A stretch of 64,000 bases of DNA from Bacillus sp. UNC438CL73TsuS30 (GTDB lineage Bacteria > Bacillota > Bacilli > Bacillales > Cytobacillaceae): NCBI RefSeq assembly GCF_000482325.1, contig NZ_AXVA01000013.1, forward strand, positions 62,001 through 126,000, written 5' to 3'. This document shows, piece by piece, positions 1 to 64,000 of the stretch. A program made the position numbers and the translations under genes. Under the pieces are notes generated by a model that saw only the letters and a program-made list of their open reading frames with translations, was not told the DNA's origin and searched no databases. The stretch's first letter is position 1. Each line of letters opens with the position of its first letter.

Positions 1-2210
1 AGTGAGACAGAATTGATTTCCGGTAAATCCTCCGAAATCAATAGCTTAACATGATCTCCGTAATCAAATGGAGAAGGAATCATCATGGTACAAGCGGAAG
101 GAAGGCCAATCTCCTTCTTTATATATTCAAATGAATGGTTAACCGTTAACGTGGCGGATGTCACAACAACACTTTTCTTCATATTGAAAAACTTGTCCCT
201 GAGCGCTACTGCAACTGAGGCTGGTTTCGCTATAAAGGTTGTTACGTTTTGTGGAGACCTATAGTCTACTTCCATCCATTTTACAAAATTTGTTTTTAGA
301 ATAAAGCATGCTTGGACCGTATTTTTCAATTCTTCTAAATCGTGTAGAAATGAAATCAATTCCTCGATTATATTCCTATGCTCTTGTGTCAGTTTGCCTT
401 TGTTATTCTCAATCCATGCTAATCTGTCCATCATGGCTGAATGCAAATCCTTTAGCAAGAATGCAAATCTTTCTGCACTATGGACAAGTGCTGACTTCTC
501 TTTTCCATGGTCTTCGTCTGAAAAGCGCACCTTTGCGCGGGTGAATCCCTTTTTGTTACTTCCCATCTTTTTGGCATATAGGGCGATCAGCTTAAAAAAT
601 TCATCCATTTCATAAAATAAATCTGTTGCCAGCTTGTTTATTTTAGATGTATGTGTCAACACTTCCGCTTTGCTGCCGGATAATTTCAGCAATTCCTCAA
701 ACTGATAAAAAAGCTGTTTCTGTTCATAGTGACCAAATTTGCTTAACAGCATTCTAGTGGACAAATAATCTAAGCTAAAGCCAAAAAACTGACTGGCTAC
801 TTTCTCAAAATGATGTCCTTCATCAATAATGCAGAAATCAAAATTAGGCAGAATGGTCCCATTGGCGGAAAGATCACTTAATAGTAAAGAATGATTGGTA
901 ATGATTAAATTTGCTTCCTCAGCTGTTTTTTTAGCCCGAAGATAGAAATCCTTTTCAAGCCATTCATTTGATTGTATAAAAACAGTTGGGTCATTTTTTA
1001 TCCGATTCCAATAAAAAGATCCTCCGCTTGCCAGATTTAATTCATCTTTATCACCTGTGTCTGTTTCCATCAACCAGACCAGGATTTGCATTTTCGTTAA
1101 GGTTGTATCGTAATTATCGTTTTCATCTAATAAGGTTTCGTTGAATTTCACCAGGCTTATATAGTGACTTCTTCCTTTCAAAAGCACTGATGTGAATTTA
1201 AAGGGAAGCATTTTTTCAAGCATTGGGATTTCTTTTTTAATAATCTGCTCCTGGAGCTGAATGGTATGAGTACTCACCACAATAGGCTGTCCGTTTTGCT
1301 TAGAATAAAATACACTTGGTAATAAATAACCAAGAGATTTTCCTACCCCTGTCCCCGCTTCAATCAACAAATGCTCCTGTTTTCGAAACGCTTGATAAAT
1401 TCCATCCATCATTGTAAGTTGACCGGTTCTATTTTCAAAGTTTTTAAAGGCCTGCTTTATTATTTTGATTTTTTCCGCTTCTTTTTCAGGATAATGAAGA
1501 GACTCCTTTTCCCGATTTACTGATTGCTTCGCAGTTTCTTTTTTTAAAGCAATTCCCTTAAACATTTCAAGCCCTTCTGGCAGGACCTCTTCAGTAAGAT
1601 CCTTCTCCACGAGTAACTCGTCCAGCAATTGCTGTAAATCACTTTTAAGACCGCCTGAAAGATGTGAAAGCTGTCTTAATGTTGTGATGGGCATTGATGC
1701 CAGTTTGTTAAGCAAAATAAGAAATAATTCTGCTGTTACTTCGGCATCACTGTCGGCTTGATGCGGACGATCGTGCTGCAGATTTTCTTTTTCTGCTAAA
1801 TCTGACAACTTATAGCCGTCTGCTGTTGGATACAGAATCCTTGCCATTTCCACCGTGTCTATTACTGATCCGTAAAATCCCTCAAAGCCAGCAAGCTGTA
1901 ATTCTTCCTGAAGAAATGATAAATCAAATAATACATTATGTGCAACGAAATAAGCCCCTTCAAGAATTTTCTCTATCCTTGGGGCAATTTCTGAAAACTC
2001 AGGAGCATCCTTTACCATATCATCATCAATACCAGTCAATTCTACAATAAAAGCCGGAATTTGCTTTATTGGATTAACCAGTGATGAAAACTTTTCTGTG
2101 ATTATACCGTTTTCAATGACCACTGCTGCAAATTGAATAATTCTATCCCCTTTTTTAGGAAGATTACCTGTGGTTTCTAAATCTATAACAACATATTTAT
2201 TTTCTAACAT
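1..2210 (-). CDS. dinG: DinG-type 3'-5' exonuclease/helicase, C-terminal part beyond the window
   Basis: This reading frame starts at ATG 2208-2210 and stays open to the window edge, so about 736 N-terminal residues are visible and the C terminus is missing. The protein opens with a DEDDh exonuclease motif (VVIDLETTG, residues 7-15), the proofreading-type domain fused to Firmicute DinG. An XPD-like helicase part follows, with a Walker A motif (EAGTGVGKS, about residue 285) and a DEGH box (IIDEGHHFE, about residue 465). Firmicute DinG lacks the iron-sulfur cluster of the E. coli enzyme and acts mainly as a 3'-5' exonuclease; that is family knowledge. It lies downstream of panBCD, as in B. subtilis. 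Confidence 0.93.
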   Translation of the reverse strand, partial: MLENKYVVIDLETTGNLPKKGDRIIQFAAVVIENGIITEKFSSLVNPIKQIPAFIVELTGIDDDMVKDAPEFSEIAPRIEKILEGAYFVAHNVLFDLSFLQEELQLAGFEGFYGSVIDTVEMARILYPTADGYKLSDLAEKENLQHDRPHQADSDAEVTAELFLILLNKLASMPITTLRQLSHLSGGLKSDLQQLLDELLVEKDLTEEVLPEGLEMFKGIALKKETAKQSVNREKESLHYPEKEAEKIKIIKQAFKNFENRTGQLTMMDGIYQAFRKQEHLLIEAGTGVGKSLGYLLPSVFYSKQNGQPIVVSTHTIQLQEQIIKKEIPMLEKMLPFKFTSVLLKGRSHYISLVKFNETLLDENDNYDTTLTKMQILVWLMETDTGDKDELNLASGGSFYWNRIKNDPTVFIQSNEWLEKDFYLRAKKTAEEANLIITNHSLLLSDLSANGTILPNFDFCIIDEGHHFEKVASQFFGFSLDYLSTRMLLSKFGHYEQKQLFYQFEELLKLSGSKAEVLTHTSKINKLATDLFYEMDEFFKLIALYAKKMGSNKKGFTRAKVRFSDEDHGKEKSALVHSAERFAFLLKDLHSAMMDRLAWIENNKGKLTQEHRNIIEELISFLHDLEELKNTVQACFILKTNFVKWMEVDYRSPQNVTTFIAKPASVAVALRDKFFNMKKSVVVTSATLTVNHSFEYIKKEIGLPSACTMMIPSPFDYGDHVKLLISEDLPEINSVS

Positions 2211-2310
2211 TATTTACACCTCAAACCTTCGTTCATTAAAACGGTATCACAAAAAAGGTAAAAGAAAAAGAAACTATTTCAAGAGATTTAAAACTATTAT
2301 ATAAAAAGAA

Positions 2311-2344
2311 CCTAAAAAAAGAAAAATCCCCAAAAGAGGGGATT
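2311..2344 (-). terminator. Rho-independent terminator of panBCD
   Basis: A 7-bp stem (AATCCCC/GGGGATT) is followed on the minus strand by a run of T. It overlaps the last codons of panD and separates the pan operon from dinG. Confidence 0.75.
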
Positions 2345-2726
2345 ACATCACTGTTAACGCTGGTTCAGCGTGTAGCAATTCTTTTATTTTGTTGTTTTCA
2401 TCCATAATGGCGACCCTTGGGTTATGCTCAGATAATTTTTCTTCTGAAACGAACGCATAGGAAATAATAATAACAATATCCCCTTTTTGAACAAGCCGTG
2501 CCGCCGCACCATTTAAACAAATCACTCCGCTGCCGCGCTCACCGGGAATAATATAGGTTTCAAGACGGGCTCCATTGTTGTTGTTGACAATTTGCACCTT
2601 TTCATTGGCAAGCATCCCAACCGCATCCAAAATATCTTCATCAATGGTAATGCTGCCCACATAGTTTAAATTCGCTTCTGTAACAGTTGCGCGATGGATT
2701 TTACCGTTCATCATCGTACGAAACAT
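2343..2726 (-). CDS. panD: Aspartate 1-decarboxylase (pyruvoyl enzyme)
   Basis: PanD decarboxylates L-aspartate to beta-alanine, the amine half of pantothenate. The 127-residue protein has the family's usual length. Lys9 is in place and the self-cleavage site Gly24-Ser25 is visible in YVGSITID; Ser25 becomes the pyruvoyl cofactor. The ATG is preceded by a GGGAGGAG ribosome binding site. It is the last gene of panB-panC-panD and has a terminator at its stop codon. Confidence 0.97.
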
Positions 2727-2770
2727 GATAGTTCTCCTCCCGGTCTTTGGTTGTTTTTCTATTGTACAGA

Positions 2771-3619
2771 CTAATCTATTTCTAAGATGAAATTATCAAT
2801 TAAACGAACATTAGTAAAATGTACAGCCAATGCGATGATGAATTTCCCCCCTAATCTTTCTAAAGGAAGTAACTGAGGGTAGGACAATATTTCTATATAA
2901 TCAATACGTCCACTGCTCTCTGAAGTAATCATTTCCTCAATTATACTGATTAGTGTAGAAGGGTTTCTCTCCCCCTCATCCATCACCTTTTTTGCTTGCA
3001 GCAGGCTTTTATGAAGAACAACTGCCTGCTTTCTATCTTCAGGAAGTAGATTTACATTTCTTGAGCTCTTTGCAAGCCCGTCTGCTTCACGAACAATATC
3101 AACGGGTACTAATTCCACCGGGAAATTTAAGTCGGTAATTAGCCCTTCAACAACTGCCACTTGCTGGGCATCTTTTTTCCCGAAATAAGCCCTTGTTGGC
3201 TGCACAATATGGAAAAGCTTCGCCAAAACTGTTGCCACCCCGTCAAAATGACTGGGACGTGATTTTCCGCATAAAACGTCCGTACGTTTCTGAACCACTA
3301 AGGTAACGGATGAAGGATTCGGATACATTTCCTCAACAGAGGGGTAGAAAAGAAAATCTACCCCCTCACTCTCCGCCAAGGCCCGGTCCCGTTCAAAATC
3401 GCGGGGATAGGTGGCAAAGTCCTCATTTGGACCAAACTGAAGTGGGTTTACGAATATGCTTAATACCACCAGCTCATTTTCTTCTCTAGCTTTTTTTATA
3501 AGACTGAGATGACCCTCATGCAAAAAACCCATGGTTGGGACAAAGCCGATCGATTTTTCTTGTGCTTTTTGATTTAAGACCTCTGCTTGCATTTCTTTGA
3601 CAGCTGGAATTACCCTCAT
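2771..3619 (-). CDS. panC: Pantothenate synthetase
   Basis: PanC joins pantoate and beta-alanine with ATP to give pantothenate. The 282-residue protein carries the nucleotidyltransferase HxGH-type motif ([17 protein letters not shown], residues 28-44) and the KMSKS-like AKSSRN segment near residue 187. Its ATG overlaps the panB stop codon by 4 bases, which indicates translational coupling. The gene order panB-panC-panD is that of B. subtilis. Confidence 0.97.
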
Positions 3620-4452
3620 TGTTTTCCTCCATAAAGACCTTGAAGTTCTTCTTCTTTCATTGTAAAGGAGTGTTGATCTTCCGGGAATTTGTTCGATTTA
3701 ACCTCTTCGGTATAGGCTTGGATTGATTCCGTAATAAATGGATCAAGATTTGAATATTTCTTTACAAACTTAGGTACCCGTTCAACTCCATACCCTAAGA
3801 CGTCATGATATACAAGGACTTGTCCATCTACATTTTGCCCTGCACCTATCCCAATCACTGGAATGTTCAATTCTTTTGAAACCTCATGTGCAAGCTGCTT
3901 TGGAACACATTCTAAAACAACGGCAAATGCACCTGCACGTTCACACTCTCTTGCATCTTCAAGCAATTTAATCGCTGCATGGGCATCTTTGCCCTGAACC
4001 TTATATCCGCCTAATACGCCTACAGATTGTGGTGTTAACCCTAAATGGGCACAAACCGGGATTCCAGCCTTGGTAAGGGCAGCTATTTTTTCAATAACAT
4101 CATCTGCTCCTTCAATCTTTACCGCATGTGCACCTGTTTCTTGAATCAATCTCCCGGCATTTTTCAGGGTTTCATGAAGGGACAGATGATACGTTAAAAA
4201 CGGCATATCAGCGACAATAAAGGTGTCTTTGGCTCCACGTTTAACCGCTTTTGTATGGTGGATCATGTCATCAAGGGTTACGGGGATTGTAGAGTCATAA
4301 CCGAGGACAACCATACCCAATGAGTCCCCAACTAATATGATGTCTACTCCTCCTTGCTCGGCATGTTTAGCGGAAGGATAATCATAGGCCGTTAACATGA
4401 CAATTTTTTCTCCGTTTTGTTTCATTTTCAGAAAATCAGTCGTTTGCTTCAT
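3616..4452 (-). CDS. panB: 3-methyl-2-oxobutanoate hydroxymethyltransferase
   Basis: PanB transfers a hydroxymethyl group from methylene-tetrahydrofolate to 2-oxoisovalerate to form ketopantoate. Recognisable segments are [22 protein letters not shown] and [18 protein letters not shown]. The frame is open further upstream, but the start is set at ATG 4450-4452: GGAGG lies 7 bases ahead of it, the product (278 residues, [11 protein letters not shown]) matches the family, and the upstream extension overlaps a leader terminator. A second ATG one codon earlier is possible. First gene of the pan operon, behind a structured leader. Confidence 0.96.
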
Positions 4453-4506
4453 CATCGTACCTCCTTTTATTAGGAAGAGGTGAGTAAACGTAAAGAGTAT
4501 CTTTTC

Positions 4507-4542
4507 GAAAATAAAAAGATCCTTCTGAAGGCAGAGAGGATC
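4507..4542 (-). terminator. Intrinsic terminator inside the panB leader
   Basis: The minus strand has a stem GATCCT/AGGATC with an inner CTG/CAG stem, followed by TTTTTATTTT, about 55 bases before the panB start. A terminator between promoter and first gene suggests control by transcription attenuation. Confidence 0.65.
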
Positions 4543-4570
4543 ATTGTTACTCTTGTTTATGTTCATCCCT

Positions 4571-4602
4571 CTGTCCCGGTCCGAAATTTCGGATCTAGGC
4601 AG
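4571..4602 (-). ncRNA. Hairpin in the panB 5' leader, candidate pan RNA motif
   Basis: The palindrome TCCGAAATTTCGGA is extended by a CTGCC.../...GG-A-CAG stem with unpaired adenines. A further hairpin (GGGCAGT.../ACTGC) lies closer to the promoter, at about 4635-4660. The pan RNA motif, described upstream of pantothenate genes in Bacillus and other phyla, is a stem with bulged adenines, often in tandem. The match is by position and general shape, not by a covariance search. Confidence 0.5.
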
Positions 4603-4665
4603 AATCCAATTTTATGTGTTTTTTTAATCTAGAGGTGCAGTTCTGATTTGATACTGCCCAATGGA

Positions 4666-4693
4666 ATTATAACAAAATATACGAAATGTGCAA
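4666..4693 (-). promoter_or_regulatory. Sigma-A promoter of panBCD
   Basis: On the minus strand the sequence is TTGCAC, 16 bases, TATAAT. Initiation about 7 bases downstream would give a leader of about 200 nucleotides before panB, containing the hairpins and the terminator. Confidence 0.7.
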
Positions 4694-4703
4694 CTAAAGA
4701 TTG

Positions 4704-5693
4704 TTAAAGCTCTATGTCTGCAGAATAGATATGTCGGATGGCTCCATTCTTATCTTCTAAAAGTAATACACCATCTTCCGTTATTCCTAGCGCTTTTCCT
4801 TCAATTACCTCTGTTAAAGTGCGGGCTTTTAGATGTTTGCCGATACTAACAGCATAGCTTTCCCAAAGCAGCTTAATTGCAGAAAAGCCTTTCTCTAAAT
4901 AAATTCCATACCATTTTTCTATATACAAAAAAATACTTTTTATTAATTCAGCTCGGGATATCGGCTCGCCTTTTTCAATCAAAAGAGAACTTGCCGTCTC
5001 CTGCAGTTCTGTCGGAAAATCATCATTTTTCTGATTCACATTGATTCCAATCCCGATAATAACAGAGTGAATTCTGTCTGCTTCCGCTTGAAGCTCGGTT
5101 AAAATACCCGTTACCTTTTTTCCGTTCATTAAGATATCGTTTGGCCATTTTATTTCGGGTGTTAAGCCTGTAATCTCTTCTATTGCCTGTACAACTGCTA
5201 CAGCCGTTAACAGTGTCAACTGGGGTGCCTTTGTTAACGGTATATTCGGGCGAAGGATTAGGCTCATCCAGATGCCTGTATACTTTGGAGAATGCCATTT
5301 TCTTTCCATTCTTCCTCTTCCAGAAAACTGCTCTTCCGCTATGACGGTGGTACCCTCGGGAACATCTTCATTTGCTAACCGGTGAGCAATCTTTTGCGTT
5401 GACTCCACACTTTCCTCATAATAGATATTCCTGCCGATGAATTCTGTTTTTAACCCAAGCCTAATTTCATCTGCCGTTATCTTCTCAGGAGTTTTCAAAA
5501 TTCGATACCCTTTTCGTCGAACTGCTTCAAGCTCAAAGCCCTCCTTACGAAGTTCCTCCACGTGCTTCCAAACAGCCGTTCTGGAACAGCCAATCAATTC
5601 TGCTAATTGTTGTCCTGATAAATAGGATTCACCAGCATTCGTGAAGGCATCCAGCAATTCTTTTCTTATTTCTGATTGCACTCCATCAGCCAC
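4704..5693 (-). CDS. birA: Biotin operon repressor / biotin-[acetyl-CoA carboxylase] ligase
   Basis: BirA makes biotinyl-AMP, biotinylates carboxylase carrier proteins, and represses biotin genes when idle. The 329-residue protein has an N-terminal winged helix-turn-helix (about residues 20-60, with GCSRTAVWKHVEELRKEGF), the biotin-binding GRGRMERKWHS segment near residue 125, and KWPNDIL in the ligase core. It therefore keeps both functions. It overlaps the end of cca by 28 bases, so the two are likely cotranscribed, as in B. subtilis. Confidence 0.95.
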   Translation of the reverse strand: MADGVQSEIRKELLDAFTNAGESYLSGQQLAELIGCSRTAVWKHVEELRKEGFELEAVRRKGYRILKTPEKITADEIRLGLKTEFIGRNIYYEESVESTQKIAHRLANEDVPEGTTVIAEEQFSGRGRMERKWHSPKYTGIWMSLILRPNIPLTKAPQLTLLTAVAVVQAIEEITGLTPEIKWPNDILMNGKKVTGILTELQAEADRIHSVIIGIGINVNQKNDDFPTELQETASSLLIEKGEPISRAELIKSIFLYIEKWYGIYLEKGFSAIKLLWESYAVSIGKHLKARTLTEVIEGKALGITEDGVLLLEDKNGAIRHIYSADIEL

Positions 5694-6865
5694 TCCTTAA
5701 TATCGTTTTTTTCATTGATTAATTTTCCCTCGATAATAGCGTGTTCAATAGTTAAAAGAGTATCTTTTAACCAAGGTCCGGGTTTTTGATTGCACCACTG
5801 AAGCAAATCGTTCCCACTGACCACGAGGTCTCCCCGTTCCTTTATAGGTAGCCTGTCGTAACGTTTTATCAAATTGTTAATCATTTGAACTTCCTTCATT
5901 CCATTTATCACCTGAAAAAGCTTTTCAACTGATATGATGGTGTCCCGTTTTGCCAAATACAAATCATAAAGCTCCCATTCTTTATTAAGCCGAGAAGAGA
6001 GAAATAAAATGATTTGTTGAATTTCTCTAATATCTTTAAGGGCCAGCCGCCAATTTCTTAAAAATTGTTCAACTTCTTTTCCATCAAAATTCAGGCAATA
6101 AAGTACTAGTGCCCACATTTCATTTTTTGTCAAACTCTCCCAATTTAAACAGGCAAGTTTTTTTAGTTGTTCTTTCTTATCATTTAAACCTGGAAGATAG
6201 TGGTATAGACCTGTGTTAAGCATAACGTTAACAGATTCCTTACAATTTGGGCCGAGCAGAAGTTTCTCAAACTCTGACCGTTTCCGTTCTACAGCAATTT
6301 TATCTAGCAGGGAAGCAAGTTTTTCGAGAGCTGACAATGTCTGCGATTCAATTGAAAAGGATAGCTGGCTCATGAAGCGGACTGCTCTCATCATTCTTAG
6401 CGCATCTTCTTGGAATCTTTCCTCTGCTTGTCCGACAGTCTGAATGATTTTTTTCAAAATTGCCTTTTGACCGTCAAATGGGTCGATTAGCTTTCCACTT
6501 TGGTCCATTGCGATTGCATTCATCGTAAAATCTCTACGCTTTAAATCATCTTCCAAGTTACGTATAAATGAGACTTCTTTTGGCCTTCGGAAATCCTGAT
6601 ATTCAGATTCGGTTCTAAAAGTTGTAATTTCATAGGATGTATCCCGATACAAAACAAGAATGGTTCCATGTTCTATTCCGATATCAACCGTTTTTGGAAA
6701 AACCTTTTTCACTTCATCTGGTGTCGCGGATGTCGCAATATCAACATCACTAATTGGCTTCCCTAAAAGAAAATCCCGGACCGATCCCCCGACAAAATAG
6801 GCGTCGTAACCCGAGTCTTCTAATTTTTTAAGTACCGGGAGGGCAGATAAAAAAGGCTCAATCAT
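5666..6865 (-). CDS. cca: CCA-adding tRNA nucleotidyltransferase
   Basis: Adds or repairs the 3' CCA of tRNA. The class II nucleotidyltransferase head is seen in YFVGGSVRD with the metal-binding DVDIAT motif, followed by [10 protein letters not shown] and RMMRAVRF in the nucleotide-selecting neck. An upstream GTG at 6874 is in frame, but ATG 6863-6865 has AAAGGTG 6 bases ahead and is the better start, giving 399 residues. The start overlaps the end of bshA. Confidence 0.95.
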
Positions 6866-8003
6866 ACACTTCACCTTTGTTCAAAAGTTTAAAATATAAT
6901 TGTTCGTATTGTTCAACAACCTTATTAGCATTAAATTTATTTCTAACCGTTTCTATTCCTCTTAACGAAAATGCTTCATGGAGATGTTCATCACTTAAAA
7001 TTTGAATAGCCTTACTAGAGATATCCTCAATATCTCCTAATTTACATAAAAATCCTGTTTTTCCATGTTCTATCACTTCAGGAATGCCGCCAACATTTGT
7101 CCCGATACACGGGACACCACATGCCATTGCTTCAAGTGCAACTAGACCAAAGCTTTCCTTTTCGGATAATAAGAGCTTTAAATCACTGATGGAATATAAT
7201 TCTTCAAGGCTTTCTTGTTTTCCTAAAAACAGAACACGGTCCTCCACACCTAATTTACGGACGAGCTTACAAACATTCGTCATTTCCGGACCGTCACCAA
7301 CTAATAGTAACTTAGCAGGCAAGACTTTGGAAATTTTCGCAAACGTTTTTACGACATCCGGAACCCGTTTTACAGCACGGAAATTGGAAACATGAATGAT
7401 TACCTTTTCCGATTCTTTTATTTGAAATTCAGTTTTTAAATGCTGTACATCACTTTTTTGATAGACACGCTCATCGATGAAATTATAAACTGTTTCAATT
7501 TGTTTATCCGGATTAATCAGTTCATAGGTCTGACTAATTAATGCATTTGAGACAGCCGTCACGGCATCTGACTTTTCAATGCCAAATTTAATCGCGTCGG
7601 TCAATGATGGGTCATAGCCTAAAACCGTTATGTCCGTTCCATGCAGAGTGGTAACAATCTTTATGTCATGATTGCTCATTTGTTTCGCTAAGATCGCACA
7701 AACAGCATGTGGAATTGCATAATGAACATGAAGTAAATCCAATTTCTCTCGATTAGCTACTTCAGCCATTTTACTTGCTAAAGCAAGATCATAGGGTGGA
7801 TATTGAAATACAGAATATTGATTTACATCCACCTGGTGGTAATAAATATTATGGTACATCCGGTTCAGTCTAAAAGGCATGCTCGATGAAATAAAATGGA
7901 TTTCATGGCCTTTCTCGGCGAGCATTTTTCCAAGCTCTGTTGCAACAACACCCGAACCGCCGACTGTCGGATAACAGGTAATTCCAATTTTAAGTTTCCT
8001 CAT
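6858..8003 (-). CDS. bshA: N-acetyl-alpha-D-glucosaminyl L-malate synthase (bacillithiol step 1)
   Basis: BshA is a GT4 glycosyltransferase that couples UDP-GlcNAc to L-malate in bacillithiol synthesis. Visible are the N-terminal [15 protein letters not shown] loop, [13 protein letters not shown], and the C-terminal [16 protein letters not shown] motif that binds the nucleotide sugar. At 381 residues it is of normal length. It overlaps bshB1 upstream by 4 bases and cca downstream by 8. The later enzyme bshC is not in the window, but the bacillithiol disulfide reductase gene ypdA is, at 62.3 kb. Confidence 0.96.
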
Positions 8004-8716
8004 CTTGACTCTCCTAATAAATCATGATCGATGAGAAGAGGAACTTTCGACTTAAATCCTTCAGCAAATGGGATACCAACAAGTTTCCCAAACATTTTTT
8101 CCCTTGCCTCAACTGTTTCAATGTATCCATTCGTTAGTGGTGTATCGAAGCTTTCTTCTGTTCGTTCAAATTGACTTTTATATGCCCTCAATGCCTTGAG
8201 TTTTTTCTCGATTTGCTGCGAGATATCAGTGGTAAAATCCGGTTTGTGAAAACCATTAATCATATAAAAATACATTCTCTCAACCCGATGCGGTGCCTCA
8301 CCCTGATCAGTTTTAAATTTGCGGATTCCTGCAGAAAAAACGGCCTCCTCCACGAGGCGTGCACAATTTCCGTGATCGGGATGGCGGTCTTCAAAATATG
8401 GGGCAAAGACAATTTTAGGTTTTAATTGCCTTATGACCCCGGCAATCAATTTTATGTATTCACCGGTTAGATATAACCCTCTATCCGGCAGGGAAAGCGA
8501 TGTTCTAAAGGCCACCCCAAGGATATCTGCTGCATTCATCGCTTCTATTTTCCTAAGCTCTATTGTTCCATTCGAAGAAAGTCCTGCGTCAGTTAAATCA
8601 CAAATACCAATTCGTTTTCCTTGCTCAGAAAACTTAGCAATCGTCCCGCCCATTCCAATCTCAACATCATCGGCATGAGCACCAAATGCGAGAATATCTA
8701 AAGACTTAATTTCCAT
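8000..8716 (-). CDS. bshB1: Bacillithiol biosynthesis deacetylase BshB1
   Basis: Removes the acetyl group from GlcNAc-malate, the second step of bacillithiol synthesis. It is a zinc-dependent LmbE-family hydrolase with the AHADDVEIG metal motif and the HPDH motif (EDRHPDHGN). ATG 8714-8716 is preferred over an ATG four codons upstream because GGTGAG lies 5 bases before it; the product is then 238 residues. The gene overlaps mgsA upstream and bshA downstream. Confidence 0.95.
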
Positions 8717-9122
8717 TGCTCTCACCATTTTTCATCACATTTCTCCACTCAAGCAATCCTTGGTCTAATCCACGGATTAATAATTCTGCAGAACCCATAT
8801 TCGTTGCAAGCGGAATCGAGTATACATCACAAAGCCGAACAAGAGCAGTAACATCAGGCTCATGCGGCTGTGCGGTTAGTGGATCGCGAAAAAAGAAAAC
8901 GGCATCCATTTTATTTTTTGCAATCATCGCACCAATCTCCTGATCGCCACCAAGAGGCCCGGATTTAAATCGGGTTAATTCTAACCCTGTAGCTTCATTA
9001 ATTCGTAATCCAGTTGTACCTGTTGCAAACAAGGTATGCTTTGCAAAAATTGTCTGATAGGCCGTGACAAATTGAACTAAATCATTCTTTTTTTTATCGT
9101 GGGCGATTAAGGCAATATTCAT
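8706..9122 (-). CDS. mgsA: Methylglyoxal synthase
   Basis: Converts dihydroxyacetone phosphate to methylglyoxal and phosphate, a glycolytic bypass. The 138-residue protein has the phosphate-binding TGTTG loop and [12 protein letters not shown], followed by the [14 protein letters not shown] segment. It sits in a tight operon, ypjD-dapB-mgsA-bshB1-bshA-cca-birA, so bacillithiol, which detoxifies methylglyoxal, and its source enzyme share a transcript. Confidence 0.96.
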
Positions 9123-9133
9123 ATCCAGACCTC

Positions 9134-9937
9134 CTATTCTAAAATATTTTCAAGACCATACACAAATGTTTTTAGGTTCATTACTGTTTCTACAGCTACT
9201 TTCACCCCGGACATAAAAGAGGCGCGATTATAAGAATCATGCCTAATAGTTAAGGTTTGTCCATCAGACCCAAATAAAACCTGCTGGTGTGCAACTAAAC
9301 CAGGGAGTCTAACCGAGTGAATATGCATTCCATCAAAATCTGCACCTCTTGCACCTGTAATGGTTTCTTTTTCATTTTGATGCCCCTGCTTCTTTGCCTC
9401 TCTTACTTCGGCAATCATTTCTGCCGTTTTAACAGCTGTGCCCGATGGCGCGTCAAGTTTCTGGTCATGATGAAGTTCAATAATTTCAATATCCTGAAAA
9501 TATTTCGCCGCCATTTGGGAGAATTTCATCATTAAAACAGCACCAATTGCAAAATTAGGTGCAATGATACAGCCTATTTCTTTTTCAGTACATATTCTCT
9601 CCAGCTCTTCTAGGTCGCTTTTAGAAAATCCAGTTGTTCCAACTACAGGTCTAACGTTGTATTGTAGCGCAGTTTTTGTATGATGCATGCCTACTTCCGG
9701 TGTGGTTAAATCGATTAACACATCCGCTTTAATATGTTGTAAACATGATTCAAGGTTCCCGAAGACAGGGACTTCTATTGGAAGTTGAAAGCCTTGTATG
9801 TCATTTAGCTGCTTCCCATCAAATTTATAATCGACCACGGCTGCCAACTCGAAATGCTCCGTATTCGCTGCCAGCATAACAGCCTCTCTTCCCATTCTTC
9901 CACGCGGTCCGGCAATAATTACTTTTATTGATTTCAT
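9134..9937 (-). CDS. dapB: 4-hydroxy-tetrahydrodipicolinate reductase
   Basis: NAD(P)H-dependent step of the diaminopimelate, lysine and dipicolinate pathway. The N-terminal Rossmann motif reads [13 protein letters not shown], and the catalytic loop [15 protein letters not shown] carries the histidine pair and lysine. ATG 9935-9937 is chosen over an in-frame GTG nine bases upstream, because the GTG lies too close to the GGAGAGTGAG ribosome binding site. The product is 267 residues, the family norm. Confidence 0.96.
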
Positions 9938-9942
9938 TGAAC

Positions 9943-10287
9943 TCACTCTCCATTTTCAGAATTAATTCTTGTCCAGCGATTTTTGTCTCTAGTATTAAAT
10001 TTATTCATCACATAATTATGAGCATCTTCTAAATCTATATGTAAAGAATTAGCGAAACAAATTAACACAAACAGCAAGTCACCAAGCTCCTCCTCAATTG
10101 CTTTTTCTGTTTCACTGTCCTTTTTGGGCTTCTCACCATAAAAATGATTGATTTCCCTCGCAAGTTCACCTAATTCTTCTGTCATCCTTGCCAGCATCGC
10201 TAATGGACTGAAGTATCCCTCTTTATATTGACCTATGTATTGATCAACCTCATTTTGCAGGTCCTTCATCGACTTTCCGATTGACAT
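9943..10287 (-). CDS. ypjD: MazG-like nucleotide pyrophosphohydrolase YpjD
   Basis: A small all-alpha NTP pyrophosphohydrolase of the MazG family. The metal-binding EExxE ... ExxD pattern is visible as [11 protein letters not shown] and [11 protein letters not shown]. The substrate in this subfamily is not established from sequence. ATG 10285-10287 is set as the start (AGAGGTG six bases ahead), giving 114 residues; the GTG upstream is part of that ribosome binding site. First gene of the dapB operon, with a promoter just upstream. Confidence 0.9.
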
Positions 10288-10322
10288 CTTTTTCACCTCT
10301 GTTAAGTGTCTTACTGCTATTC

Positions 10323-10351
10323 ATAGTAGCTAAAATAAGGCTATTTTACAA
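10323..10351 (-). promoter_or_regulatory. Sigma-A promoter of ypjD-dapB-mgsA-bshB1-bshA-cca-birA
   Basis: The minus strand reads TTGTAA, 17 bases, TACTAT, about 35 bases before the ypjD start. Confidence 0.6.
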
Positions 10352-10386
10352 ATATTTTTGCTGAAAGTGGGAACTTTCTAATAGGA

Positions 10387-10415
10387 TTGCTCTTCCAATC
10401 GTAATTGGATATAAT
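10387..10415 (+). promoter_or_regulatory. Sigma-A promoter of ypjC with a palindromic spacer
   Basis: TTGCTC, 17 bases, TATAAT. The spacer contains a perfect inverted repeat, TCCAAT-CGTA-ATTGGA (10394-10409), a possible operator. Confidence 0.65.
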
Positions 10416-10464
10416 AAAAAACATTGATAGAGAGAAAAATATTGGAAAAAAAGGGGGAGATTTG

Positions 10465-11337
10465 ATGATTTTTGGCCTTAAAATAAAGAATATTCTTTTC
10501 ATCTTAATTGGTACCGCCATTATGTCATTTGGTCTTGTCAATTTTAATATGCAAAATAAATTGGCCGAAGGTGGATTTACCGGGATTACACTTTTATTAT
10601 ACTTTTTGTTTAAATGGGACCCATCCTATACGAACCTTATTTTAAATATCCCTCTGTTTCTAATCGGTTGGAAAATACTCGGGAGAAACGCATTTATCTA
10701 TTCCATAATTGGCACAGTTGGTGTTTCGATATTTTTATGGATATTCCAAAGATATTCAATCAATATGCCACTAGAACATGACCTAACATTGGCAGCCTTA
10801 TTTGCCGGAGTATTTGCGGGAATTGGTCTGGGAGTTATTTTTCGTTCAGGAGGAACTACCGGAGGAGTCGATATCATCGCCAGACTTGTTCAAAAGTATA
10901 TTGGCTGGAATATGGGAAAAACCATGTTCATGTTTGATACATGTGTGATTATTTTATCCTTGCTTACATATCTAAAATATACCCAGGCTATGTATACGTT
11001 AGTCGCGGTTTTTGTTGGTGCCAGAGTCATAGACTTTATGCAGGAAGGTGCTTATACCGCAAGAGGCGCAATGATTATTTCAGAAAAAAACGAAGAAATT
11101 GCCAAAATAATTATGGAGGAAATGGAACGGGGTGTTACTGCCTTAAGAGGATATGGTTCCTATACGAAAAATGACCGGGATGTCCTCTATTGTGTCGTTG
11201 CCAAAAATGAAATTGTCCGTTTAAAAAATTTAATAACGGCAATTGATCCACATGCCTTCATATCAGTCAGCATTGTTCATGATGTCCATGGTGAAGGATT
11301 CACATTAGACGAAAATAAGATGCCAATCGTAGATTAA
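10465..11337 (+). CDS. ypjC: YitT-family membrane protein YpjC
   Basis: A polytopic membrane protein with about five hydrophobic segments in its first 190 residues, including ILIGTAIMSFGLVNFNM and the glycine-rich FRSGGTTGGVDIIARL loop. A soluble C-terminal domain (DUF2179 type, about residues 215-285) follows. Its role is unknown; members are often annotated as transporters without proof. The start is ATG 10465 because GGGGGAG lies 5-6 bases ahead; the 290-residue product equals B. subtilis YpjC. It is transcribed divergently from the dapB operon. Confidence 0.88.
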   Translation: MIFGLKIKNILFILIGTAIMSFGLVNFNMQNKLAEGGFTGITLLLYFLFKWDPSYTNLILNIPLFLIGWKILGRNAFIYSIIGTVGVSIFLWIFQRYSINMPLEHDLTLAALFAGVFAGIGLGVIFRSGGTTGGVDIIARLVQKYIGWNMGKTMFMFDTCVIILSLLTYLKYTQAMYTLVAVFVGARVIDFMQEGAYTARGAMIISEKNEEIAKIIMEEMERGVTALRGYGSYTKNDRDVLYCVVAKNEIVRLKNLITAIDPHAFISVSIVHDVHGEGFTLDENKMPIVD

Positions 11338-11370
11338 AAAACAATGTCCGATAACGGACATTGTTTTTTA
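11336..11370. terminator. Bidirectional terminator between ypjC and the YugP-like gene
   Basis: A perfect 10-bp stem ACAATGTCCG/CGGACATTGT is flanked by A and T runs on both sides. It serves the convergent genes ypjC (+) and the metallopeptidase gene (-). Confidence 0.85.
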
Positions 11371-12051
11371 ATCATCATTATTCCGAGTCATTCCTGTATA
11401 AATGAGGACAAGTCTAAGTAATTCTAGTACTGCTACGGCTGCTGCTGCCACATAAGTAAGAGCTGCTGCATTGAGAACTTTACGAGTTTTCTTAGCTTCA
11501 TCGTTGCGAATTAGTCCTAAAGAAACGACTTGTTTCATAGCCCGGCTGGATGCATCGAACTCAACAGGCAGTGTAATCAATTGAAAGAGGACTGCTGCTG
11601 CCATAAAAATGATTCCTAAAAGCAACATCCCGCTCAAATGAGCAAATATCCCTATCATAATCAGTACCCAAGAAAAATTAGAACCAATATTTGCTACCGG
11701 TACGAGGGCATGGCGAAATCTTAAAAAAGCGTACCCTTGTGAATCTTGAACGGCATGTCCGCATTCATGTGCAGCTATTGCCGCAGCGGCTAATGAATGG
11801 CCGTGATAGTTTTCAGGTGATAACCGGACAGTTTTCGTTCTTGGATCATAATGATCACTTAGAAATCCATGTCCCTGCTCAATTCCCACATTATATAAAC
11901 CATTGGCATTTAATATCTCTCTTGCAACCTCCGCACCAGTCCGATATGTGGTGGAAGGGACTTGTGAATATCTTGCAAAAGTACTTTTCACCTTCAGCTG
12001 AGCCCATAACGGAATCAAGACGATTATTGCAAAATATATTAGGTAAAACAT
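11368..12051 (-). CDS. YugP-type membrane zinc metallopeptidase
   Basis: The 227-residue protein has an N-terminal membrane anchor, a zinc-binding HExxH motif (AAIAAHECGHAVQDSQGY, about residues 90-107), and two or three hydrophobic segments after it. Downstream QLITLPVEFDASSRA, with its glutamate, fits the third zinc ligand region of this family. The family is annotated as zinc metallopeptidase or neutral zinc protease; its substrate is unknown. In B. subtilis yugP lies elsewhere, so its place between ypjB and ypjC is a rearrangement. Confidence 0.85.
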   Translation of the reverse strand: MFYLIYFAIIVLIPLWAQLKVKSTFARYSQVPSTTYRTGAEVAREILNANGLYNVGIEQGHGFLSDHYDPRTKTVRLSPENYHGHSLAAAAIAAHECGHAVQDSQGYAFLRFRHALVPVANIGSNFSWVLIMIGIFAHLSGMLLLGIIFMAAAVLFQLITLPVEFDASSRAMKQVVSLGLIRNDEAKKTRKVLNAAALTYVAAAAVAVLELLRLVLIYTGMTRNNDD

Positions 12052-12109
12052 GATGAACCTCCATTTTATCTCTTGTTGCTTATCAGTTTACTGTTGCCAT
12101 ATCCATTCG

Positions 12110-12904
12110 TCAATTTTTTCGATCCCTAGAGCGTCCTTTTTTCATTTCTTTATCACCGTTATACTTTCTCCAACCGACATAAGATAAGGTTGCTATAATG
12201 ATGCTTCCTGTCGAGATGATAACCCACCATAAAGACGGGTCTGCCTCATCCTCATCCATATTTTCAAAAAGATTTTTTAAATCAGAATCTAAGACATCCA
12301 GTTCTTTTTGGCTTTTCGAATCACTTATGATCTGAGAACGATATTCATCAATAAAATGAATACGGGCATCAATCTTTTGTATATTTTCTGCATTAACATC
12401 CACTTTCATACTCGGATAGATGACATTATAAAGAGAGAGAAAGTGATTAAAATTGTAATGAAAATCAGCAGAATCACCTTTATGTGCTGCTTCTTTAGCC
12501 TGGTGGAAGACTGTCATAATTTGGCCTTCCATTTCCGTCCAAAGCGGTCTATTGCTTGTCCCAATCGCATCAATTACCAGACGGAATGTTGTTAATTTAT
12601 TAATTCGTTCCTCATATTTCATGTCCGGGCTAGCTGCAGCTTCCAGTGCTTCATCATGTGAAGTATTTATAATTCTTAGCTCGTCCACCGTTAACGGCTG
12701 TTGTTTATTTTTTAAACTTGTAAATTGATCAGAGAAATAATTAAGCAGCTTTTTAGCATCATCATATCTATGAAATTTCACCATTTGAAGTGCTTCATCA
12801 GAAATATCATCAAGCTGTTCCATAGGTGAAGTTTGCTCAGCATGGACGCTTATGGGAGCGAGCAGCAAAACCATTGCAAAAAATAAAAAACATTTAAATT
12901 TCAA
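12110..12904 (-). CDS. ypjB: Sporulation protein YpjB
   Basis: The 264-residue protein has an N-terminal signal peptide (hydrophobic stretch ending near SVHA), a largely helical extracytoplasmic middle, and one C-terminal membrane span (about residues 227-245) followed by a basic tail. YpjB is expressed in sporulation in B. subtilis, but its biochemical role is unknown. Translation appears to begin at a TTG (12902-12904) with a GGGGGGG run 7 bases upstream. It lies between ypjA and the metallopeptidase gene. Confidence 0.85.
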   Translation of the reverse strand: MKFKCFLFFAMVLLLAPISVHAEQTSPMEQLDDISDEALQMVKFHRYDDAKKLLNYFSDQFTSLKNKQQPLTVDELRIINTSHDEALEAAASPDMKYEERINKLTTFRLVIDAIGTSNRPLWTEMEGQIMTVFHQAKEAAHKGDSADFHYNFNHFLSLYNVIYPSMKVDVNAENIQKIDARIHFIDEYRSQIISDSKSQKELDVLDSDLKNLFENMDEDEADPSLWWVIISTGSIIIATLSYVGWRKYNGDKEMKKGRSRDRKN

Positions 12905-12982
12905 TCCTTGTCCCCCCCTTTCAATACTAATAAAATGTATGAACGGTTGGACAAGGATAGACCAAATTTTAATATTTTACTT

Positions 12983-13576
12983 TTATTTTATTTCAAGTTT
13001 ATAGTGGTTTGGACGGATACATAAATAATAGGCAATTCCTAAGGACAAAATAGAAAGCCAAAAAGTAAAGTATCCTATTTCAGGTATGTATCGATTTAAC
13101 ATTTCGTATCGAGGAAGCATGAAAAAGACATAATCAATCACATCATTATGTAAAGTCCATATCGCGGCCACAATTACATGCCACCATTTTAAACGATAAA
13201 ACGGTGCATATAAAAGTCCTTGAACAGCCATGGCAAAATGTGAAAAAATTAACATATATCCTGCCCAACTCAGTTCTCCCTCAACAAAATAAACTAAAAT
13301 ATTCATGACCACTGCCCAAATTCCATACTTAAAAAGAGTAACTATCGCCAAAGCTTCAATTAATGGCCAGTTTTTTCTCATTAAAAATGCTATTAGAACA
13401 ATCACAAAAAATAAACTTGCGGTTGGACTGTCAGGAACAAAAATTAAAAATTTTGCCGGTGTTTCTTTTAGCTGCCATCCATACCAATAATAGCCATAAA
13501 CAGTCCCAATAATATTAACAAGCAGCAGAAGTTTAAGAACCGAGCGATTAGCCAGAAGAGGATAGACCCATCTCAC
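12983..13576 (-). CDS. ypjA: DUF1405 membrane protein YpjA
   Basis: A polytopic membrane protein with about six hydrophobic segments and no known function. A TTG further upstream is in frame, but GTG 13574-13576 is preferred: AGGGGG lies 7 bases before it and the product (197 residues) fits the family. It follows qcrABC as in B. subtilis, separated by a terminator. Confidence 0.82.
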   Translation of the reverse strand: MRWVYPLLANRSVLKLLLLVNIIGTVYGYYWYGWQLKETPAKFLIFVPDSPTASLFFVIVLIAFLMRKNWPLIEALAIVTLFKYGIWAVVMNILVYFVEGELSWAGYMLIFSHFAMAVQGLLYAPFYRLKWWHVIVAAIWTLHNDVIDYVFFMLPRYEMLNRYIPEIGYFTFWLSILSLGIAYYLCIRPNHYKLEIK

Positions 13577-13611
13577 CAATTTTCCCCCTAACAAATTTTT
13601 TAGATATCAAT

Positions 13612-13645
13612 AAAAAAGCTGACGAAACCGCCAGCTTTTTTTATT
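13612..13645 (-). terminator. Terminator of qcrABC
   Basis: The stem AAAGCTGGCG/CGTCAGCTTT (one mismatch) is followed on the minus strand by a T run just after the qcrC stop. Confidence 0.8.
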
Positions 13646-13652
13646 TTTTCTA

Positions 13653-14426
13653 TTATTTTTCTCCAAGACCTGAAATAAATTCAGTAAGCTGTTTAAGTTG
13701 TTCGTCATTACCTTTGAAGATACCTTTTGGCATTGCACCTTTACCATTTTTTGCGATATTTGCAATTTCTTCTGGTTTTAAACCAGTGGCAGTTAGTGCT
13801 GGTGCTCCTGCACCGCCTTGAAGGTTTTCCCCATGACAGTTAATACAGCCTTGGCTTTTAAATACTTCATATCCAGGATTTGACTTATCAATTTCAACTT
13901 TCGCCACAATTTTACCTTGACGCTCCGCAGCAGCCCAGTCATGAGTAGCAACTGATTGCCATGTTAAAAATACCGTAGCAGCTAATGCAAGCAACATAAT
14001 CCCTGTTGCAAACGGACGTCTTAATGGACGACGCTCCGGACCATTGTCCAAGAATGGAGCCAATAATAATCCTCCGAAGGCAAGGCCTGGAATAACTAAA
14101 GCTCCGATAACCGTGTATGGACCTGAAGCATATGAGTACTTCAGTAATTGATATAAAAAGAGGAAGTACCAGTCCGGTAATGGAATATAGCCTGTATCAG
14201 TCGGATCCGCAATTCTTTCTAGCGGGGCCGGGTGTGCAATTGTTAAACATAAAAAACCGACAAGGAATACTGCCCCAACCATCCATTCTTTTAATAGAAA
14301 GTTAGGCCAGAATGCTTCTGTTTTACCAGGATATTCTGAGTAATCCTTTGGCAGCATTTTTTTACGTGCCTCTGGTGCTACTACACGTGAGTCACCTACG
14401 AATTTCATACCTTTACCTTTATGCAT
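13653..14426 (-). CDS. qcrC: Menaquinol:cytochrome c reductase, cytochrome b/c fusion subunit
   Basis: This bc-complex subunit joins the C-terminal part of cytochrome b (three membrane spans, with the PLPDWYFLFLYQLLKY segment) to a cytochrome c domain. The haem c site CINCH is near residue 193, and the likely axial methionine lies in GKGAMPKGIF. It passes electrons from menaquinol to cytochrome c at the membrane. At 257 residues it is the expected length, and it ends the qcrABC operon. Confidence 0.96.
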   Translation of the reverse strand: MHKGKGMKFVGDSRVVAPEARKKMLPKDYSEYPGKTEAFWPNFLLKEWMVGAVFLVGFLCLTIAHPAPLERIADPTDTGYIPLPDWYFLFLYQLLKYSYASGPYTVIGALVIPGLAFGGLLLAPFLDNGPERRPLRRPFATGIMLLALAATVFLTWQSVATHDWAAAERQGKIVAKVEIDKSNPGYEVFKSQGCINCHGENLQGGAGAPALTATGLKPEEIANIAKNGKGAMPKGIFKGNDEQLKQLTEFISGLGEK

Positions 14427-14494
14427 CGAGCGATCCCCTCCTTTTTTCGTAAAAGTGAAAAAATAGTTACAAGTTCTTCATTATCATTTGAGTA

Positions 14495-15169
14495 TTAAAG
14501 TGGGCCTGAAATCCCTTGTCTACGAATCATAACGAAGTGGGCAGCCATTAAACCAAATAATACTCCAGGCAGGAAGAACACGTGAATCGCAAAGAAACGG
14601 GTTAAGGTTTGAGCACCTACAATGTGTTCATGCCCCGCAAGCAATACTTTGATATAAGAGCCAATAAATGGTGTGGCCTCGGCGATTTGAAGACCTACTT
14701 TTGTAGCGAATAGCGCTTTCATATCCCAAGGTAATAGGTATCCTGTAAAACCTAATCCAAGCATGACGAAGAAAATTAGTACTCCGACAATCCAGTTAAG
14801 TTCACGAGGTTTCTTATACGCACCTTGGAAAAAGACACGTAACGTATGTAAGAACATCATTACAAGGACTAAACTAGCTCCCCAGTGGTGCATTCCGCGT
14901 ACGATTTGTCCGAATGCTACTTCATTTTGAAGGTAATAAACGGACTCCCAAGCATTTTTAATATCCGGTACGTAATACATTGTTAAAAACATACCAGAGA
15001 GAATTTGAATTACGGTTACAAAAAACGTTAGACCTCCAAAGCAATATACAAACGCAGAAAAATGATGCGCTGGGTTTACATGCTCAGGTACTTCATGGTC
15101 TGCAATATCCCGCCACAAAGGCGCAATATCTAAACGTTCATCTACCCAATCGTAAATTTTGTTTAACAA
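14495..15169 (-). CDS. qcrB: Menaquinol:cytochrome c reductase cytochrome b subunit
   Basis: A b6-type cytochrome of 224 residues with four membrane spans. The haem-binding histidines are visible in GMHHWGASLVLVMMFLHTLRV and in TRFFAIHVFFLPG. It forms the quinol-oxidising core with the Rieske protein QcrA and the b/c subunit QcrC, whose genes flank it. Confidence 0.96.
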   Translation of the reverse strand: MLNKIYDWVDERLDIAPLWRDIADHEVPEHVNPAHHFSAFVYCFGGLTFFVTVIQILSGMFLTMYYVPDIKNAWESVYYLQNEVAFGQIVRGMHHWGASLVLVMMFLHTLRVFFQGAYKKPRELNWIVGVLIFFVMLGLGFTGYLLPWDMKALFATKVGLQIAEATPFIGSYIKVLLAGHEHIVGAQTLTRFFAIHVFFLPGVLFGLMAAHFVMIRRQGISGPL

Positions 15170-15172
15170 TTA

Positions 15173-15679
15173 TTACACCTCCGTCCGTGGTTGTGCTTTA
15201 CCTAAAAGAATAAACCCGTCTTTTTCCTTTACAGGATAAAGATCAAGCGGTTGTGGCGGCGGTGTTCCCGGAATGTTTTTACCATTCTTTTCATATCGTC
15301 CAAAATGGCATGGACAAAAGAATTGGTTTGGATGTGCTTTATCCGTATTCCAGTTAACCGTACAGCCTAAATGTTTACAAATTGGTGAAAGAGCAACAAT
15401 TTTCCCACTATCGTCCTTATAAATCCAGGCAGTATTGGTAACCTCGGACTCATACCATGCATCCTTTTCCTTAAAGGTAAAGTCTACACGAACTGGCTCG
15501 CTTGTTAAATCAGCCGCCTTTTGCTTTGTTGGTATGAATTCACCGCCTGCATCGGCTTTTAAAACAGGATCCACAGCAAAACGGACCATTGGCATTAACA
15601 TCCCCGCAGCCATGAAACCACCTACACCGGTTAATGTGTAGCTTAAAAATTGGCGTCTTGTAACGCGATTCTTACTCAT
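15173..15679 (-). CDS. qcrA: Menaquinol:cytochrome c reductase Rieske iron-sulfur subunit
   Basis: A 168-residue Rieske protein. The 2Fe-2S ligands are in CKHLGC (CxHxxC) and CPCHFG (CxxH). The N terminus has a twin-arginine-like RRQFLSYTLTG sequence and one hydrophobic anchor, consistent with Tat-dependent placement on the outer membrane face. First gene of the qcr operon. Confidence 0.96.
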   Translation of the reverse strand: MSKNRVTRRQFLSYTLTGVGGFMAAGMLMPMVRFAVDPVLKADAGGEFIPTKQKAADLTSEPVRVDFTFKEKDAWYESEVTNTAWIYKDDSGKIVALSPICKHLGCTVNWNTDKAHPNQFFCPCHFGRYEKNGKNIPGTPPPQPLDLYPVKEKDGFILLGKAQPRTEV

Positions 15680-15755
15680 TCATATCCCCCCTCTATTTCT
15701 AAAGTTTTAGTCCACACGGACATTTATTAAACACATATAAAACTAGGACATAACC

Positions 15756-15784
15756 ATGATATATCAATCTTCAAGCAAGGTCAA
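15756..15784 (-). promoter_or_regulatory. Sigma-A promoter of qcrABC
   Basis: TTGACC, 17 bases, TATCAT on the minus strand, about 75 bases before the qcrA start. Confidence 0.65.
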
Positions 15785-15823
15785 TATCATACTATTTTAA
15801 AAACATATTATTACCGTAAAGAA

Positions 15824-16288
15824 TTAGTCATTTTTGTGCCACTTTTCAGTAAATAGGTTTACAAGCTGTTTGACCTGTGAATCAATGATCGATACCTTCT
15901 GAGTCTCGTCCATATGTTCGAGTGGAATCGAAGGAAGCCAAATTAACGAACCATTAAGTTTTTCTTCTTGCGATTTCCATTCAAATTCAGATGTAATGAA
16001 AAAAATATGTTTTATTTCACTATTTTTGATATTTTCCTCCCATTTTTTTAATTCATTCATAGTATTTTCATTTTTTTCATTTTTTAAGTATGTATATGGG
16101 GGAAATAATAAAATTCTTCCGGTAAACTGTCTTTCCAAATAACCTGTAAGCAAGGTTATAAACTCGTGCCTTGCTGCCGAGTCTTTCATCTCATCCCCCA
16201 AGGAAACAGAGTAAATGGGGATAATCGCCGTGTCTATGTATTCTTTTGCGCCTAAAAATGTTTCAATGTCTTTCAGTATCCATTTCAT
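15824..16288 (-). CDS. ypiF: DUF2487 protein YpiF
   Basis: A soluble 154-residue protein beginning MKWILKDIETFLGAKEYIDTAIIP. It matches B. subtilis YpiF in length and in its place between ypiB and qcrA. The function is unknown. The middle is rich in glutamate and lysine, and no catalytic motif is visible. Confidence 0.82.
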   Translation of the reverse strand: MKWILKDIETFLGAKEYIDTAIIPIYSVSLGDEMKDSAARHEFITLLTGYLERQFTGRILLFPPYTYLKNEKNENTMNELKKWEENIKNSEIKHIFFITSEFEWKSQEEKLNGSLIWLPSIPLEHMDETQKVSIIDSQVKQLVNLFTEKWHKND

Positions 16289-16369
16289 TTTTTAACACCA
16301 GCCTTTAATCTCACTATTACCATCATACCATTTTCAACATCAACATCAACATTTTACGATGAATGACAA

Positions 16370-16402
16370 AAAAAAGAAGGCCTGCTTATAGCAAGCCACC
16401 TT
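16370..16402 (-). terminator. Terminator of ypiA-ypiB
   Basis: On the minus strand a stem GGCTTGCT-ATA-AGCAGGCC is followed by TTCTTTTTTTT. It overlaps the ypiB stop. Confidence 0.7.
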
Positions 16403-16952
16403 TTTGCTCGATTTTTTTCAGGTTATTTAATTTTCCGGTTAACTCATGAAAAGCTGCTTGATCCTGTTTGTCTAACGCTTCGTCAATTAATTGGAGCAGT
16501 TTCTCCCTCTGAAAGCGTTCGATACTCTTTTGAAGAAATTGTTCTGCGATTATCCCGTCTTTTTCATTTTCCTGAAGGTGTTTCGGTACAAAAGGGTTTT
16601 CTTCCAGTACAGCTGCATATTGATGTGCCTGATTCGATGCATGAAAGTTCAATTGAATAAAAATTTCTTCGTCACGATTTAAGCGGATATCGTGAAAAGA
16701 CTTCTCAGCATCTGTTGTCATCACATTTTCTTTATAAAAGCGAAACGGTACTTTATCAACACAATGGGTAGACATAATCAATCCTCGTGGGCAATACTGG
16801 GCTTGCTCGACAAAATGAACCTTTTCCATTAATTGATCGTGGCTCATTAAATAGTTGAGGATCCACACACATTCTCTTCTCTTTAGTTGATAATGATTTA
16901 AAAACCAGCGAATAAAGTCCTTTTTCTCGTTGACAGATACAGGGGTTGCCAT
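16386..16952 (-). CDS. ypiB: UPF0302 protein YpiB
   Basis: The 188-residue protein has the family signature [18 protein letters not shown] and [17 protein letters not shown]. Its role is unknown; family members are acidic cytoplasmic proteins with a helical C-terminal tail. A GGAGGG site lies 8-9 bases before the ATG. It is close behind ypiA, and the ypiA-ypiB-ypiF-qcrA order is that of B. subtilis. Confidence 0.87.
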
Positions 16953-16985
16953 AAAAGTTTCCCTCCTCTGCGCTTTTCAGCTTTA

Positions 16986-18254
16986 TTAGTAATCTTCTGT
17001 ACCTTTAAAACGTTCAAGTAAATCGATGTACTCTTCATTTGTTGGATCATGTTTTTGCAGCTGTTTAAAAATTTCGGCAGCAGTGTCCGTTTTTCCTTCT
17101 TCAATTAAAAAATATCCGTAATCTCGAAGGAAGTCTGGATTGTTTTTATAAAAAGTATATGCTGCTTCATATTTGTCTAATGCATATGAAAATTCCTCTA
17201 ATCTGTGAAAGCTTAGGGCGGCATCCCATAAAAACTGGGGTTCTTCGTCTTCCTCAAAATCCAACTGGGAAATTAAATCAATTACATTCTCATATTGCTC
17301 TTGTTGAATAAACAGTTTATTTAACGTCAGGGCTGCTTCTATAAAACCAGGATCTAATGCAAGCGCCTCCCGAAAAAGTTGCTCGGCCTTGTCTGTTTTA
17401 CCCAGTTTAATTGCTATTTTCCCTCCATAAAAATAGAGTTCCTTGTTAAATTCATCCTGTTTAATCCCCTCATGAATGGTGCGGAAGCTATTTTCCAGTT
17501 CTTCTTCACGTTCGTATGCCTTTGCAAGATGTAAATATAAGGAGTGGTACTCTGGGTCAAGCACTTTTAATTCCTCAAACTTCTCGATTGCTGTACGATT
17601 GTAATCTGCCTGGAGTGCAGTGAATGCATAACCAAAAAGGGTATTAATTTCTAACTTTTCATCGAGTGCCTTATCATAGTAGGTCAAAGCTTCTTCAAAA
17701 GCACCTGAGGAGCTTAACAGTTCGGCCATCCGTTGATAAATATTAACACCGGCAATCATACTGTTTTCTTTTAATACAATTTCATATGCGGCCATTGCCT
17801 TGATGATTTCACCCTGTTCGCTATAAAGCTCCCCTAGTGCAAAATCGATTATCACTTCTTCAGGTAAAATTTTCTTTGCTTCTAATAGCTTTCTTTCACA
17901 AACCTCGTAAAGCCCTTGAACTTGGTACAAGTCGGCAAGTAATAATAACGATTGTCCATAATTTGGATCTTGTTCGGTTATTCTTTCAAGAACAAGAATC
18001 GCTCTTTCCTCTTCACCAGCTTCAACTAGGATCTCACCAAGAAGAACCAGAAGTTCACCTTCTTCGGGATAAATCTCTAAAAGATTTTCAACTAGAGCTT
18101 GTGCTTCTTCTAAAAACCCAAATTGGTATAACTCCTCCGCTAAAAGGAATTTTTCGTCAGACATGCCGCTGTTTAATACAACATTATATTCAGTTAATGC
18201 TTCTTTATGTTGACCTTTTTCCAACATTTGAATAATTTTATTTATGCGGTCCAT
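16986..18254 (-). CDS. ypiA: Tetratricopeptide-repeat protein YpiA
   Basis: A soluble protein of 422 residues made almost wholly of TPR-like helix pairs, about ten of them (for example GQSLLLLADLYQVQGLYEVCERKL). This points to a protein-protein adaptor; the partner is unknown. The frame extends upstream to a TTG, but ATG 18252-18254 has AGAGGA 7 bases ahead. It follows the amidohydrolase-like gene by about 30 bases and may be cotranscribed with it. Confidence 0.87.
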   Translation of the reverse strand: MDRINKIIQMLEKGQHKEALTEYNVVLNSGMSDEKFLLAEELYQFGFLEEAQALVENLLEIYPEEGELLVLLGEILVEAGEEERAILVLERITEQDPNYGQSLLLLADLYQVQGLYEVCERKLLEAKKILPEEVIIDFALGELYSEQGEIIKAMAAYEIVLKENSMIAGVNIYQRMAELLSSSGAFEEALTYYDKALDEKLEINTLFGYAFTALQADYNRTAIEKFEELKVLDPEYHSLYLHLAKAYEREEELENSFRTIHEGIKQDEFNKELYFYGGKIAIKLGKTDKAEQLFREALALDPGFIEAALTLNKLFIQQEQYENVIDLISQLDFEEDEEPQFLWDAALSFHRLEEFSYALDKYEAAYTFYKNNPDFLRDYGYFLIEEGKTDTAAEIFKQLQKHDPTNEEYIDLLERFKGTEDY

Positions 18255-18285
18255 TCTCTTATCCTCTCGTTCCAAGGCTGTTCAG

Positions 18286-19185
18286 TTAAATAGTAAAAAA
18301 AGATGGGGTTTTCACTTTAACATATTCACCATTCCCCGGTCTATATAAAACCTCTCCCCCTGAACGAATAACCTTTCCTTTATGAATTGTCACTACAAGT
18401 CTATCACCATGATAATGAAATAAACTCACTTCATCAACATTCTTGATTTCTCTAGCCTTTAAATATAGGTTATAGCTTACCTCAGCCCCATGCATTAAAC
18501 ATGCTTTTTGTGGAAATAGACCTATTTTATTTAAAACCACGGCTGTAAGTGGTTCATTTTCAGCCAATTCCTCAAAAAGACAGGGGATTTTCTCTTTAAT
18601 CATCATCGTTTTCCATTTACTCAAGTAATTCTCGGCTTCTTTTTTAGCAAGTGAAGATACTATCGGGATTAAGGGACTATTAAAAGGAAATAAAGCATCC
18701 CTTATCCATCCCCAAGGAATTTTCTCCAGCTCTTCTGTATTATTTATTTCTACAAAAATAGCCGGTATCCTTTCTCTTTTACAGATTCTGATAAATGATT
18801 GTGTGAGTTTTTTTATTGGGATTTTTACACCGATTATAAAGTCTACGGGACTTCCTATAAGGGCAGTTTTGATTTCTCGTACTTTTTCAGGTATTTCTCT
18901 TTCGTAGGAAACATTTACGCAGGTTAGGAGTGTGGTACAGCCTTTTAATAAAAATTCTTCGGTCATATATTTTTTAATTTCTTGAAAGGTTCCCTTATAA
19001 GGGATTTGATTGTTTAGCAGGACAAAGGTAGGGGTCATAATGTAGGGTTCTGCATTCATTTTCATCCATTTGTATTGGTTAATATCTGTTCGAACTGAGG
19101 CGATTTTATTTTCTTTAATAAGCAGGGAGCGTTTTTGCAAATGGTTATCCTTTAGAATATTGGCGTTTTCGATTATATAGGCCAT
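18286..19185 (-). CDS. Amidohydrolase-like protein lacking metal ligands, function unknown
   Basis: The 299-residue protein begins like a composite-domain amidohydrolase (YIIENANILKDNHLQKRS, then LLIKENKIASV) and ends like one (DRLVVTIHKGKVIRSGGEVLY), resembling N-acetylglucosamine-6-phosphate deacetylase or dihydroorotase. At the point where these enzymes carry the metal-binding PGxIDxHxH motif it has PTFVLLNNQIPY, with no histidine. It is also shorter than active relatives, so it is probably not a metal-dependent hydrolase. It lies between aroA and ypiA, a position I do not know in B. subtilis. GGGTGATTTT precedes the ATG. Confidence 0.6.
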   Translation of the reverse strand: MAYIIENANILKDNHLQKRSLLIKENKIASVRTDINQYKWMKMNAEPYIMTPTFVLLNNQIPYKGTFQEIKKYMTEEFLLKGCTTLLTCVNVSYEREIPEKVREIKTALIGSPVDFIIGVKIPIKKLTQSFIRICKRERIPAIFVEINNTEELEKIPWGWIRDALFPFNSPLIPIVSSLAKKEAENYLSKWKTMMIKEKIPCLFEELAENEPLTAVVLNKIGLFPQKACLMHGAEVSYNLYLKAREIKNVDEVSLFHYHGDRLVVTIHKGKVIRSGGEVLYRPGNGEYVKVKTPSFFTI

Positions 19186-19261
19186 AAAATCACCCTTTTA
19201 TTTGTCTTTAAGACAAGCTATGTGGGATTTCGAGAAATATTCCAGCCAAATTTTACTAAAT

Positions 19262-19288
19262 AAAAAAGCTGCACAAGTGCAGCTTTTT
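19262..19288 (-). terminator. Terminator of the aro supraoperon after aroA
   Basis: The stem AAAAAGCTGCAC-AA-GTGCAGCTTTTT lies at the aroA stop codon and ends the aro cluster before the amidohydrolase-like gene. Confidence 0.85.
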
Positions 19289-20576
19289 ACTTGATAAGTG
19301 AATCTAAATGGTCAAAAAAGTTTGGATAGGAAACGGAGATTGCTTCCGGATTTTCAAGAATCACTTCTTCTTTACATAACAGCGAAGCAATTGCCAGCAT
19401 CATACCGATTCGGTGGTCACCATGGCTGGACACTTTTCCACCCTTAAGCTCAGATTTCCCATGAATTATCATGCCATCATCCGTTGCTTCAATGGAGGCA
19501 CCTAATTTATTTAACTCATTAACAACAGTGTCAATACGGTTTGTTTCCTTCACCTTCAGTTCTTCCGCATCCTTAATGATTGTAATACCTTCAGCTTGAG
19601 TAGCCAATAGGGCGATAATCGGAATTTCATCGATTAATCTTGGAATAATCTCTCCTTGTACGACCGTCCCCTTAAGTTTAGAGGTTTTAATTACAATATC
19701 TCCCACAGGTTCAAAAGAACTTTCATCCTGTACTTGGATTTGTATATCTGCGCTCATTGCTTGCAAAACCTCAATAATACCCGTTCGGGTAGGATTTAAC
19801 CCGACATTTCTTAAGGTAATTTCACTACCTTCTACAATCACACCGGCAACAAGGAAAAAGGCTGCAGATGAAATATCACCCGGAACGTGAATCGTTGCTG
19901 CTTTTAGCTGTTGACCACCCTTTACCCTAATGGTCAGATTGTCTTTTTCAATTTCTCCGCCAAACTTTCGGATCATTCTTTCTGTATGATCCCTCGTTTC
20001 TGCCTGTTCAATAAGAGTTGTTTCCCCTTTAGCTTGAAGCCCGGCTAAAATAAGCGCAGACTTCACTTGTGCACTCGCAACTGGCAATTCATAGGTAAAT
20101 GACTTAAGATTACCACCACGAATTGATAAAGGCGTGTAAGCACCGTTCTCGCGCCCGTCTATTTGTGCACCCATTTGCTTTAGTGGATTGGTTACCCTTG
20201 TCATTGGCCTTTTACCAATTGATTTATCACCAATTAGCGAATTAAAAAAAGGTCTGCCGGCTAAGATTCCCATTAACAAGCGAATCGTTGTTCCGGAGTT
20301 TCCTACATCTAATAGTTCGTTTGGCTCATTTAAGCCTTCAAAGCCTTTTCCAATGATCTGTAATTCGTTACCATTAACAGAAATGGTCACACCAAGTTTT
20401 CTAAAGCAAGAAATTGTACTTAAACAGTCCTCACCAAGTAAGAAATTCGTTACCTTTGTTTCTCCATGGGCAATTGCCCCAAACATTACGGAGCGGTGGG
20501 AGATTGATTTATCTCCAGGAATCTCAATTTTCCCTATTAAGCCTTTTATGTTCGTTTGTAATTGTATATCTTTCAT
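19287..20576 (-). CDS. aroA: 3-phosphoshikimate 1-carboxyvinyltransferase (EPSP synthase)
   Basis: Sixth step of the shikimate pathway, joining phosphoenolpyruvate to shikimate-3-phosphate (called aroE in B. subtilis). The 429-residue protein shows [16 protein letters not shown], the [12 protein letters not shown] loop and [17 protein letters not shown]. The alanine of LLMGILAG in place of the glycine-alanine pair of class I enzymes suggests a class II type, but this was not tested by alignment. Last gene of aroC-aroB-aroH-hisC-tyrA-aroA. Confidence 0.96.
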
Positions 20577-20589
20577 AACATCACCTTTT

Positions 20590-21693
20590 TTACCCTATAG
20601 ATGTTTCGTAGCTAGAATAAGTGGCAATACATTGTTCAGCTCTTTCACGATCTTCTTCTGTTTGAAAGCTGATGACAAGAATTCCATATATTTCTTCTCT
20701 AGTTTCAATGATTCGAATATTGGTAATACTGATTTTTTCCTTGGCAAGATAACCAGTCACTTCTGAAATAACCCCCGGATAGTCAGGGACATCCACATAT
20801 AAATCATAAAAAGCCGGAATAGCACCCTTTTCGCTAACAGGCAGGCGATCGCGAAATTGTTTCGCTTGTTGAAAGTATTGAAAAATTGCCTGAGAGTTTT
20901 CTTCTTCCAGTAAATCTTTAACCCCATTCATTTCTGCTTGCCATTGATCGAGAAGACCAATTAGTATCTCCCGATTATTCAATAAAATATCCTTCCACAT
21001 TTCCGGACTGCTTGAGGCTATCCTGGTTATATCTCTAAAGCCCCCAGCTGCCAACCGTGGAATCAGCGTCTCTTCTGAAGCCAATTTTTCCGTCTGACGC
21101 ACAATCGATGCAGCTATAATATGTGGAAAATGACTGACGACTCCGGTAAGGAAATCGTGGTTTTCAGGTGATATCGTTAAAAATTTGGCTCTAGTACCTT
21201 TAAGCCAAATTTTTAATTTTTCCAACCTGGTATTTTCGATATGCCCTTCAGGAGTGAATAAATAAAATGCATTTTCAAATAAAATTTCTTTAGCAGCTGT
21301 AACACCACTTTTATGAGAACCGGCCATCGGATGGCCACCAATAAAAGTAATACCTTTTTCTCTTAAACTGTTTGCACTCGCAACAATTTTTCTTTTTGTA
21401 CTTCCAGTGTCTGTCACTATAACTTCTGGATTCAATGGTAGATCAGACAGAAGTTCAATGATTGCTTTTGTTTCGTTTACAGGTGCGGAAATAATAATTA
21501 AATCAGCCGAAAGAGCACCTTCTTGGATGCTTTCGGCTGCGGTATCAATTACACCCAGCATTTTTGCCAAGCGTGCCTGCTCAGAATTTATATCAAATCC
21601 GATTATCGTTGTTTCTTTATGTTCCTTTTTTATACATAACGCTAGGGAACCGCCAATTAGCCCTAATCCAATGACAAAAACACGGCCTTTCAA
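20590..21693 (-). CDS. tyrA: Prephenate dehydrogenase with ACT domain
   Basis: Oxidises prephenate to 4-hydroxyphenylpyruvate for tyrosine. The N-terminal Rossmann motif reads [13 protein letters not shown], the catalytic region includes [13 protein letters not shown], and a C-terminal ACT domain (about residues 295-365) suggests amino-acid feedback. Translation appears to start at TTG 21691-21693 with GGAGG 7 bases ahead. It lies between hisC and aroA with small gaps. Confidence 0.95.
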
Positions 21694-21704
21694 AAAAACT
21701 CCTC

Positions 21705-22817
21705 CTACTTCTCCTGGTACTGTTCCACACGGCTTTCACGCAGGAACTCCTTCAGCACCTTTAGTACACCTTCATTTTGTTCAAAAGAACCAACTGTAAT
21801 CCTAACAGAGGTTGGGAATCCAAGTGCCTTTCCAGAACGAACGATATACCCACGCTCGAGTAAATATTGAAAGACTTTGTCTCCATCCTCATTAAAATCA
21901 ATCAAAATAAAGTTTGTTTGGGATGGATAATAGGTAAGTTGATTTTGCTCACAAAATTGATAATACTGCTCAAGGCCTTTTCTATTTACCATTCGACATT
22001 CTTCAACAAATTCCTTATCTGAAAGTGCCGCTGCGGCTGCCAGCTGTCCAAAGGAACTTACATTAAATGGCTCTCTGGCAGGTTCTAAAGCTTCAATAAT
22101 TTTAGGGTTGGCAACACCATAACCAATCCGGAGTGATGCTAGACCATAAATTTTTGAAAAAGTTCTTAACACGATTAAATTTTGATATTTTCTCGTTAAT
22201 ACAATTGAATCATAATAATCATCTGCCACAGCATATTCAAAGTAAGCCTCATCAAGGACTACCAGAACTTCAGGCGGAACACGATCTAGAAATGCAACTA
22301 AATTATTTTCAGGAATATATGTACCTGTAGGGTTGTTTGGACTGCATAACCAAACAATGTTTGTTTTTTCATCTATAGCCTGAAGCATTCCATCTAAATC
22401 ATGATCCCCACTGACTAATGGAACTTCCTTAATAACGGCCCCTTCTATCACTGCATTATGTTTGTACTGCGAAAAAGTTGGGGCTGCCATAACTGTACTG
22501 GAATCAGGATGAAGCAATGCTCTTGAGATAATTTGAATAAGATTATCGGAACCATTACCGAAGATAAGCTCTTCCTGTTCAACCTGTAAAAAAGCAGCCA
22601 AAGATTCCCTTAGATTGGTTGCGTATCCATCAGGATAAATGGCAAAACCTACCTCATGTGATTGAAGCGCAGAAAGCACCTTTTTTGAACAACCGAATGG
22701 GTTTTCATTTGATGCAAGTTTAACAATTTGGTCAAGATTATATAGTCTTTTTACTGAATCTATCGATTTTCCCGGCTGGTACGGAGTCAACGTTAATAAT
22801 TGTTCTTTCCATCTCAT
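21705..22817 (-). CDS. hisC: Histidinol-phosphate / aromatic aminotransferase
   Basis: A PLP-dependent class I/II aminotransferase. In B. subtilis HisC serves both histidine and tyrosine/phenylalanine synthesis. Visible are LASNENPFG, WLCSPNNPTGTY, VLDEAYFEYA, and the PLP lysine in RTFSKIYGLASLRIGY. ATG 22815-22817, with GGGGTGGAG just ahead, is preferred over an ATG five codons upstream, giving 370 residues. It directly follows aroH; the trp genes found there in B. subtilis are absent. Two paralogues lie at 38.1 and 42.1 kb. Confidence 0.94.
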   Translation of the reverse strand: MRWKEQLLTLTPYQPGKSIDSVKRLYNLDQIVKLASNENPFGCSKKVLSALQSHEVGFAIYPDGYATNLRESLAAFLQVEQEELIFGNGSDNLIQIISRALLHPDSSTVMAAPTFSQYKHNAVIEGAVIKEVPLVSGDHDLDGMLQAIDEKTNIVWLCSPNNPTGTYIPENNLVAFLDRVPPEVLVVLDEAYFEYAVADDYYDSIVLTRKYQNLIVLRTFSKIYGLASLRIGYGVANPKIIEALEPAREPFNVSSFGQLAAAAALSDKEFVEECRMVNRKGLEQYYQFCEQNQLTYYPSQTNFILIDFNEDGDKVFQYLLERGYIVRSGKALGFPTSVRITVGSFEQNEGVLKVLKEFLRESRVEQYQEK

Positions 22818-22853
22818 TTTTCTCCACCCCATTGTAAAAATTTTGTTAAGACG

Positions 22854-23228
22854 TTAAAGTTCACTACTGCTATCTAAGTCAGGCCTTAAAACTTTTGCAC
22901 CTCTTAAATAGACATGGTTGATTTCTTCTTGTAATTTTTCCGTATTCACATGCATCATAATTCTCACACACATTTTTAACGAATTTGGGACGGGTAATTC
23001 CCGCATACACATTACAGGTACATAGGTCCATCCGGAAAATTTCCGCAATGCCTTTGCTGGAAATGCTGCATCCACGTCCTCAGTTGTTGAGATAAAAACA
23101 GATGCAACAGAAGTTGGGTGAATCTGATTGCTATCAATGACCTCTTTGACGAGCTCTTCAGTTGCAGAAACAATCTCATCCTCTGTATTTCTACTAACTG
23201 TAATTGCTCCCCTCACCCCTCTAATCAT
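22854..23228 (-). CDS. aroH: Monofunctional chorismate mutase, AroH class
   Basis: Rearranges chorismate to prephenate. The 124-residue trimeric AroH-type fold is recognised from MIRGVRGAITV (Arg7 region), STTEDVDAAFPAKALR and MCMRELPVPNSL, with the conserved arginine in MRE and the later CVRIMMHVNT. It is part of the aro supraoperon, 17 bases downstream of aroB. Confidence 0.95.
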   Translation of the reverse strand: MIRGVRGAITVSRNTEDEIVSATEELVKEVIDSNQIHPTSVASVFISTTEDVDAAFPAKALRKFSGWTYVPVMCMRELPVPNSLKMCVRIMMHVNTEKLQEEINHVYLRGAKVLRPDLDSSSEL

Positions 23229-23245
23229 GAAAAGTTCCCCCTTGA

Positions 23246-24316
23246 TTAAAATCGATTAAGTTCTTTTAATAATAAATCTTCAGGAATTTCCTGGAGATTT
23301 GGTTTGCCAATTTGTTCTAGTAAAACAAATCGGATCGTTTCACCGATGTTTTTTTTATCTTGTTTCATTTTTCCGATTAATTGTTCAATCACTAATCCAT
23401 CTGGTATTTTGGTCTCATAGCCAAGGTTTTCAACCCATGTGATAAATTCATGTAAATTAAATGAAAGATCGTTGATTTCATTACTGAGTTTTAACGCAAA
23501 TACCATCCCAATCATAACCGCTTCACCATGGGTAAAATTACCATAGCCCATTTCTGATTCAATGGCATGTCCAAGCGTATGTCCAAAATTTAAATAGGCA
23601 CGAATCCCTGTTTCTTTTTCATCCTTTGAAACAAATTCGTTTTTGATGGCAATTCCTTTTGTTAATGAATAGGTTAATTGCTCAGTAGTGATGGTGGTAA
23701 GATCACTTATATTAGTTTTAAGCCAAAGATAAAAGTCGGGATCATGAATGAGTGAGTGTTTAATGACCTCTGCAAATCCTGAGCGGATTTCCCGCTCAGG
23801 CAATGTAGAGAGTAGTTCAAGATCATAAAAAACCGCTTCAGGCTGGTGAAAAGCACCAATCATATTCTTTCCCAATGGATGGTTAATGGCAACCTTCCCA
23901 CCCACCGCACTATCATGAGCTAAAATGGTAGTTGGAATTTGAATAAATGGGATTCCCCTCATAAAAGAGGCAGCAACGAACCCAGATAAATCCCCGACTG
24001 CTCCACCGCCTAAAGCAAGGATTAAAGATTTTCGGTCTAACCGATTTTCTAAAGCTGTCCCTAAAGCCGAATAATAAACATCGAAGGTTTTAGCCTTCTC
24101 CCCACTAGGCGCAGTAAAGATTACCGGCTCCCAAGGATTAAGACAGTCTACGAGTTTTTCCAGATGAAGACTGCCAACAGTCTCATCTGTAATGATTAAG
24201 ATCTTGGTCAAATTGTTAAAATGCTTGTCTAAAAATGAACCAATCTCCCTTCGAATCCCTTCACCAATAAAAACTTGATAGCTTTTTGACTCCGTCTGAA
24301 TTGGAATAATTTGCAT
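23246..24316 (-). CDS. aroB: 3-dehydroquinate synthase
   Basis: Second shikimate-pathway enzyme, NAD- and metal-dependent. Key segments in the 356-residue protein are LALGGGAVGDLSGFVAASFMRG, PTTILAHDSAVGGKVAINH, and the metal-binding histidines in NFGHTLGHAIE and FTHGEAV. Its ATG overlaps the aroC stop (TAATG), so the two are translationally coupled. Confidence 0.96.
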   Translation of the reverse strand: MQIIPIQTESKSYQVFIGEGIRREIGSFLDKHFNNLTKILIITDETVGSLHLEKLVDCLNPWEPVIFTAPSGEKAKTFDVYYSALGTALENRLDRKSLILALGGGAVGDLSGFVAASFMRGIPFIQIPTTILAHDSAVGGKVAINHPLGKNMIGAFHQPEAVFYDLELLSTLPEREIRSGFAEVIKHSLIHDPDFYLWLKTNISDLTTITTEQLTYSLTKGIAIKNEFVSKDEKETGIRAYLNFGHTLGHAIESEMGYGNFTHGEAVMIGMVFALKLSNEINDLSFNLHEFITWVENLGYETKIPDGLVIEQLIGKMKQDKKNIGETIRFVLLEQIGKPNLQEIPEDLLLKELNRF

Positions 24317-25494
24317 TAGAATTCCCTCGCATATTCCCGCTGTCTGTTAATTTCCTCAGCAAACGTATCAAACCGATCGCTATAGAATTGCTCAACAAGT
24401 GCACTAGCAAGCTCCCAAGCTACCGCATTTTCTGCTACAACAGCTGCAGCAGGTACTGCACAGCTGTCAGACCGTTCAATGCTTGCAGTGAACGGCTCCT
24501 TTGATTCGATGTCAACACTCATCAGCGGCTTATAAAGTGTTGGGATTGGTTTCATAACTCCGCGAACAACAATCGGCATTCCTGTCGTCATACCGCCCTC
24601 AAAGCCTCCAAGACGATTGCTTTTTCTGTAATAGCCCTTTTCCTCGCTCCATGCAATCTCATCATGAACCTCACTGCCAGGCTTTCTTGCCGCCTCAAAG
24701 CCAATACCAATTTCTACCCCTTTAAATGCATTAATTCCAACAATTGCAGCGGCTAATTTTGAGTCTAATTTTCGATCATAATGTACATAGCTTCCAACCC
24801 CTGTCGGCATTCCTGTTGCAATAACCTCTACAACCCCACCGATGGAATCGCCATTTTTCTTTGCATCATCTATCGCAGCCATCATTTTCTGTGCTGCATC
24901 CGCATCTGCACAACGAACAGGCGATTGTTCAGTCGTTTCCTTAAGGGCCTCATAGGTTAATGATGGGTCAACTTCTGCCTTAATTCCGGCAATTTCAACG
25001 ACATGCGAAATAAGCTCAATCCCTACTAATGACAAAAGCTTCTTTGCCACAGCACCGGCTGCAACTCTTACTGTTGTTTCACGTGCAGATGAGCGTTCGA
25101 GAACATTCCTCATATCACCATGACCATATTTAATTGCCCCGTTTAAATCGGCATGACCAGGACGGGGCCGTGTAATTTTTCTCTTAATCTCATCCTCTTC
25201 CCCTTCAAGAAGCGGATCTGCACCCATTATATTCGTCCAGTGCTTCCAGTCATTATTTTTCACCACTAAAGCAACTGGTGAACCAAGGGTATACCCATGA
25301 CGAATTCCTGATGCGATTTCCACCGTATCTTTTTCAATTTGCATTCTGCGGCCACGGCCATAACCTTTTTGTCTTCTTGCTAATTCCTCATTTATGTCTT
25401 TGGCTAACAACGGCATACCCGCAGGAAGACCTTCGATGATAGTAGTTAATTGAGGTCCATGGGATTCTCCTGCTGTTAAATATCTCATTCCCAT
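24316..25494 (-). CDS. aroC: Chorismate synthase
   Basis: Converts EPSP to chorismate using reduced FMN (called aroF in B. subtilis). The 392-residue protein shows [21 protein letters not shown], the [13 protein letters not shown] segment and [18 protein letters not shown] lies 9 bases before ATG 25492-25494. First gene of the aro supraoperon; the upstream neighbour is ndk, and cheR, which separates them in B. subtilis, is absent. Confidence 0.96.
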
Positions 25495-25609
25495 TTGTTC
25501 TTTCTCCCTTCAACTCATTAAAGAATTATTTATCAATATAACATATCCTGATCAATAAACATAGTAAAACTATTCCGAAAATAGGGAAAAAATATTTGAA
25601 ATCGCATAC

Positions 25610-25649
25610 AAAAAGGCACTTGTATAAAAGTTATACAAGTGCCTTTTTT
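25610..25649 (-). terminator. Terminator of ndk
   Basis: A long perfect stem, AAAAGGCACTTGTATAA/TTATACAAGTGCCTTTT, with a T run lies 10 bases after the ndk stop. It isolates ndk from aroC. Confidence 0.9.
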
Positions 25650-25658
25650 CCAACTATT

Positions 25659-26105
25659 TTAATAAATCCATTCATTTACAGGCTTGGTGTATTCAACCAA
25701 TTCATTTTCTTTAAAGAAAATGCCGATTTCGCGTTCTGCACTTGCAGGTGAATCAGAACCATGGATAACGTTTTTACCAACTGTTATACCGAAATCGCCG
25801 CGGATTGTTCCAGGAGCTGCATCTTTTGGATTAGTAGAACCCATCATTTGACGTGCAGTCGCAATCACGTTTTCACCTTGCCAAACCATTGCAAAAACTG
25901 GACTGGATGTAATGAAATCGACTAATTCGCCAAAGAAAGGACGTTCTTTGTGCTCACCATAATGCTCTTCAGCAACTTCTTTTGGAATGCTCATTAATTT
26001 TGCTCCAACAAGTTGGAATCCTTTTTTTTCAAAACGTGCAACGATTTCGCCAATTAGGTTACGTTGTACGCCATCAGGTTTTACCATTAAATATGTTCTT
26101 TCCAT
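25659..26105 (-). CDS. ndk: Nucleoside diphosphate kinase
   Basis: Transfers the gamma-phosphate between nucleoside triphosphates and diphosphates. The 148-residue protein has [15 protein letters not shown] and the active-site histidine in [16 protein letters not shown]. It is monocistronic by its terminator and lies between hepT and aroC. Confidence 0.97.
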
Positions 26106-26201
26106 AATCCCACTCCTAAATCATTATGTATATGATTGTCATTAAAAAGCAACCAACGAAAATAGTATCATTTTTTTGGTAATTTCGCAAGACCGGAAAA
26201 T

Positions 26202-27164
26202 CTAGAACTTGCGTCTTCCAATATACTTCGCAATATCTCGAAGGGTTTTCTTTGCTTTATTCGTAGGCAGTTCTTCAAGAACAGCCAATGCTTTATCAAG
26301 ATAAAGATCACTTAACGCTATCGATTTTTCAATCGCTCCTGATTGTTTAATCAGGGTAATGATTTCGCTTATCTGATTTGGCTGAGTATTCTCATTCACT
26401 TTGATGATTTCCTCACGAATTTCCTCGTTTTCCAATGCATACAAAACTGGGGCTGTAATGTTTCCTTGCAATAAATCACTACCTGCCGGTTTGCCTAACT
26501 CTGCCTCAGAAGCAGTAAAATCCAAAATATCATCGGTTATTTGAAAGGACATCCCCACATAATATCCAAAACGGTATAAGTTTTTATGGACAGACTCGCT
26601 GGCTCCTGCGGCAATAGCCCCTAATTGACAGCTTGCAGCAATCAACAAGGCCGTTTTCCGCTTTATCCTTCGGAAATAATCACGGAAATTTTGATTAAAA
26701 CGGTATTTATCCTTGATTTGTTGAATTTCGCCAATTGTAACCTCTACAATCGTATTGGCCAAAATTTTATGCGCTGCAGGATCTTTAATATTTGACATTA
26801 ATTCAAGCGAAAGAGCAAAAACAAAATCACCTGTATACATGGCAATCTGATTATCCCATTTTGATTTTACCGTTGGCTGCCCTCTCCTTAGATCAGCATC
26901 ATCAATTACATCATCATGAACAAGTGAAGCCATATGGATAAGTTCTAAAGCAACTGCAACGTCTTTCATTACCTCAATATCATAATGACCAAATTTCCCC
27001 GCAAGCAAAACAAAAATAGGACGAATTCTTTTTCCTCCAGCTTGAAGTGTATGCATCGAAGCCTGCTTTAAAAGAAACGAATCTGACTGAATCGTTTCCT
27101 CAAGCTTCTTTTCAATTATGTTTATATCCGAATTCAAAAATGAATACATCATTTTTAATTTCAT
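26202..27164 (-). CDS. hepT: Heptaprenyl diphosphate synthase component II
   Basis: Catalytic subunit of the two-part synthase that makes the C35 side chain of menaquinone-7. Both aspartate-rich motifs are present: DDVIDDADLRRG near residue 85 and DDILDFTASE near residue 210. The ATG at 27164 has a GGTGA site. It works with HepS, encoded two genes upstream, with menG between. Confidence 0.95.
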   Translation of the reverse strand: MKLKMMYSFLNSDINIIEKKLEETIQSDSFLLKQASMHTLQAGGKRIRPIFVLLAGKFGHYDIEVMKDVAVALELIHMASLVHDDVIDDADLRRGQPTVKSKWDNQIAMYTGDFVFALSLELMSNIKDPAAHKILANTIVEVTIGEIQQIKDKYRFNQNFRDYFRRIKRKTALLIAASCQLGAIAAGASESVHKNLYRFGYYVGMSFQITDDILDFTASEAELGKPAGSDLLQGNITAPVLYALENEEIREEIIKVNENTQPNQISEIITLIKQSGAIEKSIALSDLYLDKALAVLEELPTNKAKKTLRDIAKYIGRRKF

Positions 27165-27204
27165 TTGTATTCACCAGCTTTTCATCCTGTCTACATATAA
27201 TCTA

Positions 27205-27909
27205 TCAGTTCTTATACCCAAAATGAACGGCAGCTGCGCCCCCGCTATAGGGTTTATAGAAAACATTCTTAAAGCCTGCATTTTCAAACATGCGGGCAAG
27301 CTCCCTCATGCCCGGAAAATCCTTTGCAGATTCATGAAGCCATGAATACTCATTATAGCTTTTTGCAAATAGCTTTCCAAATAAAGGCATAATATAGTGA
27401 AAATAAAAATAAAACAGCTGTCGGTATCCAATCAATGTGGGCTGTGAAGTTTCAAGACATACTGCAACCCCACCAGGTTTTAAAACGCGGTTCATCTCTT
27501 TTAAAACCTGTAAGTAATCCGGTACATTCCTTAAACCGAAACCAATTGTCACATAATCAAAACTTTGGTCTGGGAATGGAAGTTCCATCGCATTACCGTG
27601 AATTAATTTAACTTGATTCAACCCTAAATGATTAACTTTTTCCTGGCCTACCTTAAGCATGTTTTTGCTGAAATCCAACCCAACCACTTCACCGGAAGGG
27701 CCTACTGCTTCAGCTAGTGCAATCGTCCAGTCTCCCGTTCCACAGCAAACATCAAGGGCTTTTGAACCAGGTTTAACTTTCATCCTATTCATCGTGTCCT
27801 TCCGCCACTTTATATGCTGTTGAAAACTTATCACAGAGTTCATCTTGTCATAGTTATCAGAAATCTTTTCAAAAACCTTATGAACCCGCTGTTCTTTCGA
27901 TTGCTGCAT
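27205..27909 (-). CDS. menG: Demethylmenaquinone methyltransferase
   Basis: S-adenosylmethionine-dependent last step of menaquinone synthesis (UbiE/MenG family; also called menH in B. subtilis). The 234-residue protein has [15 protein letters not shown] (SAM motif I), [11 protein letters not shown], and the family signature [23 protein letters not shown]. It sits between hepS and hepT, so chain synthesis and ring methylation share one transcript. Confidence 0.96.
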
Positions 27910-27911
27910 GA

Positions 27912-28733
27912 TTACCCTTCCTCCACAAAAGTTTTTGCAATTGGCTGTGCTCGATCTAAAATAAAGGAAATTCGCTGTTCAAGTAATTCATTTAAATAAG
28001 GAAACTGATTTTTTCCTTTTTCAATCAATTGTTTTGTTTTATGAATATAGCGATCACAAACCATTAGCAGGTCCTGCTGCTGATCGCTCGATAAATTTGA
28101 TGTTTGCTGTTCATTATACGGAAAAATAATATTTTTTAGTCCTTCAAATAATAATGAACTGCCGTATTGAAGATATTGTTTTTTCTCCGTTAATAGACGC
28201 TTAATGAAGAATAGATTTTGGAAAAACTCAGTCCAAGCATCCCCTTGAAAATATTCAGTGAGCTTGATTAGTAAAGAACTTTCAATCCTTTTTATACTCA
28301 TCATCAGCTTGTCAATTGTATCCGCTTCTCTATGGTAAACCGATATTTTATTTTCATTAATTTCCTTAATTCCTTCAGATAGTGCTTTTATAACCAAAAT
28401 ATCTTCTGATTCAGCAAGAAGTTTATAATATAGACCGCTGAAATAATCCCCTGCTAAAACAGTTAATTGACGGATTTTTTCATCATCGGAGGAAATCGAA
28501 TTTTGTTCATGGGTATCAAGGGCAATTTGAATTAGCATTGTAGATAAACAGTAGTTTTTGACTTCCCTGTAAGACAATTCGAGTCCATCCATAATTGATA
28601 AAAGGATAAGAAGTTTATCTTCGTCAATAATGGGGGTTTCAATATATTTAAGCAAGTATGGGTCCAATACCCTTTGTTCAACCTGCTCTAGAATATCTGT
28701 AAATTTTTGTCGAATGTCTGACACTCTAATCAC
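27912..28733 (-). CDS. hepS: Heptaprenyl diphosphate synthase component I
   Basis: Non-catalytic regulatory subunit that pairs with HepT. The 273-residue helical protein lacks the aspartate-rich motifs, as expected, and has the family pattern [20 protein letters not shown]. The start is GTG: either 28733 or, with AAGGGTG 6 bases before it, GTG 28722-28724. It is spaced 2 bases from menG. Confidence 0.88.
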
Positions 28734-28853
28734 CCTTGCTTCCCCAAAAAGTTTATATCTTTAATCTGTTATTTTCAAATTAAACAGGAAGATTCATGCC
28801 TGTTATTCATGTTATTCCGAATAGGTTCGACCCTTTTTTAGACAACAGACACA

Positions 28854-28862
28854 ATTATAGCA
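28854..28862 (-). promoter_or_regulatory. Extended -10 promoter of hepS-menG-hepT
   Basis: TGCTATAAT on the minus strand, with no good -35 box. It gives a leader of about 120 nucleotides containing a small AACAGG/CCTGTT hairpin at 28783-28804. Confidence 0.5.
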
Positions 28863-28963
28863 TAAATGAATTACCCTGAGCGGAATTTCGCAAAATAAAC
28901 ACATTTTCAATGAAGGGAATAGGATTAATCCTTTTGAATTTGAAGATAATCGATTTTCATCGA

Positions 28964-29200
28964 TTATTTTTTCATTTCACTTTCTACTTCGCCAAATTGG
29001 GTTAAAACCTTTGCGTTGCCCCTAATTTTTATTGCAGATGTATGCTCCGTAAATTGGGCAATTAACACCTCACCCTTATCTAGCTTTTCAGAATGATGGA
29101 ATCTAGTATCGGTTCCTCTTGTTAGACCGATCACATTTACTCCGTCATCTAATGCTTTTATCACAACATATTCACTATTTTGGGATTGCCGTTTTTCCAA
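28964..29200 (-). CDS. mtrB: Trp RNA-binding attenuation protein (TRAP)
   Basis: TRAP forms an 11-subunit ring that binds tryptophan and (G/U)AG repeats in trp leader RNA. The 78-residue protein keeps [40 protein letters not shown] and SAIKIRG, the RNA- and tryptophan-binding segments. Translation starts at TTG 29198-29200 (GGGGGG 7 bases ahead); I recall ATG for the B. subtilis gene. It follows folE. The trp operon it would control is not in this window. Confidence 0.95.
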
Positions 29201-29228
29201 TTATAATCCCCCCTAGCTTTTGGTTTTA

Positions 29229-29795
29229 CTAATTTTTAATTAATGAAAGAATTTCAGAACGTGCATTCGTATCATTCGCAAGTGTTCCACGAACGGCAGT
29301 CGTTACTGTTTTTGACCCGGGCTTTTTTACCCCTCTCATCGTCATACACATATGTTCAGCTTCCACAACGACCATTACACCATGCGGCTCAAGCTTCTCC
29401 ATAATACTATCTGCAATGGTAGAGGTTATCCTTTCTTGAAGCTGCGGTCTCTTCGCAACAGCTTCTACTGCTCGTGCTAATTTACTTAATCCGGTGACAC
29501 GTCCGTTTTGTGGAATATAGGCAACATGAGCCTTTCCAAAGAAAGGTACAAGATGATGTTCACACATAGAATAAAACGGAATATCTTTAACTAATACTAA
29601 TTCCTCATGATCCTCGCTAAAAATAGTTTCAAAATGTTTTTTAGGATCCTCATTTAATCCGCTAAATACTTCTTCATACATTTTTGCTACACGTTTAGGT
29701 GTATCAAGTAAGCCTTCACGGTTTGGATCCTCGCCAATTGCTTCTAATATTAAACGCACCGCCTCTTCGATTTGGGCACGATTTACATCTGACAT
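29229..29795 (-). CDS. folE: GTP cyclohydrolase I
   Basis: First step of folate synthesis, GTP to dihydroneopterin triphosphate (mtrA in B. subtilis). The zinc and active-site residues are seen in [19 protein letters not shown] and [12 protein letters not shown]. The frame is open upstream, but ATG 29793-29795 has GGAGG 7 bases before it and gives 188 residues, the usual length. First gene of folE-mtrB. Confidence 0.96.
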
Positions 29796-29823
29796 GGTGA
29801 TTCCTCCTACTGTATATCTGTCA

Positions 29824-29853
29824 AGTATATATGACACATACATATTAGCACAA
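29824..29853 (-). promoter_or_regulatory. Promoter of folE-mtrB
   Basis: TTGTGC, 18 bases, TATACT on the minus strand, about 30 bases before the folE start. Confidence 0.5.
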
Positions 29854-29900
29854 CCTTTTCACTACAGGCAAAAAAGAAAAGCATATACCATTATTTAATG

Positions 29901-29930
29901 AAAAAAGGTCATGGCTTTAACCATGACCTT
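29901..29930 (-). terminator. Terminator of hbs
   Basis: The stem AAGGTCATGG-TTAAAG-CCATGACCTT is followed by a T run on the minus strand. A second small stem (TTAAGC/GCTTAA, 29936-29951) precedes it. Confidence 0.85.
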
Positions 29931-29968
29931 AGCTCTTAAGCATTCGCTTAAAGCAATAAATTATGTAA

Positions 29969-30241
29969 TTATTTTACTGCGTCTTTAAGCGCCTTTCCTG
30001 GCTTAAATGCTGGAACTTTGCTTGCACCAATCTCAATTTCCTCACCAGTTTGAGGGTTGCGACCTTTGCGTGCTGCACGCTCGCGTACTTCAAAGTTACC
30101 AAAACCGATTAATTGAACTTTATCACCGTTTTTCAAAGCATCTAAAATTGAATCAAAAACAGCATCAACTGCTTTGGTAGCATCTTTTTTAGAAAGTTCA
30201 CTTGCTTCAGCTACTGCATTAATTAGTTCTGTCTTGTTCAT
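29969..30241 (-). CDS. hbs: DNA-binding protein HU
   Basis: A 90-residue histone-like dimeric DNA-bending protein. [12 protein letters not shown], the [21 protein letters not shown] beta-arm and [13 protein letters not shown] are diagnostic. The start is ATG 30239-30241, with GGAGGTG 6 bases ahead; the longer open frame includes this ribosome binding site. It has its own promoter and terminator between spoIVA and folE. Confidence 0.97.
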
Positions 30242-30602
30242 GCCATTCACCTCCTCCCAAAGCAATTATTCAAAAACTCGTAAATAAGGTTACTTATCTA
30301 CATTTCTAAACAGATTTTCCAAATTCTATACGTCATAGTGCGGTTTTATTAACAATTTAATCTTAAATGAATTTTTCTTGTCGTACAATCTATTTTTTTC
30401 GAAAAAACCTTATTATATAAAGGTTTTTAGCACCATAACGTAATTCTGTTAAAAGATTATCATAATCATTTCAGCATATCAAGAAAATTTCATGAAATAA
30501 TGGTAATCTTTTCTTTAAAACAACAAATTTCTACTTTTTTCTCTCTATTTTCTTACAAAATACTACAAAAAAGAAAAAAGACCCCATGCGGAGTCCCTTC
30601 TT
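30242..30602 (-). promoter_or_regulatory. hbs upstream region with sigma-A promoter and a second hairpin
   Basis: This 361-base gap holds the hbs promoter, TTGTAC, 17 bases, TAAGAT (30360-30388). An AAAAACCTT/AAGGTTTTT hairpin with a T run lies at 30402-30429, and the spoIVA terminator lies at the far end. The hairpin could stop transcripts entering from spoIVA. No open frame was supported here. Confidence 0.55.
30570..30597 (-). terminator. Terminator of spoIVA
   Basis: The stem GACTCC-GCAT-GGGGTC is followed by TTTTTTC on the minus strand, directly after the spoIVA stop. Confidence 0.8.
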
Positions 30603-32081
30603 CTAGAGGATAATGGCAATTAAACCGCCTGATCCCTCGTTAATAATTCTCTCTAATGTTTCTTTTAATTTATATCTTGCATTCTCAGGCATTAGTGAAA
30701 GCTTTGCTTGAATCCCTTCTCGAACAATTGAGCTTAGTGACCTGCCGAATATATCAGAATTCCAAATCGATAGAGGATCATCCTCGAAGTCTTGCATTAG
30801 ATAACGGACCAGTTCTTCACTTTGCTTTTCAGTACCAATGATCGGGGCAAACTCTGATTCAACATCAACCTTAATCATATGAATAGAAGGTGCAACAGCT
30901 CTCAGCCTTACTCCAAACCGGGCACCTTGACGGATAATTTCCGGCTCTTCAAGACTCATGTCTGAAAGCGTAGGTGAGGCGATACCATAACCTGTTTGCT
31001 TCACCATTTTCAATGCATCAGAGATATGGTCATATTCCGCTTTTGCATGTGCAAAATCTTGCATAAGTTCAAGAAGATGGTCTTTACCCCTAATTTCTAC
31101 ACCGACGATTTCTTTTAAAATATCATCATATAACTCATCTGGAGCGAATAAGTCAATTTCTGCAACCCCTTGCCCCATCTCAATCCCCGCTAATCCTGCA
31201 CGGTCAATAAAATCATATTCACTGAATTGTTGCACGACCCTGTCAACATCTCTTAATCTCTTGATATCTTTAACGGTATCTTTTACTGCCTCCTGATAAC
31301 TCTCGCGGAGCCAGTGATTCTCCCTTAAGACCATCACCCAGCTTGGCAGGTTTACATTCACCTCAAGGACTGGGAACTCATACAAGGCTTCACGAAGAAC
31401 ATTGAGTACATCACTGTCCCTCATGCTTTCTACACTCATTGCAATGACAGGAATGTCATATTTTTCAGCAAGGCTCGACCGAAGTGTTTCTGTACTCGGG
31501 TGGTAAGGCTGAGCACTGTTGACAACCATTATAAACGGTTTGCCGACTTCCTTTAATTCCTCAACGACTCTTTCTTCCGCCTCGATGTAGTTGCTTCTTG
31601 GGATTTCACCAATTGTTCCATCTGTAGTGACAACAACCCCGATGGTTGAATGTTCTTGAATAACCTTCCTTGTTCCAATTTCAGCTGCTTCATGAAATGG
31701 AATCGGTTCTTCATACCAAGGAGTGGTAATCATTCGAGGCCCATTTTCATCCTCATAACCTTTCGCACCTGGCACCGTATAACCAACACAATCCACAAGC
31801 CTTATATTAACATCCAAACCATCATCAACATGAACTGTCGCTGCTTGATTTGGAACAAATTTCGGCTCTGTTGTCATGATTGTTTTGCCGGCAGAACTCT
31901 GTGGAAGTTCATCTTGAGCACGGGATCTGTCAGCCTCGTTGTTTATATTCGGTAAAACAACCAGTTCCATAAATTTTTTAATGAATGTTGATTTCCCTGT
32001 CCGTACCGCTCCTACGACCCCTAAATAAATATCACCGCCGGTTCTCTCGGCAATATCTTTAAAAATATCAACCTTTTCCAA
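30603..32081 (-). CDS. spoIVA: Stage IV sporulation protein A (coat morphogenetic ATPase)
   Basis: SpoIVA polymerises on the forespore surface with ATP hydrolysis to form the base layer of the spore coat. The 492-residue protein has a P-loop, GAVRTGKSTFIKKF, near residue 24, a TRAFAC-GTPase-like LVDCVGYTVPGA switch region, and the conserved C terminus ending GGLIAIIL. It shows that the organism makes endospores. A candidate sigma-E promoter lies upstream. Confidence 0.97.
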   Translation of the reverse strand: MEKVDIFKDIAERTGGDIYLGVVGAVRTGKSTFIKKFMELVVLPNINNEADRSRAQDELPQSSAGKTIMTTEPKFVPNQAATVHVDDGLDVNIRLVDCVGYTVPGAKGYEDENGPRMITTPWYEEPIPFHEAAEIGTRKVIQEHSTIGVVVTTDGTIGEIPRSNYIEAEERVVEELKEVGKPFIMVVNSAQPYHPSTETLRSSLAEKYDIPVIAMSVESMRDSDVLNVLREALYEFPVLEVNVNLPSWVMVLRENHWLRESYQEAVKDTVKDIKRLRDVDRVVQQFSEYDFIDRAGLAGIEMGQGVAEIDLFAPDELYDDILKEIVGVEIRGKDHLLELMQDFAHAKAEYDHISDALKMVKQTGYGIASPTLSDMSLEEPEIIRQGARFGVRLRAVAPSIHMIKVDVESEFAPIIGTEKQSEELVRYLMQDFEDDPLSIWNSDIFGRSLSSIVREGIQAKLSLMPENARYKLKETLERIINEGSGGLIAIIL

Positions 32082-32143
32082 GTGATCCCCTCCCGATCAT
32101 AGACTAAAGTGGGATAATATTATCCATCTAGGTATTTTTGGAC

Positions 32144-32173
32144 AGTATATGTTTATGACGTTGTCCTATATTG
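32144..32173 (-). promoter_or_regulatory. Candidate sigma-E promoter of spoIVA
   Basis: CAATATA, 15 bases, CATATACT on the minus strand, near the sigma-E pattern, with a UTR of about 55 bases. A perfect palindrome, GGATAATATTATCC, lies in the UTR at 32111-32124. The rest of the 319-base gap (32082-32400) holds only the yphF terminator side and no supported gene. Confidence 0.4.
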
Positions 32174-32337
32174 TTATGACACTTTTTTAAAAATTTTTTA
32201 CCCCCCTATTCAAAATTCAGTGCTTTAAAGGTATGTGTCGTGTCTGAACGGTTTGGATCAAGTGAGGGTTTCGAATAAAGATACAGCTATCATGTCGGCG
32301 TTATCCTTATTGGGATAGATTTTGTTAACCTATTAAC

Positions 32338-32384
32338 CTAAAAAACCCTTCTCCTACAATATATTTCGCAAGAAAAGGGTTATG
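32338..32384 (-). terminator. Terminator of yphE-yphF
   Basis: AACCCTT.../...AAGGGTT stem followed by a T run on the minus strand, 20-60 bases after yphF. Confidence 0.65.
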
Positions 32385-32400
32385 ACAATTTAATATTATC

Positions 32401-33126
32401 TTATTTATTCATGAATTTGGTTTCCAGAAAAACAGGCTCTTTTGTTTTAGAATCCACCGTATAGGGTAATGAATAGGCCGGAACAAACATGGAGTTGTTC
32501 ACGAGAATGGAGCGAATGTCCTCCCCAGGTTTAAAGTTTTTTTTCGTTTTCTTCAGCGCCTGATATAAATCAGCCCGGTAATCTACATAGACCTCTGCAT
32601 TTCCGGTGATGACAAGAGGAAGATTTTGATTTGAATATGGACTGACTACAGATGGCGGACTTTCAAGACCCAACTTTTTATAATCCAGGGTATACACGTT
32701 ATTTGCAATACTTTCTTTATAGGGCGGATATCCCTTTGTTTTAATTCTTAAATTAATGTCCCGAAGAGTTTCTGCCATCCTTAAATCCAACAATTTTACG
32801 GTTGGTTTTTTTTCAACATCCACGAGCACATACTGAAAAATCCCGCCATTTTCAAAAGCATTTCCCGGAGGCTCAGCCATGTACTTCGGCGATATTTTTT
32901 TAAAATCAATCGGATACTTTAAATATATTGGGGTATTGGCTTCCCTTGTTTTAATTGGCAGAATGCCGCCATTTTCCTTCTGAAAAGAATCCACAGCTGA
33001 TTGAACTGCCTGAATTTGATCTTTATAAGGGATTTGATTCTTTGCTAGTTTTTCATTTGGGTACATGCACCCTGATAAAAAAATAGCCGTAAACACAAAA
33101 ACGCAGCCTAGCATGAGCCGTTTCAT
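32401..33126 (-). CDS. yphF: Lipoprotein YphF (DUF3939-type)
   Basis: The 241-residue protein has a lipoprotein signal with lipobox LSGC (Cys20), then MYPNEKLAKNQIPYKDQIQAVQS. The mature part is soluble and has no catalytic motif I recognise. It sits between yphE and spoIVA as in B. subtilis. The function is unknown; a role in sporulation has been assumed only from context. Confidence 0.82.
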   Translation of the reverse strand: MKRLMLGCVFVFTAIFLSGCMYPNEKLAKNQIPYKDQIQAVQSAVDSFQKENGGILPIKTREANTPIYLKYPIDFKKISPKYMAEPPGNAFENGGIFQYVLVDVEKKPTVKLLDLRMAETLRDINLRIKTKGYPPYKESIANNVYTLDYKKLGLESPPSVVSPYSNQNLPLVITGNAEVYVDYRADLYQALKKTKKNFKPGEDIRSILVNNSMFVPAYSLPYTVDSKTKEPVFLETKFMNK

Positions 33127-33159
33127 ACAATCACCTTTATTTTATGTAATAAGAATAAT

Positions 33160-33345
33160 TTAAGTAAATAAAACGATAAATAAAATAATTCCCGCAATAA
33201 TCATAAATAAATAAGCTAGAATTGCTGTAATTGCCCGAAAAATCCCTTTTAATTTATAGCGGCTAAGATAAATGGTGAAAATCGCTAAGAACATTAAGGC
33301 GATTCCGGCAACAGAAATCCACATTTTAAGCATTCCAGGTGACAA
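33160..33345 (-). CDS. yphE: Small membrane protein YphE (DUF2768)
   Basis: A 61-residue protein with two hydrophobic segments (about residues 8-26 and 34-58) separated by a basic loop, YLSRYKLKGIFR. The start is TTG 33343-33345 with GGGGGAG 6 bases ahead. Position and size match B. subtilis YphE; the function is unknown. Confidence 0.8.
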   Translation of the reverse strand: MSPGMLKMWISVAGIALMFLAIFTIYLSRYKLKGIFRAITAILAYLFMIIAGIILFIVLFT

Positions 33346-33372
33346 AAATAACTCCCCCTTTTACCGTAGGTT

Positions 33373-33381
33373 ATTATACCA
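33373..33381 (-). promoter_or_regulatory. Extended -10 promoter of yphE-yphF
   Basis: TGGTATAAT on the minus strand, lying just after the gpsA terminator. Confidence 0.45.
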
Positions 33382-33390
33382 TAGTCCAAT

Positions 33391-33432
33391 AAAAAAACTG
33401 AAGTAAAGAGGGGCGAATTCTTTACTTCAGTC
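33391..33432 (-). terminator. Terminator of der-gpsA
   Basis: A perfect 13-bp stem, ACTGAAGTAAAGA/TCTTTACTTCAGT, is followed by seven T on the minus strand. It lies about 130 bases after the gpsA stop. Confidence 0.85.
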
Positions 33433-33560
33433 ATTTAGACTAAAATAACCCATACTCCAGCTTCATACTACCATTGTTCTTCGTTGCATTGTATGCTGAC
33501 ATATTAAAAAGCGTATCATCGGACACCTATTTTTTTAGTCAAAAATGCACATTTTTAGTT

Positions 33561-34610
33561 TTAATCATGTCTTTCGTCTAAAATATTTGTCAGGTCTTCC
33601 ATTTCCGGTTTTTTTCCACGGCCCATTAAGATATCAACGCCGTCCTTTGCGTTTTTGCCGTTGAACAAGACATCATATAATGCGAAGGTGATTGGCATAA
33701 CGACATCGTATTTTTTTGCGAGCTGATACGCTGCTTTTGTTGTCCTTACTCCTTCTACCACCATTCCCATATTGTCGAGAACTTCATCAAGTGTTTTCCC
33801 CTTACCAAGAAGATTCCCAGCACGCCAGTTCCTCGAATGAACACTTGTACAAGTAACGATTAAATCTCCAATACCCGCTAAACCGGAAAACGTTAGTGGA
33901 TTTGCCCCCATTTTCGTTCCTAAACGGGCAATTTCCGCAAGGCCTCTGGTGATTAATGCTGCTTTGGCATTATCTCCATAACCTAGTCCGTCCGTAATCC
34001 CTGCCGCGAGCGCAATTATATTTTTTAAGGCGCCGCCTATTTCTACACCAATTAAATCGGAATTGGTGTAGACCCTAAAATTATTATTAATGAATAAATC
34101 TTGAATTTTTCCAGCCATCTCCATATTTTTCGATGATACGGTCACGGTTGTTGGATGGCGTAAACTGACTTCCTCAGCATGGCTTGGACCGGAAAGTACC
34201 ACAACATCCCTTAAAAACTCTTTCGGCATTTCTTCTTCAATTATTTCAGTTATTCTCATTAGCGAGTCAGGTTCAATCCCTTTGCTCACATGGGCAATAA
34301 TAAATGGATTTTTTGCAACCGAAGCGATTTTTCCAATGACTTCGCGAATTGCCTTTGTCGGCACAGCTAAAATAATTGTTTCAACACCTGATAATGAGTC
34401 ACTCAAAGAAGCATAACCTACAATCAACTCCGGCAGATTGATACCCGGTAAATATTTTTTATTTGTATGAAATTGATTGATTTCTGTGACTTGATTTTCG
34501 TTATGACTCCACAAACGGACATGGTGACCATTATCGGCTAGAACCAATGCCAAAGCTGTTCCCCAGCTGCCTGCACCTAAAACAGCGATGGTTTCAGTTT
34601 TTTGCTCCAT
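33561..34610 (-). CDS. gpsA: Glycerol-3-phosphate dehydrogenase [NAD(P)+]
   Basis: Makes sn-glycerol-3-phosphate from dihydroxyacetone phosphate for phospholipid synthesis. The N-terminal Rossmann motif is [12 protein letters not shown]; the catalytic lysine lies in [15 protein letters not shown], and the [14 protein letters not shown] segment is typical. It has 349 residues and lies 18 bases after der. Confidence 0.96.
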
Positions 34611-34628
34611 TTACTACACCGGCCTTTC

Positions 34629-35939
34629 TTATTTTCTTTCTCTGGCAAAGATTTTTATCGGTGTTCCTTCGAATCCAAAAGCATCGCGAATTCGATTCTC
34701 CAGGAAACGCTCATATGAAAAATGCAATAGCTCGGGTTCGTTGACAAAGATAACAAAGGTCGGCGGCTTAACAGCAACCTGGGTTGCATAATATATTTTC
34801 AGGCGTCTGCCTTTGTCTGTTGGGGTTGGATTCATTGCAACTGCATCCATGATAATATCATTTAACACACTAGTATCAACGCGCATTGAATGATTTTCAC
34901 TGGCCAAATTAATCATTGGCAATAAGGTATGGATCCGCTTTTTGGTTTTAGCAGATAAAAAGACGATTGGTGCATAACTTAAGAATAGGAAATGTTCCCT
35001 TATTTTTTGTTCAAGCTCTTTCATAGTCTTTTCATCTTTTTCAACAGCGTCCCATTTATTGACGACAATAACAACTGCTCGTCCCGCTTCATGAGCATAC
35101 CCGGCAATTTTCTTGTCCTGTTCAATGATTCCTTCTTCCGCATTTAAAACGACTAAGACAACATCGGAACGTTCAATCGCCCTTAGTGCCCTTAGGACAC
35201 TGTATTTCTCGGTACTTTCATAAACCTTACCTTTTTTACGCATACCCGCCGTATCAATAATGACATATTTCTCGTCGTTATATGTATAGGGTGAATCTAC
35301 TGCATCCCGTGTTGTACCAGCAATATCACTGACAATAACACGGTCTTCTCCTAATATAGCATTAACCAAGGAGGATTTCCCAACATTAGGACGTCCAATT
35401 AATGAAAACTTAATGACATCCGCACCATAATCATCTCCACTGTCTTTTGGAAAGTGTTTTGCTGCAGCGTCTAATAAATCACCAAGTCCCAGACCATGTG
35501 AGCCGGAAACCGGAATAGGTTCACCAAAACCCAATGCATAAAAGTCATAAATTTGTTCCCGCATTTCGGGATTATCAATTTTATTTACACCTAAAACAAT
35601 CGGTTTTTTTGATTTATAGAGGATTTTCGCTACTTCTTCATCCGCAGCAGTTACCCCTTCTCTTCCGTTAGTTAAAAAAATGATAACATCGGCTTCATCA
35701 ATCGCTACTTCTGCCTGTTGGCGAATTTGCTCCAAGAAAGGCTCATCACCGATGTCAATCCCTCCAGTATCAATGACATTAAAATCATGATTCAGCCATT
35801 CACCAGAACTATAAATACGGTCCCTTGTCACGCCTGGGATATCTTCTACAATCGAAACACGTTCACCGACAATGCGGTTAAAAATAGTGGACTTACCTAC
35901 ATTGGGACGGCCCACAATGGCAATAACCGGTTTTACCAT
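34629..35939 (-). CDS. der: Ribosome-associated GTPase Der (EngA)
   Basis: An essential tandem-domain GTPase for 50S subunit assembly. Two G1 motifs (GRPNVGKST near residue 10 and GRPNVGKSS near residue 183), two DTxG motifs (DTGGID, DTAGMR), two NKxD motifs (NKID, NKWD), and a C-terminal KH-like domain are all visible. 436 residues, the usual length. Confidence 0.97.
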
Positions 35940-36039
35940 TTACATTCCCATCCTTTCCAATATATAATCAACAACTTATTTATGTTTAATTCTCTAAGCA
36001 ATATACTCAGGCCAAATCATTCAGTAATAAGTGCTAATG

Positions 36040-36068
36040 ATAAAACCCTTCTATCCATGAGAAGGGCC
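36040..36068 (-). terminator. Terminator of yphA
   Basis: CCCTTCT-CATGGAT-AGAAGGG followed by TTTTAT on the minus strand, 55-80 bases after yphA. Confidence 0.6.
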
Positions 36069-36122
36069 AACTTAATTAGTTTAACAAATGTTAATCCTTT
36101 CCCGCAACGGAAACCTCCGAGG

Positions 36123-36731
36123 TCAAGATGATTTTTGCTTTGCTTTTTCAGTAAAGTTAAAATGATTTTGAAATATCGCACCTGCATTTTCAAAAAAGCT
36201 CCATCCAACAAGCAAAAAGCTGATTAAAGTACAAACATCAAGATAGGCTAATGCACCAATTGAGTATGGAAAATGATATTTATTTAAAATAAACGCATAT
36301 AAGAATTCTCCTTGCATCGTTCCATTTACAACAATTAATAATCTTCCTCTGAGTGTTTTTTGCAGAATAATGGCTAAATACCCCAATAGAATTCCCATCA
36401 TCCATTCCTTTTTAATAATAATCCAAATCGGATCGAAAATTTCAAACAAATGAAAGGTAACATACGCAATTCCCATAATATAGGAACAAATAAAAAAATA
36501 GATAATTGCTCTAAGCTTTTCCTTACTAATCATTATAAAGGTAAGACTTAAAATGAATACACCGCTTGCATAGATTTCGATATTTCCTAGCTTATAATGA
36601 GTAGTTGAAAGAATAATGACGAGTAAAATGGCTGCAGCTAATTTTAGACGATATGGATTCTGCTTTTTTAAAAAGAAAGTTAGATAGACCCAAAAAGACC
36701 AGCAAATCCAATAAAATATAGAGCCTTCCAC
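36123..36731 (-). CDS. yphA: Polytopic membrane protein YphA
   Basis: About 202 residues with six hydrophobic segments and a short charged tail. The frame could begin at GTG 36740, but that codon overlaps the AGGAGGTG site. GTG 36729-36731, 6 bases downstream of it, is the better start. The match to B. subtilis YphA rests on position and character; the function is unknown. seaA, which separates yphA and der there, is absent. Confidence 0.75.
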   Translation of the reverse strand: MEGSIFYWICWSFWVYLTFFLKKQNPYRLKLAAAILLVIILSTTHYKLGNIEIYASGVFILSLTFIMISKEKLRAIIYFFICSYIMGIAYVTFHLFEIFDPIWIIIKKEWMMGILLGYLAIILQKTLRGRLLIVVNGTMQGEFLYAFILNKYHFPYSIGALAYLDVCTLISFLLVGWSFFENAGAIFQNHFNFTEKAKQKSS

Positions 36732-36840
36732 CTTTACCACCTCCTATTATCTTCATTATTGGTTAATCCTATGTATTTTCATACTAACCTGCATAATCTT
36801 TACCTAGTGATTCATCTTATAAAGAGGAGGTGTAGAGAGA

Positions 36841-36984
36841 ATGGGAAAAGACCGTCAAGAAAAAAAACTAAAGGCAAGCAGAAGAGTGGAATCTGACAGG
36901 GATCAAGCATTGCATTACCCTGGTGCCACCAAATTACAAAGCCCTGAAGAGGCTAGGAGTTTAAACGACTCCAAATATGATTAA
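36841..36984 (+). CDS. ypzI: Small protein YpzI
   Basis: A 47-residue basic, hydrophilic protein (MGKDRQEKKLKASRRVESD ... ALHYPGATKLQ ... NDSKYD). It starts at ATG 36841, preceded by GAGGAGGTG, and ends at TAA 36982-36984. Sequence and location next to yphA fit the YpzI family of spore formers. The function is unknown. It marks the left edge of the accessory block. Confidence 0.82.
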   Translation: MGKDRQEKKLKASRRVESDRDQALHYPGATKLQSPEEARSLNDSKYD

Positions 36985-36993
36985 ATTAAAGTA

Positions 36994-37038
36994 AAAAAGC
37001 ATCAATGGACATTTTTCTTGTCCGATGATGCTTTCCTT
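36994..37038. terminator. Bidirectional terminator between ypzI and the first dehydrogenase gene
   Basis: AAAGCATCA..GGAC-loop-GTCC..TGATGCTTT with A and T runs on the two sides, between convergent genes. Confidence 0.75.
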
Positions 37039-37050
37039 TATTATTGAATT

Positions 37051-38055
37051 TTAAACTACACGATTAAAATTGTTTAATGCTTCTTGGTTTAAGACTTTAA
37101 CTAAAGGCCTGCCGGCTACACCATCAATAATATTTTGGCATGTTTTATGTTTTAATTCCCTTAGAGCATCATCCGAAATATATCCGGAATGCGGCGTAAT
37201 ATAAACCTGATCCAAACTTAGCAGTGGATCGTTTGGATCAGGTGGTTCATTCAACAGTACATCCAAGCCAGCACCAGCAATATGTCCTTCTACTATAGCT
37301 TGATACAAATCCTCTTCATTAATAAGCCCGCCCCGGCTGGTGTTGACAATAAAAGACCCCTTAGGCATCTGTTTTAGTTGTTCGTACCCAATGATGTTCT
37401 TATTTTCCGGTTTAAAAGGTATATGCAAACTTAAGATAGTCGATTGGCTTAACAATTCGTTAAACGAAACTGATTCCACCGTGTATTTTGAAAATATTTC
37501 TTTAGGCACACTAGGAGCATAGGTAATCAAGCGAACTCCAAACGGTTTAAGTTTTTCAGCCACTCTGCGGGCAATTTTGCCAAACCCGAGAAAGCCTACA
37601 GTATTTGTACTAAAGCGCTGAATCGGAAGGGTATCCATCGGATCCCATTTTCCTTCTTTTACTTGTCTATTATAAGCTGGGAAACGCCTAGTAACCGTTA
37701 ACATGTGGGCAATGGTTTGGTCTGAAACCTCTTCAGAGCAAAATTCAGGCACATGGGTGACTTTTATTCCTTTTCTTGTGGCTGCTTCTAAATCAATTGT
37801 GTTATATCCAACTGATGAGGCTGTAATCACACGGCAAAAATCCAGCTTTTCTATTAAATCTTCATAGCAGGGAAACCCCACTTGGACGATAACTCCATCC
37901 GCATATGGGGCATAAATCGGCCATTCCGCATCCAAAGTTTCGAACCGTGTAACTTTAACATCAAAACCATTTCGTTCAAGGATTGCCCTCTCAACACTGT
38001 GATCAATCCACTCATCATCAAGTATCCAAGCCAAATATTTTCCATTTTTCAACAT
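37051..38055 (-). CDS. D-2-hydroxyacid dehydrogenase, CtBP-like (module 1)
   Basis: An NAD(P)-dependent D-isomer-specific 2-hydroxyacid dehydrogenase of 334 residues. The Rossmann motif is GFLGFGKIARRVAEKL, with alanine in place of the last glycine. The catalytic triad is present: Arg in NTSRGGLINEEDL, Glu in LLNEPPDP, His in ITPHSGY. The position after the second Rossmann strand reads ITYAPS, with no acidic residue, which allows NADP. The substrate is unknown. ATG 38053-38055 follows AAGGGGGTGGGT. It is paired with an aminotransferase 12 bases upstream; a second, paralogous pair lies at 41.1-43.2 kb. Confidence 0.85.
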   Translation of the reverse strand: MLKNGKYLAWILDDEWIDHSVERAILERNGFDVKVTRFETLDAEWPIYAPYADGVIVQVGFPCYEDLIEKLDFCRVITASSVGYNTIDLEAATRKGIKVTHVPEFCSEEVSDQTIAHMLTVTRRFPAYNRQVKEGKWDPMDTLPIQRFSTNTVGFLGFGKIARRVAEKLKPFGVRLITYAPSVPKEIFSKYTVESVSFNELLSQSTILSLHIPFKPENKNIIGYEQLKQMPKGSFIVNTSRGGLINEEDLYQAIVEGHIAGAGLDVLLNEPPDPNDPLLSLDQVYITPHSGYISDDALRELKHKTCQNIIDGVAGRPLVKVLNQEALNNFNRVV

Positions 38056-38067
38056 ACCCACCCCCTT

Positions 38068-39180
38068 TTATACATGGTTTGGAGCTTGGCGGCTAATTTC
38101 CTGCAACGCCTTGATAAGTTTTTCATTGTTTGCTGCTGAACCAATACTAATCCGAGCGAAAGTTGGGAACCCCCAGGCTGCACAAGGTCGAATAATAAGG
38201 CCTTCATGGAATAGTTCTTTTGCCACTTTCGACGTATCCTGTTTCATATCGATAAATAAAAAGTTTGTATGCGTTTCTTCAACATTAAATCCAAGAGAAC
38301 GGAATTCATTTATCAATTTTTTCATTTCTTTTCTGTTTTCAACCAATGTCTTTTCTGTATATTCAACATCCTCAAGAGCTGCAATTGCACCAGCTTCAGC
38401 TACGCGATTACATGCAAACGGTTCACGGACCATTTGCAGAGGTCTAATCAAATCTCCTTTTGCCATTGCATAGCCAACTCTCATTCCTGCCAAACCATAC
38501 AATTTCGAAAAGGTACGAATTGTAATGACTGGATATCCTTCTTGAATATACTCTACCCCAGTTGAATAATTAGGTATTGAAATAAATTCCCCATATGCCT
38601 CATCTAAAACAGCTACGACATGTTTCGGTAACCGACTGAAAAACGCCCTAAGTTCCTTTTCATCTACTATTGTTCCTGTTGGATTATTAGGGTTACAAAT
38701 AATGACTAACTTTGTTTTCTCATTAATGGCACCAAGTATTGCCTCAAGATCAAACTTGTGATCAAACGTAGTCGGAATCTCTACAGGAATTCCTCCAACT
38801 AGTAAAGTGTTTTTATTATATTCAGAGAAGGTAGGAGTACAATAAACCACCTCTTCACCTGGATCAACGTATGAGGCAATTACTAGATTAATAATATTGT
38901 CTGCTCCATTTGCAATCACGTAATTTTCCGGATCAAGTCCATGCAGGTTTCCAAGTTTTTGACGAAGCGCAAGACAAGTCAAATCCGGATAATAATGACT
39001 TTCAAGAACAGCGTTTTGCATCGCTGCAATCGCTTTTTGTGACGGCCCAAGTGGATTTTCATTTGTTGCTAGTCGAATTACTTCTTTTATTTTTGCTTGG
39101 TGTTCTGCATCTTTTACAGCTTGTCCGGGAATATACGGATCTAAATTTCTTACACTATCACGCCATAAATTTTCTGACAT
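38068..39180 (-). CDS. HisC-like PLP aminotransferase (module 1)
   Basis: A 370-residue class I/II aminotransferase related to histidinol-phosphate and aromatic aminotransferases. LATNENPLGPS, IICNPNNPTGTI, AVLDEAYGEF and the PLP lysine in RTFSKLYGLAGMRVGYA are present. It is not the pathway hisC, which lies in the aro cluster. The adjoining 2-hydroxyacid dehydrogenase suggests that its 2-oxo acid product is reduced to a hydroxy acid, or the reverse. GGAGG lies 8 bases before the ATG. It is divergent from the permease. Confidence 0.85.
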   Translation of the reverse strand: MSENLWRDSVRNLDPYIPGQAVKDAEHQAKIKEVIRLATNENPLGPSQKAIAAMQNAVLESHYYPDLTCLALRQKLGNLHGLDPENYVIANGADNIINLVIASYVDPGEEVVYCTPTFSEYNKNTLLVGGIPVEIPTTFDHKFDLEAILGAINEKTKLVIICNPNNPTGTIVDEKELRAFFSRLPKHVVAVLDEAYGEFISIPNYSTGVEYIQEGYPVITIRTFSKLYGLAGMRVGYAMAKGDLIRPLQMVREPFACNRVAEAGAIAALEDVEYTEKTLVENRKEMKKLINEFRSLGFNVEETHTNFLFIDMKQDTSKVAKELFHEGLIIRPCAAWGFPTFARISIGSAANNEKLIKALQEISRQAPNHV

Positions 39181-39640
39181 TGTTAATTCCTCCTAGATAG
39201 ATATTCATTAATAAAAATCATTCACTTTGGTTGAAAGTTACTAATATAAAAGAGTGGTAAACTCAAAAATATTTTACACAATATTCAGAATTAGGCTAAG
39301 TCATTTTTTGATAACTACTAAAAAAATACACAATAAAACAAAAAATTAGACTGCTTGATTGACATGACCGAATAAACATAAAAAACCCCCTCGATTTGGA
39401 CTTTTCTATTAAACACGTTAACAAAACAAAAAAGTACAACTTTTCATAAAAATAGGTAGTTACTGGTTAACAAACATTAAGATAGTATTAAGAAGATTCA
39501 CAAAATTGTTTAAATTAGTAGAGGGAAGGATGGGATAATTAAAATTTACTAAACTGTTGAGGTTGATCAAAAAGTATTTTTTATTGGTTCGTGTAGAGTT
39601 TATCTACTATTACCAACGTAAAAAGGGGGAAAATTGAATA
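39181..39640. promoter_or_regulatory. Divergent intergenic region between aminotransferase 1 and the permease
   Basis: A 460-base AT-rich gap that must hold two divergent promoters. I see no convincing -35/-10 pair. GTTAACAAA occurs twice in direct orientation (39417-39425 and 39466-39474), a possible regulator site. AAAAAGGGGGAAAA before the permease ATG is its ribosome binding site. No open frame was supported. Confidence 0.35.
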
Positions 39641-40957
39641 ATGTATGCTGTTTTAATTTCCGTGTTAATTTTAATCGCTTTAAGTATGTTGAGAGTAAAT
39701 GTCCTTTTAAGTATTTTACTAGCTGCTATAAGCGCCGGCTTAATTGAAGGACTCTCCATTACTGAAACACTAGCAATGCTTATTTCCGGAATGGGTGGAC
39801 AAGCTGAAACCGCTTTAAGTGTAATTTTGCTTGGTATTTTCGCAGTTATGATTAAGTATTCAGGAATTACCGGTATACTGGTTAAAAAAATGCTCAAATT
39901 TATGAAAGGGAAAAGGGCAATTATTTTGTTAGCTATCGCAGGGGTTTCTTGTTTTTCGCAAAACTTGGTTCCCGTGCATATAGCCTTTATCCCAATCCTC
40001 ATTCCTCCTTTACTCCATCTGTTTGATCGCATGAAAATAGACCGACGTGGAGTAGCAACAGCCTTAACATTTGGTTTAAAGGCTCCTTACATCATGATTC
40101 CTGCTGGATATGGACTTATGTTTCACCAAATTATTGCAAGCGAAATGAAAAAATATGGGATGAATATAGCGGTGGGTCAACTCCCTCTTGCTTTATTAAT
40201 TCCAGGCTTAGGAATGATTGTCGGATTATTAATTGCGGTTTTCATTACCTATAGAAAAGCAAAGGAAACAGCACCATCAAAAGAACTCGAAAATTCCCTT
40301 GCCGAAATGGAAATATCAGCTGCTTCAGAAGTTATTCCATTTACCAAGCAGCATGTTATCACTTTAATCGCAATTGTTTTGTCACTTGGAGTTCAACTTT
40401 ATACTCATTCCCTTGCCTTAGGAGCGCTTGTAGGAATTTTAGCAATGTTCTTGGGACGTGTTGCTCCGTTTGTCAAAGGCGATGAAATTGTGGATGATGG
40501 AATGAAAATGATGGGGGCAATTGCTTTTGTCTTGTTGATTGCTGCTGGTTATTCAACGATTCTAAAAGAAACAGGGGCAATCAATCATTTAGTTTCTAAT
40601 ACATCTAGTATTATCGGGGGCAGTAAACTATTTACCTCTTTTATCATTCTTACAATTGGTTTGTTGATTACAATGGGAATAGGTACTTCCTTCGGTACAA
40701 TCCCAATATTAGCAGCGGTATATGTTCCTTTATGTATTTCGGTTGGATTTTCACCATTGGCAACGGCAGCTCTGATTGGTACCGCTAGTGCATTAGGGGA
40801 TGCAGGTTCACCTGCATCAGATAGTACGATTGGCCCTACAATAGGATTAAATGCGGATGGAAAACATAATCACATTTGGGATACATGTGTTCCTACCTTT
40901 ATGCACTACAATATTCCGCTCTTTATATTTGGAATGATAGCTGCTTATGTTCTATAA
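39641..40957 (+). CDS. NhaC/YuiF-like amino-acid or ion permease
   Basis: A 438-residue membrane protein with about eleven hydrophobic segments. The inverted-repeat architecture shows paired re-entrant signatures such as FSQNLVPVHIAFIPILIPP and GTASALGDAGSPASDSTIGP. It resembles the Na+/H+ antiporter-family protein YuiF, predicted elsewhere to carry histidine because of T-box control. No T-box was seen here. It stands between the two aminotransferase-dehydrogenase modules and is probably their transporter. Confidence 0.78.
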   Translation: MYAVLISVLILIALSMLRVNVLLSILLAAISAGLIEGLSITETLAMLISGMGGQAETALSVILLGIFAVMIKYSGITGILVKKMLKFMKGKRAIILLAIAGVSCFSQNLVPVHIAFIPILIPPLLHLFDRMKIDRRGVATALTFGLKAPYIMIPAGYGLMFHQIIASEMKKYGMNIAVGQLPLALLIPGLGMIVGLLIAVFITYRKAKETAPSKELENSLAEMEISAASEVIPFTKQHVITLIAIVLSLGVQLYTHSLALGALVGILAMFLGRVAPFVKGDEIVDDGMKMMGAIAFVLLIAAGYSTILKETGAINHLVSNTSSIIGGSKLFTSFIILTIGLLITMGIGTSFGTIPILAAVYVPLCISVGFSPLATAALIGTASALGDAGSPASDSTIGPTIGLNADGKHNHIWDTCVPTFMHYNIPLFIFGMIAAYVL

Positions 40958-40968
40958 AATTCATTCAT

Positions 40969-41016
40969 AAAGCGATAGGACACTTCCCTTAAGATGTGTC
41001 CTATTGCTTTATTTTG
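40969..41016 (+). terminator. Terminator of the permease gene
   Basis: AAAGCGATAGGACAC/GTGTCCTATTGCTTT stem followed by ATTTTG. Confidence 0.8.
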
Positions 41017-41045
41017 ACATTGATTGAAACCTTCCAAATATCAGG

Positions 41046-41085
41046 AAAGAAAATGACCAGTCCGGTTCAACCAGGCTGGCCATTA
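41046..41085 (-). terminator. Terminator of the module 2 operon
   Basis: AATGGCCAG..GGTTGAACC..CTGGTCATT stem followed by TTCTTTCC on the minus strand, 10-50 bases after the dehydrogenase stop. Confidence 0.65.
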
Positions 41086-41095
41086 ACTTAAGCTA

Positions 41096-42082
41096 TTAAA
41101 TTTTTATCTTCTTTAGATTCAATGCATATGGCAAGTGATTTCCTAACACACCATCGATTGCTGCCTGAGTTGTCCTAGTTCTAAGCTCAGTGATGGACTC
41201 CTCTGAGAAATAAGATGAATGCGGGGTAATTAAGCAGCCCTCCATTGTTAACAATGAATAATCAGGTGCAGGAGGCTCCTGTTCAAGCACATCCAATCCG
41301 GCTCCGGCTATGTGGCCCTCCTCAATAGCCTTTTGTAAGTCATTTTCATTTAATACTCCGCCACGGCATGTATTGACCACAAAGGAACCTTTAGGAAGCA
41401 TTTTCAGGCGTTCATAATTGATTAAATTGTGTGTCTCCGGGGTAAGCGGTACATGAAGACTAATAATATTAGATTGTATTAGCAGCTCATTTAATGAAAC
41501 TGGAACTGCACCTTGCATTCTTATCGATTCTTCCGAAATATATTCGTCATGAGCCAAAATTCGGACTCCGAATGCTTTTAACTTATCCGCAACCATACGG
41601 GCAATACGTCCAAAGCCAATTAATCCAATGGTTCTTGAACTAAAGCGATGAATGGGCTGGGTATCAAGGGGATCCCATTTTCCTTCTCTTACTTTACGAC
41701 TATATGCTGATAATCTTCGAGTAACCGCAAGAATTAGGGCAACTGTATGATCAGAAACTTCCTCAGCACAATAATCAGGAACATGTGAAACAACTATTCC
41801 TTTTTTCGTTGCTGCATCCACATCAACATGATTATAGCCAACTCCTGGTATAGAGATAACTTTACAAGAATTTAACTTTTCAATGATATTAGCTCGGCAA
41901 TGAAAACCAACCTGTGCTACTACAGCATCAGCAATAGGAGCATAAATCGGTAAATCTTCCTCTAGCGTTTCTGAACGGGTAACTTTTACTTCTATATTAT
42001 GTTGTTGATACATCTTCATTTCTAAATGATGATCATTCCATTCATCATCTAATATCCAAACTAAGTGCTTACCTTCTCTCAC
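41096..42082 (-). CDS. D-2-hydroxyacid dehydrogenase, CtBP-like (module 2)
   Basis: A 328-residue paralogue of the dehydrogenase at 37.1 kb. Shared segments include VWILDDEW, VKVTRSETLE and VTRRLSAYSRKVREGKWDP. The Rossmann motif is GLIGFGRIARMVADKL. The catalytic residues are in NTCRGGVLNENDL, LEQEPPAPD and ITPHSSY. The second-strand end reads ILAHDEY, with an aspartate typical of NAD specificity, unlike module 1. The start is GTG 42080-42082 with AAGGAG ahead, overlapping the aminotransferase stop, so the pair is coupled. Confidence 0.85.
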   Translation of the reverse strand: MREGKHLVWILDDEWNDHHLEMKMYQQHNIEVKVTRSETLEEDLPIYAPIADAVVAQVGFHCRANIIEKLNSCKVISIPGVGYNHVDVDAATKKGIVVSHVPDYCAEEVSDHTVALILAVTRRLSAYSRKVREGKWDPLDTQPIHRFSSRTIGLIGFGRIARMVADKLKAFGVRILAHDEYISEESIRMQGAVPVSLNELLIQSNIISLHVPLTPETHNLINYERLKMLPKGSFVVNTCRGGVLNENDLQKAIEEGHIAGAGLDVLEQEPPAPDYSLLTMEGCLITPHSSYFSEESITELRTRTTQAAIDGVLGNHLPYALNLKKIKI

Positions 42083-42083
42083 T

Positions 42084-43208
42084 CTACTTCTCTCCTTTTG
42101 CTACTATTGCAGTTGAATTTTTTTTGATTTTTTTTAATGATTTTATTAAAAGTATATTTTGTTCCGAAGTACCAATAGAAATACGGGCATGTGTTTGCAA
42201 CCCCCAAGCTATACATGGGCGTATAAGAATTCCCTCTTGCATGAGCGCCTGGGAAAGCACCATAACATCTTCTTTCATATCCACGAACAGAAAGTTAGCA
42301 TGTGATTCGATCACATCAAACCCCAAAGTCTTTAGTTCTTTTGTAAGTTCAAGCATCTCACGCTTATTTTCTCTTAAACTTTTATTTACATATTCTTGAT
42401 CATCAAGTGCAGCTAAAGCACCTGCATGGGCAATTCGATTAGCAGAAAAAGGTTCCCTTACCGCTTGGATTGGTTCTATATATTCAACGCGTGCAGCAGC
42501 ATATCCAATCCTAGTCCCCGCCAATCCGTACAATTTTGAAAAAGTCCGAACAAAAATAACAGGATAACCTTCCTTTACAAAATCGATTCCAGTACGATAC
42601 CTTTCACAATCAATAAATTCGACATATGCTTCATCTAATACCACAATCACATGTGGCGGTATTTTTTTTAGAAATAATTCCAATTCATTTTCTCCCAAAA
42701 TCGTACCAGTCGGGTTATTGGGATTACATATAAAAATAAGTTTAGTATTTTCATTTATTGCTGTTAGAATTCCTTCAAGATTATAGGTATGATTCTCAAG
42801 CAATGGGACCTCAATAGATGTTCCTTCCATAAGCAAGGTAATGGTTCTATACGCCGGGAAAGTAGGGGTACAATAGATAATTTCATCACCAGGGTTAATA
42901 TAGGCATTACCAATCAAAGTGATGATATTATCCGCACCGTTTGCTATTAGAAATTGTTCAGGATCAATTTTATAGAAATTTCCTAATTTTTCACGTAGTT
43001 CCCTGCATGTTGACTCAGGATATAATTGGCTGTCTTTAGCAGCAATTTGCATCGCCTCTACAGCCTTTGGAGATGGTCCAAAAGGATTTTCATTAGAGGC
43101 TAGGCGAATGATTTCATCCAATCCCAACTCCCGCTTTACCTCTTCTATTGCCTTGCCAGGAATATAAGGCTTTAGTTTTGTTACACTTTTTCGCCATTGC
43201 TCTATCAT
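42084..43208 (-). CDS. HisC-like PLP aminotransferase (module 2)
   Basis: A 374-residue paralogue of the aminotransferase at 38.1 kb. Shared segments include YIPGKAIEE, LASNENPFGPSPKAVEAMQ, IANGADNII, FICNPNNPTGTI, VVLDEAYVEF and the PLP lysine in RTFSKLYGLAGTRIGYA. ATG 43206-43208 follows GGAG by 8 bases. The gene lies about 15 bases downstream of the AraC-type regulator and overlaps the dehydrogenase, so regulator-aminotransferase-dehydrogenase form an operon. Confidence 0.85.
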   Translation of the reverse strand: MIEQWRKSVTKLKPYIPGKAIEEVKRELGLDEIIRLASNENPFGPSPKAVEAMQIAAKDSQLYPESTCRELREKLGNFYKIDPEQFLIANGADNIITLIGNAYINPGDEIIYCTPTFPAYRTITLLMEGTSIEVPLLENHTYNLEGILTAINENTKLIFICNPNNPTGTILGENELELFLKKIPPHVIVVLDEAYVEFIDCERYRTGIDFVKEGYPVIFVRTFSKLYGLAGTRIGYAAARVEYIEPIQAVREPFSANRIAHAGALAALDDQEYVNKSLRENKREMLELTKELKTLGFDVIESHANFLFVDMKEDVMVLSQALMQEGILIRPCIAWGLQTHARISIGTSEQNILLIKSLKKIKKNSTAIVAKGEK

Positions 43209-43225
43209 CAATACAACTCCTTCCG

Positions 43226-44875
43226 TTAAAATAATCTCTCAGTTGAATTTCCAGATGGAACCAAAATAGAATTACGATATTCACTTGGAGTTTTGCCCAC
43301 CATTGTTTTAAAAACACGGCTAAAGTAGTGAGAATTACTATATCCAACTTCAAAAGCGATTTGGTAAACCGTATAATTTAAGTCTTTTAGCAATTCTTTC
43401 GCTTTTTCAATTCGTAAATAAGTAATATATTCAACAAAATTAGTTCCAGTAGCACTTTTAAAGATTCTACTAAAATAGGTAGGACTCAGATGTACATGAC
43501 TTGAGACCTTTTCCAAGGTAATTTGTTCTAAATAATGCTGTTCAATATATTCCATAGCCTTCTGGATTGATTTAAGGGTATGATCATTATTATTGGTAGA
43601 AACCAGGTCAATAAAGCGATGAATCATATCCCTTATCCACTGTTCCAATTGGACTAAGTTTTCGATAAAGTTTAGGGAAGATGTATATTCCGAAAGGATG
43701 AAATGAATTTCTTTTTCATTTGCCCCACCATTGATAGCTGCACGTGCAAGCATAGTTGAAATTTCTGAAAGTTGCAGTTTTAAGGCTTCTGGGTCAACAT
43801 TCTGCAACGAAAACAATCGCTCTAATAAATTGGTCATATTATCCTTCACAGCTTCAATATCCGCTACCATTAATTTACTTGCTAACGTTGCTACATCCTG
43901 ATTTGGCAGAAGAAGAAATTCATTTGTAAACCGTTCTACATCATCATGATGGATCACTAAATCCTTCCCTAAAAAGAATTTATGTTTAATAGCGGTTTGT
44001 GCTTCTTGATAACTAAAGTGTAAATTCCTTACATCTTCATAATAGTTGCCAATTCCAATCGTTACGCTATACCCTGTATTTTCTTTGATATATGTTTTCG
44101 CTTCCTCGGATAATTTCTTAGCATATTGCTTAAATCCTTCATGGTCGTTATTAAAAGGAAATGAGAGGAGGATTGCAAATTTATCTGCTGCCGTTCCCAT
44201 TGCCAAGCATTCATCTAACTTTTCCATAAAGAATAGACGGGTAACCGTGATAATTTCATTGCGAACAAAATCCTGCCACTGTTTACTCTTTTCCTTATTC
44301 TTCAAAAAAAACTCGTCTATTTGAAGGGACATTGCAGTGTTTGGCATGGCAGATAATCCAACTAATTGGCTTTGATCCCAAATCTCTCTAGAATTTTTAA
44401 TATTCCCATATAATAAATTATAAATAAGTCCGAGTCTTACGGAAGACATAATATTATGTGGATCGTCATTCCTTTGTTGCATCATCTGGTGGGAAAGCTG
44501 CGCTTCCACTTTGAGTTCCTGCAACAGGCGATACACTACTTCCTCATCAAACGGCTTACTTAAGCAATCGAAAACACCACTTTTAAAAAACGATCGCATC
44601 TCGAGGTCATCATAACGGCTCTTCACCACAACCAATGGTATTGTAATCTTCTTCTTAGCTAATTGTTGAAGAACGACATCTTTAGCCAGTTTCATCATTC
44701 CATCGAGGTCTAAAAGAACTGCGATGGTACCCAGCTTAAATGATAAATCATCCTTTAAAAGGTACTTTTTGTCTACTGCTTCTACTATAAAGCCAAATTT
44801 ATAATCATTATTAATTTGATGAAAGAGATTGATCACATGTTTATCATCTGTTGCGAGGAGTATTAGGTTTTCCAT
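43226..44875 (-). CDS. Receiver-AraC family response regulator
   Basis: A 549-residue YesN-type regulator. The N-terminal receiver domain keeps the acidic pair (ATDD, residues 9-12), a candidate phospho-acceptor aspartate (VLLDLDG, about residue 58) and the late lysine (LSKPF). A middle domain of about 300 residues has GIGNYYEDVRNLHFSYQEAQ, like the degenerate cyclase linker of such regulators. The last 100 residues are a double helix-turn-helix AraC domain (LEKVSSHVHLSPTYFSRIFK ... VGYSNSHYFSRVFK). No histidine kinase gene is adjacent. ATG 44873-44875 is preferred over an ATG six codons upstream. Confidence 0.85.
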   Translation of the reverse strand: MENLILLATDDKHVINLFHQINNDYKFGFIVEAVDKKYLLKDDLSFKLGTIAVLLDLDGMMKLAKDVVLQQLAKKKITIPLVVVKSRYDDLEMRSFFKSGVFDCLSKPFDEEVVYRLLQELKVEAQLSHQMMQQRNDDPHNIMSSVRLGLIYNLLYGNIKNSREIWDQSQLVGLSAMPNTAMSLQIDEFFLKNKEKSKQWQDFVRNEIITVTRLFFMEKLDECLAMGTAADKFAILLSFPFNNDHEGFKQYAKKLSEEAKTYIKENTGYSVTIGIGNYYEDVRNLHFSYQEAQTAIKHKFFLGKDLVIHHDDVERFTNEFLLLPNQDVATLASKLMVADIEAVKDNMTNLLERLFSLQNVDPEALKLQLSEISTMLARAAINGGANEKEIHFILSEYTSSLNFIENLVQLEQWIRDMIHRFIDLVSTNNNDHTLKSIQKAMEYIEQHYLEQITLEKVSSHVHLSPTYFSRIFKSATGTNFVEYITYLRIEKAKELLKDLNYTVYQIAFEVGYSNSHYFSRVFKTMVGKTPSEYRNSILVPSGNSTERLF

Positions 44876-44968
44876 AGAATCACACTCTTTCATTCAAAGT
44901 TTAAATATTTGTACCTACTAAATACAATTTAAAAATTTTTCACCTTCACGTTTTTTCCGGTAAACTTT

Positions 44969-45030
44969 AAATTTAAAAATTGAGTTAGGTATCTATGACT
45001 CTGTAAGACACGAGATACCTCACTCAATTT
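44969..45030 (-). terminator. Terminator after the diiron protein gene
   Basis: A long stem, AAATTGAGTGAGGTATCT/AGATACCTAACTCAATTT, with an 18-base loop is followed by TTAAATTT on the minus strand. Confidence 0.8.
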
Positions 45031-45050
45031 TAATCTAATTTTAATTTTTA

Positions 45051-45713
45051 TTAAACGTTTTCATTTACAGGATAGATTGTATCATAATAATGAATCATTT
45101 CTTCGCGCAGACGGCGTGCACCCCAAATTGCGTTTTCTATATGTTCATCAGTAACCACATACTTTTCGACAATCATTTCTCCAAGTCTAGCATGGAATTC
45201 TTCATCCTTTTTAATTGTTTCATAGCATCTTGCCAAGTCAGGTAAGCCAATCCGGCGGCAGTTCTCGATTACAATATCATGAGTAGTTGTTGTTGATGTT
45301 TCAGAACAGTTCCATACGGCTACTGCACAGGCACGGTCTTTTTCAAGAGCTTCCCAATGAAGGTTTTCCCAACCAAGATGTTGTGCTGGTGGTTCAGTTG
45401 GAGCAGTATAACCATGTTTCTCAAGCACTCTACAAATAATCTCATAATGGTGCGCTTCTTCCCACATATGTTTACACAAAGCTGTTACTGTGGTTCTATC
45501 GAATTCTTTCCAATAATCATTAATTTGTTTTCCAAGGAAGAAAACATATGCGATTTCTAGCCAAACTCTTTGTTCAATCGCAGTAAAAACTTCTTCCTGA
45601 GTTAGGTCTTCCTTTGTCCAGAACTTTTCTGCTTTCTCTTGGGCATAGTTCTTAAGCTCTTCCTTAATGCCTCTAAACTCTGTAAAAAACTCTTCACGTG
45701 TCATTGTTGACAT
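45051..45713 (-). CDS. Ferritin-like diiron protein, function unknown
   Basis: A 220-residue, mostly helical soluble protein. It shows the ferritin-like diiron pattern: a first glutamate in EQRVWLEIAY, then ExxH in WEEAHHYE about 32 residues on; a second glutamate in WNCSETSTTTTHD, then ExxH in KDEEFHARLGE about 33 residues on. That supplies the four carboxylates and two histidines of a non-haem diiron site, as in rubrerythrins and diiron oxygenases. The substrate cannot be read from sequence. ATG 45711-45713 follows GGGGGTGG. It lies 125 bases after the ABC ATPase gene in the same direction. Confidence 0.7.
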   Translation of the reverse strand: MSTMTREEFFTEFRGIKEELKNYAQEKAEKFWTKEDLTQEEVFTAIEQRVWLEIAYVFFLGKQINDYWKEFDRTTVTALCKHMWEEAHHYEIICRVLEKHGYTAPTEPPAQHLGWENLHWEALEKDRACAVAVWNCSETSTTTTHDIVIENCRRIGLPDLARCYETIKKDEEFHARLGEMIVEKYVVTDEHIENAIWGARRLREEMIHYYDTIYPVNENV

Positions 45714-45737
45714 TTTAACCACCCCCTTTTTAAAAAT

Positions 45738-45764
45738 TTACTATTCTTACTATTCATAATTATA
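45738..45764 (-). promoter_or_regulatory. Candidate -10 box and tandem 9-mers before the diiron protein gene
   Basis: TATAAT (45759-45764 on the minus strand) lacks a good -35. Between it and the ribosome binding site the plus strand has TTACTATTC twice in tandem (45738-45755). The gene may therefore have its own promoter as well as read-through from the ABC genes. Confidence 0.35.
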
Positions 45765-45838
45765 TTTCCCGTCATTATTTTCTGAAAGTACCCATTCTTA
45801 TGATATCTTACACTTTTTTAACTTACTGGTAGTAAAAA

Positions 45839-46633
45839 TTATTTCACTTCCATCATTGCTTTTAAGCTTTCCTCACGAATTAATTCTGTTAACTGTTCCT
45901 TGTAGGCGAGGAAACGGGAGTCCATTTTAATATGATAGGAACGTGGATTCTCCAATTCAATTGGAATATCTGCTTTAATTTTACCGGGTCTTGAGGTCAT
46001 TACGATCACTCTATTAGCCAGATAAATAGATTCCTCTACATCATGCGTAATAAAGAGAATCGTTTTGTGGGATTTTTCCCAAATTTCAAGCAATAATTCT
46101 TGCATTAATGTCCGCGTTTGGTTATCTAGTGCTCCAAATGGTTCATCAAGCAAAAGAATCTCCGGGTCATTTGCCAGTGCTCTCGCGATCGCCACACGCT
46201 GCTGCATTCCTCCAGAAAGCTGCCGCGGATAATGTTTCTCAAAGCCCTCAAGCCTGACTAATTCAATATAATTCCTAACAATCTCCTTACGCTGTACTCC
46301 ACTCAGATCCTTATGTTTCAAGCCAAACTGTATATTTTCTTCTACTGTAAGCCAAGGAAATAACGAATAGGCTTGAAATACCATTCCTCTATTTGAGGAT
46401 GGACCATAAACTTCTTTGCCGTCAAGATAGACATGTCCTGCCGTCTGCTCCTCAAGACCCGCCACAATCCGAAGTAATGTAGATTTACCGCACCCCGAAG
46501 GGCCAAGTATAGTTATGAATTCATTGGGCATAATTTTTAGGTTCGTTGTATTTAGTGCCAGTACTTGTGAATTTTTTTTGTTACCCGAGAAAATCTTTGT
46601 GACATCTTTAATTTCCAGCTTTGCATCCACCAT
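45839..46633 (-). CDS. NitT/TauT-family ABC transporter ATP-binding protein
   Basis: A 264-residue ABC ATPase of the nitrate/sulfonate/taurine importer type. Walker A is GPSGCGKST, the signature is LSGGMQQRVAIARAL, and Walker B is LLLDEPFGALD, followed by the H-loop FITHD. ATG 46631-46633 follows AAGGTG by 7 bases and overlaps the permease stop region. It energises the permease and binding protein encoded upstream. Confidence 0.9.
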   Translation of the reverse strand: MVDAKLEIKDVTKIFSGNKKNSQVLALNTTNLKIMPNEFITILGPSGCGKSTLLRIVAGLEEQTAGHVYLDGKEVYGPSSNRGMVFQAYSLFPWLTVEENIQFGLKHKDLSGVQRKEIVRNYIELVRLEGFEKHYPRQLSGGMQQRVAIARALANDPEILLLDEPFGALDNQTRTLMQELLLEIWEKSHKTILFITHDVEESIYLANRVIVMTSRPGKIKADIPIELENPRSYHIKMDSRFLAYKEQLTELIREESLKAMMEVK

Positions 46634-46639
46634 CACTCA

Positions 46640-47512
46640 TCACCTTCCATAATGCCATGGGAACATTTTTCTAATTGCCACTTTTAAGATTAAATCAGAA
46701 AGTAAACCCAATAATCCGATAGTCAAAATACCAAAAATAATATTTCCGGTTTTTAACATTCGCTGAGACTCTAAAATCAAGCTCCCTATGCCAGAAGATG
46801 AGGCAACAAGTTCTGCGACAATAATGTATGACCATGCCCATCCTAGAATCAGCCGGATTATTTCCATAATACCCGGAATGGAAGCAGGAAGGATGACGGA
46901 ACGCAGTACTCCGAATCTTGTTCTCCCTAGTGTATAGGCTGCTTCTAAAAGCTCTCGTCGAACATTCGCTACCTCAACAGCAGTCATAAGAACTAAGGAG
47001 AAGAAGGTTCCAACGAAAATAATCGTAATTTTCTCCAATTCTCCCACACCAATCCATAAAATAAAGAGCGGGATAAATGCAGATGCCGGCATGTATCGAA
47101 TGGAGGAAATGACTGGTTCAAAAAATGCCTCCACTACTTTAAATGTTCCCATCAAGATACCAAGTGGCAGTCCTACCAGGACAGCAACAATAAAACCAGC
47201 AAGCACTCGATAAATCGTAATCGCTATATCATTAATAAACCCATATTCGGTAAATAAGGTTATACCCGAATCGATAATTTGGGTAGGGTTTGGTAGAAAT
47301 AGCGGATCTACCAAACCTCCATAAGTTAACAACGACCAAATAGCAAACAAAAAAACTATACTTGAGATGCTAATCCCTAAATACAATTTATAGGGTATAT
47401 TTACCTGGGGCTGAAGCCATTTTCTATTTATGGGTGATCCATTTCGTTCATTTTGAAATGGATCTGTGGATGACTTCTTAACTAATTCCTCGTTTTTCAC
47501 CACTTTTTCCAC
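46640..47512 (-). CDS. NitT/TauT-family ABC transporter permease
   Basis: A 290-residue SsuC/TauC-like membrane component with about six spans after a hydrophilic N terminus of roughly 40 residues. The cytoplasmic EAA loop (LLEAAYTLGRTRFGVLRSVI) that contacts the ATPase is present. It lies between the binding-protein gene (15 bases) and the ATPase gene. Confidence 0.9.
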   Translation of the reverse strand: MEKVVKNEELVKKSSTDPFQNERNGSPINRKWLQPQVNIPYKLYLGISISSIVFLFAIWSLLTYGGLVDPLFLPNPTQIIDSGITLFTEYGFINDIAITIYRVLAGFIVAVLVGLPLGILMGTFKVVEAFFEPVISSIRYMPASAFIPLFILWIGVGELEKITIIFVGTFFSLVLMTAVEVANVRRELLEAAYTLGRTRFGVLRSVILPASIPGIMEIIRLILGWAWSYIIVAELVASSSGIGSLILESQRMLKTGNIIFGILTIGLLGLLSDLILKVAIRKMFPWHYGR

Positions 47513-47526
47513 AGAACTCCTCCTCT

Positions 47527-48525
47527 TTATTGCACAAATGAGTAGTCAATAATTTCATCAATATTCGGCTCATTATCGATTAATTTTTGCTGTTTCCAAA
47601 AATCCGCGCCTAATTTTGAGAGTTCATGTAATGGTCCAGGATGATCCTTCGTTCCAAAGTATTTTTTATTTCCCGCCTCATCGTAAAACTGCACACCCTG
47701 CAATGACTCTTCTAATTCTTTTGGAGATTGCCCCATTGCTTTACCCATAATTTTCAATGCATCTTCCTTATTTGTTTTATAGTACTCGACTGCCTCAAAC
47801 CAAGATTTTACTAAAGCTTTTACCGCTGTTGGGTTTTCTTTAGTGAAATCTTTTCTCATGGCAATCGTACTAGTAATAACGCCCGGGGAAGCAGCACTAG
47901 TCATTAATACACTTCCAAAATTAGTGTGTTTTGCTTTTGTTAACCACGGCTCCCAAGTAACAGCTGCATCTACTTTATTCGCCACGAATGCTGCACCTGC
48001 ATCTCCAGCCGTCATGTTTTGTGCATCAACATCTTTAAAATCAATTCCCTCTTGCTTTAATAAATAAAGGAACCAAAAGAAGCTTGCCCCGCCGTCTGTC
48101 TGAACAGCGACACGCTTACCTTTCAAATCTTTCAAACTCTTAATTTCCTTCTTTGCTACAATCCCATCCCCGCCATGAGAATCATCGAGCGCAACCACCT
48201 GAACAACCGGGACATTACTAGCTGCTGTTACCACATGAGTGTCTACAGTGGAAGCAAATCCCTGTAGGCGGTTTGCAGCAAGTGCTGTTCTGCGATCCGT
48301 ATTACTTTCCATTTTCATCAAATTAACATTAACGCCATTCTTTTTGAAAAATCCTTTTTCCTGTGCAATGTATAGCGGAGAATACCCAACCCAAGTGGCC
48401 ACGCCCAAATTAATAACATCATTCTTTGCTGATTCCTTGTTTTCAGACTTGGTGCTAGCGGTCCCGGAACATCCTGTCATGGCTAGTAATAAAATAATGA
48501 ATACTATCAACCCAAATTTTCTCAT
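47527..48525 (-). CDS. NitT/TauT-family ABC transporter substrate-binding lipoprotein
   Basis: A 332-residue SsuA/NMT1-type periplasmic-fold protein with a lipoprotein signal (LLAMTGC, Cys19) and the mature start VINLGVATWVGYSPLYIAQEKGFF. Relatives bind sulfonates, nitrate, or pyrimidine thiamine precursors; the ligand here is not evident. First gene of the importer operon, 162 bases downstream of gnd on the same strand, with no clear terminator between. Confidence 0.88.
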   Translation of the reverse strand: MRKFGLIVFIILLLAMTGCSGTASTKSENKESAKNDVINLGVATWVGYSPLYIAQEKGFFKKNGVNVNLMKMESNTDRRTALAANRLQGFASTVDTHVVTAASNVPVVQVVALDDSHGGDGIVAKKEIKSLKDLKGKRVAVQTDGGASFFWFLYLLKQEGIDFKDVDAQNMTAGDAGAAFVANKVDAAVTWEPWLTKAKHTNFGSVLMTSAASPGVITSTIAMRKDFTKENPTAVKALVKSWFEAVEYYKTNKEDALKIMGKAMGQSPKELEESLQGVQFYDEAGNKKYFGTKDHPGPLHELSKLGADFWKQQKLIDNEPNIDEIIDYSFVQ

Positions 48526-48687
48526 TAAACTACCACCTTTTTAGAATTTTCAAAAAACTCAAACACATAGGTTATTTATACAATAAGTTTTTATGAAAAA
48601 ATGCATTTTTTTTACATAGGACAAGATACTGTACAAAAAAATAAATTTTTACACTGTGGAAATATCGTTATCCTTTCCTGATACAAC

Positions 48688-50103
48688 TTACTTTAAATTC
48701 CACACCGTATGGAAACTTCCTTCCCGATCAACACGCTGATATGTGTGTGCACCAAAATAGTCTCTTTGGGCTTGAATAAGATTCGCTGGTAATGTTTTTG
48801 TCCGATAACTGTCATAGTAGGCTAATGCACTTGAAAATGCCGGTACTGCAACACCTTGCTCGATGGATAGTGTAACCACTTGTCTTAGAGCAGATTGATA
48901 GTTTTCCACAATGTCTTTAAAATAAAAATCTAGTAATAAGTTAGGTAGATTAGGATCCCGATCATAAGCATCTTTAATTTTTTGTAAAAATTGTGCCCGA
49001 ATAATACAACCGCCCCTAAAAATCATGGCAATATCTCCATAGCGGAGATTCCAGTCATATTCTTCTGATGCTGAACGCATTTGAGCAAACCCTTGTGCAT
49101 ACGAACAAATTTTACTCATATATAATGCCTTCCGCACAGCTTCAATTAGCTCTTCTCCATTACCTTCAAACTTTCTTGTTTCCGGACCATTTAATATCTT
49201 GCTTGCCTTAACTCGTTCATCTTTCATTGCGGATATATAGCGGGCAAACACAGATTCCGTGATAATTGGAAGCGGAACACCTAAATCCAAGGCACTTTGA
49301 CTTGTCCATTTACCAGTACCCTTTTGACCTGCTGCATCTAAAATAATGTCAACTATCGGTTTACCTGTTTCATGATCCATCTTCGTAAATATATCAGCGG
49401 TAATCTCGATTAAATAACTATCTAATTCACCCTTGTTCCATTCTGCAAAAACCTTATGGAGTTCTTGGGCTTGTAGTCCAAGGACATGTTTCAAAATAAA
49501 ATATGCTTCAGAGATTAGCTGCATATCCCCATATTCGATTCCGTTATGCACCATTTTTACATAATGTCCGGCGCCATCCGGTCCAATATAGGTACAGCAA
49601 GGATCTCCGTTTACTTTTGCGGAAATGGCTTCAAAGATTTCTTTTACCAATTCGTATGCAGCTTTTTGGCCGCCAGGCATAATGGAAGGACCTTTCAACG
49701 CCCCTTCTTCTCCACCAGAAACACCTGTTCCAATAAAATGGACACCTATTTCTGCCAATTCCTTATTCCTCTTAATCGTATCCTGGAAAAATGTATTACC
49801 GCCATCAATGAGAATATCCCCCTTCTCAAGGAAAGGTTTTAAAGAATTGATGATGGCATCTGTTGGTGCACCAGCTTTGACCATTAATATAATTTTCCGC
49901 GGACTTTCTAAGGACTCAACGAATTCTTTAATTTCATAAGTCCCAACAAAATTCTTGCCCTCTGCTTCACTCTTTAAAAACTCTTCTGTTTTTTCTGAAG
50001 AACGGTTATACACGGATACCGAGTAACCTCTACTTTCAATATTTAATGCGAGGTTTTTTCCCATAACCGCTAAACCAATTACCCCAATTTGATTCTTTAC
50101 CAT
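48688..50103 (-). CDS. gnd: 6-phosphogluconate dehydrogenase (decarboxylating)
   Basis: Oxidatively decarboxylates 6-phosphogluconate to ribulose-5-phosphate and CO2. The 471-residue protein has [40 protein letters not shown] and [18 protein letters not shown] 50101-50103 with AAGGA 5 bases ahead is preferred over upstream in-frame ATGs. It is the last gene of zwf-pgi-gnd, and returns ribulose-5-phosphate to the hexulose phosphate synthase encoded nearby. Confidence 0.95.
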
Positions 50104-50130
50104 TTCCATCCTTCCTTTCATATATTTCGC

Positions 50131-51462
50131 TTATAACCTAGACTCAAGCTCTTTCTTTTCCTTTTCAAAGCCTGGTTTTCCAAGTAACGCAAACATATTC
50201 TTTTTGTAAGCTTCAACACCTGGCTGATCATAGGGATTTACACCTAGAAGATGACCACTAATCGCACACGCCTTCTCGAAAAAGTAAATCATTTCACCAA
50301 TGGTAAATTCATTAATTTCATCTAGTTCTACAATTAAGTTTGGGACCCCGCCATCAATATGAGCTAATACAGTACCTTGAAATGCTTTTTTATTGACTTC
50401 ATCCATTGTCTTTCCAGCAAGGAAGTTTAACCCATCAATATTTTCTATGTCACTTTGAATCAACCATTCTACCTTAGGTTTTCTAATCTGTATAACCGTT
50501 TCAATTAAATTTCGTCTGCCTTCCTGCACATATTGACCCATGGAATGCAGATCAGTTGAAAAATCAACTGCTGCTGGAAAAAGACCTTTCTGATCTTTCC
50601 CTTCACTTTCCCCAAACAGCTGCTTCCACCATTCTGCTACAAAATGCATTGATGGTTCGTAATTAACCAATAATTCGATTTCTTTGCCTTTGTTGTAAAA
50701 AGCATTACGAACAGCCGCATATTGATAACATTCATTGGTTAAAAGCTCCGGGTTGTTAAATCTATGGTAGGCCTCTCTAGCCCCTTCCATTATGCGGTCG
50801 ATATCCAATCCAGCTGTGGCAATAGGCAAAAGGCCGACTGCAGTCATTACAGAGTACCTTCCACCTATATCATCAGGAATGACAAAAGTTTGATATCCTT
50901 CTTCGTCTGCAAGCTTTTTTAAGGCACCCTTTGCTTGATCAGTGGTAGCAAAAATCCGTTTTCTTGCCTCTTCCTTTCCATAGCGTTTCTCCATATAGTT
51001 ACGGAAAATGCGGAAGGCCATCGCCGGTTCTGTCGTTGTACCAGATTTAGAGATGACATTTATCGAGATTTCCTTTCCTTCCAAGTGCTCTAATAAATCG
51101 GAAATGTAAGTAGCACTAATATTATGACCGGCATAATAAATTTGGGTATTCCCTTCCATTTGGTTATGAAAGGTATGGGACAAAGCATCAATTACTGCCC
51201 TTGCACCCAAATAAGAACCGCCAATTCCAATGACAATCAGAGCATCGGAATTTTTCCGTATCCAACCTGCAGCTTCCTTTATTCGCTCAAATTCTTCTTT
51301 ATCATAAGTAATTGGCCAATCTACCCATCCAAGAAAGTCAGATCCGGGTCCGTGTTTTTCATGTAACATGGTATGGGCTGTTTTCACAAACTCACTTAAA
51401 TGTTCCACTTCATTTTTTTTCATAAATGATAATGCCTTGGTGTAATCAAAAGAAATTGCCAT
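50131..51462 (-). CDS. pgi: Glucose-6-phosphate isomerase
   Basis: Interconverts fructose-6-phosphate and glucose-6-phosphate. The 443-residue protein shows [30 protein letters not shown] and the catalytic glutamate region [14 protein letters not shown] 51460-51462 is set behind GGAGGAG; the frame runs a few codons further. It lies between zwf and gnd, 27 bases from gnd. In this context it feeds formaldehyde-derived fructose-6-phosphate into the oxidative branch. Confidence 0.95.
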
Positions 51463-51521
51463 ATTAATCTTCTCCTCCCACAAAAAAATGTATATATATC
51501 AAATTGGCGATCGAAAAATAT

Positions 51522-53051
51522 TTACCACCAATGAAATCCATCCTTAGCTAATAATTGATGGGCCTCAACCGGCCCCATTGAACCCGACTGATAATGGTGC
51601 AACGGGAGGATGTTCTCTTCAAATGCTTCCAAAATGGGTTGTACCCACTTCCAAGATAATTCCACTTCATTCCAATTAGTAAAGAAAGACTGGTCGCCGC
51701 GCAGGGCATCAAAAATTAACATTTCATAAGCTTCCGGGACATTTTTTTCTGTAGATACGAAATCCACTGTAAAAGGCTCTATCTTCCCATTATTTAATGG
51801 ATTTTTACTATTCAGCTGGAAGGAAACACCTTGATTCGGACTAATCTCTATCATTAAAAGATTTGGGGGTGTTTCTTCATTTCGATCCATGTATAAACTT
51901 TTGATCGGATTTTTATATTCAATTACAACCCTTGTCGATTTGTCCTGCATTCTTTTACCTGTACGAATATAAAATGGGACGCCTCCCCAAAAAGCATTAT
52001 CAATCCACAAACGAGCAGCTATAAATGTATCACTAGTGGAAGAATCTCGAACCCCTGGTTCTTCTTGATATCCTACAACCGGGTCACCATCAATTTCTCC
52101 TGCAACATATTGGCCACGTATTACATTTAAACCCACATCACCTTTTTGTAATGGTCTTAATGATTCAATAACCTCCCTTTTTACATTTTGAATTTCTTTA
52201 GTGTCCATTTGGTTAGGTAGGTGCATGGCTGTCATCATCAAAATTTGCAGCATATGATTTTGGAACATATCTCGAATTGCCCCCGCCTGGTCATAATAGC
52301 CCGCCCTCTCTTCTACCCCAACTGTTTCACTTGCTGTTATTTGGACATTTGCAATGTGTTTGTTGTTCCATAGGGTTTGCAGGACTGGATTAGCAAATCC
52401 TAACGCCTCTAAGTTCTGGACCATTGGTTTTCCAAGATAATGATCTATCCGAAAAATTTCCTCCTCTTGAAAGGCTTTACTTAATTTTTCATTAAGGATT
52501 CTTGCCGACTTCAAGTCATGTCCAAACGGCTTTTCAATGATGAGACGTTTCCAGCCTTTTGATACATCGAGTCCACTTTCCTTGATATTGGTTGTAATGA
52601 CATCAACAAATTTTGGTGCAACTGATAAATAAAAAAGACGATTTTCCGGAATATTGAACTCTTCTTCGTGTTTTTGAATGGCATCGATTAACGTTATATA
52701 CCCACTTCTATTCGTGACATCTAAAGAGCAAAAATGAAATAAACGGAGAAACTCTTCCGTCTTGGCAGTATCATTGTCAAAACGTCTAGAAAACGTTTCC
52801 AAAGATTCTTTTACATAATTTTGAAATACTGCATCTGACCAATCCCTCCGCCCTATTCCAACAACAGAGAACGAGTTAGGCATTTTTTTATCTAAAAATA
52901 AATTATAAAGCGCAGGGTATATTTTCCGCTTTGCTAAATCTCCCGATGCCCCAAATAGAACAAAGGTCATCGAGTCCAGTTTCAATTCCTTAAAGTCATC
53001 GTGAGCATTCTCTTCAAAATAAACGTCGCGATGAATTGTTACGTCATTCAT
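51522..53051 (-). CDS. zwf: Glucose-6-phosphate 1-dehydrogenase
   Basis: Oxidises glucose-6-phosphate to 6-phosphogluconolactone. The 509-residue protein has the coenzyme loop LFGASGDLAKRKIYPALYNL and the active-site RIDHYLGKPMVQN. GGAGGG precedes the ATG. First gene of zwf-pgi-gnd, divergent from hxlR. No 6-phosphogluconolactonase gene is in the cluster. A candidate HxlR site overlaps its -35 box. Confidence 0.96.
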   Translation of the reverse strand: MNDVTIHRDVYFEENAHDDFKELKLDSMTFVLFGASGDLAKRKIYPALYNLFLDKKMPNSFSVVGIGRRDWSDAVFQNYVKESLETFSRRFDNDTAKTEEFLRLFHFCSLDVTNRSGYITLIDAIQKHEEEFNIPENRLFYLSVAPKFVDVITTNIKESGLDVSKGWKRLIIEKPFGHDLKSARILNEKLSKAFQEEEIFRIDHYLGKPMVQNLEALGFANPVLQTLWNNKHIANVQITASETVGVEERAGYYDQAGAIRDMFQNHMLQILMMTAMHLPNQMDTKEIQNVKREVIESLRPLQKGDVGLNVIRGQYVAGEIDGDPVVGYQEEPGVRDSSTSDTFIAARLWIDNAFWGGVPFYIRTGKRMQDKSTRVVIEYKNPIKSLYMDRNEETPPNLLMIEISPNQGVSFQLNSKNPLNNGKIEPFTVDFVSTEKNVPEAYEMLIFDALRGDQSFFTNWNEVELSWKWVQPILEAFEENILPLHHYQSGSMGPVEAHQLLAKDGFHWW

Positions 53052-53136
53052 TCGATTCCCTCCTATATTTTTTTAAAAAGGCTAAGAAAGTGATGGTTTT
53101 GTAAAGTTTCTTACCTATAAAGTTTTCAGCATATTC

Positions 53137-53166
53137 AGTATAATTTAGTTATAAATGTTATGTAAG
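53137..53166 (-). promoter_or_regulatory. Promoter of zwf-pgi-gnd with activator site at the -35
   Basis: On the minus strand CTTACA, 18 bases, TATACT. The 41-bp repeat (53164-53204) ends inside the -35, the geometry of an activator-dependent promoter. The hxlA promoter has the same arrangement. Confidence 0.6.
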
Positions 53167-53204
53167 TACGCACTTTAAACACATATAGTTACAAAATGTA
53201 TACC
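53164..53204 (-). promoter_or_regulatory. Candidate HxlR operator 1 (zwf/hxlR divergent region)
   Basis: A 41-bp element, inverse copy of 53671-53711. They share 17 identical bases (AAGTACGCACTTTAAAC) followed by one mismatch, CATATAGT, an 8-base variable spacer and GTATACC: 36 of 41 positions match by eye. B. subtilis HxlR is known to bind two sites of about 25 bp upstream of hxlA. Confidence 0.7.
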
Positions 53205-53229
53205 ATTAGGAAAATCAGGAGGTATAAAA

Positions 53230-53601
53230 ATGGGTCATATTTGTGGAAAAACATATAACTGTGAAAAGGAATTAACACTTGGAATTATTGGAGGTAAATG
53301 GAAAATGCTTATCATGTGGCATTTAGGGAAGGAAGGAACCAAACGATTTAATGAATTAAGGTCACTAATTCCTGAAATTACACAAAGGATGCTGGTAAAC
53401 CAATTACGTGAGCTCGAAGAAGATCTTATTGTTTCAAGAAAAGTTTATCCTGTTGTTCCACCTAAAGTGGAATATTCTCTTACAAATCACGGCGAAAGCT
53501 TAATGCCCATTCTTGAGTCAATGTATGTTTGGGGAAAAAACTATATGGAGAATGTCATAGAAATTCCAGAACCATTGAGAAAATCTATGAAAAAAACTTA
53601 A
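53230..53601 (+). CDS. hxlR: HxlR, formaldehyde-responsive transcription activator
   Basis: A 123-residue winged-helix regulator of the HxlR family ([54 protein letters not shown]). In B. subtilis HxlR activates hxlAB when formaldehyde cross-links Cys11 and Lys13 within a helix; the same residues stand here in NCEKELTL (Cys11, Lys13). This supports a formaldehyde-sensing role. AGGAGG precedes the ATG. It lies upstream of hxlAB in the same direction and is divergent from zwf. Confidence 0.93.
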
Positions 53602-53605
53602 ATCT

Positions 53606-53646
53606 AAAAAACCACATGCAGCTGATATGCAAATGTGGTTTTTTTA
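53606..53646 (+). terminator. Terminator of hxlR
   Basis: AAACCACAT...ATGTGGTTT stem with a T run, directly after hxlR. It makes hxlAB dependent on its own promoter. Confidence 0.8.
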
Positions 53647-53670
53647 TTCTCTTCAATCTTGTCTCCTCTA

Positions 53671-53711
53671 GGTATACTTTTTAACACTATATGAGTTTAA
53701 AGTGCGTACTT
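53671..53711 (+). promoter_or_regulatory. Candidate HxlR operator 2 (upstream of hxlA)
   Basis: Second copy of the 41-bp element, inverted relative to the first so that GTTTAAAGTGCGTACTT points toward hxlA, as the other copy points toward zwf. Confidence 0.7.
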
Positions 53712-53738
53712 CCCTTTTCTAAAAGTCAAATCTAAAAT
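53709..53738 (+). promoter_or_regulatory. Promoter of hxlAB
   Basis: CTTCCC, 18 bases, TAAAAT. The -35 is very poor, as expected for an activator-dependent promoter, and overlaps the end of the repeat exactly as at zwf. Confidence 0.55.
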
Positions 53739-53789
53739 GAAGTTGTGGTTGAAAATTTCAAAAAATAAAAAAACAGGAGTGAAGAATTC

Positions 53790-54431
53790 ATGGAACTACA
53801 ATTAGCTTTAGATCTTGTTAATATCCCAGAAGGTATCGAGGTGGTAAAGGAAGTAGCAGAGCATATTGATATCGTCGAGATTGGTACACCTGTTGTCATT
53901 AATGAAGGGCTTAGAGCAGTAAAAGAAATTAAACAAGCCTTTCCATCTTTACAAGTTTTAGCCGATTTGAAAATTATGGATGCAGGTGCCTACGAAGTAA
54001 TGAAGGCTTCAGAAGCCGGTGCTGATATTATCACTGTTCTTGGTGCTACAGACAATTCAACCATTAAAGGTGCTGTAGAAGAAGCAAGAAAACAAGGTAC
54101 CAAAATCCTTATCGATATGATCAATGTTAAAAATTTAGAACAACGGGCCAAAGAAGTGGATGAATTAGGTGTCGATTATATTTGTGTACACACAGGCTAT
54201 GACCTTCAAGCTGCTGGAGAAAGCCCTTTTGAACAGCTTCAAACCATTAAGCGCGTTGTAAAAAATGCAAAAACAGCTGTTGCAGGCGGCATTAAATTAA
54301 ATACATTGCCTGAAGTTGTACAATCCCAGCCAGACCTTGTGATTGTCGGTGGCGGTATTACGGGCCAAGAGGATAAAAAAGCAGTAGCTGCCAAAATGGA
54401 AGAATTAATCAAAGAAAAAGCTCATGCATAA
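53790..54431 (+). CDS. hxlA: 3-hexulose-6-phosphate synthase
   Basis: Condenses formaldehyde with ribulose-5-phosphate to 3-hexulose-6-phosphate, the entry reaction of the RuMP pathway. The 213-residue TIM-barrel protein of the OMP-decarboxylase superfamily shows MELQLALDLVNIPEG, LADLKIMDAGAYE with the catalytic lysine and aspartates, and VAGGIKLNTLPE. It is 8-17 bases upstream of hxlB. Confidence 0.96.
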   Translation: MELQLALDLVNIPEGIEVVKEVAEHIDIVEIGTPVVINEGLRAVKEIKQAFPSLQVLADLKIMDAGAYEVMKASEAGADIITVLGATDNSTIKGAVEEARKQGTKILIDMINVKNLEQRAKEVDELGVDYICVHTGYDLQAAGESPFEQLQTIKRVVKNAKTAVAGGIKLNTLPEVVQSQPDLVIVGGGITGQEDKKAVAAKMEELIKEKAHA

Positions 54432-54448
54432 AAAGGAAGATGAGTCAT

Positions 54449-55006
54449 ATGCAAACGACTGAATTCTTAAGTGAAATTATTCGAGAGTTACATCATACTT
54501 CTTCCTTAATCGCAGATGAAGATGCTGAAAAGTTAGTAAATACTATTTTTGAATCTAACAAAATTTTTGTAGCTGGAGCAGGACGGTCTGGATTTATGTC
54601 CAAATCCTTTGCAATGCGGATGATGCACATGGGGATTGATGCCTATGTGGTCGGGGAAACTGTGACAGCAAACATGGAAAAAGATGATTTATTAATTATT
54701 GCATCCGGCTCAGGGGAAACAAAAGGTTTGGTTTCAATAGCTGAGAAAGCTAGGAAAATTGGCGGAAAAGTCGCTGCTGTAACAATTTATCCTGATTCAA
54801 CGATTGGAAGTTTAGCTGATTTTGCTGTTAAATTACCCGGGGCCCCAAAAGACCAGTTCGAAAGTGACTTTAAAACCATTCAGCCGATGGGATCATTATT
54901 TGAACAAACACTTTTGTTATTCTTTGATGCCGTTATTCTAAGATTTATGAACAAAAAAGGTCTCAATTCTCAGACAATGTATGGAAAACATGCAAATCTT
55001 GAATAA
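54449..55006 (+). CDS. hxlB: 6-phospho-3-hexuloisomerase
   Basis: Isomerises 3-hexulose-6-phosphate to fructose-6-phosphate. A SIS-domain protein with VAGAGRSGFMSKSFAMRMMHMG, IASGSGETKGL and KTIQPMGSLFEQTLLLFFDA. ATG 54449, giving 185 residues as in B. subtilis, is preferred over ATG 54440, which is only 2 bases from the purine-rich site. Together with pgi, zwf and gnd it completes a cycle oxidising formaldehyde to CO2. Confidence 0.95.
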   Translation: MQTTEFLSEIIRELHHTSSLIADEDAEKLVNTIFESNKIFVAGAGRSGFMSKSFAMRMMHMGIDAYVVGETVTANMEKDDLLIIASGSGETKGLVSIAEKARKIGGKVAAVTIYPDSTIGSLADFAVKLPGAPKDQFESDFKTIQPMGSLFEQTLLLFFDAVILRFMNKKGLNSQTMYGKHANLE

Positions 55007-55020
55007 AATTTAATTCTTAA

Positions 55021-55056
55021 CAAAAAGCTCTCGCTATAAAGCGAGAGCTTTATTTT
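55021..55056. terminator. Bidirectional terminator between hxlB and fni
   Basis: A perfect stem, AAAGCTCTCGCT/AGCGAGAGCTTT, with T runs both ways between convergent genes. Confidence 0.9.
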
Positions 55057-56108
55057 ATTCGGCGCTGACTATATATTTTTGTATCAAAACCTCTTTGGTT
55101 TAACCAATGGTAGGTATACCCAGTAATCATCACAGGAGCACGTTGTAATTCTGAGATAGATTTTGCCCCTATTGCGGTCATAATCATCACTAAATCTTGG
55201 TGAAAGCGATGAATCTCTTCTTGTAATGCATCTCTTCCGTTCTTTACGAGTAATCGCAAAAAATGACCTGACATCCCAACTGCATTAGCTCCAATGGCCA
55301 GCCCTTTTGCAATGTCATGACTAGTACGAAAACCACCCGAGCCAATAATAGAAAGGGGAGTTGAATGGTTTGATGCTTCAAGGATTGAGATAGCCGTAGG
55401 GATCCCCCATTCATTGAAAAAAGCAAGTGGCTTCCTATTACGCTTATTTTCGATTTCAGCAAAATTGGTCCCGCCAAATCCGCCTACATCAACAGCTGAA
55501 ACCCCGATAGATGAAAGCCTTTCAACTGTTTCTTTACACATTCCAAAGCCAACTTCTTTTGCAAAAACAGGTACATCAACCGCATCCACGATCATTTCAA
55601 TCCGTTTCATTGCACCAGAAAAATCCCGGTCCCCTTCAGGCATGGCTAATTCCTGGATAACATTTAAATGAATTTGCAAGGCATTTGCATCAATCATTTC
55701 AACAGCTTCTTTTGCCTGTTCCGGTGTAGCTTCACTGCCCAGATTGGCAATTATAATCCCTGTTGGATTTTCCCTTCGAACAACCTCATACGTATATTTC
55801 TGCTGTTTGTCTTTTAACGCAGACATTTGCGATCCTACAGCCATTGCAATACCAGTATTTTTTGCAACAGCAGCGAGCTCTTTGTTAATTTCAAAGGTTT
55901 TTTCACCGCCGCCGCCCGTCATTGCATTGATAAAAATTGGCGAACTTAAAGAAAGTTCGCCAATTGAATGGTCTATTCGAACATCGGACACATTAATATC
56001 CGGTAAGCTCTGGTGAATAAAATGAACATCTTCAAATGCTGCTGAGCGTTCCTGTTTTGTTTCTAAGGCGTAGCGTATGTGGTCCCATTTTCGTTCAAAT
56101 CTAGACAC
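55050..56108 (-). CDS. fni: Isopentenyl-diphosphate delta-isomerase, type 2 (FMN)
   Basis: Interconverts isopentenyl and dimethylallyl diphosphate with reduced FMN. The 352-residue protein has MSRFERKWDHIRYALE, SPIFINAMTGGGGEKT, VGGFGGTNFAEIENKR and GSGGFRTSHDIAKGLAIGA. It marks the right edge of the accessory block; in B. subtilis it lies next to yphA/ypzI. It follows rpsA by 12 bases. Confidence 0.96.
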   Translation of the reverse strand: MSRFERKWDHIRYALETKQERSAAFEDVHFIHQSLPDINVSDVRIDHSIGELSLSSPIFINAMTGGGGEKTFEINKELAAVAKNTGIAMAVGSQMSALKDKQQKYTYEVVRRENPTGIIIANLGSEATPEQAKEAVEMIDANALQIHLNVIQELAMPEGDRDFSGAMKRIEMIVDAVDVPVFAKEVGFGMCKETVERLSSIGVSAVDVGGFGGTNFAEIENKRNRKPLAFFNEWGIPTAISILEASNHSTPLSIIGSGGFRTSHDIAKGLAIGANAVGMSGHFLRLLVKNGRDALQEEIHRFHQDLVMIMTAIGAKSISELQRAPVMITGYTYHWLNQRGFDTKIYSQRRIK

Positions 56109-56120
56109 GTAAAATCACCA

Positions 56121-57260
56121 TTATTTTCTAAGATTCTTTAATTGTTCTCCAATTACTTCTCCAAGCTGAAACCCTTTTGACTCCTCAGGAAGTTCATAGT
56201 CGAAGTTTTCTTCTACATCTTTTTCAAGAAGTTCTTTAATACTTAAAGATAGACGCTGTTCTTGTTCATTTACTTCAAGAACCTTAACTTTCACTTCTTG
56301 GCCTTCTTTTAATACTTCATGTGGTGTGGCGATATGCTTATGGGCAATCTGGGAGATATGGACAAGGCCTTCCACGCCAGGAAAAACTTCAACAAATGCA
56401 CCATAAGATACAATTCTCTTCACTGTACCTTCAAAAATACTACCTTTTGGCGCTCTTTCTGAAATATTAGCCCAAGGTCCAGGCAATGTTTCTTTAATGG
56501 ATAAAGAAATTCGTTCATTATCACGATCAACGTTTAGTACCTTAACTTGGACCTTTTGCCCTTCCTGAACAACATCTGTTGGTCTGTCAACATGTTCGTG
56601 TGACAATTGTGAAATATGAACAAGTCCATCAATACCACCGATATCAACAAAAGCCCCGAAATCAGTAATTCTTTGAACAGTTCCGTCAATCACTTGTCCT
56701 GCAGTTAAGGAGTCAAGAAGATTTTGCTTTTTCTTCCCTTTTTCTTCCTCTACCACAGCACGATGGGAAAGGATTAAGCGGTTCTTTTCTTTATCAAGTT
56801 CAACGATTTTAAAGGTTAGATTTTTTCCTTTATAATCCGAAAAATCTTCTACGAAGTAAGCCTCTACTAATGAAGCTGGAACAAAACCACGAACTCCAAG
56901 GTCAACAACAAGTCCACCCTTAACAACATCTTTAACCTCGGTTTCAATAATTTCGCCATTTTGGAATTGCTTTTCGAGTTGATCCCAGGCTTTAAGAGCA
57001 TCAACTTTTCTTTTGGAGAGAATCAAGGCATCCTCTTCCACTTTCAGTACCTCAAGTTCGAGTTCATCGCCTTCTGAAACAACATCTGAAGCTTTTTCAA
57101 TATGCAGGCTAGAGAGCTCACTTATTGGAATAATTCCATCAAGTTTACTGTCCTGAAGGTTTACTACTACCTGCTTTTCTTCTACTTTTGAAACTTGTCC
57201 TGTAACTTTATCACCAACTTCAAAAGATCTTACTTCTACTTGATTCATTTCTTCCGACAT
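56121..57260 (-). CDS. ypfD: S1 RNA-binding-domain protein (30S ribosomal protein S1 homologue YpfD)
   Basis: The 379-residue protein has four S1 domains at about residues 15-85, 100-170, 185-255 and 270-340, each with the G-F/V-V pattern (for example [22 protein letters not shown] and [22 protein letters not shown]), and an acidic tail. Firmicute versions are shorter than the six-domain E. coli RpsA and may not be true ribosomal proteins. It lies between plsC and fni. Confidence 0.93.
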
Positions 57261-57418
57261 ATGTATTCCTCCTTAATCCAATTACTGCAAGAATCTATTG
57301 ATTGGGGTGTTTACTCCATCCCATTAAAAAAACACTTCATAAGATAAGCTTGAGAATATTCTAAAAAAAATCTCTTTTATTTAACTTCTTACAAATAGCT
57401 TGTTTTGTCAAGTAGAAC

Positions 57419-58000
57419 CTATCGGTACTCTGTAATAAGTTTCTGAATTTCGGCCATAATCAAATCAGTCACTTCTTCGGGAGATGCTTTTGCCTTTCTG
57501 AGTTCATCCATTTGCATTGGCTTTCCATAAACAACTTTTAATTTTCGAAAGGCTTTATATGGACCAATTACCGCACATGGCACAACCTGTGCATTCGATC
57601 TTAGGGCAAAAAAGCCAACTCCAGCTAGACCTTTTCCCAATTCCCCTGTTTTACTCCTTGTTCCCTCAGGGAAAATTCCTAGAATATGACCTTCTTTTAA
57701 AACACTTAACCCTTTTCTTAAGGCATCTCGATCACTCATACCTCTTTTCACTGGAAAGGCATTACATCTCCTAATAATCCCCCCTAATATTGGAACTGCA
57801 AATAATTCTTCCTTTGCCATATAATATACCGTTCTAGCAATCATAATGCCGACAACGGGTGGGTCAAAGTTATTGATATGATTGGAACATAAAAGAACAC
57901 CACCCTCTTTAGGAATGTTTTCGGTCCCAATCGCTTCTATCCGATATAAGGGCTTTAAAATTGAATAGGCGACAGACTTAGCGAAAGTATAAAATTTCAC
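57419..58000 (-). CDS. plsC: 1-acyl-sn-glycerol-3-phosphate acyltransferase
   Basis: Acylates lysophosphatidic acid to phosphatidic acid at the membrane. The 193-residue protein has the HX4D motif in CSNHINNFDPP and the FPEGTRS substrate motif. It lies 4 bases after cmk. B. subtilis has no such gene at this place as I recall, but several other Bacillaceae do. Confidence 0.92.
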   Translation of the reverse strand: MKFYTFAKSVAYSILKPLYRIEAIGTENIPKEGGVLLCSNHINNFDPPVVGIMIARTVYYMAKEELFAVPILGGIIRRCNAFPVKRGMSDRDALRKGLSVLKEGHILGIFPEGTRSKTGELGKGLAGVGFFALRSNAQVVPCAVIGPYKAFRKLKVVYGKPMQMDELRKAKASPEEVTDLIMAEIQKLITEYR

Positions 58001-58003
58001 CCT

Positions 58004-58681
58004 TTAACCAACCCTCTCCAGCACTAGTTCCATTATTTTTTCAACTACTTCAGGAATGGTCATCGAAGTCGTATCTATTTCAACTGCATCGTCCGCTTTT
58101 TTCAGTGGTGCAATCTCTCTTTCAGAATCAATTTTATCTCTACGAGCAATTTCTTGCTTTAATTTTTCCAAATCGGAAGGAAAGCCCTTTTCAAGATTCT
58201 CGGCATGACGTCTTTCAGCTCTTTCATCCACACTGGCCAGTAAAAATACTTTTACTTCTGCGTGGGGCAATACATGTGTACCGATATCTCTTCCGTCCAT
58301 CACAACACCGCCATTTGAAGCAAGTGCCTGTTGTCTTTTTACCATTTCTTCACGAATTTTTTGTTGTTTCGCAACAATTGAAACCGAGTTAGTTACTTCG
58401 GCAGAACGAATGGCGGTTGTAACATCGCTTTGGTCAAGATAAACTAATTGTCCATTTTCAGACGGCGCCAATACAATTTCGGTTGTGAGAAGTGTATCGT
58501 ATAGGGCTTCTTCATCTTCAAAATTTAATTTTTTTTGGATTGCTTTATATGTTAAAGCCCGGTACATTGCACCTGTATCTATGTATATATACGATAATTT
58601 TTCCGCTGCGATTTTTGCTACTGTACTTTTTCCGGCTGCAGCAGGACCGTCAATTGCGATTGAAATCTTCTTATTGTCCAT
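58004..58681 (-). CDS. cmk: Cytidylate kinase
   Basis: Phosphorylates CMP and dCMP. P-loop [27 protein letters not shown], and [14 protein letters not shown] in the 225-residue protein are diagnostic. It begins the cmk-plsC-ypfD-fni group. Confidence 0.96.
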
Positions 58682-58807
58682 AAATCCTCCTAAAACTTCA
58701 TGATCCGTTAGGACCTCTTCTATTATTTATTTTACCATAAGAAATTGAGATACTTCCCTTTTTTACTCCTTAATATTTGAATTTCTTATTAGAGCTATTC
58801 TTATAAA

Positions 58808-58838
58808 AAAGAAAAAGAAAGCAAGTCAACCTGCTTTC
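58808..58838 (-). terminator. Terminator of sleB-ypeB-ypfB
   Basis: GAAAGCA-GGTTGACT-TGCTTTC stem followed by TTTTTCTTTTTT on the minus strand, overlapping the ypfB stop. Confidence 0.75.
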
Positions 58839-59016
58839 ATTTTCCGGATAGTGTCTGAATGATTTCAGTAAATGAATTTTCACTAACACCTTCATATTTT
58901 GTTAATTGTGTTAACTCTGGAAAAATATCATATTGGTGTAATAAAATCTGAGTTAAAATGAGGAAAACAAATTGGATTATAACCATTTTTATAAGTACTC
59001 TTTCTAAAACTTTCAT
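58837..59016 (-). CDS. ypfB: Small membrane protein YpfB (DUF5359)
   Basis: A 59-residue protein beginning MKVLERVLIKMVIIQFVF, with one hydrophobic segment (about residues 8-26) and a soluble tail containing LTKYEGVSEN. GGAG lies 8-9 bases before the ATG, inside an inverted repeat (see 59024-59054). Position between ypeB and cmk and the sequence character suggest YpfB; the function is unknown. The neighbouring ypfA of B. subtilis is missing. Confidence 0.75.
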   Translation of the reverse strand: MKVLERVLIKMVIIQFVFLILTQILLHQYDIFPELTQLTKYEGVSENSFTEIIQTLSGK

Positions 59017-59023
59017 AGGATCA

Positions 59024-59054
59024 CTCCAATAATAAATTATTCCTATTATTGGAG
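59024..59054 (-). promoter_or_regulatory. Inverted repeat covering the ypfB ribosome binding site
   Basis: CTCCAATAATA-GGAATAATT-TATTATTGGAG on the minus strand, an 11-bp perfect stem whose 3' arm holds the GGAG of ypfB. Read on the plus strand it is followed by CGGTTTTT and could be a weak terminator. Confidence 0.5.
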
Positions 59055-59079
59055 CGGTTTTTCATTTTTATTCACGGAC

Positions 59080-60429
59080 TCAAAGAACATCGTTATAAAT
59101 GGCTTCAGCATTTTTGAGCTTTTCTACATCTTCCTCAATTCCATTTTGTGCATTAATGAAAATTCGGTACGTGTCTTCCCCAATTGTGCCGAGGAACTCA
59201 TAACACAATACCTCTTTATTTAGATCGTTGACTATAATGGCCTCACGGTCATCCATTACTTTAAATTTAGGATTGACCTTTGAACGGGCCTGTTTCATTG
59301 TAATCGCAGGTGAAGGAATTTTCCGATCATGATGTGTCTTTAAATACTCTTCTGCAGAAACACCGATAATATCACCGTTATCAAGAGCAACCTTAACTTT
59401 AATGGATTCTGGATAAACCCTAACCTTGTTAAGAGTTGTTACAAAATTTAAAACACCGATATTATCATATTGTGTGCTTTCAAACAGCTCTAGATCTGCA
59501 AAGCCCTGATCCTTTAAAAATTTTGCTGCTCGATTTCCCGCATCATTTAAGCTCATCGTTTGTTTCTTTACATCCCGATGATTAATAAACCAAATTGGAA
59601 ATCCGCCTTTTTTGGTAATATCCATACTTGCTTCTTGACCTGTTTTGCTATTTTTAATGGAAACACTATAAAATCCATAATCCGAACCTTTTCCATTTTC
59701 AGTAACCTTTACTTTAGAATCCCCATCAAACTTCATATATTTTTTTGCTTCGCTTACTGCTTCAGTCCGTGTAATTTTCTTTCCTTTAATATTTTTAAAG
59801 TTTTCATCTTTTTTTTGCATATTGGCAAAGGTGGGCCCTAAGTCTGTTTCGTCGTAGCCAGTTACCGTTTTTTCTACCGTTTTAAAACCATCAATAATGG
59901 TATTGTCTGTCATTTCCTTGCCAGAAGCTAATGCGAGTTCAACATCCATCCAGCGTAGATTATTTTTTAATACCATTGCTTGAACATTCCGGAGTTCGTT
60001 TTGAATTTCTCCTGACTGTTTATAAAGAACCTTCAAGGAGTTATATTCTTTATCCGTCAGCGGTTCCTTATCTAAATCTCTTATCGCTGTACGATAACTA
60101 AAATTCCCAATATTCGCTAAGAATTCTTCCGTTTTATTGAAGGGAAGCAATGTTAGCGGCAATTGACCAACATCATTATGGGCCTCTGAAGTAATTCTCC
60201 ATACCTCTGCAAGAGATGGAGATAATGAGTGTCTTGAATTCATCGCAAGTGTGGTTCCGATTTTATCGTGCAATAAATCAACTTGATAGGTAAGACCATG
60301 AAATGCTCGTTGGTAGTTGTTTTCAGCATTTAAAAGGACTGCATTTTTTTCCTGGTGTTCTTGATACCCCCAAAAGGCGGTTCCGGCAACACCAATGGTC
60401 AAAACCCCGATTAAGATTCCTCTAATCAT
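59080..60429 (-). CDS. ypeB: Germination protein YpeB
   Basis: Partner needed to stabilise and localise the cortex-lytic enzyme SleB in spores. The 449-residue protein has an N-terminal membrane segment (MIRGILIGVLTIGVAGTAFW) and C-terminal PepSY-like repeats (for example KITRTEAVSEAKKYM and ITMKQARSKVNP). It lies 12 bases after sleB in a bicistronic arrangement known from B. subtilis. Confidence 0.94.
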   Translation of the reverse strand: MIRGILIGVLTIGVAGTAFWGYQEHQEKNAVLLNAENNYQRAFHGLTYQVDLLHDKIGTTLAMNSRHSLSPSLAEVWRITSEAHNDVGQLPLTLLPFNKTEEFLANIGNFSYRTAIRDLDKEPLTDKEYNSLKVLYKQSGEIQNELRNVQAMVLKNNLRWMDVELALASGKEMTDNTIIDGFKTVEKTVTGYDETDLGPTFANMQKKDENFKNIKGKKITRTEAVSEAKKYMKFDGDSKVKVTENGKGSDYGFYSVSIKNSKTGQEASMDITKKGGFPIWFINHRDVKKQTMSLNDAGNRAAKFLKDQGFADLELFESTQYDNIGVLNFVTTLNKVRVYPESIKVKVALDNGDIIGVSAEEYLKTHHDRKIPSPAITMKQARSKVNPKFKVMDDREAIIVNDLNKEVLCYEFLGTIGEDTYRIFINAQNGIEEDVEKLKNAEAIYNDVL

Positions 60430-60441
60430 CTCTACACCTCC

Positions 60442-61194
60442 TTATTTACAAAAAATATGTTTCCCAATTCTCTTAATTTGTGGTCGTGACCAAATCCACG
60501 GACTTGTTGCCGTTGCAGGATTAAAATAATACAAGGCTTCACCTGTTGGGTCCCAGCCATTAATTGCATCGATAACCGCTTTTTTCGATGTTTCATTCGG
60601 GGTTAGCCAGATCTGGCCGTCCGCTACAGCTGTAAAGGCCCCAGGTTCAAATATAACTCCTGAAACCGTATTAGGGAAATTCGCACTGTTCACTCGATTT
60701 AATATGACAGCGGCAACGGCAACCTGACCTGTAAAGGGTTCTCCCCGTGATTCGCCGTGAACAGCATTCGCCATCAACTGTATATCATTTTGAGAAAATC
60801 CATTTGGAGTATTCGATGCAGCTGGCTTTTTAGAATTATTTTTTTTGGCTGGTGTATTATTCTGAGCAACATTCGATCGATTATATTTAGTTGATTTGAC
60901 CAATTTAGCCTTCGTTGATTCACCTGCAAGCCCATCAATAGGGAGCCCGAATTCATATTGATAATTCCTTAATGCCCAATATGTACTCCATCCAAAAACC
61001 CCATCAATCTTTCCATGGTAGAACCCGATATATTTAAGCCGTGATTGAAGCTCAATTACATCTTCGCCTACTGCTCCTTGCTGGATGACTTGGTTGCTAA
61101 AAGCTTTCGTTTTGTTCGGTTCCACCAACGAAAATATCATCATCAAAAAAGAGCTAAAAATGAGAATTTTCATTAGGATATTTTTCTTTTTCAT
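60442..61194 (-). CDS. sleB: Spore cortex-lytic enzyme SleB
   Basis: A lytic transglycosylase that degrades spore cortex in germination. After a signal peptide (hydrophobic core ILIFSSFLMMIFSLV) comes a peptidoglycan-binding repeat (GAVGEDVIELQSRLKYIGFY) and a C-terminal hydrolase_2 domain (HGESRGEPFTGQVAVAAVIL; ALYYFNPATATSPWIW). The frame is open to ATG 61266, but no ribosome binding site is seen there. ATG 61192-61194 with GGGGG about 10 bases ahead is chosen, giving 250 residues. Confidence 0.92.
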   Translation of the reverse strand: MKKKNILMKILIFSSFLMMIFSLVEPNKTKAFSNQVIQQGAVGEDVIELQSRLKYIGFYHGKIDGVFGWSTYWALRNYQYEFGLPIDGLAGESTKAKLVKSTKYNRSNVAQNNTPAKKNNSKKPAASNTPNGFSQNDIQLMANAVHGESRGEPFTGQVAVAAVILNRVNSANFPNTVSGVIFEPGAFTAVADGQIWLTPNETSKKAVIDAINGWDPTGEALYYFNPATATSPWIWSRPQIKRIGKHIFCK

Positions 61195-61287
61195 GGAATT
61201 GTAACCCCCAGATGTAAATCTTTTTACAGTAACCCTATTTTTTGTTTTCATGGAAATTTTATTCATAAAATTGTTTGGCTACTTTTA

Positions 61288-61486
61288 TGCAAAGGCTGTG
61301 TTAAACTTGGTTGTTGATTTCCGCTCCAGGATGCTCGCTTTCCGCGGGGCGGGCCGGTGAGCCTCCTCGGCGCTGAAAGCGCCTGTGGGGTCTCACCTGT
61401 CCCGCTGCTCCCGCAGGAGTCTCGCACCTTCCGCTCCAATCAACGCTGTTTAAAAATCAACATTGTTCTTTAACAAAGCCTATGCA
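61288..61486. repeat. GC-rich dispersed repeat element, copy 1, with terminal inverted repeats
   Basis: The GC-rich core (61314-61443) runs from TTGATTTCCGCTCC to TTCCGCTCCAATCAA and contains a hairpin, GGTGAG...GGCGCT-GAA-AGCGCC...CTCACC (61356-61397). Outside it the flanks are inverted copies (TGCAAAGGCTGTGTTAAA against TGCATAGGCTTTGTTAAA), so the element looks like a small MITE-like unit of about 200 bp. No coding frame is evident. I recall similar GC-rich intergenic repeats in many Bacillus relatives but cannot name the family. Confidence 0.75.
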
Positions 61487-61520
61487 AAAAAATCCCTTCA
61501 TTAAGACTGAAGGGATTTTT
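61486..61520 (-). terminator. Terminator of prsW
   Basis: AATCCCTTCA/TGAAGGGATT stem with a T run, overlapping the prsW stop and adjoining the repeat element. Confidence 0.8.
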
Positions 61521-62190
61521 CAACAGAGTATTTCTTTTTAAAATGATTTGCACTTAGTATTTTCGCCGTTTTAACCTTCCTTAATCCAAACCACCAAAGA
61601 AAAATCATAAAAGGGAAAATAATATAGATCCAGTTTTCTTGGGTTATTAGAATATAATCATAAACACCATGGAGAATAAAAGGTAAGAGCAATGAAAGAA
61701 TAATCCATTTTATCTTCAATCCTTCTGTAAATTTCGCCTTTCCAATATAAAAACCCATAATAACACCAAAAAGGGCATGGCTTGAAACGGGGAGTAATGC
61801 CCTTGTTACAGCATGCTCAATTCCATTAGCAACTAAATAAAAAATATTTTCTACAGTGGCAAACCCTAAAGAAGCTGCAGCTCCATACACAATTCCATCA
61901 AATGGTTCGTCAAATTCAACATGTGAGTATATGGCATAAAAAAGAATAAACCACTTGAAGAATTCCTCCAATAGGCTTGAACTCAAGAAAGCATCAATCA
62001 CTTCAGACTTTATGAGGTGTTCCGTTTCAAATACGTGCTGGATAAACATAATAGGGAAAACAAGAAGGGCTCCATACATAAAGGTTCTGAGAACAACAGA
62101 AATAGGTTCCGTTTCATATTCATCTTTTAAATAAAAATAACTTAATAAGGCTAACCCGGGAGCAATTCCCGCTGATAAAATTGCCAGCAT
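61501..62190 (-). CDS. prsW: Intramembrane protease PrsW
   Basis: Site-1 protease that cleaves the anti-sigma-W factor RsiW in B. subtilis envelope stress. The 229-residue protein has about seven or eight hydrophobic segments and the family's membrane motifs: EE in [35 protein letters not shown], and a late histidine in ILHGVYDY. It lies between sleB and ypdA as in B. subtilis. Confidence 0.93.
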
Positions 62191-62275
62191 CTAGGATCCT
62201 CTTTTCAATCCGTTTTTTATATCGTATCATGTAACGAACCTAAATGAAATGAAAGATTCTTCTAGTTAAATATAA

Positions 62276-63244
62276 TTATTTGTTTTCTTTTTCCATGATG
62301 GATTTTGCAATGAGCCCCCCGTGGAAACGTCCATTTTCAATAAATATTTCATTTGCATTGTTACCCGCTGCAATGACCCCAGCGATAAAAATACCGCTTA
62401 TGTTTGTTTCCATCGTATCTTGATCATAGCAAGGCCTCCCAGATTCCCGATCAATATCAATCCCCATCGTTTTTAGAAAATGATGGTCCGGATGGTAACC
62501 GGTCATAGCAAAAACAAAATCATTGTCTATTGTATGCTCTACCCCATCCTTTACATAGATCACTTCCTTTTCAGTAATTTCTTTTACATGTGCCCTAAAT
62601 TCCATCGAAATCATTTCATTACGTACCAATGCTTCGAATTCAGGAAGGATCCAGGGTTTAATACTTGGAGAATATTCATTCCCTCTGTATAATACCGTAA
62701 CTCTTGCCCCAGCCTTTTCAAGTTCAATCGCAGCGTCCACACTGGAATTTTTACCACCGATTATGCAAACATTTTTATCAAAATAGGGATGTGCTTCTTT
62801 AAAATAATGAAAAACCTTTGAAAGATCTTCACCAGGCACATTCATATAGTTAGGGTGATCGTAATACCCCGTTGCAATTATTACGTAAGGAGCCTCGTAG
62901 GTGCGTTTATCCGTCTTGACGACAAACCTTTCCCCCTGTTTCATTACATCCGTTACTTTTTCGTATGCATGAACACGTAATTTTTTTCTTTTTACAACCT
63001 CCCGGTAATAAACCAATGCTTGATTACGGCGGGGCTTATAATTTTCTGTTAAAAAAGGGACCTCACCAATTTCTAATTTTTCACTTGTACTAAAAAAAGT
63101 CTGATGTGTTGGATAATGATAAATAGCATTCACTACATTTCCCTTTTCAATGACCAGTGGATTTTTCCCTATTTCTTTTAAAGAGATGGCTGCAGCCAAG
63201 CCGCATGGTCCACCTCCAACAATAATTATATCTTCATTTTGCAT
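62276..63244 (-). CDS. ypdA: Bacillithiol disulfide reductase YpdA (Bdr)
   Basis: An FAD- and NADPH-dependent pyridine nucleotide oxidoreductase that reduces oxidised bacillithiol. The FAD motif is IVGGGPCGLAAAI near the N terminus; a second dinucleotide motif reads CIIGGKNSSVDAAIELEKAG; FAMTGYHPDHHF and GVIAAGNNANEIFIENGR are typical. ATG 63242-63244 is used; GTG one codon upstream is also possible. It complements bshA and bshB1 at 6.9-8.7 kb. Confidence 0.92.
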   Translation of the reverse strand: MQNEDIIIVGGGPCGLAAAISLKEIGKNPLVIEKGNVVNAIYHYPTHQTFFSTSEKLEIGEVPFLTENYKPRRNQALVYYREVVKRKKLRVHAYEKVTDVMKQGERFVVKTDKRTYEAPYVIIATGYYDHPNYMNVPGEDLSKVFHYFKEAHPYFDKNVCIIGGKNSSVDAAIELEKAGARVTVLYRGNEYSPSIKPWILPEFEALVRNEMISMEFRAHVKEITEKEVIYVKDGVEHTIDNDFVFAMTGYHPDHHFLKTMGIDIDRESGRPCYDQDTMETNISGIFIAGVIAAGNNANEIFIENGRFHGGLIAKSIMEKENK

Positions 63245-63289
63245 CACAAATGCACTCCTTAATGAATTGTATAAGTTTATACATGTCTA

Positions 63290-63477
63290 TTGATTTCCGC
63301 TCCAGGCGCGAGCGGTTCGCGGGCGGTCCGGGGAGCCTCCTCGGCGCTTAAGCGCCTGTGGGGTCTCCCCTGCCCCGTCCTCCCGCAGGACATTGAATTA
63401 CATCCTTGAATCCGCCCACGCACGAAGAAAATGCGTTAGCATTTTCGAGGAGTCTTCGCGCCTTCCGCTCCAATCAA
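63290..63477. repeat. GC-rich dispersed repeat element, copy 2
   Basis: Same ends (TTGATTTCCGCTCC and TTCCGCTCCAATCAA) and same central hairpin as copy 1, here GGGGAG...GGCGCT-TA-AGCGCC...CTCCCC (63330-63370). It carries about 60 extra bases near its right end with a further perfect stem, GAAAATGC-GTTA-GCATTTTC (63427-63446). It fills most of the 320-base gap between ypdA and gudB. Confidence 0.75.
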
Positions 63478-63510
63478 CTAGATTTGAAATTCAACAATGA
63501 TTTATAAATA

Positions 63511-63545
63511 AAAAAACTCCCACCACTATGATAGGAGTTTTTTTA
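63511..63545 (-). terminator. Terminator of the glutamate dehydrogenase gene
   Basis: AAAACTCCTAT.../...GGGAGTTTT stem followed by a T run on the minus strand, 20-55 bases after the stop. Confidence 0.75.
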
Positions 63546-63565
63546 TAAGGTTTCAATGTTTTAAC

Positions 63566-64000
63566 TTAAATCCAGCCTCTAAAACGGCTTGCCTCTGCCA
63601 TTTTTCTTACGCCAACCATATAGGCTGCAAGGCGCATATCGACGCGACGTGTTTGTGCTGTATCATAAATACTGTTAAATGATTTTACCATAATTTTTTC
63701 AAGTTTTTCTTCTACTTCTTCTTCAGACCAGTAGTAACCTTGATTATTCTGTACCCACTCAAAGTAAGAAACTGTTACACCGCCGGCAGATGCCAATACG
63801 TCTGGTACAAGCAGGATACCGCGCTCTGTAAGGATTTCAGTTGCTTCAAGTGTTGTTGGGCCATTTGCTGCCTCAACAACAATCTTAGCACGAATATCGT
63901 GTGCATTATCCTTGGTAATTTGATTTTCAATTGCAGCAGGAACAAGAATATCACATTCAAGTTCAAGCAATTCTTTATTTGAAATCGTATTATTAAATAA
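63566..64000 (-). CDS. gudB: NAD-specific glutamate dehydrogenase, C-terminal part
   Basis: The last 144 residues of a glutamate dehydrogenase, open to the window edge. [55 protein letters not shown] and SRFRGWI are typical of RocG/GudB. The position next to ypdA and prsW fits gudB of B. subtilis, but rocG cannot be excluded from this part. The B. subtilis inactivating 9-bp duplication, which lies in the earlier coding region, cannot be checked. Confidence 0.92.

Follow-up and report, generated by a model that had tools for sequence, protein, structure and literature searches.

The sequence analysed here, hereafter the window, comprised 64,000 nt of the genome of Bacillus sp. UNC438CL73TsuS30. 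Within it, gnd, pgi and zwf run leftward, followed by hxlR and then by hxlA and hxlB running rightward (Table 1). The five genes hxlA, hxlB, zwf, pgi and gnd co-occur in the window and all scored above the NCBIfam cut-offs. Each enzyme of the leftward operon has a counterpart elsewhere in the genome: the other zwf (C8:182273-183721) is 45% identical to the window copy, while a further PGI frame and a further gnd were found on C13 and C3, respectively. Folding of 53602-53652 revealed a terminator-like hairpin between hxlR and hxlA, which a pattern scan with a restricted loop did not report, and hxlA thus probably needs a promoter of its own. An automatic terminator call at 53454 falls within hxlR and was not used. 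Behind gnd lies an SsuA/TauC-like ABC transporter (46640-48525), as also in loci L019 and L251; at a guess, its substrate could be a formaldehyde-yielding sulfonate.

Table 1. Coordinates of the features discussed, in the window unless pBM19 is named
Feature	Position	Strand	Evidence or remark
gnd, NADP-dependent 6-phosphogluconate dehydrogenase	48688..50121	-	TIGR00873/NF006765
pgi, glucose-6-phosphate isomerase	50131..51483	-	NF010697; the real start may be an ATG within the frame
zwf, glucose-6-phosphate dehydrogenase, second dedicated copy	51522..53051	-	TIGR00871
-10 of zwf, TATACT, 18 bp past the -35	53137..53142	-	offset +22 also in 130 of 141 distinct sites
Poor -35 of zwf, CTTACA, sharing the last 3 bases of the box	53161..53166	-	
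Predicted HxlR box of the zwf promoter, 41 bp, directed at zwf	53164..53204	-	all-site profile 46.5 bits
hxlR, DUF24/MarR-type regulator with Cys11 and Lys13	53230..53601	+	PF01638; PDB chains of B. subtilis HxlR, E 5.6e-57
Terminator-like hairpin and T run between hxlR and hxlA	53606..53644	+	12-bp outer stem, -15.4 kcal/mol, z -4.5
Predicted HxlR box of the hxlA promoter, 41 bp, directed at hxlA	53671..53711	+	all-site profile 56.1 bits
Poor -35 of hxlA, CTTCCC	53709..53714	+	
-10 of hxlA, TAAAAT	53733..53738	+	
hxlA, 3-hexulose-6-phosphate synthase	53790..54431	+	TIGR03128
hxlB, 6-phospho-3-hexuloisomerase	54440..55006	+	TIGR03127
Predicted HxlR boxes of pBM19 (L195) with a -10 at +22, ahead of glpX and rpe	13641-13681 and 4109-4149		

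The regulator of the window matched the winged helix-turn-helix family PF01638 at 128.1 bits, above the cut-off, and is one of three PF01638 genes in the genome; the only NCBIfam matches at 1e-5 were RrpB and RrpA, both far below their cut-offs. Alignment with the PDB chain of B. subtilis HxlR placed Cys11 and Lys13 in the stretch NCEKEL (residues 10-15). The PDB includes this protein together with a form with Ala at position 13. Both residues were present in 87 of the 88 HxlR copies of the 79 loci described below, and the match of the 88th, in L020, begins at residue 13, past Cys11. In B. subtilis, the published HxlR binding regions are named BRH1/BRH2, and the HxlR-hxlAB system of this species was reportedly described by Yurimoto in 2005. 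As shown in PMC7835342, formaldehyde links Cys11 to Lys13 in the B. subtilis protein, makes it bind DNA more tightly and switches on an hxlAB reporter. The accessible parts of three papers (PMC8879981, PMC4776306, PMC7835342) name hxlAB (hps-phi) as the only target of HxlR, and a regulon including zwf may be recorded elsewhere in print or in databases.

The original prediction described the 41-bp boxes ahead of zwf and hxlA as inverted copies of each other. Indeed, the reverse complement of the zwf box and the hxlA box agreed at 36 of 41 bases, including a run of 17 consecutive bases, GTTTAAAGTGCGTACTT. After dinucleotide-preserving shuffling of the two intergenic regions, the best ungapped 41-mer never exceeded 28 identities in 300 trials (mean 23.2, sd 1.2). 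The promoter geometry was also as described: the end of each box overlaps a poor -35 hexamer, formed by the last three bases of the box and the next three, and a -10 hexamer follows at 18 bp. CTTACA, ahead of zwf, agrees with TTGACA at four of six positions. A search of the 5.6-Mb genome, which had been proposed at the same time, found the 26-base pattern ACTATRTRNNNNNAAAGTGYRTACTT perfect only at the two window boxes; with up to 3 mismatches there were 5 matches versus 2 for the backward pattern. The shorter pattern TTAAAGTGCGTACTT occurred without mismatch at three sites, namely the two boxes and C12:126978, and with 2 mismatches at 8 more, the backward control giving 25 at that level. Two sites with 3 mismatches (C1:1221623 and C10:42618) were rejected, being at the level of the backward control.

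For the comparison across relatives, we used 79 loci with HxlR relatives, the best 79 of 192 found, on each of which zwf, pgi, gnd, hxlA and hxlB were located. For the test with the hxlA-box profile described below, zwf and hxlA genes had to be 60% identical or better, to match at the N terminus and to have 200 bp or more of sequence ahead of them. An all-site profile was seeded by the two window boxes and refined on the upstream regions of these same loci, so that its scores there are partly circular. Across the 79 loci it gave 160 sites scoring over 12 bits, and the reversed loci gave none; in the window nothing apart from the two boxes scored above -5 bits. A second profile was therefore held out: it was built from 61 distinct hxlA boxes and run on 450-bp regions upstream of those zwf genes of the 79 loci that are at least 60% identical to the window copy. 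A box directed at zwf was found in 25 of 28 regions (median 35 bits). This profile also recognised a box in all 66 hxlA upstream regions, but those were its own training regions. Built from the hxlA boxes of other genomes, this profile gave 48.1 bits for the zwf box of the window, and the hxlA-box profile gave 57.9 bits for its hxlA box. The three misses were L025 and L036, where a frame for an iron alcohol dehydrogenase separates the box from zwf, and L048, where the box lies 577 bp ahead of the zwf frame. The same profile found no box in the 28 reversed zwf upstream regions (maximum -9.2 bits). Because the loci were fetched via HxlR, linked cases are over-represented and the loci are not independent of linkage; 30 loci of the genus with a housekeeping zwf were therefore used as a negative set, and they contained no box by the held-out profile (maximum -11.7 bits). 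Together with the shuffling and the rarity of the pattern in the genome, these results led us to reject a chance similarity of the two boxes.

In a survey of the genus, 51 of 61 genomes had a pattern match with at most 2 mismatches, and the matches totalled 154, paralogue-type sites included, versus 2 backward. A housekeeping zwf at 83% identity or more was present in 60 of the 61 genomes, G002 having only copies of 47-49%. Among the hxlA-type loci of the genus, 24 of 30 had a box; there was none at five loci with hxlA at 49% identity or less, and none within the fetched stretch of L112 (hxlA 74% identical). L201, a plasmid labelled Stenotrophomonas with hxlA, had no box either. The box accompanied zwf in several arrangements. 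For example, zwf was divergent from hxlR in the window, L019, L023 and L042, downstream of hxlR in L063, L066 and L077, and divergent from hxlA with no intervening hxlR in B. methanolicus (L235), L250 and L252; a zwf-gap arrangement occurred in L239, L244 and L246, and plasmid cassettes in L163, L164, L196 and L199. The closest relative by hxlA (94% identical; L251:6845-8205 and L020) lacks zwf and pgi, its gnd is shortened and its hxlR lacks the first residues including Cys11, which looks like a single deletion.

The third perfect site of the shorter pattern, C12:126978, was rejected as a further HxlR target and is likely the operator of an HxlR paralogue. It scored 27.5 bits in register, its distal part deviates from the HxlR box, and it sits between an MFS gene and the paralogue (L001:1438-1884), which is 54% identical to HxlR and carries Ile and Val at the positions equivalent to Cys11 and Lys13. 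Of 28 genus loci examined, seven (L140, L141, L148, L150, L155, L158 and L160) had a like site between an MFS gene and a paralogue 85-89% identical to this one. The probable operator of the paralogue, a protein with neither Cys11 nor Lys13, shares the core AAGTGCGTACTT, indicating that cross-talk is possible.

The consensus of the box, read from the refined profile, was RGTATAYTTTTTNACACTATRTRANAATAAAGTGCGTACTT, and the promoter-proximal core AAGTGCGTACTT is palindromic at 10 of 12 positions. Promoter geometry was analysed in sites of at least 25 bits with 45 downstream bases, which were made distinct and to which the two window boxes were added. The resulting 141 sites lie ahead of hxlA (66), zwf (24), gnd (3), hxlR (2) and other genes (46). 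A -10-like hexamer started exactly 22 bases past the box in 130 of them, the runner-up among 39 offsets reaching 47; by target, the hexamer was at +22 in 65/66 sites for hxlA, 22/24 for zwf and 38/46 for other genes. The -35 hexamers were poor, 105 of 141 sites agreeing with TTGACA at three positions or fewer. A fixed spacing from box to -10 combined with a poor -35 fits the needs of an activator that would touch the polymerase at the -35. Furthermore, of 267 distinct sites, 46 had an additional ACTATRT unit on the upstream side at a distance of exactly 19 bp and seven had one at 38 bp, with at most one site at any other offset and a maximum of 4 in the reversed control. In the extended sites, many of which precede zwf, an AGTATAC-like cap sits outside the additional unit. 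These exact offsets make the box a lattice stepping by 19 bp; neither of the two window boxes has an additional 19-bp unit.

It had also been proposed that hxlR, which begins just beyond the zwf box, may be autoregulated, and this gained indirect support from hxlR copies at which no mapped gene diverges within 450 bp. The median score of the 44 such copies was 18.8 bits for the hxlR-side half of the box and -1.7 for the far half, compared with 26.9 and 30.0 in the 44 copies with a divergent mapped gene; these half-box scores are partly circular, since the profile was trained on the same loci. Among the copies without a divergent mapped gene, 15 kept the near half alone (hxlR-side half at least 15 bits, other half below 12), 12 kept both halves, some of them ahead of other targets such as glpX, and 17 had neither, with no box above 0 bits within 130 bp. 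On the hxlR strand the cap reads TATACT-like, at a distance of about 32 bp from the hxlR start codon. With TAAACA-17-TATACC (8/12), the hxlR promoter of the window would lie within the zwf box; the hxlR-side half probably covers this promoter as well. The survival of the half-box and the placement of the cap thus suggest HxlR autoregulation, which could be of either sign.

From these comparisons we consider it very probable that both boxes are HxlR operators through which formaldehyde-bound HxlR would activate hxlAB and zwf-pgi-gnd as one cycle. Judging from its conserved residues, the HxlR of the window would be bridged by formaldehyde between Cys11 and Lys13 and thereby gain affinity for DNA. 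Dimers would then fill the 41-bp box, whose promoter-proximal palindrome ends on the defective -35, and the bound protein may aid RNA polymerase in using the -10 located 18 bp further on. Both operons would be switched on simultaneously. HxlAB converts formaldehyde and ribulose 5-phosphate to fructose 6-phosphate, while the products of zwf-pgi-gnd take fructose 6-phosphate via glucose 6-phosphate and 6-phosphogluconate back to ribulose 5-phosphate, releasing CO2 and reducing equivalents. If HxlR acts on both operons, one sensor would induce a complete cyclic formaldehyde oxidation (the dissimilatory RuMP pathway) from a dedicated second gene set. The original prediction of one activator driving both operons agrees with the comparative results: the box points at this type of zwf in several arrangements, including those where hxlR does not adjoin, and at none of the 30 housekeeping loci, its distance to the -10-like hexamer is fixed, and HxlR keeps its sensor residues. 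The proposal that HxlR would control the whole cycle is likewise favoured, but its restriction to this organism was too narrow, because other genera and plasmids show the arrangement as well.

The zwf-side box could instead serve hxlR alone, with zwf using another promoter and its proximity being incidental. The box of the window ends only 25 bp ahead of the hxlR start codon, box and hxlR lie a median of 32 bp apart with or without a divergent mapped gene, and the near half alone survives in 15 of 44 copies lacking such a gene. However, a box with its -10 at +22 is directed at zwf where hxlR is not adjacent (L063, L066, L077, L235, L250 and L252), and the target-side half that decayed in those 15 copies is intact in the window, where the whole box scores 46.5 bits; we therefore regard this explanation as improbable. 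A recent local duplication that left a functionless copy at zwf seems even less likely, very remote in fact: it would account for 36 of 41 identical bases within one 600-bp stretch, but the similarity falls off at the edges of the box, the zwf box is conserved across genera, and zwf/hxlA box pairs occur in other genera and on plasmids.

Alternatively, HxlR or a paralogue might repress both promoters until formaldehyde lifts the repression. An overlap with the -35 would suit a repressor as well, the MarR/DUF24 family is described, in the accessible part of one paper, as one of repressors (PMC4776306), and the genome has three PF01638 genes, with the same core in the probable operator of the paralogue. 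However, HxlR of B. subtilis is a positive regulator and binds DNA more strongly when formaldehyde is present (PMC7835342). The poor -35 hexamers at 105 of 141 sites are what activation predicts, and the probable operator of the paralogue is found again next to an MFS gene at seven genus loci of the 28 examined. Repression is thus about as improbable as a box serving hxlR alone, and activation of both operons by formaldehyde-bound HxlR remains the preferred reading.

The boxes were not limited to these two operons. A nitrilase-like carbon-nitrogen hydrolase stood directly behind boxes in a cluster of 15 sequences, and another one, in L242, scored below the cut-offs of the nitrilase-type models. 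Behind the hydrolases at L242 17030-17914, L246 8860-9762 and L248 11584-12447, the next gene was GNAT-like by eye; the L242 copy of that gene had no NCBIfam match. Boxes also preceded a class II fructose bisphosphatase (5 sequences, the L239 copy matching TIGR00330), an iron alcohol dehydrogenase and a class II fructose bisphosphate aldolase, while a glyceraldehyde-3-phosphate dehydrogenase followed behind zwf. On pBM19 (NC_005328), the distance from box to gene was about 85 bp for glpX and about 205 bp for rpe, and the two boxes scored 46.3 and 45.0 bits, compared with -0.1 on the reversed plasmid. At mdh of pBM19 no box exceeded 0 bits, and glpX and fba are 593 bp apart, so that box control there may or may not extend to fba and tkt. 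On the B. methanolicus chromosome, hps-phi is divergent from zwf with one box each and no intervening hxlR.

Priestia and B. subtilis SRCM102749 have plasmids with cassettes of hxlR, hxlAB, zwf, gnd and pgi; a Cytobacillus plasmid has an annotated zwf, and gnd and pgi were detected there as pieces by tblastn. Among the plasmid cassettes L163, L164, L196 and L199, gnd and pgi are fragmentary in L163, three lie near an alcohol dehydrogenase gene, and L163 and L196 are beside spore germination genes.

The HxlR relative located in B. methanolicus (L290:8603-9331), a genome assigned to this species through its match to pBM19, is a fused tandem protein in which His and Tyr replace Cys11. The fusion also occurs in a sister genome, there with Arg and Tyr at the Cys11 positions; a search of the sister genome G143 gave the fused protein as the sole HxlR match at E ≤1e-40. 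Head-to-tail fusions in one frame (about 225 aa), resembling a single-chain dimer, were seen at L290:8603-9331, L236:6426-7106 and L237:4580-5251. Those of L290 (His/Tyr) and L236 (Arg/Tyr) have no Cys11 in either half and keep Lys13; that of L237 has Cys11 in its first half, and the gene diverging from it encodes an iron alcohol dehydrogenase and has a box (36 bits). Taken more broadly, HxlR is rather likely to be the master formaldehyde-responsive activator of RuMP metabolism in many Bacillales, acting via a 19-bp-step lattice operator on hxlAB and zwf-pgi-gnd and, in methylotroph-like strains, on glpX, fba, rpe, gap and alcohol dehydrogenase, including glpX and rpe of pBM19, with the sensor of B. 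methanolicus replaced by a covalently fused HxlR that lacks Cys11. If true, the lattice would permit a graded occupancy by multiple dimers.

The regulator family is already known; what is new concerns the regulon and the operator. YybR, YodB and YtcD are sensors of electrophiles or oxidants. These DUF24/MarR proteins of solved structure belong by sequence to the same family as the window protein; however, the latter has the Cys-x-Lys pair of HxlR, and HxlR is its nearest solved relative. The window resembles the HxlR-hxlAB system of B. subtilis in its Cys11-Lys13 regulator and in the predicted control of hxlAB, and it differs in having a box ahead of a dedicated zwf-pgi-gnd operon as well. A conserved box at that position would make HxlR the switch of the entire formaldehyde-oxidising cycle. 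In L165, which has an HxlR sharing 95% identity with the B. subtilis stretch used, the hxlA box scored 23.1 bits with a weaker distal part and TAGAAT at +22. There hxlR is divergent from hxlA, whereas in the window hxlR lies between two boxes and a terminator-like hairpin precedes hxlA. Fixed geometry and 19-bp units may furthermore offer a design rule for formaldehyde-inducible promoters. The RuMP genes of B. methanolicus share the geometry of box and -10, both on pBM19 (ahead of glpX and rpe) and on the chromosome (ahead of hps and zwf). The RuMP genes of pBM19 are methanol-induced, according to the accessible part of PMC4342826, and the glpX and rpe boxes are a direct candidate explanation for part of this induction. 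However, HxlR of the window is a single-domain protein with Cys11 while the relative located in B. methanolicus is a fused tandem without it, which prompts one to ask how this species senses formaldehyde or methanol.
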